Source: Actinomycetes bacterium (lineage in GTDB: Bacteria > Actinomycetota > Actinomycetes > S36-B12 > UBA5976). From it: a DNA stretch of 34,563 nt. The stretch lies in contig JAKAIC010000011.1 of NCBI GenBank assembly GCA_021814565.1, forward strand, positions 1 through 34,563, read 5' to 3'. Positions within the stretch are counted from its first letter, which is position 1. Each line of letters starts with the position of its first letter. The notes beneath the pieces were generated by a model, which saw only the letters and a program-made list of their open reading frames with translations, did not search any database and was not told where the DNA came from. Position numbers and translations under genes: made by a program. Below are positions 1 to 34,563 of this stretch, piece by piece.

Positions 1-918
1 GATGCGCTTGAAGTGGTCGATGTCCAGCATCAACACCGACAGCTGCGTATGGCTCTGCACGGCCTGGTGGAGCTGCCGGCGCAGCTCGGCCTCGCCTGCT
101 CGGCGATTGAAGAGTCCGGTGAGGGCATCGGTTGTCGCCAACTGCTGAAGACGCTGGTGCTGCACCACCAATTCGGTGACATCGGTGAAGGTGACCACGT
201 AGTTCGAGACCGCTCGCACCTCGCTGCGCACGGCCACGGCACTGCGCATGGCATGCATTACGGATCCATCTTTGGCGCGCAGCGAGACTCGGTTGGGGCC
301 GTCGTCACCGACACTCAGGGCAGCGACAATCTCGTCATACACGCTGGCGCCTTGCGCCTCCTGGTACAGCATGTGCGCAGTGCGACCCACCGCCTCCTCG
401 CTGCTGTATCCAAGCGCCTGCTCAAAGGCGCTGTTGACGAAACTGATGCGCATCTGGTCGTCAGTGACCATGATCGGATCGCGCGCCAGTTGCACCGCCT
501 GGGCCAGCAGGTCACGCTCACGCTCGGCATTGAGTCGAGCACTCACGTCCTCCTGCACCGACACGAAGTGCGTTATCTCCTGGCTCTGCACGCGCACCGG
601 CGAAATGTTCCATTGCACCGAATAGGGCTGGCCGTCCTTGCGGTAGTTCACGGTCGCGCCCTCGAAATAGGCGCCGGCGCGGATGCTGACACGGAGACGT
701 TCGATCACGACAGGATCGGTATCCGGGCCCTGCAGAATCCGGGGAGAGACTCCGATGAGTTCCTCGCGGGTGTAGCCGGTCATGGCGCAGAAGGCGGCAT
801 TGCATTCAACGATGCGCGGCCCACCGTCGGAGAAATCCGCGTCGGTGATCACAACGGCGTTGTAGAGATGCTCCAGAGCGGCCTCGGAAAGCCCCTCCAG
901 GCCCCAGACCCTGCTCAA
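1..918 (-). CDS. PAS-PAS-GGDEF signalling protein, 3' end cut by window edge
   Basis: The 306 codons in the window read as two PAS sensor domains (roughly residues 12-130 and 140-260) followed by the start of a GGDEF domain (TTDALTGLFNRRAG, then MLDIDHFKRI at the edge). The likely activity is cyclic-di-GMP synthesis, but the GGDEF signature and any following EAL domain lie outside the window, so activity cannot be judged. The first PAS domain resembles a LOV domain (GVSPRILQGPDTDP), but the flavin-reactive Cys of the LOV motif NCRFLQG is Pro59, so a cysteinyl photoadduct is not expected. Start: TTG at 918, with AGGAGG four bases upstream. That spacing is short, and an in-frame GTG lies further upstream, so the start is tentative. 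The gene is divergent from the second GGDEF gene, with about 116 bp between them. Confidence 0.85.
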   Translation of the reverse strand, partial: MSRVWGLEGLSEAALEHLYNAVVITDADFSDGGPRIVECNAAFCAMTGYTREELIGVSPRILQGPDTDPVVIERLRVSIRAGAYFEGATVNYRKDGQPYSVQWNISPVRVQSQEITHFVSVQEDVSARLNAERERDLLAQAVQLARDPIMVTDDQMRISFVNSAFEQALGYSSEEAVGRTAHMLYQEAQGASVYDEIVAALSVGDDGPNRVSLRAKDGSVMHAMRSAVAVRSEVRAVSNYVVTFTDVTELVVQHQRLQQLATTDALTGLFNRRAGEAELRRQLHQAVQSHTQLSVLMLDIDHFKRI

Positions 919-1021
919 TTGCCCTCCTGCGGTGGGGCGTGACGGGCACACGTTACGCCTGATACGGGCCGAGCCATGGCAACGGCATAGATGGCCTCTA
1001 CTGCTGGAGCGACCCGGTCGT

Positions 1022-1027
1022 TAGCAT
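1022..1027 (+). promoter_or_regulatory. -10 box (TAGCAT) of a leaderless promoter
   Basis: TAGCAT fits the TANNNT form and ends seven bases before the ATG at 1035. No Shine-Dalgarno sequence precedes that ATG, so the transcript probably begins at or next to the start codon. No clear -35 hexamer is seen. Confidence 0.5.
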
Positions 1028-1034
1028 CGAACGC

Positions 1035-2603
1035 ATGGGGGCTGGTCTGTATCTCGGTGTTTGCGCCGTCTCGGGGCTGACATCGATGGTGCTTGCCGTG
1101 ATTGCCTGGCGCAGGCGTGCCGCGGCTTCGGCTTCGGCCGCCCTGGCCGCTTTCTTCCTGGCCGACGCCTTGTGGGATCTGGCCTACGTACTCGACGAGA
1201 CGACGGGTTCCACTCGCATCGGCCTCACCGTCATGTACGCCGGCGTGGCGCTGGCCGCGCCCGCAGCATTTGTCTTCCTCGCACAACTGGGCCACTTCGA
1301 GTTCCTGCAGTCGCGGATGGTGCTGGGCATTCTGGCCGCGATATCCAGCGTCATCGTCGCAGCCGCGGCGCTCGATTCCCGGCTGGGCCTGCTGTTCAAC
1401 GGCTTCCTCGGTTCTGACAGGCTGGTGCGCGCGCACGTGGGGCCCGTCTTCTGGCTCAACGTCATCTACGACTACATCCTGCTCGCTGGCATCACGGCAA
1501 TGGTCATCAGCTACCTGCGTCGCAATCGTCACCGGCTGTACCGACGCCAGTCCGTGGCCTTGCTCATCGGCGTCATCGTGCCCTGGGCCAGCAGCCTGGG
1601 TCTCGTCCTCAACCTGACCTCCCGGGACATCACACCCCTGGCACTCAGCATCACCGCACTCGCCTTCGCCATGGCCATGTGGCGCTACCGCGGTGTCAGC
1701 GTGGTGCCCATAGCTCGCTCACTGCTGGTGGATCGAATGGCAGATGCGGTGATCGTCCTGGATCCGCAGCGCATGATCTCGGACATGAACCCGGCGGCAG
1801 CCACCATGTTCCGCGCCGATCTCGCGGACATCGGCGCGGGCCTGAAGGATGTGCCAGTGCTTGCCAGCGCCCTGGCGGAACTGGATCTGGCGGCTGAGAA
1901 CCCCGCCTTCGAATGCGTCATCCCCGAGCAGTCGCGATCCCGTCATGTGGAAATCACCTCACACGTATTGCGCGATGCCCATGGCCGCTTCAACGGCACC
2001 CTCATCGTGGGACACGACATCACGCACCGCATGGATCTGGAACGGGCACTGGAGACTCTGGCACTCACCGATGCGCTCACCGGAATCGGCAATCGTCGAC
2101 GCTTCGAGGAGCGGCTCGCCCTCGAGCATGCACGAGCCGCGCGCACCGGTGAACCGCTGACGCTCGTCATCGTCGATCTCGACCACCTGAAGGAGACCAA
2201 TGACGCAGGCGGGCATCGCGCCGGCGATGCGGCTCTGCGTCGGGTTGCACGACATATTGCCGCGAACGTGCGCAGCACCGACCTCGCTGCACGCATCGGC
2301 GGTGACGAGTTCGCCGTGCTGCTCCCGGAGACGGACCTGCAGTACGCACGGGTGGTGGTGGATCGCATCCTTGATGCCGTCCGTTCAGACCGGGATGGAT
2401 CACTGATCGGCCCCATCACGGTCTCGATCGGGGTCGCCTGCGTTGACGCGCGAATCCAGCCCTCGCAGGACCTGGAGTCCCTCGCGGATCATGCTCTCTA
2501 TGCCGCCAAGCAGGCCGGGCGAAGTCAGGCCCACTTCTCAGCCGCTGCCGAGGTACTGGCTGATCACGACAACACCGCCACATACCTACGCGACGTCCAA
2601 TAG
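1035..2603 (+). CDS. membrane-anchored PAS-GGDEF diguanylate cyclase
   Basis: This 522-residue protein has an N-terminal block of about seven hydrophobic segments (residues 1-225), like the HisKA_7TM sensor module. A PAS-like domain follows (about 235-335, starting DRMADAVIVLDPQRMISDMNP), then a full GGDEF domain (about 345-505). The active-site motif is intact (RIGGDEF, GGDEF at residues 422-426), and an RxxD inhibitory site (RSTD, 413-416) lies exactly five residues before it. By family knowledge it makes cyclic-di-GMP from two GTP at the inner membrane under product feedback. The signal sensed is unknown. It is divergent from another PAS-GGDEF gene and is followed after nine bases by the dehydrogenase gene. 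The start has no Shine-Dalgarno but a -10-like box at leaderless spacing. Confidence 0.88.
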   Translation: MGAGLYLGVCAVSGLTSMVLAVIAWRRRAAASASAALAAFFLADALWDLAYVLDETTGSTRIGLTVMYAGVALAAPAAFVFLAQLGHFEFLQSRMVLGILAAISSVIVAAAALDSRLGLLFNGFLGSDRLVRAHVGPVFWLNVIYDYILLAGITAMVISYLRRNRHRLYRRQSVALLIGVIVPWASSLGLVLNLTSRDITPLALSITALAFAMAMWRYRGVSVVPIARSLLVDRMADAVIVLDPQRMISDMNPAAATMFRADLADIGAGLKDVPVLASALAELDLAAENPAFECVIPEQSRSRHVEITSHVLRDAHGRFNGTLIVGHDITHRMDLERALETLALTDALTGIGNRRRFEERLALEHARAARTGEPLTLVIVDLDHLKETNDAGGHRAGDAALRRVARHIAANVRSTDLAARIGGDEFAVLLPETDLQYARVVVDRILDAVRSDRDGSLIGPITVSIGVACVDARIQPSQDLESLADHALYAAKQAGRSQAHFSAAAEVLADHDNTATYLRDVQ

Positions 2604-2606
2604 CCT
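2601..2606 (+). promoter_or_regulatory. -10 box (TAGCCT) overlapping the upstream stop codon
   Basis: TAGCCT begins with the TAG stop of the GGDEF gene and ends six bases before the GTG at 2613. There is no Shine-Dalgarno sequence. The dehydrogenase gene may therefore have its own leaderless promoter as well as read-through from upstream. Confidence 0.45.
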
Positions 2607-2612
2607 GATGGC

Positions 2613-5417
2613 GTGAAATCCGCGAGCTGGTTGCTTGACCTGCTGGGTCCTGGGCTCGACCTCGACCACTCCGCGCTGACGCGCAGCCTGTACGCGCACG
2701 ATGCGTCGAACTACCGCATCACACCGCAGGTGGTGGTATTCCCGCGCAATGCCGATGAGGTGGCTCATGTGATGCGTTGCGCCACCGCCACGCGCACGCC
2801 GGTGACCGCACGCGGCGCGGGCAGCGGCATGGCAGGCAACAGCATCGGCAGCGGAGTCGTGCTCGATTTCCGGCGGCACATGCATTCCCTACTCGCAGTG
2901 GATGCGGAGCAGGGGTTGGTCTCAGCGGAGCCGGGACTGGTGCTCGATGAGCTGAACCGGGCAGTGGCAGCCCACGGCCTCATGTTCGGCCCCGACCCCT
3001 CCTCCCATAGCCGCGCCACCATCGGCGGCATGCTCGGCAATGACGCATGCGGCAACCACTCCATCGCCTACGGCCGCACCAACCAGCACGTGCGTGCACT
3101 GGATCTGGTGCTCTCCGACGGCACCCGCGTCAGAGCGACGAACCACGGCCTCCACGCCCTGGATGCCGGCGACGAGCAACAGGTGAGCGCGCTGGTGGCG
3201 CAACTGCTCACCACCGTGGCGGCCCACGCCGGGCCACTGCGCCGGGAGTTCGAGCGCTGCCCGAGGCAGGTTTCAGGATATGCACTGCACCATCTGCTGC
3301 CCGAACGCGGTTTCGATGTGGCACGTGCGCTGGTGGGGTCGGAAGGGTCGCTGGCCATCATCGTCGGTGTCACTCTGGCATTGGTGCCCAGACCCCGGGA
3401 CAAGCAGTTGATGGTGCTCAGCTACCGGAATCTCATCGATGCCGCCCGGGATGTTCCCACCTTGCTCTCCCATTCCCCGGCCGCGATCGAGGCCATCGAT
3501 AGAGACATCGTCGCGACCATGCGGGCACGGCGCGGGCCGGCATCGGTTCCCAGCCTGCCGGATGGCGAGGCCTGGCTCTACGTGGAATTCGAGGATGCCA
3601 TCGCACTCGCCGATCTCGGCCTGCTGGCGTCGCAGGTGCGTGCGCTGGGGCACGTGGTGTCGGTTATGCAGGTGCACGATGCAGCACAGCGCCAGGCGCT
3701 CTGGCAGGTACGCGAGGAAGGTGCCGGGCTGGCGTCAAACCTCATCTCCGGGGCCAGGGGCCGGCCGGGCTGGGAGGACACCGCAGTGCCACCCGAGGCG
3801 CTCGCGGACTATCTCATGGACCTGCAGGAGATCCAGCGACAGCACGGTTTCGCGGGTGTGCTGTACGGCCACTTCGGCGCTGGCTGCGTGCACATCCGCT
3901 TCGATTTCGACCTGCAGTCGACACAGGGTCGTGAGCGGATGCGTGCGTTCCTGCGCGACGCCGCACAGGCGGTGGCCGGGCACGGCGGATCCATCTCCGG
4001 AGAACACGGTGACGGCCGCGCACGCAGCGAGTTGCTGCCCTTCATGTACTCACCGGAGCTGATGCAGTGCTTCGCGGAGGTCAAGGGCATCTTCGACCCA
4101 GAGGGTGTACTCAACCCCGGCATCATCGTGGACGGGCCCAGCGTGCTCGCCGATCTCCCGGCTGCCCCGGTGCACCTGCGCACTCCGTTCACGCTGGCCA
4201 GCGACGATGGCGATCTGGGCATGGCAGCGGGAAGGTGCGTGGGAATCGGCAAGTGCGTGACAGCCAACATCAGCAGCATGTGCCCGTCCTTCCAGGTGAC
4301 GCACCAGGAGGTGGATTCCACACGTGGACGCGCACGCGTCCTGCAGGATGCGCTGGCCGGAATCGAGGTGTCGCTCGAGCATGCCGTCAAGGCGCTCGAC
4401 AACTGCCTTTCCTGCAAGGCCTGTTCCATCGACTGCCCGACGGGTGTCGACATGGCGACCTACAAGTCCGCGGTACTGCATCGGTATTACCGAGGTCGGC
4501 GGAGGCCGCTCACCCACTACTCGCTGGGCCGCCTGCCAGCGCTGCTACGCACCGCTGCACGTGCCCCTCGCATGGCCAATGCGCTGCTGGGCAATCGCCT
4601 GCTCCAGCGTCTGCTGCCGCTGGTGGGCATCACCTCCAGGCGCCGCCTGCCCCGACTCGCCACGGAACCCATTGCTGCCGTGGCCAGCGCGAGGCCCGGT
4701 GTCGCACCACGCGCGCTGCTCTTCGTGGACACCTTCACGCGCTCCTTCCGGCCCCAACTGGTGAGCGCCGCCATACGCGTGCTTGACGCCGCGGGCATCC
4801 CGGTGCGCTTGGTGGAGGAGGGCTGCTGCGGGCTCACCTGGATCACCACCGGACAGCTGGAGACCGCGCAGCAGGTGCAGCGGGATCTGCTGCGAGTGCT
4901 GTCCGGCTTCGATCCCAGTCTGCCCATCGTCGTGCTGGAGCCCAGCTGCGCGGCTTCGCTGGCCCAGGATCTGCCCGAACTGCTCCACGAACCAGCCGCG
5001 CGCTTACTGGCCGCACGGGTGCGCACCTTCGCGCAGATCCTCGGTGAGCTGGCGCAGGACTGGACGTGGCCTGCCTTACCGGCCCAGGTGGTGCTGCAGA
5101 CCCACTGCCACGAGCGTGCGGCATTCGCCTCCGCTCCCCAGCGTGCGCTCCTCGCCCAGCATGGCGCCGCCGTCGACGAGGCCATCGGCTGCTGCGGATT
5201 GGCCGGCAATTTCGGATTCGAGCACGCGCACTACGAGCTCTCGGTTCGCATTGCCGAGCAGTCGCTGCTCCCCACCCTCGACGCAGCGGGCCCAGCAGCG
5301 GTGATGCTGGCGGACGGCTTCGGGTGCCGCTGCCAGATCGAGGACCTGCGGCCGGGCAGCGAACCCCTGCATCTGGCGGAGCTGCTCGATCGTGCACTGA
5401 TTTCCTCGTGCCGCTAG
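2613..5417 (+). CDS. FAD-linked 2-hydroxyacid dehydrogenase with C-terminal Fe-S/CCG half (D-lactate or D-2-hydroxyglutarate type)
   Basis: This 934-residue protein fuses a GlcD-like flavoprotein to a GlcF-like iron-sulfur subunit. The N-terminal FAD_binding_4 domain has RGAGSGMAGN near residue 66 and GPDPSSHSRATIGGMLGNDACGN near 126. The FAD-oxidase C-terminal domain has YGHFGAGCVHIRF near 417 and GEHGDGRARSE near 461. Two ferredoxin-type clusters follow: CVGIGKC...MCPS near 542 and CLSCKACSIDCPTG near 598. Two CCG domains follow (GCCGLT near 738, GCCGLAGNFGFE near 859). Such enzymes oxidise a D-2-hydroxyacid to the 2-oxoacid and pass electrons to the respiratory chain at the membrane face. 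Length and architecture match the E. coli YdiJ / bacterial Dld-II type. D-lactate and D-2-hydroxyglutarate are both plausible substrates and cannot be told apart here. Start GTG at 2613, nine bases after the GGDEF gene. Confidence 0.9.
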   Translation: MKSASWLLDLLGPGLDLDHSALTRSLYAHDASNYRITPQVVVFPRNADEVAHVMRCATATRTPVTARGAGSGMAGNSIGSGVVLDFRRHMHSLLAVDAEQGLVSAEPGLVLDELNRAVAAHGLMFGPDPSSHSRATIGGMLGNDACGNHSIAYGRTNQHVRALDLVLSDGTRVRATNHGLHALDAGDEQQVSALVAQLLTTVAAHAGPLRREFERCPRQVSGYALHHLLPERGFDVARALVGSEGSLAIIVGVTLALVPRPRDKQLMVLSYRNLIDAARDVPTLLSHSPAAIEAIDRDIVATMRARRGPASVPSLPDGEAWLYVEFEDAIALADLGLLASQVRALGHVVSVMQVHDAAQRQALWQVREEGAGLASNLISGARGRPGWEDTAVPPEALADYLMDLQEIQRQHGFAGVLYGHFGAGCVHIRFDFDLQSTQGRERMRAFLRDAAQAVAGHGGSISGEHGDGRARSELLPFMYSPELMQCFAEVKGIFDPEGVLNPGIIVDGPSVLADLPAAPVHLRTPFTLASDDGDLGMAAGRCVGIGKCVTANISSMCPSFQVTHQEVDSTRGRARVLQDALAGIEVSLEHAVKALDNCLSCKACSIDCPTGVDMATYKSAVLHRYYRGRRRPLTHYSLGRLPALLRTAARAPRMANALLGNRLLQRLLPLVGITSRRRLPRLATEPIAAVASARPGVAPRALLFVDTFTRSFRPQLVSAAIRVLDAAGIPVRLVEEGCCGLTWITTGQLETAQQVQRDLLRVLSGFDPSLPIVVLEPSCAASLAQDLPELLHEPAARLLAARVRTFAQILGELAQDWTWPALPAQVVLQTHCHERAAFASAPQRALLAQHGAAVDEAIGCCGLAGNFGFEHAHYELSVRIAEQSLLPTLDAAGPAAVMLADGFGCRCQIEDLRPGSEPLHLAELLDRALISSCR

Positions 5418-5452
5418 GTGCAATTGCGCCGCAACAGGTTGCACTTGCGCAA
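5418..5452 (+). promoter_or_regulatory. cluster of TTGC/GCAA palindromes, probable LacI-type operators
   Basis: Directly after the dehydrogenase stop lie a perfect 11-bp palindrome TTGCG-C-CGCAA (5424-5434), GCAAC-ag-GTTGC (5431-5442) and the perfect 8-bp palindrome TTGCGCAA (5445-5452). The near-identical 11-mers TGCAATTGCGC (5419) and TGCACTTGCGC (5440) are 21 bp apart, two helical turns. TTGC...GCAA symmetry is typical of LacI/GalR-family sites, including actinobacterial maltose regulators. The match to the maltose/trehalose function of the next gene supports the idea. The regulator itself is not in the window. Confidence 0.5.
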
Positions 5453-5480
5453 CACCGCTGTGCCGCCATCGCCGCGCTCA

Positions 5481-5516
5481 TACACTCGGGACGACCACTT
5501 TCGATGGAGGAACACC
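5481..5516 (+). promoter_or_regulatory. -10 box and ribosome binding site of the TreS-maltokinase gene
   Basis: TACACT (5481-5486) is a good -10 box. A strong Shine-Dalgarno GGAGG (5506-5510) lies six bases before the ATG at 5517. This settles the start and marks the gene as one of the few here with a leadered transcript. Confidence 0.6.
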
Positions 5517-8750
<3,234 letters not shown>

Positions 8751-8762
8751 CTCATTCGTCGC

Positions 8763-8791
8763 GACCGCCCGCGTACCAGCGGCGGGTGGTC
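8763..8791. terminator. hairpin between convergent genes
   Basis: GACCGCCCGC (8763-8772) pairs with GCGGGTGGTC (8782-8791) over ten positions with one G-T wobble, with a nine-base loop. It sits between the treS stop and the end of the leftward lipoprotein gene, and overlaps the latter's stop codon. There is no U-tract. Confidence 0.5.
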
Positions 8792-9149
8792 ACGGGATGG
8801 ACAGCCGCACGCTGCCCAGCTCGGGTAACACCTTGCCCGTGCGCACCCCCAGCTGGCATGCGCGGCCGGTCTTGGCATCGGCTGTGATGTCGACTGCACG
8901 TACTGTGCAGTCCGCCGACGGATCGGCCGAACGAGGCTTCCAGGGCCCAGGGCCGGTGGTGACGATGTGCGGGAAGGTCCCGATAAGTCGTATGTGCAGG
9001 ACGTGGCTGGAAGTGCAGGCGTAGCCCAGATTCGACTCCATAACGGTGCCGGCGACCGCGGTCACCGTCACGCTCACGACATTCGCGCCCTCCTTCACGA
9101 CCTCCTGCTGGGCCAGTGCGCGCGCCCATTGGAGTTCTTGCGCGGTCAT
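8790..9149 (-). CDS. conserved secreted-type protein of unknown function (body of a split lipoprotein gene)
   Basis: This 119-residue frame reads MTAQELQWARALAQQEVVKEGANVVSV, then a probable beta-rich domain with HVLHIRLIGTFPHIVT near residues 50-65 and a final part with CTVRAVDITADAKTGRACQLGV. It contains three cysteines and no catalytic motif I recognise. It has no signal peptide of its own. A 42-residue lipoprotein signal sequence is encoded just upstream in the next frame and ends by overlapping this ATG (ATGA, 9146-9149). The simplest view is one lipoprotein gene of about 160 codons broken by a one-base frameshift; the alternative is two coupled frames. The function is unknown. Confidence 0.6.
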   Translation of the reverse strand: MTAQELQWARALAQQEVVKEGANVVSVTVTAVAGTVMESNLGYACTSSHVLHIRLIGTFPHIVTTGPGPWKPRSADPSADCTVRAVDITADAKTGRACQLGVRTGKVLPELGSVRLSIP

Positions 9150-9274
9150 ACCGTGCTTTGGCTTGGGGCCGGTTCGCTAGCGGACACCGTTGACGTCGAT
9201 GCGGCGACACACACTTCACGCGCTGAGCAGCCGGTCGCTAGGAGCGCCACGGGCAGCAGGCTCAGCGCGTACAT
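9146..9274 (-). pseudogene. lipoprotein signal peptide out of frame with the following body
   Basis: These 42 codons start at ATG 9274 and begin MYALSLLPVALLATGCSA. This is a hydrophobic segment ending in a lipobox-like LATGC at Cys16, followed by a Ser/Ala/Thr/Pro-rich linker (SASEPAPSQSTV) typical after a lipid anchor. The frame stops at TGA (9148-9146), which overlaps the ATG of the 119-residue body. The n-region has no Lys or Arg, and an in-frame TAG lies two codons upstream of the ATG, so the 5' end may also be damaged. Seen alone this would be dismissed. Its position and the missing signal peptide of the next frame make it credible as the lost N-terminus. Confidence 0.5.
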
Positions 9275-9441
9275 TCGCTAGGAGCAGGCGCTCGCTGTCC
9301 TTGGTTGCGGTACTCGTTGCTGCAGGATCGCCTTGCCAGCACGGTCGCTGCTTTCCGTGGGCTTGGTTTGCGTGTACCCCGGGCGCGAGATTGTTATCCA
9401 GGTGTTACGGAAGGTGTTGGAAAACAAGGGGTTTTGGGTGA

Positions 9442-9468
9442 TTGCTTGTCGGACCCCCTGCGTAGATT
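9442..9468 (+). promoter_or_regulatory. leaderless promoter of the HNH/DUF222 gene
   Basis: TTGCTT (9442-9447) and TAGATT (9463-9468) form -35 and -10 candidates with a rather short 15-bp spacer. TAGATT ends exactly six bases before the ATG at 9475, and no Shine-Dalgarno is present. The rest of the gap, 9275-9441, shows no gene that I can support. Confidence 0.55.
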
Positions 9469-9474
9469 CGCGGT

Positions 9475-11031
9475 ATGTCGGTGATCTGCATTGAGGCCGC
9501 GCTCAGCACAAGCTTGGCGTGCGCGCAGATCATGCGCGATCACACGGCGCTCGAGTATTTCGACGGTGTGGCCGCACATGCGGAGGTGGTTGAAGCGGCG
9601 CAAGCTCCGCTCACGCTGCCCTTCAACGCGGATTCGGTAGCCGAGCCTCGCGAAGCTCTGCACTACGAGATGGGTGCACTTGCGATGTCGATCGCACGCC
9701 AGACACCTACGCACCTGAGTGCCGTGGAACGCGTGCGCTTTCTCAAGAACGCACTTCGCGTAAGCGCCTGGGCGGAGTCCCGCATCAACGGCGCCATGCT
9801 GGCCATCGCCGGAGACAAACGACGCGTCCAGACCGTGCGGGTCGCAGGCGCACACGGCATGGAGTCAATCGAGATCGAGGACGCTGCACGTTCTGAGATC
9901 GCGCTCGCCGCACGTTGGACGGAGTCCTGCGCCCATGAGCGCCTGACCGCTGCTCGCACGATCCGCCTCCTGCTCCCGGAGACCGGGCGCGCGCTTGAGG
10001 TTGGCGCACTCTCATCGGCGCAGGCCATGGTCATTGCGGAAGGTGCAAAGCGATTGGCCATCGGCCTGAACCTTGACGCCACGTCCGCGAATACCGATCG
10101 CGAGTGTCCTGCCTGGCGGGAACTGCAGCAACACGCCAGCGCGCTTGATCATCGGGCCAGTGTCATCGCTGCACGATCGACACCTTCGCGCACCCGCGCG
10201 GCCGTGAACCGCATCGTTGACGGTCTTGACCCCGACGGCATGCGGCGTCGCCGCCAAGCTGCCACCCGCCATCGTGGCGTGTGGGTGCAACCCGAGGCCG
10301 ACGGCAACAGCCTGCTCATCGCACGCATGGCGACGGCGCAGGCCAACGCCTGCCTTGCGCAGGTCCGCAGTCTCGCCGATTCCATGCGGGCCAGTGCCGT
10401 GGCTGCCGGCGTCCCGGACGATCGCGGTATCGGGGAACTGCGCGCGGAGGCCTGCGCCAGCCTCATGCTGCGCAGCGAAACAACCGAGCCGGACGCCGAA
10501 GGACCTCGCGTCCGTGCCGACATTGATGTCGTGATCACGCTTGACGCCCTGCTCCGCCAGCAAGGCTCCGCAGCACCGGACATCGCAATCCTGCGCGGCG
10601 CCGATGGTGAGGAATGCCTGCCTGTTGAGGAAGTCCGCGATCTGTTTGCCGACGGCCACGAAGTCACACTCCGCCGACTGGTCACCGACCCACTGACTGG
10701 CCACCTGCTCGACGTCTCACCGCGGCGCTACGTACCGTCCCAGCGTCTGCGCGAGTTCATCATCAATCGCGATCTTCGGTGTCGCTGGCCCGGCTGCAAC
10801 GCCCGTGCGGCAACGGCCGATCTCGATCATGCCAAGGCATTCGAGGAAGGTGGAAGCAGCACTCGCGCGAATCTCGGTTCGCTGTGTCGTCGACACCACC
10901 TGCTCAAGACCCATGCCGGATACCAGTTGGACGAGAGCAACCCTGACGGCGCCTGCAGCTTCACGACGCCATCCGGCTTGCGGTACCAGCACGATCCGCA
11001 ATCGGTCATTCCCGACGCGCCACCCTGGTGA
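9475..11031 (+). CDS. DUF222 (13E12 repeat) protein with C-terminal HNH endonuclease domain
   Basis: This 518-residue protein has the two-part build of a family common and often multicopy in Actinomycetota. The N-terminal DUF222 helical domain (about residues 60-420) contains EIALAARWTESCAHERLTAA and LEVGALSSAQAMVIAEGAKRL. The C-terminal HNH nuclease domain (about 425-490) contains LRCRWPGCNARAATADLDHAKAF, NLGSLCRRHHLLKTH. The CxxxxC/CxxH-like pairs would bind zinc, and the DLDH/NLxxLCxxHH residues are the metal-binding HNH core, all intact. The family is thought to cleave DNA, and members are suspected to be mobile or recombining elements. The cellular role is not established. The start is set by a leaderless -10 box. 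The 3' end faces the beta-fructosidase gene. Confidence 0.9.
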   Translation: MSVICIEAALSTSLACAQIMRDHTALEYFDGVAAHAEVVEAAQAPLTLPFNADSVAEPREALHYEMGALAMSIARQTPTHLSAVERVRFLKNALRVSAWAESRINGAMLAIAGDKRRVQTVRVAGAHGMESIEIEDAARSEIALAARWTESCAHERLTAARTIRLLLPETGRALEVGALSSAQAMVIAEGAKRLAIGLNLDATSANTDRECPAWRELQQHASALDHRASVIAARSTPSRTRAAVNRIVDGLDPDGMRRRRQAATRHRGVWVQPEADGNSLLIARMATAQANACLAQVRSLADSMRASAVAAGVPDDRGIGELRAEACASLMLRSETTEPDAEGPRVRADIDVVITLDALLRQQGSAAPDIAILRGADGEECLPVEEVRDLFADGHEVTLRRLVTDPLTGHLLDVSPRRYVPSQRLREFIINRDLRCRWPGCNARAATADLDHAKAFEEGGSSTRANLGSLCRRHHLLKTHAGYQLDESNPDGACSFTTPSGLRYQHDPQSVIPDAPPW

Positions 11032-11049
11032 GCGCGCACTACCAGGTGG
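11020..11049. terminator. hairpin spanning two convergent gene ends
   Basis: CCACC(c)TGGT (11020-11029) pairs with ACCAGGTGG (11041-11049) with one bulged base and an 11-base loop. It covers the stop of the HNH gene and the stop of the leftward beta-fructosidase gene, which are only seven bases apart. There is no U-tract, so this is a weak or factor-assisted bidirectional terminator. Confidence 0.4.
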
Positions 11050-12268
11050 TGACGTCGATCCGCTCCGGGTCCACATCCGGCACCATGAACGCGTACATGC
11101 CTTCGCCACCGGACCACGTCACTTCTGCGATGCCCGCGTCCACCACCACGTCCAGCTGGCCCGTGGCACCGTCACTGCGGAGATCCGCCACATAGGTCAC
11201 GGCATCGTCGGCACTCACATGCAGGGTGTGAGCATCCCAATCCAGCACCAGCGACCAGCCGCTGTCCGCATCGTCAATGTCAATGCAGAAGCCACCATTG
11301 CAGGCCTCCTCCAAGTTGATGGTGAAGCGCCATGCGGGTTCGGCCGCAGTGACGATGGGATCCAGATTCGGATGCTGCGCCAATACCAGACGATCGTCGA
11401 TCACATGCAGGCGCTGGACGAAACTCTGCTCACCGGCCCAGGGCTGGCCTTCGTCCACCGGTAACTCGCGAAGCCAGGACATGACGCAGGGCTGGCCTTC
11501 AGCGTCGTGAAAAGTGGTTGTCGCATATACGGACTTCGAGTGCCCGAAGTGCCCCCAGGTGCGGGGCGTGAAGGCCAGACCGTCATAGTCACCGATGGCG
11601 TACAGCACCTCCGCGAGCCCAGCTTGGTCCATAGCCGACACCAGCAGCACCCACTGTCCGTCCACCTGCAGGAATTGCGGGCACTCCCAGACGGTGCCCG
11701 AGGCCAGAGGGCCTGCCTCCGAGGATCGAGAGGCGAGCACACCGTCGTAGCTCCAGTGCCTAAGATCGGTGGATGAGTACTGCAATGCGCATCCGCCGAC
11801 GCCGCGCTGCCCGGCCCCGATGGTGAGCTTCCAGCCCTGGCCGTCACGGCGCACCTGCGGATCGCGGAAGTCGAAGAACTCGTCGGACGGCGGCCCGTCA
11901 ATGACCACGCCGATACGCGTCCATTCGCTCATCTCGCTGCTGCCCACTGCCGCTACCACCAGGCCACGGCTCCACTCCCCGGCCGTGGGACGCGTGTAGA
12001 ACATGGTCGGCTGCGGGGCCAAGACGAGGGATCCCGACCAGCATCCCACCTCATCTGCGCACGGCATCAGCGCTGGCTCCAACTCCTGCCATTGCACGAG
12101 ATCGGGTGAGACGGCATGGCCCCAGTGCATGGCGGCCTCCCAGCTGGTGCCCAGGGGCGAGTACTGGAAGAAGAGGTGGTACCGCTCACCATCGAAGACG
12201 ATGCCATGGGGATCATTCATCCAGCCCCGGGCGGGCGTGAAGTGGAACTGCGGGCGCCGTCTCGTCAT
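11039..12268 (-). CDS. GH32 beta-fructofuranosidase (sucrose/fructan hydrolase), cytoplasmic
   Basis: This 409-residue protein shows the three GH32 active-site motifs in order: WMNDPHG near residues 16-22 (nucleophile Asp19), FRDPQV (transition-state Asp) and WECPQF (acid/base Glu). The five-bladed propeller runs to about residue 300, followed by a short beta-sandwich (GGFCIDIDDADSGWSLVLDWD). It hydrolyses terminal beta-fructosides, most likely sucrose or short fructo-oligosaccharides. There is no signal peptide, so it acts on imported sugar, but no sugar transporter or PTS gene is adjacent. The ATG is preceded by a -10 box at leaderless spacing and no Shine-Dalgarno. It is divergent from the TauE gene. 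Confidence 0.93.
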   Translation of the reverse strand: MTRRRPQFHFTPARGWMNDPHGIVFDGERYHLFFQYSPLGTSWEAAMHWGHAVSPDLVQWQELEPALMPCADEVGCWSGSLVLAPQPTMFYTRPTAGEWSRGLVVAAVGSSEMSEWTRIGVVIDGPPSDEFFDFRDPQVRRDGQGWKLTIGAGQRGVGGCALQYSSTDLRHWSYDGVLASRSSEAGPLASGTVWECPQFLQVDGQWVLLVSAMDQAGLAEVLYAIGDYDGLAFTPRTWGHFGHSKSVYATTTFHDAEGQPCVMSWLRELPVDEGQPWAGEQSFVQRLHVIDDRLVLAQHPNLDPIVTAAEPAWRFTINLEEACNGGFCIDIDDADSGWSLVLDWDAHTLHVSADDAVTYVADLRSDGATGQLDVVVDAGIAEVTWSGGEGMYAFMVPDVDPERIDVTTW

Positions 12269-12274
12269 GGGCGA

Positions 12275-12280
12275 AGGCTA
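12275..12280 (-). promoter_or_regulatory. -10 box (TAGCCT) of the beta-fructosidase gene, leaderless
   Basis: On the minus strand TAGCCT is followed by six bases (TCGCCC) and then the ATG at 12268. No Shine-Dalgarno precedes the ATG. This hexamer and spacing are the same as at the dehydrogenase start (2601-2613). Confidence 0.55.
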
Positions 12281-12310
12281 ACCACAGGTCCCGGCACACT
12301 CCTGCCCTGT

Positions 12311-12335
12311 TATTCCTACTGACTCGGTAGGAATA
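12311..12335. promoter_or_regulatory. perfect 9-bp inverted repeat, operator upstream of tauE-like gene
   Basis: TATTCCTAC (12311-12319) and GTAGGAATA (12327-12335) are exact reverse complements around a seven-base spacer. Relative to the predicted transcription start at 12351 the site spans about -40 to -16, covering the -35 and spacer region, the classic place for a repressor. It lies 31 bp upstream of the beta-fructosidase -10 box, so it could also affect that promoter. The regulator is not identified. Sulfur-sensing Rrf2 (CymR-like) or ArsR-family repressors are candidates only because of the gene controlled. Confidence 0.65.
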
Positions 12336-12338
12336 GGT

Positions 12339-12344
12339 TACAAT
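12339..12344 (+). promoter_or_regulatory. -10 box (TACAAT) of the TauE gene, leaderless
   Basis: TACAAT ends six bases before the second of two nearby ATGs (12345 and 12351). The first ATG abuts the box and would lie inside the promoter melting region, so 12351 is the likely start of both transcript and protein. Confidence 0.6.
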
Positions 12345-12350
12345 ATGGCA

Positions 12351-13250
12351 ATGCACAGCCTGCAGTACGTCCTGGCCGGATCGGTGGTCGGCTTTGCCGT
12401 GGGCCTCACCGGCATGGGTGGGGGCGTGCTGATGACGCCGATTCTGGTGCTGCTCTTCAAGATCAACCCCCTGGCCGCGGTCGGCAGCGACCTGCTCGTC
12501 TCCTTCTGCATGAAGCCGCTCGGAGCGTTCGTGCACCACCGGGCCGGCACCATCCGCTGGGAGATCATGCGCTGGCTCATCCCCTTCTCGGTGCCCGCCG
12601 CCTTCTCCGGGGCCTTCATTCTCGATCGCCTGGGCAGCGGCCCCCAATTGGCAGACCGCCTCAAACTCATGATCGGTGGGGCACTCCTGCTCGCGGTGGT
12701 GGGCATGGTGGCGGGCATCTTCATCGGACACGGACGCACACACCTGGCCGACGACGAGCAACTGCAGGTACGGCGCCTGCCGACCGCACTCATCGGACTT
12801 TTCGGTGGCCTCGTCGTCGGCATCACCTCGGTGGGCTCAGGCTCGCTCATCATCGTGCTGCTCATGCTGCTCTACCCGCGCCTGCGCGCGCGCGACCTGG
12901 TGGGCTCGGACCTGGTACAGGCCATTCCCCTGGTGGGAGCGGCAACCCTCGGCCACCTGATGACGGGCAATGTGCAATTCGGCCTGGCCGGCTGGTTGCT
13001 GGTCGGTGCCCTGCCCGGCATCTACGGCGGCGCCAAGTACTCCACCGAGCTGCCCAATGCCGTACTGCGTTGGCTGCTGGCCGTGCTGCTGCTGGCCTCC
13101 GGACTCAAGCTGTGGTACCTGCCCACGCCCATTGTCGTCACTGCCTCCGTGATGCTGGCGCTCGCAGGCATGGAGGTGACGGCACGACGCAGCCGGCGAC
13201 CGGCTGCCCTGCGCTACCTCGCGCTGACGAGCGCTATTCGCACGCGTTGA
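12351..13250 (+). CDS. TauE/SafE-family membrane transporter (sulfite/sulfonate-type anion permease)
   Basis: This 299-residue protein has about eight to nine hydrophobic segments and the internal duplication of the TauE/SafE family. GLTGMGGGVLMTPIL with GSDLL in the first half is mirrored by GITSVGSGSLIIVLL with GSDLV in the second. Members move small anions such as sulfite, sulfoacetate or other organosulfonates; the substrate cannot be read from sequence. It sits beside the sulfate-activation/sulfotransferase genes and overlaps the sulfotransferase 3' end by 17 bp in convergent orientation. A sulfur-linked anion, perhaps export of sulfite, is therefore a reasonable inference. A strong palindrome over its promoter predicts tight repression. 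The start at 12351 follows leaderless -10 spacing; ATG 12345 is the alternative. Confidence 0.88.
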   Translation: MHSLQYVLAGSVVGFAVGLTGMGGGVLMTPILVLLFKINPLAAVGSDLLVSFCMKPLGAFVHHRAGTIRWEIMRWLIPFSVPAAFSGAFILDRLGSGPQLADRLKLMIGGALLLAVVGMVAGIFIGHGRTHLADDEQLQVRRLPTALIGLFGGLVVGITSVGSGSLIIVLLMLLYPRLRARDLVGSDLVQAIPLVGAATLGHLMTGNVQFGLAGWLLVGALPGIYGGAKYSTELPNAVLRWLLAVLLLASGLKLWYLPTPIVVTASVMLALAGMEVTARRSRRPAALRYLALTSAIRTR

Positions 13251-14070
13251 CGGAATGGCTGGGGTACGAGTACTTCTCCCCCAGCGTCTGCTTGTACACA
13301 TCCTCACGGAAGCGCACCCCCAGCAAGCGGCAGACGCGCTGGGCTGCACCGGAGTCGGCACAGAAGTCCTCATAGGTGATGTGGATGCTGCGCTCCGGAT
13401 GCGCCGCGGCATACGCCAGGGCGCGAACCTCGAAGGCCTCCAGGCCGGCGCGCGATTCGGCCCGCTTCTCCTCGGACTCCTGTGCCCACCAGGCGCCGGA
13501 CATGGTCTTGTCCAGGTCGCGGGTCAGGAAGATGACGGCGCCCGGAGCCCGCACGTTCAGCAGCCAGTTGAGTTTCTGCTCGAAGTCGGCATCGGTGGTG
13601 CGGTACCACCAGCGGATCTCCTTGAAGCCGATGGTCTTGGGAATGGGTTTCAACGGGTACAGCTGATTCAGCAGGGCGCGTCTCACATCGCGCTTCCACT
13701 GCACGGTTGAGAAGGACTGCGAGCCGTACCAGGGGCTGGCCGGCTTCTCCCGACCCCCGTACGGCAGTCCGGCGGCATCGGCGAGCAACTGCTGGGCATC
13801 GGCCAAGGGCAGCGGGAAGAGGTAGTTCTCGCCCTTGATGTCAAAGCCCGGAAGATGGGAGAGATAGCCGGTGAGCAGGGTGGAGCCACTGCGCCCGTAG
13901 GTCACGACATAGACGGATCTAAAGCGGCTGGTGCCGAACCAGGGCGGCAGCAGCAGCCCCAGCAACGAACGCAACCACAGTGGCGGACGCAGCCGTGTCT
14001 GCAGCCGGGCCAGCGTCCAACCAGGATTGCTGGCGAGGTAGTGCAGGGTGTGGAGCAGATGTCCGGCCAT
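13234..14070 (-). CDS. PAPS-dependent sulfotransferase
   Basis: This 278-residue protein has the two PAPS-binding elements of the sulfotransferase fold. The 5'-phosphosulfate loop is YVVTYGRSGSTLLTGYLSHLPG near residues 40-60. The 3'-phosphate motif is AVIFLTRDLDKTMSGAWWAQ (Arg and Ser). It would transfer sulfate from PAPS to a hydroxyl of a sugar, lipid or small molecule. Start: ATG 14070 overlaps the stop of cysNC by one base (TGATG), which indicates translational coupling to PAPS production; the frame is open further upstream inside cysNC, but that part is not protein-like. There is no signal peptide, so it acts in the cytosol or at the membrane's inner face. The acceptor is unknown; the upstream glycosyltransferases point to a glycan or glycolipid. 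Confidence 0.87.
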   Translation of the reverse strand: MAGHLLHTLHYLASNPGWTLARLQTRLRPPLWLRSLLGLLLPPWFGTSRFRSVYVVTYGRSGSTLLTGYLSHLPGFDIKGENYLFPLPLADAQQLLADAAGLPYGGREKPASPWYGSQSFSTVQWKRDVRRALLNQLYPLKPIPKTIGFKEIRWWYRTTDADFEQKLNWLLNVRAPGAVIFLTRDLDKTMSGAWWAQESEEKRAESRAGLEAFEVRALAYAAAHPERSIHITYEDFCADSGAAQRVCRLLGVRFREDVYKQTLGEKYSYPSHSVNACE

Positions 14071-15899
14071 CAGAACCCGACTCCGGCCAATATCGAGCGA
14101 ACCGCATCGTCGATGCTGCCCGTGCCCTGCACCCTGAGCTCCGCCTGCAGGGGGGCTTCGTAGTCCTGGCCCAGGCCCGTCATGTTGGGAATGGCGCCCG
14201 CACCGGCACGTCGGTAGAGACCCTTGGGGTCGCGCTCTACGCACACCTCAAGCGGGGTGTCAACGTGGATCTCCACGAAGTCGCCAACCGCAAAGCGCGC
14301 GCGCACCTCGTCTCGGTCGCCGCGATAGGGCGAGACCAGGCACACCAGCACCACCAGGCCGGCATCGGCCATCAGCCGCGCGACCTCCCCCACCCGGCGC
14401 ACGTTCTCCGCGCGATCCTCGGGCGTGAAGCCGAGATCCTTGTTCAATCCCAGGCGCACATTGTCGCCATCCAGAATGTAGGTATGAATGCCGCGGTCGT
14501 TGAGTTCGCGCTCCACGGCATTGGCAATGGTGGACTTGCCGGAGCCGGGCAATCCGGTGAACCACAACACCTTGGAGTCATGGCCCAAACTCTTGGCGCG
14601 CGATCCGCGATCGCTGTCGAAAGCCTGCGCATGCACGTTGGTGCCGCGGCGCATGTCATGCAACATGAGCCCGGCGGCCGCCGTGTCGCCGGTGATGCGA
14701 TTGACGAGCAGGAAGGAGCCGGTGTCGCGCACGCGGTCGTACTGGTCGAGCATGATCGGGAGATCCGTGGCCAGCTCCACATGACCGATCTCGTTGATGG
14801 TGAGATCCCGTGCCGCGTGACGGTGTCCGGACTCCACATCCACCTTGTCGCGGATATTGGTGACGGTGGCGTTGGCACGCAATGGGCCGCTCACCAACTC
14901 ATACGAGCGGCCACGCGCCAAGGGCTGCTCGGTGAGCCAAACCAGTTCCGCTGCATAGCGATCGTTGGGCACGCGGGCCTCGCCACTCTGCACGAACATG
15001 TCACCGCGCGCGCAATCGATCTCACGATCAAGGGTGATGGCGATGGCCTGACCGGCCGAGCCTTCGTCAGCGCTGGCGCCGCCGATTGAGATGCCGGCGA
15101 CACGCGCGCTGACACCGGTGCGTCCGACAGTGACTTCATCACCGACGCGAACCGCGCCCGACAACACAGTGCCTGCATAGCCTCGGTAGTTGCCCCCGGC
15201 GCGCAGGACAAGCTGCACGGGCAGCCGGAAGCACTCGCTGGTGGAGAGGTCGGTGGATTCCACCGTGCGCAGCACATCGAGCAGGGTCCCGCCGCCGTAC
15301 CACGGCGCCGCGTCCGACGGCTGTGTGACGAAATCACCGGCAAGTGCGCTCACGGGGAGCGTGATCAGGCGATCGATACCCACCTTCTGAGCCGACTCCG
15401 AGACCTTGCCGACCAAATCGTGGTAGATGCCTTCATCGAACCCGACCGCATCCATCTTGTTGATGGCGACGATCACCGTCTTCACGCCCATCAGGGCGCA
15501 GATGTAGAGATGGCGGAAGGTCTGGGTACGTACACCGCGGGCGGCATCGACGAGCAGGATGCCGACGTCAGCGGTGGAGGCGGCAACCGCCATGTTGCGG
15601 GTGTACTGCTCGTGACCGGGTGCGTCCGCGATGATGGCCCGCACCCCGTTCTGCAGGTCGAGGTGTCGATAGGCGACGTCGATGGTGATGCCCTGCTCGC
15701 GCTCGGCCTCCAGGCCATCGGTGAGCAGCGAGAAGTCCACCTCACCGGCGGGGATGATGGATCCCGAGCGACGGGTCCAGCGCGCCGATTCCAGCACGTC
15801 CTCGGGAACCGACAGAGTCTCGGCCAGCAACCTGCCGATGAGGGTGCTCTTGCCGTCGTCGACGGAACCACAGGTGACAATACGCAGCAAGGCGGTCAT
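14070..15899 (-). CDS. cysNC: bifunctional sulfate adenylyltransferase large subunit / APS kinase
   Basis: This 609-residue protein has an EF-Tu-like GTPase half: GSVDDGKST (residues 11-19), DAPGHEQYTRNM and NKMD. A beta-barrel region follows, then an APS kinase half from about residue 440 (WFTGLPGSGKST near 445-455, then DGDNVRLGLNKDLGFTPEDRAENVRR). With CysD it makes APS from ATP and sulfate at the cost of GTP. The kinase half then converts APS to PAPS. ATG 15899 shares one base with the cysD stop (TGATG). The pairing with a sulfotransferase directly downstream, and the lack of cysH or sulfite reductase genes in the window, suggests that here PAPS serves sulfation more than cysteine synthesis. 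All catalytic motifs appear intact. Confidence 0.95.
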   Translation of the reverse strand: MTALLRIVTCGSVDDGKSTLIGRLLAETLSVPEDVLESARWTRRSGSIIPAGEVDFSLLTDGLEAEREQGITIDVAYRHLDLQNGVRAIIADAPGHEQYTRNMAVAASTADVGILLVDAARGVRTQTFRHLYICALMGVKTVIVAINKMDAVGFDEGIYHDLVGKVSESAQKVGIDRLITLPVSALAGDFVTQPSDAAPWYGGGTLLDVLRTVESTDLSTSECFRLPVQLVLRAGGNYRGYAGTVLSGAVRVGDEVTVGRTGVSARVAGISIGGASADEGSAGQAIAITLDREIDCARGDMFVQSGEARVPNDRYAAELVWLTEQPLARGRSYELVSGPLRANATVTNIRDKVDVESGHRHAARDLTINEIGHVELATDLPIMLDQYDRVRDTGSFLLVNRITGDTAAAGLMLHDMRRGTNVHAQAFDSDRGSRAKSLGHDSKVLWFTGLPGSGKSTIANAVERELNDRGIHTYILDGDNVRLGLNKDLGFTPEDRAENVRRVGEVARLMADAGLVVLVCLVSPYRGDRDEVRARFAVGDFVEIHVDTPLEVCVERDPKGLYRRAGAGAIPNMTGLGQDYEAPLQAELRVQGTGSIDDAVRSILAGVGF

Positions 15900-16801
15900 C
15901 AGAAGTAGCCCTCCATCTTCTTGGCTTCCATGGAGGCGCTCTTCTCACCGTCGATGAGGCGACCGGCACGCTCGGAGAGGCGAGTGGTGATGAGCTCGTC
16001 GATGAGGTCGTCGACGGTGGCGGCGGGGCTCTCCACCGCCGCGCACAGGGGGTAGCAGCCCAGCGAGCGGAAACGGATAAGCCGCAGTTCCGGCGTCTCG
16101 CCCTCCAGCAGGGGGTAGCGATCATCGTCGACCATGATCAAGGAACCGTTGCGCTGCACCACCGGACGCGGCGCGGCGAAGTACAGCGGCACCACGGGGA
16201 TGCCCTCGCGACGGGTGTACTCCCAGACGTCGAGCTCCGTCCAGTTGGAGAGCGGGAAGACACGCATGGTCTGGCCCTCGGTGAGGCGCGTGTTGTAGGT
16301 ATGCCACATCTCAGGCCGCTGCGCACGCGGCTCCCAACGATGGCCGGGCAGGCGCAGGGAGAAGATTCGCTCCTTGGCCCGGCTGCGCTCCTCATCGCGG
16401 CGCGAGCCTCCCAGCGCAGCGTCGAAGCCGTACTGGTCGAGGGCCTCGCGCAGCGCGACCGTCTTCATGATGCGCGTGTATTCCTGGGTGCCGGCAGTGA
16501 AGGGCGTGATGTTGTCCGCCACGCCCTGCTGGTTGGTGTGCACGATGAGGTCCACGCCGTAGAGGGCGGCTATCTCGTCGCGGAAGCGGATCATGTCCGC
16601 GAACTTCCAGGTGGTGTCGACGTGCATGAGCGGGAAGGGAATGGGAGCGGGGGCGAAGGCCTTGCGAGCGATGTGGAGCATGACGCCCGAGTCCTTGCCG
16701 ATGCTGTACAGCATCACCGGCTTGTCGAACGCCGCCGCGGTCTCGCGGATGATCTCGATCGTCTCTGCCTCGAGTACATCGAGCATCTCTTGACGGGACA
16801 T
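15899..16801 (-). CDS. cysD: sulfate adenylyltransferase small subunit
   Basis: This 300-residue protein, of usual family length, has the PP-loop SIGKDSG at residues 33-39. It also has [27 protein letters not shown] and the C-terminal [14 protein letters not shown], all hallmark CysD segments. It adenylylates sulfate to APS in complex with the GTPase half of CysNC. It heads a three-gene set, cysD-cysNC-sulfotransferase, joined by two TGATG overlaps. The ATG at 16801 has no Shine-Dalgarno but a -10 box at leaderless spacing, so the set probably has its own promoter in the 116-bp gap after the glycosyltransferase genes. Confidence 0.96.
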
Positions 16802-16808
16802 GGCGGCA

Positions 16809-16814
16809 ACTTTA
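16809..16814 (-). promoter_or_regulatory. -10 box (TAAAGT) of cysD, leaderless
   Basis: On the minus strand TAAAGT is followed by seven bases (TGCCGCC) and the cysD ATG. No Shine-Dalgarno is present. No convincing -35 hexamer is seen upstream in the 116-bp gap. Confidence 0.5.
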
Positions 16815-16917
16815 TCGGCCGGATTTACATTCCTCTGCCCTTTCCATGACCATCACAGAGGCTTCCCAGAATTGGCAGGCTCCACGGCGAAGTCCTGGCA
16901 GTTCCCTGCATCGTGCA

Positions 16918-18237
16918 TCAACGCTGCGTAGCGCGCCGGCCGTACCAGGTCTCGGCGATCACCGTGCGGCGATCGCGGTAATCGGCGCTGAGACCCGGAT
17001 GCAGGTGCTCCACAGCGGTGGAGCCAGCCAGGTCCACCGCGAGCAGGTCCTCGGTGACGACCACGCCCTCAATGGCCGGCCGGGGGTCGCGGAAGCCCAA
17101 CAGCCACTCCGCCAGCAGGCGCGCGCGCAGGCGCACCAGGGGAATGAGGTCGGGCTTGGTGTGCGGGCGCAGCTTCAGCAGCAAGGCCGCTGCCTCAATC
17201 GCTCCATTGCCCCAACCTGCTTGCAGCTGAAGTGCGTTGAGAGCCATCTGCCCGCGCGCCAGTTCGTCGTCGATGAGTCCCTCGACCACCCGGGCCAGCG
17301 AGTCCGGTGAACTGGCCTCCACCACTACGCCCACCCCCTGCGCCTGCATGGCGAGCGCACGGGCGCGCTGGTCGTCCGTGACATTGTCCGCGGGCACCAG
17401 CACGGTGGGCACGGCACAGGCCGTGAACTCGTGGGCTGCGTTGTAACCGACCGAGGTGACGGCGAGATCGACGGCAGCCAGGTAGGGATGCAAAGGAAAC
17501 ACCCCGGTGATGGTATGGATGCGCGCTGCTTCCACTGCGGAGCGATTGCGACCAAGCGCGTCCTTGGTGGTGACCACATTGATGTCCTCGCGTTCGGCCA
17601 GCTGCGCCATGATCGCATCGAGGCCGGCGATGGCATTGCTGCCGACGTTGAAGAGCACCGTGGGCTTGTCAGGATCCACGCCCAGGACGGACGAGGCCTG
17701 CGCACGATCCAGCATGGCCTGCGGGCCCGCCTCGGTGATGACGCCCACCTTCCGCGCATCACCGCGCTTGTGAGTAGCGCCGGCATCCATGCCGTCCCCG
17801 AGATCGCCGGGCTCGATGATCAGGTCGAAGAGATCGGCGAAGGCGAGCGGCGAGGTGATGGCGTCGACCCGCCAGACACCCCGTCGCACCCAGACGGCGG
17901 CCACCGGCAGGCGACGAAGTGCGGCCAGCAGCCCGGCGTAGGGCACGACACCGTCGAAGGCCACGACGTCGGCATCCACTTCCTCGGCCAGGGCGACAAT
18001 GCGATCACGCAGGTACCCGCGATGCCACATGCGCTTGGTGAGCCACGGTGAGGTGTAGCTGGGGCAGTACTCCAGCACCGCGCCACCACGCACCGCCACC
18101 GGCGCCGCCTGCGAAAGCGTCATGATGGTGCAGCGCACGTCTGCGGGCAATTGCGCGGCAATCGCCAACTGCCGCACCAGATGTCCCATGCCGAAGCCAT
18201 TGCTCGTGACCAGCAGTATGGAACGGGACTCACTCAT
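16918..18237 (-). CDS. UGT/MurG-like (GT-B) glycosyltransferase
   Basis: This 439-residue protein starts SILLVTSNGFGMGHLVRQLAIAAQL, the glycine-rich N-terminal loop of GT-B enzymes that scan a nucleotide sugar and acceptor (GT1/GT28 style). It has a donor-side half with VLFNVGSNA and DLAVTSVGYNAAHEFTACAVPTVLVPADNVTDDQRARA, close to the MurG/UGT GGxGT...E..P signature region. It would transfer a sugar from a nucleotide donor in the cytosol; donor and acceptor are unknown. Start: ATG 18237 overlaps the end of the upstream glycosyltransferase by eight bases (ATGAGTGA). The frame is open to 18360, but that part lies inside the neighbour. It is the last of three overlapping glycosyltransferase genes that precede cysD. 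Confidence 0.82.
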   Translation of the reverse strand: MSESRSILLVTSNGFGMGHLVRQLAIAAQLPADVRCTIMTLSQAAPVAVRGGAVLEYCPSYTSPWLTKRMWHRGYLRDRIVALAEEVDADVVAFDGVVPYAGLLAALRRLPVAAVWVRRGVWRVDAITSPLAFADLFDLIIEPGDLGDGMDAGATHKRGDARKVGVITEAGPQAMLDRAQASSVLGVDPDKPTVLFNVGSNAIAGLDAIMAQLAEREDINVVTTKDALGRNRSAVEAARIHTITGVFPLHPYLAAVDLAVTSVGYNAAHEFTACAVPTVLVPADNVTDDQRARALAMQAQGVGVVVEASSPDSLARVVEGLIDDELARGQMALNALQLQAGWGNGAIEAAALLLKLRPHTKPDLIPLVRLRARLLAEWLLGFRDPRPAIEGVVVTEDLLAVDLAGSTAVEHLHPGLSADYRDRRTVIAETWYGRRATQR

Positions 18238-19429
18238 CGAGGCCCCCGTTCGGTCCCGCCACCGCGCGCGCAGCCACCACACCCTGATCCATGAAGGCAC
18301 GAGCCACACGCGCGAAGGTGTCCGAGATGTGTGAGGGCCGCAGGCGATGCCGCATGGCAAGCGCGCGCTCCCGCGCAGGCGCCTGCCACTCCGTGTTCAG
18401 CAGTTCGGCCTCGAGCTCGTCATGCGCCGAGTACACGCGACCGGCACCCTGGGCCAGCAGATGTGTGGAACCAGCGGTGGAGGAAGCGATGACCGGCGTG
18501 CCCATGCTGAGCGCCAGCACCAGCGCGCCGGAATTCAGCGAAGCCTTGTAGGGAACGATCGCGTTGTCGGCGGCCACGAACAGCGTCCAGATGTCCTCGG
18601 GCACGATGCGCTCGGGCAGCACATGGATGGCGGGGTGCAGTGCGGCCATGTGAAGCAGTCGCTGCGTGCCCTCATCCCTGCCCGCGCCACCGGCGATGAA
18701 GAGGTTGACCCGGCGCGGATGCCGGCGACTGAGGCCATCGAAGACCTCCGCCAACTCCAGCAATCCCTTATAGGGCTTTAGGGCGCCGAGCACGAGTGAG
18801 ACCTGCTCATTGGGGCCGAAGCCCAGTTGGGCACGTGCCCCGGCACGCGATGCACGCTCCGGGTAGTAGCCCTGATAGCCGGGATGCTCGACGCGCACCA
18901 CCTTCTCCGCGGGCACCGCGAAAGAGGCTGCGGCCGCTGCAATGGAGGCGGGATTCATGATGTGGATCATCTCGGCGCGCTCGCACATGATCACCCGCAG
19001 CCTGACTTCGAGATCCTCGAACACCGATTCGTGCGGCAGCACGTTGTGCATGGTCCACACCAGGCGCACGCCCTGCTGCTGCATGGCATCGAGTGAGCGC
19101 TCGAAGGAGGACACGCGCTTCTCGGCATCCTCGCGCGTCTTGGCTCCGGCCAGCACCACGTTCAGCCAGTGCAGGTGCCACACCCGCTGGTCGACGTGCG
19201 CTGCCGCCTTGAGCATGCGCAGTGCATCACCGTGCGCCTGCGCGCCCATGGCCGTGATGTCGTGATCGGCCATGTGCATCATGAGCAGGTGCTGGTAGGG
19301 ATTGCCGACGAAGTTCGGCGAGTAGACCCAGGCCGAGGCCTCACGTGTGGGATGCAGCGTGATGGCCTGCTGCATGCTCCAGCGGCGCTCCAAGGAGCGC
19401 TTCTGCGGCAGCTTGTCGTCGAAGATCAT
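18230..19429 (-). CDS. GT4-like glycosyltransferase
   Basis: This 399-residue protein is of GT-B type. Its N-terminal acceptor half has NPYQHLLMMHMADHDI, VWHLHWLNVVLAGA and LVWTMHNVLPHE. Its donor half begins near LVLGALKPYKGLLELAEVF and holds NAIVPYKASLNSGALVLALSMGTPVIASSTAGS, matching the EX7E-type region of GT4 with the first glutamate replaced. Similar proteins are annotated as mannosyl- or glucuronosyltransferases of surface polysaccharides, but the sugar cannot be assigned. The ATG overlaps the stop of the preceding gene by four bases (ATGA), and the next gene starts inside its last codons, so the three are co-translated. Confidence 0.82.
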   Translation of the reverse strand: MIFDDKLPQKRSLERRWSMQQAITLHPTREASAWVYSPNFVGNPYQHLLMMHMADHDITAMGAQAHGDALRMLKAAAHVDQRVWHLHWLNVVLAGAKTREDAEKRVSSFERSLDAMQQQGVRLVWTMHNVLPHESVFEDLEVRLRVIMCERAEMIHIMNPASIAAAAASFAVPAEKVVRVEHPGYQGYYPERASRAGARAQLGFGPNEQVSLVLGALKPYKGLLELAEVFDGLSRRHPRRVNLFIAGGAGRDEGTQRLLHMAALHPAIHVLPERIVPEDIWTLFVAADNAIVPYKASLNSGALVLALSMGTPVIASSTAGSTHLLAQGAGRVYSAHDELEAELLNTEWQAPARERALAMRHRLRPSHISDTFARVARAFMDQGVVAARAVAGPNGGLDE

Positions 19430-21123
19430 GCGTGCACCGCCTTGGCCGCGAAGCGACGTTCGGCCTGCTCGTAAGCGGCCACGAAGTTCTTGCCGTTGGC
19501 CGACCAGGTGCGCTCGCGCCGAACCCAGGCGGCCGCATTGCGTATGCGTTGCTGGGTGCCTGCCTCATCGTTGAGGCAGTGCGCGGCGACCCGCGCCAGA
19601 TCATCGGCATCCTCCGCCTTGTAGGTGCGCCCGCGGGGTTCCTGTTCGTCCTCCACGATCTCCACCAGGGCCGGCAGATCGGATACGAGCAGAGGGATGT
19701 CCATGGCCATGGCCTCGAAGGGCTTCATGGGTGAGACCAGGCGACCGGCACGTTCGTTGGTGCGCGGCACCACGAATAGGTCGATCTGTGCGTAGTAGTG
19801 GGACACCTGCTCGAAGGGAATGGAGCCGGTGAAGACCACGTCGTCGCTCACACCGAGTTTGCGGGCCAGAGCCTCCAGCTCGGGCTTGCGCGCACCGTCA
19901 CCGACCAGCAGCGCCTTGGCTGGAATGCCCATCTGCTTGAGCAGAGGCACGGCCTTGATCATGGCCTCCTGGCCTTCACGCGGATGCGAGAGGTTGCTGA
20001 CGTAACCGATGACCTTGCTGCCAGTGAGGCCCAACTTTGCGCGCAGATCCTCATCGCGCACCTCGGGGGAGAAGCGATCGATGTCGACGGCATTGGGGAT
20101 TCCTGTCACCTTGTCGGTCGGGACGTGATGCTGCTCGACAATCTCGTCACGCATGGGCCCCGACAGTGTGACGACGTAGTCGGCTGCCGCCATGCAGCGG
20201 CCCTCCGTGGCGTGGCGCTGATGGAAGTAGGGCGCCGACTCCATATAACGCTTGTCGCTCGTCCATGTGGTCTCGAAGAACGACCGCACCTCGTACATCC
20301 ACGGGATGCCGTACCACTCCGCAACAGCTCGGCCCACGAGTGCCGTCTCGAAGCCGCGATGACCGGAGCCGATGTGCAGCACCGTGGGGCGGAACTCCAG
20401 CACGAACCTGGCCAGCGCGGTGGCGGAGAGGTCGAGGTATTCATTGACCGCCATGCCTGAGAGATGCGCGTTCGGCAGCAGGTGCTTGTAGGTGATGTCG
20501 TCGACCGTCACCTCATCGGGTGCGTTCTGCACCTTGATGACGGCGGGGAAACCGGGCATGGTCACCGCCACCACCTCGGTACCGGTGCCCTTGACCGCGC
20601 GCAGCGTTTCGTGGCTGCGGGTGCAGAAGCCGTTATGGAGGTAGGGCGCCGACTCCTTGGCCAGGTACAGGACTCGTCGTTCCGACGGTCGCTCGATCAG
20701 TTCCGGGCGCTTGAGGCCGACCGCGGGCAACCAGGCGGGATGCACTTCCACCACCCGGCCGCGCAGGGATTCTGCACGCTTGATGTCATTGGGCTGGCGG
20801 CTGATGCGGGCCAGTCGATCGGCCAACAGGTAGGCGGCGTCGAAGTCGCCGATCTTGCCGTAGGCGCTCACCAGCACCCGGGCGCTGCGGGCCAGTGGAT
20901 ACTCACGCTGCACGTGCGGAGCCAGGACGCGGATGACGCCCTCCCAGTTCTCCCGCTGCACCTGCCGACGCGCCATGGCCAGCCGGGGCAGGCCGACTAC
21001 AACCCGGAAGGCGTTGGTGAAGGTGCGGGCGATGGACGGCCAGGCCTGCCGGAAGAGCCGCACCCGGGGATCGGTCCTGATCCGCTCCAGCAGCGCCGTC
21101 CATGTGGCCCTGAGTCGGCGCAT
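19426..21123 (-). CDS. GT4 glycosyltransferase with N-terminal helical extension
   Basis: This 565-residue protein is longer than a plain GT4 (about 370-400). Residues about 1-140 form a basic, helical, TPR-like region (NWEGVIRVLAPHVQREYPLARSARVLVSAYGKIGDFDAAYLLADRL). The GT-B fold then starts at RRVLYLAKESAPYLHNGFCTRSHETLRAV, with the donor half containing IPNAVDIDRFSPE, GYVSNLSHPREGQEAMIKAV and VVPRTNERAGRLVSPMKPFEAMAMDIPLLVSDLPALVE. The last segment keeps the EX7E-like motif. Start: ATG 21123 with a strong Shine-Dalgarno GGAGGT seven bases upstream. It heads the leftward glycosyltransferase set and is divergent from orn. The helical extension may bind a partner or a growing glycan; that is a guess. 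Confidence 0.87.
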   Translation of the reverse strand: MRRLRATWTALLERIRTDPRVRLFRQAWPSIARTFTNAFRVVVGLPRLAMARRQVQRENWEGVIRVLAPHVQREYPLARSARVLVSAYGKIGDFDAAYLLADRLARISRQPNDIKRAESLRGRVVEVHPAWLPAVGLKRPELIERPSERRVLYLAKESAPYLHNGFCTRSHETLRAVKGTGTEVVAVTMPGFPAVIKVQNAPDEVTVDDITYKHLLPNAHLSGMAVNEYLDLSATALARFVLEFRPTVLHIGSGHRGFETALVGRAVAEWYGIPWMYEVRSFFETTWTSDKRYMESAPYFHQRHATEGRCMAAADYVVTLSGPMRDEIVEQHHVPTDKVTGIPNAVDIDRFSPEVRDEDLRAKLGLTGSKVIGYVSNLSHPREGQEAMIKAVPLLKQMGIPAKALLVGDGARKPELEALARKLGVSDDVVFTGSIPFEQVSHYYAQIDLFVVPRTNERAGRLVSPMKPFEAMAMDIPLLVSDLPALVEIVEDEQEPRGRTYKAEDADDLARVAAHCLNDEAGTQQRIRNAAAWVRRERTWSANGKNFVAAYEQAERRFAAKAVHA

Positions 21124-21182
21124 GCGCCTGACCTCCTCGATCCCTGGAGCGCGCCCGTGCCAATGCCCGCGCGATATGCCCG

Positions 21183-21188
21183 TAGCCT
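21183..21188 (+). promoter_or_regulatory. possible -10 box (TAGCCT) for orn
   Basis: TAGCCT lies 67 bases upstream of the orn start in the 132-bp gap between the divergent glycosyltransferase and orn genes. The hexamer matches other -10 boxes in the window. No -35 is apparent, so this is tentative. Confidence 0.3.
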
Positions 21189-21255
21189 ATTTCCCGCGAG
21201 CGTCGAAAGGCGCTCATCAGCGGACTCCCGCGGCAGTGGCCGGGGAAGGGACATC

Positions 21256-21909
21256 ATGACTGACCTCAACGAGAGCTTCGACGAGAACGCCTGGGCGGCC
21301 AACCGTCCGCAGGAGCGCCTGGTCTGGATCGACTGCGAGATGACGGGCCTGGACGTCGAGAACGACGTGCTGGTGGAGATTGCGGTCATTGTCACCGAGG
21401 CCGATCTGACTCCACTCGACGACGGAATCGACATCGTCATCAAGACCACGCCCGAAAAGCTGGCAGGCATGGACCCCTTCGTGGTGAACATGCATAGCGA
21501 GTCCGGACTGCTGCCCCTGATCCCCGAAGGTGAGGAGCTTTCGGCGGCCGAACAGCGGGTGCTGGATTACGTGAAGCAGCATGTGCCCGAAGCCCGCAAG
21601 GCGCCGCTGGCAGGGTCGTCGGTGTACGTCGATCGCATGTACCTGGCGCGCTACATGCCGCAGCTTGACGCCCACCTGCACTACAGACTGGTCGACGTGT
21701 CGACGGTCAAGGAGCTCACGCGCCGCTGGTACCCGCGCGTGTACTTCAACTCCCCCAAGAAGGTTGGCGGCCACCGCGCGCTCGGCGACATCCTCGACTC
21801 CATACGCGAGCTGCGCTACTACCGCTCCATGGTGTTCGCGACCCAGCCGGGCCCCGACACTGCCGCCGCCAAGGCCGCCAGCAGCAACTTCACCGGCACC
21901 GGCAAGTAG
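21256..21909 (+). CDS. orn: oligoribonuclease
   Basis: This 217-residue protein is a DEDDh 3'-5' exoribonuclease that degrades 2-5 nt RNA fragments, including pGpG from cyclic-di-GMP breakdown. That connects it loosely to the two GGDEF genes upstream. The four acidic residues are in place: WIDCEMTGLD (Asp and Glu), YVDRMYLARYMP and HRALGDILDS with the catalytic His. The segment LVDVSTVKELTRRWYP is typical of Orn. The ATG at 21256 follows a weak GAAGGGA Shine-Dalgarno; the frame is open far upstream, but the added part is not Orn-like and lies opposite the glycosyltransferase gene. The C-terminus has a low-complexity Ala/Ser tail. Transcription probably ends at the hairpin repeat 14 bases later. 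Confidence 0.95.
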   Translation: MTDLNESFDENAWAANRPQERLVWIDCEMTGLDVENDVLVEIAVIVTEADLTPLDDGIDIVIKTTPEKLAGMDPFVVNMHSESGLLPLIPEGEELSAAEQRVLDYVKQHVPEARKAPLAGSSVYVDRMYLARYMPQLDAHLHYRLVDVSTVKELTRRWYPRVYFNSPKKVGGHRALGDILDSIRELRYYRSMVFATQPGPDTAAAKAASSNFTGTGK

Positions 21910-21922
21910 CCGCTCTGACGCT

Positions 21923-21980
21923 CAGAAGGCGTATCCGGGCTGCTCAAGCAGCCGGGATACGCCTTCTGGCTTCCGAAGTG
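21923..21980. repeat. 58-bp hairpin repeat, copy 1
   Basis: These 58 bases are identical to 22984-23041. The first 46 (21923-21968) form an inverted repeat with 22-base arms, one mismatch and a CA loop (arm start CAGAAGGCGTATCC). It lies between the convergent ends of orn and the DUF559-like gene, so it can act as a bidirectional terminator, although no U-tract follows. Confidence 0.9.
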
Positions 21981-21984
21981 CGAG

Positions 21985-22863
21985 TCATACCCGCTTGCCC
22001 CGCCGGTCCTGGAGCGCCGTGCGCAGTCCCGCGAGCCACACACCATGCTGCGGATAGACGTCCTTCCACGTCCAACGATGGAGCAGCCACCCAGCTGCCT
22101 GCAATGCGGCCTGTCTCCGCTTCTCCAGGAAGATGGCCCGACGGGCATCGTCAGCGTCACCGTATTTAGCCATTCCGTCCGCCTCGCCCAGCACCCCGGC
22201 ATGCGGCCAGGCAAAGTCGGCACGCAGATTCAGGCCCTGTGCCCTCACGACCAGCTGGACCGTGGGTCGGGGAAGCCCACCGTCGATCATGAGCCCACGG
22301 CTCCAGGACTCGAAGGCGGATTCTGAGCGAGCATCCGCTTCTTCCACGGCTCGACGCAGTGACTTCACGCCGGGCCAGCCCTGCATGCGGTCAACCGTCG
22401 CAAGCAATTCCTCACGCTGAACCCCGTTGGCCAAGGCGCTGTCGAAGCAGATGAGCGCGCCCGCGAGGCCCTGCCAACGTGCCAGTTGCACGGCCGTCCA
22501 GGCCGCGTTGTGCACTGCGAGTCCGCGCAGGTTCACGATTACCTCGTCGGGAGGCCGGCGGCGTCCGTCCACGCGCAGATGCGACGGGTGTGGTTGGGGA
22601 GGGGTGCGAATTCCGTGCAATGCGGCGGCGCCCAGCAAGGGCACCACGGCCCGCCCATCCGCCACTTCCGCACTGGCATAGATGGCCCGTGTCACAGGAT
22701 CTGCGGCAATGGATGCGGCTGCGTACAGCCCGTACTGCATGACCTTGACCTCACCCCTCGCCAGCCAGCCCCGCAGTTCGGCGACGCTGAATCCGGCGGC
22801 AAGCAATGAACTGCGGGTGAAGGGAACGGACAAGGTGCACTCGCGTGCCGGTCTTCTAGGCAT
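21985..22863 (-). CDS. AbiEi/DUF559-type protein with Vsr-like endonuclease fold
   Basis: This protein of about 292 residues belongs to a class often found in many copies in actinomycetes. An N-terminal winged-helix-like part (SSLLAAGFSVAELRGWLARGEVKVMQYGLYAAA) resembles AbiEi antitoxin N-domains. The C-terminal part resembles DUF559/Vsr PD-(D/E)XK nucleases: SESAFESWSRGLMIDGGLPRPTVQ, then RADFAWPHAGVLGEADGMAKY, with the Asp and the ExxxxxK pattern kept. The role is unknown; it may be a nuclease or a regulator. The start is uncertain: ATG 22863 (TTCAAT six bases upstream resembles a leaderless -10), GTG 22929 or TTG 22833. No cognate toxin is adjacent. It is flanked on both sides by identical hairpin repeats, which makes a cassette-like unit. 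Confidence 0.72.
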   Translation of the reverse strand: MPRRPARECTLSVPFTRSSLLAAGFSVAELRGWLARGEVKVMQYGLYAAASIAADPVTRAIYASAEVADGRAVVPLLGAAALHGIRTPPQPHPSHLRVDGRRRPPDEVIVNLRGLAVHNAAWTAVQLARWQGLAGALICFDSALANGVQREELLATVDRMQGWPGVKSLRRAVEEADARSESAFESWSRGLMIDGGLPRPTVQLVVRAQGLNLRADFAWPHAGVLGEADGMAKYGDADDARRAIFLEKRRQAALQAAGWLLHRWTWKDVYPQHGVWLAGLRTALQDRRGKRV

Positions 22864-22973
22864 GAAGGGATTGAAGTTCAGCCCACGGCTCAGCGGGCTG
22901 TGGATTGCGAGCGTGCGACGAACGGCCACAGGAGGCCAATAGCGCGAGCCAGCGGGACCATCGTCGACATCTG

Positions 22974-23041
22974 CTTCGGAAGCCAGAAGGCGTATCCGGG
23001 CTGCTCAAGCAGCCGGGATACGCCTTCTGGCTTCCGAAGTG
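22974..23041. repeat. 58-bp hairpin repeat, copy 2, extended to a 66-bp palindrome
   Basis: Bases 22984-23041 repeat 21923-21980 exactly. Here the left flank adds CTTCGGAAGC, so 22974-23039 is one long inverted repeat: two 32-base arms with a single C/G mismatch and a two-base CA loop. It lies 14 bases beyond the stop of the leftward fadB/J-like gene and can terminate that operon. Confidence 0.92.
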
Positions 23042-23054
23042 TGGTGGGTCGGAG

Positions 23055-25091
23055 TCAGCGGCCGACCCCGAAGGGCTTGCCGTTCACGCGCGTGCTCACC
23101 CCTGCGTAGTCGAGGTAGGCGCAGATACCACCCAGGGCAAAGGGCCAGCCGGCACCGATGATCATGGCCAGGTCGATCTGCGACGCATCCTCCACCATGC
23201 GCTCGTCGAGCATGATGCCGATCTCCTGGGCCAGCGCGCTCTCCACTACCGCGCGTGCCTGATCGGCCGTCATGCCCGAGCCGCCTTTGGCCAGGGCAGC
23301 CACCTCCGGCGGGAAGGCGCCCTTGGCATCGAGCGTTTTGACGCCGAGCGCCACCACCTCGTGCAGGAACTTGGAGACCGGGAAGCGCTCCGGGTACTCC
23401 TCGTGCATGGTGCTGTTGAGGTGCAACGCCACCTGGGCACCCACGAGATCGAGTAGCTGGAAGGCATTCATGGGCAGGCCCAGGCGATCGCTGGCATGCA
23501 TGACCGCGTCCAACGAGACGCCGTCATCGATGAGCCCGAACAACACCGAAAGTTGGCGCAGCAGCAGGCGATTGACGATGAAGCCACGCGTATCCGCGCT
23601 GCGTACCGGCGTCTTCCGCAGCTGGCCCGCAAAGGCGAAGGCACTGGCGATGGCGCGGTCATCGGTGTGCGCCGAGGGGATGATCTCCACCAACGGCATA
23701 CGTGCCACCGGGTTGAAGAAGTGCATGCCCACGACGCGCTCGGGGTGCCGCATGCCCTCGCTCATGCCACCAATGGAGAGCCCTGAGGTGTTGGTGACGA
23801 TGAGGCAGGTATCGGCAACCACATCCTCCAGCCGCTGGAAGACATCGCGCTTGACCGATAGTTCCTCGAACACCGCTTCGATTACGTAATCGCAGGCAGC
23901 AAGGGTGGGCAGTGCATCGGAAACGGTGATGAGGCCGGCGTAGCGACGAGCCTGCGCCTCCGTCCACTTGCCGCGCTTGACCTCGGCAGTCGCCAGTTCC
24001 GCGATGCGACCCCGCGTCAGTTCCGCACGTTCGGCACTCACCTCCACCATGGCCACGGGCAACTTGGTCTTGGAAGCGAAGAGCATGGCAATTTGGCTGG
24101 CCATCAATCCACCACCCACGATGCCGATGCGCGTCACTGGCGTCGGATCGACACCCTCGGGGACGCCGAGGGGCTTCTTGCCCCGACGTGTCACCAGGTT
24201 GAAGGCGTAGACGCTGGCCTGCAACTCCGGAGAGCCCAGACAGGCGACGAGTGCGTCGTCCTCGGCCTCGAAACCTTCATCGCGGGTGCGGGTTCGCGCC
24301 GCCTCGATGAGCTCGATGGCACGCGCCGGCGCGGGGAAGGCGTCATGGGTCCGGGCTGCCACGAAACTGCGGGCCTTGGCTATCGCAGCCTCCCACTCCT
24401 CCGCGGTCCACTCACGGCGTTCAATCACCGTCTCGCCGGTGAGCAGCGAATGGGCCCAGGCGATGCCATCGGCGACGAAGGTCGCATCGGGCAGCACCAT
24501 GTCCACCAAGCCCAGCTCAGCAGCGTCCTTCACCGTCAACATCCGGTTGTTGGACAAGGGGTTTTCAACGATCACCTTGACGGCTCCGGCCGGCCCGATG
24601 AGCCGCGGCAGCAGGTAGGCGCCGCCCCATCCGGGGATGAGGCCCAGATGCACTTCGGGCAAGGCATAGGGACCGCCTGCGCGACTGGAGGCGCGGTAGG
24701 TGCAGTGCAGCGCGATCTCCAGACCGCCACCGACGGCGATGCCGTTCAGTAGGGCGAAGGTGGGGAACGGCAACTCGGCCAGACGTCGGTAGGTGGCGTG
24801 ACCGCGTTCGGCAACCTGACGGGGACTGAGCCCACTCGTCATGATGCCCCCTGGACCCAGGTCAGCACCGGCGCTGAAGGAGTACGGCTTGCTTGTGATG
24901 AGCAGGGCCTTGAGCTCCTGCCCTTCGATCTCGTCCAGCGCCGAGGCCAGCGAGTCGAGCCCGCCAGGACCGAAGGTATTGGGACGCTTGGGATCGGCGC
25001 CATTGTCCAATGTGAGCAGCGCAGCTCTGCCCAATCCATCGGGGAAATCGAAGTAGCGAACCAATGACCTGGTGACGACTTCACTGCTCAT
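23055..25091 (-). CDS. fadJ: bifunctional enoyl-CoA hydratase / 3-hydroxyacyl-CoA dehydrogenase (FadB/FadJ type)
   Basis: This 678-residue protein is the alpha-type multifunctional enzyme of beta-oxidation. The N-terminal crotonase domain has LLNGIAVGGGLEIALHCTYR and LPEVHLGLIPGWGGAYLLPRL, both catalytic glutamates present. The central NAD-binding domain starts TRIGIVGGGLMASQIAMLFASKT and carries HFFNPVARMPLVEIIPS. The C-terminal 3HCDH domains follow (GFIVNRLLLRQLSVLF). It hydrates trans-2-enoyl-CoA and oxidises the L-3-hydroxyacyl-CoA, feeding the thiolase encoded just upstream. Start: ATG 25091 overlaps the thiolase stop (ATGA); the frame is open 16 codons further, but those lie inside the thiolase gene. 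It is the last gene of a three-gene operon and ends at the palindromic repeat. Confidence 0.92.
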   Translation of the reverse strand: MSSEVVTRSLVRYFDFPDGLGRAALLTLDNGADPKRPNTFGPGGLDSLASALDEIEGQELKALLITSKPYSFSAGADLGPGGIMTSGLSPRQVAERGHATYRRLAELPFPTFALLNGIAVGGGLEIALHCTYRASSRAGGPYALPEVHLGLIPGWGGAYLLPRLIGPAGAVKVIVENPLSNNRMLTVKDAAELGLVDMVLPDATFVADGIAWAHSLLTGETVIERREWTAEEWEAAIAKARSFVAARTHDAFPAPARAIELIEAARTRTRDEGFEAEDDALVACLGSPELQASVYAFNLVTRRGKKPLGVPEGVDPTPVTRIGIVGGGLMASQIAMLFASKTKLPVAMVEVSAERAELTRGRIAELATAEVKRGKWTEAQARRYAGLITVSDALPTLAACDYVIEAVFEELSVKRDVFQRLEDVVADTCLIVTNTSGLSIGGMSEGMRHPERVVGMHFFNPVARMPLVEIIPSAHTDDRAIASAFAFAGQLRKTPVRSADTRGFIVNRLLLRQLSVLFGLIDDGVSLDAVMHASDRLGLPMNAFQLLDLVGAQVALHLNSTMHEEYPERFPVSKFLHEVVALGVKTLDAKGAFPPEVAALAKGGSGMTADQARAVVESALAQEIGIMLDERMVEDASQIDLAMIIGAGWPFALGGICAYLDYAGVSTRVNGKPFGVGR

Positions 25092-26260
25092 CGCACGTTC
25101 TCCCAAATGACGCTTGCACCCATACCCAGGCCCACACACATCGTGGTCAATCCATAGCGTGCATCGGGGTGGGACCCGAAGTACTCCACCATGTTCGCCA
25201 TCAAGCGCACGCCACTCGAGGCCAAAGGGTGTCCGACGGCGATGGCGCCACCGTAGGGGTTCACATGCGGCGCGTCATCCGCGATGCCGAAGTGCTCGAG
25301 GAAAGCCAATACCTGCACGGCAAACGCCTCGTTGATCTCGATCACCGCCATGTCATCGATGGTGAGACCAGCCTTGGCAAGTGCCTTGATGGTTGAGGGC
25401 ACGGGGCCGTAGCCCATGATCTCGGGCTCCACCCCCACGAAGGCGTAGGCAAGCATGCGGGCACGGCCCTTGAGTCCCAGCGCTGCCGCCTTGTCCGCAC
25501 TCATGAGCAGAGCGGCAGTGGCACCGTCGTTGAGCCCCGCCGCATTCCCAGCAGTGACGCGGCCGTTGGGACGGAAGGGGGTCTTGAGCCCGGCCAGCGC
25601 CTGCAGCGAGGTGTCGGGTCGCGGCGGTTCATCCTTGGTAATGAGTGTCCAGGCACCTTCCGGGTCGCGCGCGGCGAAGGGCAGCAACTGCATGCTGAAG
25701 CGCTCCTCTGCATACGCAGCCGCGGTGCGCTGCTGCGAACGCAGGGCGAAGGCATCCGTGCGCTCGCGCGTGATGCTCGGCAGGCGATCGTGCAGGTTCT
25801 CGGCGGTGGCACCCATGTTCAGCGCATCCGGCGCCACCAGGCGCTCCACCAGAAAACGTGGGTTCACGTCGAAGTTGGAGCCAATGGGGTGACGGCCCAT
25901 GTGTTCGACGCCGCCGGCGATACCGATATCGATCATGCCCACCGCGATTTCCGATGCGATCTGGGTTGCCGCCGTCATCGCTCCGGAGCACATGCGATCT
26001 ACCGCGTAGCCGGGCACCGTGTTGGGAAGCCCTGCCAGCAGGCCGATGGAGCGGCCCAGCGTGACGCCCTGATCCCCGGTCTGCGAGGTGGCGGCGATAC
26101 CGATGTCCTCGACCAGGGCGGGATCCAACGAGTTGCGCTCGAGCAGCGCCTTCACCACGGCCACACCGAGATCATCGGCACGCGTCTGCGCGTACACGCC
26201 ACCGGCTTTTCCGAAGGGCACGCGAACGGCGTCGACGAGCACCACGTCATGCAACGACAT
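25088..26260 (-). CDS. fadA: acetyl-CoA acyltransferase (3-ketoacyl-CoA thiolase)
   Basis: This 390-residue thiolase has the nucleophilic Cys in DRMCSGAMTAATQIASE, NEAFAVQVLAFLE, NPYGGAIAVGHPLASSGVR (His) and the second Cys in TMCVGLGMGASVIWE. It cleaves 3-ketoacyl-CoA with CoA to acetyl-CoA and a shortened acyl-CoA. Two ATGs are adjacent (26263, 26260). The Shine-Dalgarno AGGAG is only two bases from the first and five from the second, so 26260 is preferred. It lies eight bases after the acyl-CoA dehydrogenase stop and overlaps the fadJ-like gene by four bases. Confidence 0.94.
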   Translation of the reverse strand: MSLHDVVLVDAVRVPFGKAGGVYAQTRADDLGVAVVKALLERNSLDPALVEDIGIAATSQTGDQGVTLGRSIGLLAGLPNTVPGYAVDRMCSGAMTAATQIASEIAVGMIDIGIAGGVEHMGRHPIGSNFDVNPRFLVERLVAPDALNMGATAENLHDRLPSITRERTDAFALRSQQRTAAAYAEERFSMQLLPFAARDPEGAWTLITKDEPPRPDTSLQALAGLKTPFRPNGRVTAGNAAGLNDGATAALLMSADKAAALGLKGRARMLAYAFVGVEPEIMGYGPVPSTIKALAKAGLTIDDMAVIEINEAFAVQVLAFLEHFGIADDAPHVNPYGGAIAVGHPLASSGVRLMANMVEYFGSHPDARYGLTTMCVGLGMGASVIWENVR

Positions 26261-26268
26261 CATGGCTC

Positions 26269-28098
26269 CTAGAAGGCTTCGATCGGCATCGTCATGATGT
26301 CGTCATCGGTGTGTTCACAAACGTAACGTTCTGCGGAAAGCAGGGGAAGGCGATTGCGCGCAAACCAGCGGGCAGTGGCGATCTTTCCGGTGTAGAAGGC
26401 AAGGTCCTTGTCCTTGCTGCCGGCATCCAGTGCCGCCTGCGCCACCGCCGCCTGCTGCAGCAGCAGCCAGCCGATGATGAGGTCTCCCAGTGCCAGCAGC
26501 AGTCGGGTGCTGTTGAGGCCCACTTTGTACAACAGCTCGGCCTGTCCGGCCCCCGCGCCCTGCGCCCAGAAGCCCAGGGTCGTGATCATGGCCTGCACAT
26601 CGGCCAGTGCCTTGCCCAGCAGCTTGCGCTCCTCGGCGAAGCCCTCGCCCTGCTTGACGGTGTGCTCGATCTCGCCACCGAGGTGCTGCACCGCGGCGAA
26701 GCCGTCACGCACCATCTTGCGGAAGAAGAGATCCTGGCCCTGGATGGCCGTGGTGCCCTCGTACAGGGTGTCGATCTTGGCATCGCGGATGTACTGCTCG
26801 ACGGGGTAGTCCTGAAGGTAGCCGCTACCGCCGTAAACCTGCAGCGCATGCGCCAACATCTCGTAGGAGCGCTCTGAGCCCACGCCTTTCACGACGGGGA
26901 GCAGCAGGTCGTTCATCCGCTCCGCCAACGACAGGTCGACGGTGCTGTCTCCGGCCTCGGCTCGCGTGACCTCGTCCTGCCAGGTGGCGGTGTAATGGAC
27001 GAGCGCCCGCAGCCCCTCCGCATACGACTTCTGCAGCATGAGCAGTCGGCGTACATCGGGATGCCGGGTGATGGTGACGCGTGGGGCGGTGCGATCCCCC
27101 ATCTGCAGCATGTCCGCGCCCTGCACACGTTCCTTGGCGTAGGCAAGCGCGTTGAGGTAGCCGGTCGACAGCGTCGCGATGGCCTTGGTGCCGACGAGCA
27201 TGCGCGCGTACTCAATGATGTTGAACATCTGGGCGATGCCGTCGTGCTTGTCCCCGACCAGATAGCCGATGCAGGGATGCTCGGCGCCCAGTGTCATCTC
27301 GCAGGTGGCGGAGCCCCGGAGCCCCATCTTGTGCTCCATTGCGGTCGCGTAGATGCCGTTGCGTGCACCGAGTTCACCCGTCTTGAGATCGACGAGGAAC
27401 TTGGGCACGAGAAACAGGCTCAAGCCCTTGGTGCCGGGACCGGCGCCCACCGGCCGCGCCAGTACCAGGTGGAAGATGTTCTCGGTCAGGTCGTGTTCAC
27501 CGGCACTGATGAAGCGCTTGACCCCGGAGAGATGCCAGGTGCCGTCTGCCTGCTGCTCGGCCTTGGTACGCCCGGCACCTACGTCGGAGCCTGCGTCCGG
27601 TTCGGTGAGCACCATGGTCCCACCCCAGCACCGTTCGATGGCCAATTCGGCGAATCGCTTCTGGTCATCGTTGCCGATGCGCCAGAGGATCGCCGCCCAC
27701 GGATAGCCGGCGAGATAGAGGTGGTCGGCGGGGTTGGAACCGAGGAGCAATTCGGCCATCGACCAGCGCAGTTGGGCTGGTGCATTGAGGCCGCCGAACT
27801 GCTCTGGCAGGTCGGCCACGATGAAGCCGGAGTCAACCATGGCCTGGAAGGCGCGCTTCTGGTCTGGGTTGGTTTGCACCGTGCGGGTGGCCGGGTCGTA
27901 GACCGGTGGATTACGGTCGGCTGAGGCGAAGGCATCGCCCCAGACACCGGTGGCCAGATTCGCCACCTCTCGCAGGATGTCGCGCAAAGTCGCACTGTCG
28001 AGCTGCTCATAGGGAGGCAGGCCCAGCCGTTCCTGCAGCTGGTGCATCTCGAAAAGGTTGAATTCGATGTCGCGCAAATTGTGCACGTAATGGCTCAT
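26269..28098 (-). CDS. acyl-CoA dehydrogenase (FadE5/DmdC-like, long form)
   Basis: This 609-residue protein is the long acyl-CoA dehydrogenase form with an extra C-terminal domain, as in FadE5 and DmdC. It shows GGTMVLTEPDAGSDVGAGRTKAE (FAD/substrate loop), WHLSGVKRFISAGEHDL, YGGSGYLQDYPVEQYIRDAKIDTLYEGTTAIQGQDL (catalytic Glu in YEGTTAIQ) and a helical C-terminal part. It starts beta-oxidation by making trans-2-enoyl-CoA and passes electrons to ETF. No etfAB is in the window. The ATG has a good Shine-Dalgarno (AGGAG, six bases upstream). The first gene of the fatty-acid operon, it is controlled from a region with paired palindromes. Confidence 0.93.
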   Translation of the reverse strand: MSHYVHNLRDIEFNLFEMHQLQERLGLPPYEQLDSATLRDILREVANLATGVWGDAFASADRNPPVYDPATRTVQTNPDQKRAFQAMVDSGFIVADLPEQFGGLNAPAQLRWSMAELLLGSNPADHLYLAGYPWAAILWRIGNDDQKRFAELAIERCWGGTMVLTEPDAGSDVGAGRTKAEQQADGTWHLSGVKRFISAGEHDLTENIFHLVLARPVGAGPGTKGLSLFLVPKFLVDLKTGELGARNGIYATAMEHKMGLRGSATCEMTLGAEHPCIGYLVGDKHDGIAQMFNIIEYARMLVGTKAIATLSTGYLNALAYAKERVQGADMLQMGDRTAPRVTITRHPDVRRLLMLQKSYAEGLRALVHYTATWQDEVTRAEAGDSTVDLSLAERMNDLLLPVVKGVGSERSYEMLAHALQVYGGSGYLQDYPVEQYIRDAKIDTLYEGTTAIQGQDLFFRKMVRDGFAAVQHLGGEIEHTVKQGEGFAEERKLLGKALADVQAMITTLGFWAQGAGAGQAELLYKVGLNSTRLLLALGDLIIGWLLLQQAAVAQAALDAGSKDKDLAFYTGKIATARWFARNRLPLLSAERYVCEHTDDDIMTMPIEAF

Positions 28099-28111
28099 GC
28101 CCTACTCCTGG

Positions 28112-28156
28112 TACCCGTCGGTAACAAGAGTCTTGCAGGTTTGTTACTCGTGAGTA
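28112..28156. promoter_or_regulatory. paired 12-bp palindromes upstream of the fatty-acid operon
   Basis: TACCCGTCGGTA (28112-28123) and TACTCGTGAGTA (28145-28156) share the pattern TACYCGTSRGTA and start 33 bp apart, about three helical turns. Their inner flanks also match in inverted orientation: GTAACAA at 28121-28127 and TTGTTAC at 28141-28147. They lie 14-58 bp upstream of the acyl-CoA dehydrogenase ATG. Such sites suit a TetR-family fatty-acid regulator binding as two dimers. The regulator is not in view. Confidence 0.6.
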
Positions 28157-28246
28157 TGGCCACAGCGCCGAACGGTGCACGGCCTGCGCCGACCTCCGCG
28201 ACCGGCACCCGCAGCGGGCATTTCGCGCAGGTCGCCCGTCGTCACC

Positions 28247-28252
28247 TAGACT
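28247..28252 (+). promoter_or_regulatory. -10 box (TAGACT) of the tRNA-His gene
   Basis: TAGACT lies 36 bases before the mature tRNA 5' end, predicting a short leader. The leader holds a small hairpin (CGCCGC 28265-28270 with GCGGCG 28276-28281). No gene is seen between 28157 and 28246. Confidence 0.4.
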
Positions 28253-28288
28253 GCCGCCTCGTTGCGCCGCTTCCTGCGGCGTGGCTAC

Positions 28289-28362
28289 GGCGGTCGTAGC
28301 TCAGCTGGTAGAGCGCCGCGTTGTGGTCGCGGATGTCGCGGGTTCGAGTCCCGTCGATCGCC
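28289..28362 (+). tRNA. tRNA-His (GTG anticodon)
   Basis: A full cloverleaf folds by eye. The acceptor stem GCGGTCG/CGATCGC has one G-T pair, and the extra G-1 (28289) faces C73 (28362), the tRNA-His identity pair. The D-arm is GCTC/GAGC. The anticodon stem CCGCG/CGCGG carries the loop TTGTGGT with anticodon GTG at 28323-28325. The T-arm GCGGG/CCCGT carries TTCGAGT. The next bases are CAG, so the CCA tail is not encoded. Confidence 0.96.
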
Positions 28363-28369
28363 CAGAGTG

Positions 28370-28392
28370 GGGCCCCTCCCCGTGAGGGGCCC
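28370..28392. terminator. GC-rich bidirectional terminator after tRNA-His
   Basis: GGGCCCCTC (28370-28378) pairs perfectly with GAGGGGCCC (28384-28392) around a five-base loop. It lies eight bases after the tRNA and seven before the end of the leftward membrane-protein gene, so it can serve both. It has no long U-tract. Confidence 0.75.
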
Positions 28393-28398
28393 TTGCCG

Positions 28399-29646
28399 TT
28401 ACTCGGGTAGGCCGCGCTTGACGTCCGCTGCGGCGGCGGTCTCCTTGCTGGGGGTTCGCAGGGTCAGGGTAATGACGACAACAGACGTCAAGAGCCCGAG
28501 CAAGGCCAATGCCAACGTCGCGTTGCCCATCTGCGCCACCCACAGCAGTAGGCCCAGCTCTGTGAGCAGCAGTCGCGGCCAGCGCAGTCGCTCGGCGCGA
28601 TCGTTGCGGTACCGGACGATTGAGGGGCCACCGGCCGCCATAGACGGGAGCAGGTAGCTCAGGCAGCCGAGCAGCACCTGCAGCACACCGCCGACCGCAG
28701 CGGCGACCACCAAGCGAGCGGAATGCTCGGCCAGCCCAGTGACGTCCGCGGAGGTAGCGACGCGCACGGTGAAGGCCACCAGCGTGCCGATGAGCCAGAG
28801 CATGCCCAGTGCCGCCGAGATGGTGGAGAAGCTGGTTGGCCGTTTGGTGCGCGCCACCGCCAACATCGGCAGCGTTGTCGCGACGAAGCCGGCGATGTAG
28901 ACGAGCAGACCCAGGGCCGCCAGCCACCTGAGCCCGAAGCCGAACGCCACCGCGGTGATAACCGTGGCCGAGCCCATGACGGGCAGCACTCGACGGGCCA
29001 ACTTGGCGGCGTTGGGGGCGATGCGGGTGCGCAACATGGTCGGCCACAGCGTGACGATGGTGCCGAGGATGGGAATGCCGATCCAACCCAGCAGGTTGAA
29101 GGTCACGTGGGCCAGCACCACGCGCGCCTTGGTGGCATCGTCGAACCCCACCGCCTCCATCAGGCCGCCGAGGAAGATCCCGAGCACGAGCAGGCTGCTT
29201 GCCAGCAGATAGGCGTCGGCCGTGAAGGCGTAGGGGCTGGGCAGCGAGCGCCGCGCGGCGCGGCGGATGGCGAGGGCGTGCATAACCACAGCCGCCCCCA
29301 CGAAGAGCACCCCGACGACCGCCACCACAGGCGCCTCGGTAGTGGCACCGATGAGAACGGCGGCCACCCCGAGATTGAGGACAGCGAGCCTCATGATCTC
29401 GTCGGCACGGTCGGCCTGCGGCACCCGCAGGATGGCACCGGCGAAATGCCAACTCCAGATGAAGAGCGCATTGGTGACAGCGCCCAGCAGCAGCAAGTGC
29501 ACCATCAGCCAGCTGGAATCCTTGATGTGGTCACGGAACACGGCAGTGGTGGCTGCGGCCACCATCCATGCGAAGACCAGACCAGTGACGCGAGTGTGCC
29601 ACTGGGCTCGCGGAATGCTTGCTCCGCCACCGTTCATCTCAACCAT
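28399..29646 (-). CDS. multi-TM heme-copper-oxidase-I/NnrS-like membrane protein, stand-alone
   Basis: This 415-residue protein has about twelve hydrophobic segments. It carries histidine-bearing helices such as SWLMVHLLLLGAVTNALFIWSWHF and ARVVLAHVTFNLLGWIGI, followed by LGTIVTLWPTMLRTRI. I associate this pattern with the membrane half of actinobacterial multicopper oxidase proteins and more distantly with NnrS and cytochrome oxidase subunit I. Here no copper-binding cupredoxin domain follows: the protein ends soon after the last helix with a short charged tail. The histidines could hold heme or copper, but this is inference. Start: ATG 29646, preceded by GATAAT at leaderless spacing; ATG 29655 would lie inside that box. 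It is divergent from the MFS gene. Confidence 0.7.
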   Translation of the reverse strand: MVEMNGGGASIPRAQWHTRVTGLVFAWMVAAATTAVFRDHIKDSSWLMVHLLLLGAVTNALFIWSWHFAGAILRVPQADRADEIMRLAVLNLGVAAVLIGATTEAPVVAVVGVLFVGAAVVMHALAIRRAARRSLPSPYAFTADAYLLASSLLVLGIFLGGLMEAVGFDDATKARVVLAHVTFNLLGWIGIPILGTIVTLWPTMLRTRIAPNAAKLARRVLPVMGSATVITAVAFGFGLRWLAALGLLVYIAGFVATTLPMLAVARTKRPTSFSTISAALGMLWLIGTLVAFTVRVATSADVTGLAEHSARLVVAAAVGGVLQVLLGCLSYLLPSMAAGGPSIVRYRNDRAERLRWPRLLLTELGLLLWVAQMGNATLALALLGLLTSVVVITLTLRTPSKETAAAADVKRGLPE

Positions 29647-29653
29647 GGCACCC

Positions 29654-29659
29654 ATTATC
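29654..29659 (-). promoter_or_regulatory. -10 box (GATAAT) of the membrane-protein gene, leaderless
   Basis: On the minus strand GATAAT, one base off TATAAT, is followed by seven bases (GGGTGCC) and the ATG at 29646. There is no Shine-Dalgarno. This argues against the ATG at 29655. Confidence 0.45.
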
Positions 29660-29700
29660 CGTGCCGGAACTTAGCCGCCACGCAACACCTGCCGTCGTCC

Positions 29701-29706
29701 TAGGCT
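29701..29706 (+). promoter_or_regulatory. -10 box (TAGGCT) of the MFS gene, leaderless
   Basis: TAGGCT is followed by exactly six bases (CACCGC) and the ATG at 29713. No Shine-Dalgarno is present. Confidence 0.55.
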
Positions 29707-29712
29707 CACCGC

Positions 29713-30876
29713 ATGCAGAGGCGCCGCGTTGCTGAAGGCGCGGCCATCGTTGCTGTTGCCGCAATCGTGCGCGGACCGATCACGAGCCTGCCTCCGCAGG
29801 TGCATTCGCTCACCCAATTGCTGCACCTCAGCAACGCCGACTTCGGATTGCTCACCACCATTCCGCTGCTCTGCTTCGGCCTCGCCGCACCGCTTCCCAT
29901 CTCCCGCTTCGCGCGCCGCTACTCGCCCGATGCCGCCGTGGTGCTGGCACTTGCCGTACTCACCGTGGCCATCATGCTGCGTGTGGTGCTGGGGAGGTTC
30001 GGGCTCTACGCGGGAACCGCACTGGTGGGCCTGGGCATAGGCGTGCTGAACGTGATGGCACCGGCCATCATCAGGCGCGACTTCCACCGGCAGCTCACCA
30101 TCATGATGCCCGTCTACTCATCAGTGCTCGGAATCATGGCCAGCGCAGGTGCGTGGCTGTCCATCCCACTCGCCGAAGCCACGACGCATGACTGGCGCGG
30201 TGGCACAGCCCCCTGGTCGATCCTGGTGCTGGTGGCACTGCTGGTGTGGCTGCCGGCACTGCGCAACGCGAAGACGGTTGCGCCGCCAGCGGACGCGGCA
30301 ACGCTGCCCGCCGGCCCACTGCTGCGCAATCGCACAGCCTGGTACGTGACGCTGCACATGAGCATCCAGTCCATGGTCTTCTACTCCTGCATCGCCTGGG
30401 TGCCCAAGATCATGCAGGACTGGGGCCACAGCGAAGCCGCTGCCGGGTCCCTGCTCGGCTATACGACCATGGTGGGCTTCGCCGCCACCGTGCTCGTGCC
30501 TTTCGCCGTCGGACGCACCCGTGACCAGCGCATGTCCGTTGCCATCACCGCAGTGTTGCCGGCGCTCGGCTACCTGGGTCTGGCACTGGGCCACGGGAGT
30601 TGGACGCTGCTCTTCCTCACCCTGGCCGGCGTGGGGCATGCGGCCATCGCGCCGGCACTGGTGCTCATCGGCCTGCGCGCTCCCACGGTCGAGCAGACGG
30701 CACAGTTGTCCGCCATGGCGCAGGGCATCGGCTATGGGCTGGCCGCCTTCGTGCCGGTACTGCTGGGGCGGCTCCACGACCTAACGGGTGCCTGGACGAC
30801 CCCCCTGCTGGTGCTGGCAGCCGTCAACCTGGCCCAGTACTGGTTCGGAATGAAGGCCGCACGCCTTAACGATTGA
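29713..30876 (+). CDS. MFS transporter, CynX/NimT-like
   Basis: This 387-residue protein has about twelve transmembrane segments in two six-helix halves joined by a basic loop (LRNAKTVAPPADAAT near residues 188-205). The early motif VRGPITSLPPQVHSLTQLLHLSNADFGLLTTIPLLCFGLAAP matches the CynX/NimT (cyanate/nitroimidazole) branch of the major facilitator superfamily, whose real substrates are mostly unknown. It is probably a proton-coupled exporter or importer of a small molecule. It starts with a leaderless promoter and ends 32 bases before a glycosyltransferase gene with its own -10 box and Shine-Dalgarno, so the two may not form an operon. Confidence 0.85.
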   Translation: MQRRRVAEGAAIVAVAAIVRGPITSLPPQVHSLTQLLHLSNADFGLLTTIPLLCFGLAAPLPISRFARRYSPDAAVVLALAVLTVAIMLRVVLGRFGLYAGTALVGLGIGVLNVMAPAIIRRDFHRQLTIMMPVYSSVLGIMASAGAWLSIPLAEATTHDWRGGTAPWSILVLVALLVWLPALRNAKTVAPPADAATLPAGPLLRNRTAWYVTLHMSIQSMVFYSCIAWVPKIMQDWGHSEAAAGSLLGYTTMVGFAATVLVPFAVGRTRDQRMSVAITAVLPALGYLGLALGHGSWTLLFLTLAGVGHAAIAPALVLIGLRAPTVEQTAQLSAMAQGIGYGLAAFVPVLLGRLHDLTGAWTTPLLVLAAVNLAQYWFGMKAARLND

Positions 30877-30886
30877 CCGGCTCTCC

Positions 30887-30904
30887 TACACTCGCCGCAG
30901 GAGG
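30887..30904 (+). promoter_or_regulatory. -10 box and Shine-Dalgarno before the glycosyltransferase gene
   Basis: TACACT (30887-30892) is a -10 candidate, identical to the one before treS. AGGAGG (30899-30904) lies four bases before the ATG at 30909, a rather short spacing. Confidence 0.45.
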
Positions 30905-30908
30905 CGAC

Positions 30909-32591
30909 ATGCCGGGGAAGATGGATCGTGCCAGGCGCGCGCTGACACGCAGGACGCGGTTCCGCGATCAGACCCGGTGGCCACTCACGCCTTGGCCGCT
31001 CTCCCGCAACCGGGAAGCAAGCACGCTGGTGCCGCTCAACGGCCATCCCACTCTCGACGGTGCGCAGTTGCTGGCGCTCCTGAACAACCTGCCCCGCCTG
31101 GTCCGGATGCAGGGCCCCACCATCCGTGCGCATTTCGGCGGCCGAGCCCGGACCGTCCGCTTCGCGCGCGGCACCCTGCCCATTCGCGAAATGCGGCCGC
31201 TGCTTCCGTACAACCAGCGCGCGCAGGAGTTGGCCTTCCTGCTCGAGGCCACGGGCAGCGCGAGGGCCGAGCTCGTCGTGAGCTACCTCGACGGCGACGG
31301 CGTGGAACTCGCACGCGCCTTCCGCGCCAGCGGCGACGGCACGCCCATCCCGGTGCCCAGGCATGCGCTGCACCTGCGCATCGGCTTGCGCATCTCGGGT
31401 CGTGGCAGCGTCACCGTGCATCGACTCAGTTTCGGGCAGCGCGCCGGTGGCTTTGCGAGCTTCCCCGGCCACTCCGATGTGATGGTGCTGAGCAATGGTT
31501 ATCCGGCGAACGATGACCTGTATCGCAACGCCTTCCTGCACAGCCGGGTCAAGGGGTATCAGCGCCTGGGCCGAGCCGTGGATGTCGTCGTATACCGACG
31601 CGGCAACCCGGACCAGGTCCGTGGCTTCGACGGCATCGATGTGGTGACCATGTCCGATGAGACATTGCCGATGGCGCTCGACGCGCATCGCCACGTGCTC
31701 GTGCATTTCATGAATCGCCCCATGTGGGAAGCCATCGCACCGCGCCTTGACAGCCTGCGCGCCACCATCTGGATCCACGGCTACGAGATCCAGCCGTGGC
31801 ACCGACGCGCCTTCAACGAGACCACGGAGGCCGGACGTGAAGCAGCGGAGAATGCGAGCAGTGAGCGCGAATCGCTGTGGTCACATGTGCTGCGCACGCA
31901 ACACCCCAACCTGCGTTTTGTCTTCGTCTCACAGACCCTGCGCCAGCAGGTGGAGGAGGACTACGGCATCACCCTGCCGATCGACCGCTATCGAGTGATC
32001 CACAACCCCATCGACGTAGAGCACTTCGCCTTCCTGGCCAAGGATCCCGAGCAACGCTTCCGCATACTCTCCATCCGCCCCTTTGCCAGCCGTGTCTACG
32101 CCAACGACCTGAGTGTCGAGGCCATCCTCGCGCTGCAATCGGAGCCCGAGTTCCCGCATCTGCGATTCCGCATCGTCGGCGATGGGCCCCTGTTCGAGCA
32201 GACGGTGGCACCCGTGCGGGGACTGCCGAATGTCGAACTGCAGCAACGCTTCATCACTTCCCAGCAGATTGCGGAGATGCATCGCGAATTCGGCATCTTC
32301 CTGGTGCCCAGTCGCATGGATTCACAAGGCGTCTCGCGGGATGAGGCCATGGCATCAGGCCTGGTGCCCGTGACCACCGCCATCGCTGCCATACCCGAGT
32401 TCGTGGACGAGCAGTGCGGTGTGCTCGCGGCGCCGGAGTCGAGCGCGGAGTTGGCGGCCGGCATCCTGCGCCTGGTTCGCGATCCGCAACTCTTCACGCG
32501 CATGTCCGCGGCCGCCGCCGCACGTGTACGTGCCGACCGTGCAGCGCAGGCCATCCTGCTTGCGGAACTGGACGTCATCGACCATCACTGA
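30909..32591 (+). CDS. GT4 glycosyltransferase with a long N-terminal extension
   Basis: This 560-residue protein has an N-terminal part (about 1-190) of basic then beta-rich sequence (AQELAFLLEATGSARAELVVSYLDGDGVELAR), like a small carbohydrate-associated sandwich. The GT-B fold follows from DVMVLSNGYPANDDLYRNAFLHSRVKGYQRLG. The acceptor half has ATIWIHGYEIQPWHRRAF. The donor half has VIHNPIDVEHFAFLAKDPEQRF, FRIVGDGPLFEQTV and FLVPSRMDSQGVSRDEAMASGLVPVTTAIAAIPEFV, with the GT4 EX7E-like region. Sugar and acceptor are unknown. It is separate from the three glycosyltransferases at 16918-21123 but may act on the same surface glycan; that is a guess. The start rests on the Shine-Dalgarno; the frame is open to a TTG at 30873. 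Confidence 0.83.
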   Translation: MPGKMDRARRALTRRTRFRDQTRWPLTPWPLSRNREASTLVPLNGHPTLDGAQLLALLNNLPRLVRMQGPTIRAHFGGRARTVRFARGTLPIREMRPLLPYNQRAQELAFLLEATGSARAELVVSYLDGDGVELARAFRASGDGTPIPVPRHALHLRIGLRISGRGSVTVHRLSFGQRAGGFASFPGHSDVMVLSNGYPANDDLYRNAFLHSRVKGYQRLGRAVDVVVYRRGNPDQVRGFDGIDVVTMSDETLPMALDAHRHVLVHFMNRPMWEAIAPRLDSLRATIWIHGYEIQPWHRRAFNETTEAGREAAENASSERESLWSHVLRTQHPNLRFVFVSQTLRQQVEEDYGITLPIDRYRVIHNPIDVEHFAFLAKDPEQRFRILSIRPFASRVYANDLSVEAILALQSEPEFPHLRFRIVGDGPLFEQTVAPVRGLPNVELQQRFITSQQIAEMHREFGIFLVPSRMDSQGVSRDEAMASGLVPVTTAIAAIPEFVDEQCGVLAAPESSAELAAGILRLVRDPQLFTRMSAAAAARVRADRAAQAILLAELDVIDHH

Positions 32592-32636
32592 TGGGGCAGG
32601 GTACTTGGTCACATCGCGTCAACTTGGACATTGCAG

Positions 32637-32642
32637 CACAAT
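32637..32642 (+). promoter_or_regulatory. -10-like box (CACAAT) of the oxoacid oxidoreductase operon, leaderless
   Basis: CACAAT, one base off TACAAT, is followed by six bases and a GTG at 32649. No Shine-Dalgarno precedes the GTG. It is the weakest of the leaderless set. Confidence 0.35.
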
Positions 32643-32648
32643 TCATAC

Positions 32649-33233
32649 GTGTTCCAATCGAGAATCCATGGCCGCGGTGGGCAGGGCGTCGTCACCGCAG
32701 CGGAGTTGCTCAGCGTCGCAGCCTTCTACGACGGTAAGTACGCCCAAGCCTTTCCGAGTTTCGGATCCGAGCGCACCGGTGCGCCTGTCGTTGCCTACAC
32801 GCGCTTCGACGACAAGCCGATCCGCCTGCGCGAGCCAGTGCTGGTTCCGCAGGCGTTGATCATCCAGGACCCGACACTGTTGCATCAGGTCGACGTGTTC
32901 TCGGGCGTGCATGATGATGCCTACATCCTCATCAACACCAAGAAGACCTGGGAGGAACTCGGCATCGAGTCGCTCGAGCACTCGGCCTTCGAGTACCGGC
33001 GCCTCACGGTGCCCGCCTCCGACTACGCCATGAAGTACGTCGGACGCCCGCTGCCCAATGCCGCCTTGCTCGGCGGCTACGCGGCGGCCACGCGCCAGGT
33101 GGCGCTGGAATCGGTTGTGCGCGCCATCGAGGAGCGCTTCCCGGCCAAGATCGCAGAGGCCAACGTCGCAGCCGCACGCGAGGCCTATGACTACGTGCGC
33201 GCACAGAAAGTGGAGGCGATGGCCCATGCGTAA
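32649..33233 (+). CDS. porG: 2-oxoacid:ferredoxin oxidoreductase gamma subunit
   Basis: This 194-residue protein opens with RIHGRGGQGVVTAAELLSVAAF and continues AQAFPSFGSERTGAPVVAYTRF. These are the CoA-binding signatures of the PorG/VorG gamma subunit in multi-subunit pyruvate- or ketoacid:ferredoxin oxidoreductases. The enzyme decarboxylates a 2-oxoacid with thiamine diphosphate and CoA, giving acyl-CoA and reduced ferredoxin, or runs in reverse to fix CO2. The start is taken as GTG 32649 from the leaderless -10 box; TTG 32631 is in frame. The alpha gene overlaps its end by eight bases. Confidence 0.88.
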   Translation: MFQSRIHGRGGQGVVTAAELLSVAAFYDGKYAQAFPSFGSERTGAPVVAYTRFDDKPIRLREPVLVPQALIIQDPTLLHQVDVFSGVHDDAYILINTKKTWEELGIESLEHSAFEYRRLTVPASDYAMKYVGRPLPNAALLGGYAAATRQVALESVVRAIEERFPAKIAEANVAAAREAYDYVRAQKVEAMAHA

Positions 33234-34407
33234 GCAGATCGAAGGTTCGCAGGCGATTGCCCAGGCGGTGGCAACCTGCCGCCCCGGCGTCATCTGCGCT
33301 TACCCCATCTCCCCCCAGACCCACATCGTGGAGGCGCTCGACGACATCGTGCGCAAGGGCGGTATCGAGGACTGCGTGTTCCTCAACGTGGAATCCGAGT
33401 TCGGCGCCATGTCGGTCGCCATCGGCTCCTCCGCCACCGGTTCGCGCACCTACACGGCCACGGCCAGCCAGGGCCTGCTGTACATGGTGGAAGCCGTGTA
33501 CAACGCCTCCGGCTTGGGCCTGCCCATCGTCATGACGGTCGCCAACCGCTCGATTGGCGCTCCCATCAACATCTGGAACGATCACACCGACTCCATGAGC
33601 CAGCGTGACTCGGGCTGGATCCAGCTCTACGCCCAGGACAACCAGGCGGCGGCCGACCTCCACGTGTTCGCCTTCCGGCTCGCGGAACTCGTCTCCATGC
33701 CGGTCATGGTGTGCATGGACGGCTTCGTGCTCACCCATGCCATGGAGCAGATCGACGTGCCCGAGCAGGCGCAGAGCGATGCCTTCCTCACACCCTTCGT
33801 GCCGCGCCAGAAACTCGATGTTGAGCATCCCGTGTCGATCGGCGCCATGGTCGGCCCTGAGGCCTTCACCGAGGTGCGTTGGCTGGCCCATCACAAGCAG
33901 TTGGAAGCGCTGGCAGCCATTCCCGGCCTGGCGGAAGAGTTCGCCAAGGCCTTCGGTCGTCGCGCCGGCGGTCCCAACGACTTCATGGGCCTGGTCACGG
34001 ACTACGGCACCGAAGGCGCCGAGACGGTGGTTGTCGCGCTGGGCGCCACCATCGGCACCCTGGAGGACGTCATCGACGAGATGCGCGAGCAGGGAACCTC
34101 GATCGGCGTGCTCGGCATCACCTCCTACCGACCCTTCCCGACAGCCACCATCCGCGAGAAGTTGAAGCACGCCAAGCGTGTGGTCGTGCTGGAGCGCGCT
34201 TTCGCGGTCGGCATCGGCGGCGTCGTCGATTCCGACATCCGGATGGCCCTCAACGGCCTCGACATCCCGCAGAACACGGTTGTCGCAGGCCTCGGCGGTC
34301 GTGCCATCACCCGCCATTCGCTGCATGACATCCTCGCCAAGTCCATTGCCGGCGACGTCGAACCCCTGACGTTCCTCGATCTCAATGAAGGGATGATCCC
34401 GGCATGA
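33226..34407 (+). CDS. porA: 2-oxoacid:ferredoxin oxidoreductase alpha subunit
   Basis: This 393-residue protein begins MRKQIEGSQAIAQAVATCRPGVICAYPISPQTHIVEAL, the standard PorA N-terminal domain. It continues with FLNVESEFGAMSVAIGSSATGSRTYTATASQGLLYM and the substrate-side RSIGAPINIWNDHTDSMSQRDSGWIQLYA. It ends with the transketolase C-terminal-like domain (AETVVVALGATIGTLEDVIDEMR...RPFPTATIREKL). Pyruvate is the likely substrate by overall likeness, but isovalerate-type or other oxoacids are possible. The ATG at 33226 overlaps the gamma stop, with GGAGG nine bases upstream (33212-33216). No delta ferredoxin gene lies between gamma and alpha, as it often does in four-subunit enzymes. Confidence 0.9.
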   Translation: MRKQIEGSQAIAQAVATCRPGVICAYPISPQTHIVEALDDIVRKGGIEDCVFLNVESEFGAMSVAIGSSATGSRTYTATASQGLLYMVEAVYNASGLGLPIVMTVANRSIGAPINIWNDHTDSMSQRDSGWIQLYAQDNQAAADLHVFAFRLAELVSMPVMVCMDGFVLTHAMEQIDVPEQAQSDAFLTPFVPRQKLDVEHPVSIGAMVGPEAFTEVRWLAHHKQLEALAAIPGLAEEFAKAFGRRAGGPNDFMGLVTDYGTEGAETVVVALGATIGTLEDVIDEMREQGTSIGVLGITSYRPFPTATIREKLKHAKRVVVLERAFAVGIGGVVDSDIRMALNGLDIPQNTVVAGLGGRAITRHSLHDILAKSIAGDVEPLTFLDLNEGMIPA

Positions 34408-34563
34408 CCGTGACTCCGCTCAAGTTCTACCAAGTCGGATCCTTCGCGGTCGGCAATCGCCTGCTCACCGATGAGGAGCGTTCGGAACAGTCCAACCCCA
34501 ACCGCGTCAACGCCCTCACCTCGGGCCACCGTGCCTGCCAGGGTTGCGGCGAGGCACTGGGCG
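34404..34563 (+). CDS. porB: 2-oxoacid:ferredoxin oxidoreductase beta subunit, 5' part only
   Basis: The first 53 codons are present. After an N-terminal stretch of about 42 residues the sequence HRACQGCGEALG begins; this is the PorB start, whose CxxC supplies cluster-binding cysteines ahead of the thiamine diphosphate domain. The ATG overlaps the alpha stop by four bases (ATGA). The gene runs off the window, so the thiamine-binding site and any delta gene after it cannot be seen. The N-terminal stretch before the CxxC looks longer than in many PorB proteins and has no cysteines. Confidence 0.88.
   Translation, partial: MTVTPLKFYQVGSFAVGNRLLTDEERSEQSNPNRVNALTSGHRACQGCGEALG

Follow-up and report, generated by a model that had tools for sequence, protein, structure and literature searches.

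A winged-helix nuclease gene between its own hairpin repeats, probably one unit of a REP-like repeat system of Actinomycetota

The single gene lying between orn and a fadJ-like gene in the 34,563-nt stretch of DNA analysed here (hereafter, the window) encodes a winged-helix (wHTH) protein with a PD-(D/E)XK nuclease part and is bracketed by two exact copies of a hairpin-forming repeat. We consider it probable that this cassette represents a unit of a REP-like repeat system in Actinomycetota that is built around nucleases, and in which the wHTH-nuclease would recognise and cut its own hairpin. Comparison of sequences between genomes shows the architecture, the pairing of nuclease and hairpin, the dispersal of hairpin copies, the upkeep of their palindromes through paired changes, purifying selection on the protein and inversion in situ of cassettes with inverted repeats. 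The features of the window are as follows.

21256 to 21909, plus strand: orn (oligoribonuclease), neighbouring gene, its 3' end adjoining the left hairpin
21923 to 21980, no strand assigned: left hairpin, 58-bp exact repeat with the palindrome at 21923-21968, outer arm CTTCGGAAGC absent
21985 to 22863, minus strand: AbiEi-like wHTH and PD-(D/E)XK (DUF559/Vsr-like) nuclease gene, 292 aa, ATG at 22863
22165 to 22218, minus strand: predicted active site D-x10-E-x-D-x3-K, with no variation among 15 homologues
22686 to 22833, minus strand: AbiEi-like winged-helix region (approximate), from PADLOC AbiEi models, best E 1.1e-6
22974 to 23041, no strand assigned: right hairpin, 66-bp palindrome (22974-23039) containing the 58-bp copy at 22984-23041
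23055 to 25139, minus strand: fadJ-like gene, neighbouring, its 3' end adjoining the right hairpin

The initial annotation had described two exact 58-bp copies in the same orientation around one gene and about 1 kb apart, each forming a near-perfect hairpin and the second extending to a 66-bp palindrome, and this description was confirmed. The direct repeats occupy 21923-21980 and 22984-23041, with a start-to-start distance of 1061 bp; the left copy has 22-bp arms (21923-21968) and the right copy 32-bp arms that are 97% complementary (22974-23039), with an internal mismatch present in both. RNA folding of the hairpins gave z-scores of -7 to -11 against dinucleotide shuffles, and the half-site AAGGCGTATCC, forming the arm, is found four times in the window, where 0.26 occurrences would be expected. 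The left copy is a truncated one: it lacks the outer arm CTTCGGAAGC, which is present in the right copy and in several solo copies elsewhere. The left hairpin lies 13 bp past the stop codon of orn and 4 bp past that of the nuclease gene; the right one is separated by 13 bp from the stop codon of fadJ and stands upstream of the nuclease gene. The genome search for further copies that had been proposed at the outset returned six occurrences per strand in the window's own genome (G000) and none for a reversed control pattern; four members of this hairpin family are solo copies. The exact hairpin was not found among 58 relatives. An exact-pattern scan of a genome collection, in which the window's own genome may not be included, gave 0 matches, in agreement with private hairpin sequences. 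Rfam returned no match near gathering scores.

The reading frame of the nuclease gene is open up to a GTG at 22929, and the PADLOC AbiEi match spans residues 37-155 of this longer frame. Residues D217-x10-E228-x-D230-x3-K234 form the PD-(D/E)XK site pattern that does not vary among the 15 homologues, and a family profile built from these matched PDB 3hrl ('Endonuclease-Like Protein') at 1.7e-5. The label 'DUF559-like' given earlier thus holds at the level of the fold; the C-terminal part had no Pfam match above cut-off, and PF01797 did not match the protein either. An AlphaFold model built from four sequences (pLDDT 47) was too poor for use. Judged by the conserved D...E-x-D...K site and the predicted REase fold, the protein is a DUF559/Vsr-like PD-(D/E)XK nuclease. 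Ratios of dN/dS among the compared homologues were 0.15-0.28, so the protein is maintained by purifying selection.

The AbiEi-like N-terminus, together with a repeat placed upstream of the gene, brings to mind an AbiEi-type regulator, a toxin-antitoxin component or a defence nuclease, with palindromes that would serve its own operon as operators or insulators. We find this improbable: the second hairpin copy stands just past the stop codon, most solo copies (see below) are located at the 3' ends of genes rather than at promoters, and the window cassette has no partner gene. The latter applies to the AbiEii nucleotidyltransferase toxin in particular, which is missing from the cassette, the only gene between orn and fadJ being that of the nuclease.

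The nuclease family is common: 228 of the 297 class genomes sampled carry it, often in several copies, as do 110 of 246 genomes sampled across the phylum Actinomycetota. Matched flanks were defined as the best local alignment between the 600-bp stretches on either side of the gene with a score of at least 20, and were assessed for 113 homologues of the same class. By this measure left and right flanks matched in 90 cases, and 23 homologues had no clear matched flanks. Control ORFs from the same loci matched in 4 of 110 cases, three of which overlap the nuclease gene itself (so about 1%). Among the 90, the repeats are direct in 35, inverted in 43 and undecided in 12; stems of at least 14 bp were present in at least one repeat in 66 and in both repeats in 43. 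The downstream repeat starts at a median of 10 bp after the nuclease stop. Outside the class, 10 of 16 homologues from other classes of the phylum had matched flanks. The idea of a 'nuclease-associated REP-like element', one of those put forward in the initial annotation, is strongly supported and extends class-wide.

Paralogues in the window's genome and in its congener G001 also sit between hairpins, of other sequences, as at the following loci of this set.

L042, 19 to 82 and 1040 to 1103: hairpins bracketing a nuclease paralogue
L043, 3486 to 3548 and 4538 to 4598: hairpins bracketing a nuclease paralogue
L050, 2185 to 2238 and 3391 to 3446: hairpins bracketing a nuclease paralogue

It should be added that some cassettes (L048, 1926-3351, and L035, 982-2603) carry three hairpins of the same family instead of two. 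At the syntenic loci L043 (C33 in the window's genome) and L049 (C5 in G001) the nucleases are only about 58% identical over the best segment and a neighbouring stretch about 89%, and the G001 copy at L049 has no detectable hairpin. Furthermore, the outer ends of many inverted-repeat cassettes carry TGATCACGTTCA or GATTCGACCACGTTAGG-like motifs that are common across genomes (seen at L105, L109, L119, L128, L129, L132, L137, L141, L145, L150 and L156) and are perhaps a conserved end signal.

Repeat sequence follows the protein. Repeats matched in all 7 protein pairs with identities of at least 70%, in 5 of 18 pairs at 60-70%, in 4 of 35 at 50-60% and in none of 1944 pairs below 50%, with 0 of 774 for background pairs; some of the close pairs share a locus, and their repeat similarity is partly common ancestry. 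We searched the 12 genomes from which 21 hairpins came with each of these hairpins; every match listed fell in the hairpin's own genome, and among these listed matches the privacy held even between the congeners G000 and G001; in one genome (G233) the two flanking copies were the only ones. On these comparisons, each nuclease appears to have its own hairpin sequence.

Four nucleases and four hairpin families were recognised in the window's genome, with 35 copies found, a number that, like all hairpin copy counts here, is a lower bound. Twenty-five of the 35 lie no more than 40 bp past a predicted stop codon, and both window copies are at gene 3' ends. This placement is what one would expect if the hairpins were ordinary terminators or mRNA stabilisers, locally duplicated and serving the neighbouring genes. 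The stems, however, are not followed by a T-tract (neither window copy has a T-run of the intrinsic-terminator type), the sequence is specific to each nuclease, common to both flanks and changes with the protein, and control genes of the same loci have no paired repeats. We thus give such an explanation little credence, and the 'duplicated terminator' suggested earlier was abandoned on account of hairpins private to each nuclease and tracking its protein, yet the preference of copies for gene 3' ends stands, and terminator use may be a secondary effect.

Dispersal is also seen outside the window's genome. The hairpin of locus L136 (G069, a complete genome of 5.5 Mb) has tens of further solo matches in G069 and in its congener G091, with the family consensus GCGCTTCACTCGCC - spacer - YACTCGCC - loop - GGCGAGTA - spacer - GGCGAGTGAAGCGC; the nuclease gene of this family is syntenic in G091. 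Between the window's genome and G001, a solo hairpin separates an AKR gene from fdhD in the former, and the same junction is without hairpin in the latter. G069 and G091 have most of the compared solo sites in common, and no clear target-site duplication was seen at the solo sites compared or at the window, so the comparison lends no support to recent transposition of hairpins. We also observed a position behind one shared gene that is occupied by hairpins of different families in G069 (L214) and G091 (L223). A 1.1-kb difference at the L212 site, at first read as a nuclease cassette, proved to be an unrelated gene.

The orn-fadJ junction of G001 measures 22 nt and contains neither gene nor hairpin. 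The initial annotation had considered a cassette that recombination between the repeats might insert or exchange, and had suggested looking in relatives for a precise empty site with a single repeat at orn-fadJ; the empty junction does exist in this relative, and the single repeat is absent from it. Such a junction would also suit a homing-like selfish nuclease, for which the hairpins would be recognition or protection sites, the gene would spread by cutting sites devoid of the cassette, and solo copies would be remnants of old cassettes, as direct-repeat copies could recombine and leave a solo behind. Against this speak the missing residual repeat at the empty site, solo copies far more numerous than the genes, nuclease genes that are syntenic and stay at one locus, and a protein that only 4 plasmid records and 0 phage records match. 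We regard homing as unlikely, though it is the least implausible of the alternatives. Carriage of the nuclease by plasmids or phages is not supported by these record counts.

The recombination idea is nonetheless half right, as inverted-repeat cassettes do invert in place between species of Jiangella. A scan with a single protein for related loci pointed to three Jiangella loci. Five loci from five species of this genus (L129, L132, L137, L150 and L156), all with inverted repeats, represent one chromosomal place with colinear flanks, where the cassette is oriented one way in G114 and G175 and the opposite way in G097, G263 and G239. Opposite orientations occur within both of the most similar protein pairs, L129/L132 (84%) and L150/L156 (76%), so at least two in-place inversions are needed. 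It could be that plain homologous recombination between the repeats, with no role of the nuclease, is behind this. An apparent move of the cassette between L129 and L132, whose outer flanks disagreed when compared in gene orientation, was dismissed after blastn identified the same locus with the cassette inverted.

Stem alignments show that paired changes keep the palindromes. For family F44, aligned with identical copies collapsed and one row reverse-complemented by hand, four pairs had changes in both arms and the proportion of paired cells was 100%, which was reached by 1 of 500 shuffles. Three compensatory pairs were found in family F43 and compensatory changes in 5 of 26 pairs in family A of G069; for family F42 the covariation was weak on pair counts. 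In the G069 family the outer 11 base pairs do not vary and the inner ones hardly vary, which would be expected of recognised half-sites. A copy of the F44 family at L293 (423-491) has several stem changes, all compensated on the opposite arm, suggesting that the arms may be corrected against each other.

The mechanism that we propose starts from a single-copy nuclease gene bracketed by its cognate hairpin, which also occurs at solo sites throughout the genome, mostly directly past the 3' ends of genes. The wHTH of the nuclease would bind the cognate hairpin and the nuclease would cleave it in the extruded or single-stranded form; repair or copying of the cut hairpin would then spread and homogenise the copies and might flip the cassette. 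The findings suggest more than one origin of selfish palindromes. A gene family that is common in actinobacteria and without known function is tied here to matching repeats in about 80% of the cases tested, and dozens of private enzyme-hairpin pairs are offered for binding and cleavage assays. Nucleases hitherto annotated but unexplained would gain a testable role, and many gene-end hairpins in these genomes would be accounted for. Targeted searches, confined to the open-access literature, found no description of a nuclease-hairpin association, whose novelty is therefore provisional.

Few bacterial repeats are as common as REP-type palindromes. The only dedicated enzymes that we found described for them are HUH/Y1 transposases. 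If a different enzyme, either a RAYT-like Y1 or some unrelated transposase, mobilised the present hairpins and the nuclease were a passive passenger, this would fit the resemblance of the architecture to REPtrons and TIRtrons (PMC3733652), but the hairpins are nuclease-specific and no Y1 (RAYT-type) transposase (Y1_Tnp) was detected in the ten genomes checked, including that of the window, with positive results in control genomes; this makes the passenger role highly improbable.

Several known systems resemble parts of the one considered here. AbiEi, the antitoxin of type IV toxin-antitoxin systems, has a similar winged-helix N-terminal region, which is here fused to a nuclease and accompanied by downstream and solo repeats. 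DUF559/Vsr-like nucleases (PDB 3hrl; the MTES_1575 REase, PMC3710099) share the C-terminal fold and the D-E-x-D-K type of active site; for these, we found no hairpin association described. CGTC-tagged REPs, reported from other organisms, are likewise dispersed palindromes, and are said to have no dedicated transposase (PMC3733652). Vsr/DUF559 nucleases in the vicinity of CGTC REPs (PMC3733652) would merit a look. TIRtrons (TIRYT genes; PMC3733652) also combine an enzyme gene with terminal inverted repeats that are able to form small dispersed families, but TIRYT enzymes are Y1 transposases too (PMC3733652).

The closest analogue is REP/RAYT (the REPtron), yet the present system lies outside it, the enzyme being non-homologous and Y1 lacking in the ten genomes: a wHTH-PD-(D/E)XK protein stands here in place of the HUH/Y1 transposase. 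Moreover, the hairpins here are mostly 56-76 bp long, and the GTAG tetranucleotide that tags one end of REP-RAYT repeats did not appear as a common end in the copies read from the window and L136 families. The broader proposition, that Actinomycetota hold a large, independently evolved counterpart of REP-RAYT whose wHTH-PD-(D/E)XK nucleases would propagate, proofread and sometimes invert their private hairpins, is in our judgement evenly balanced; if true, repeats would here be mobilised in a new way that involves no transposase. In a REPtron, a single-copy enzyme gene lies between copies of its own palindrome, and distinct enzymes have distinct repeats (PMC3116915, PMC3733652). Both systems thus have the enzyme gene within its own palindromes and one repeat per enzyme (here with 90 of 113 homologues flanked), and both have dispersed, mostly intergenic solo copies near gene 3' ends, occurring as hairpins, doublets and clusters.
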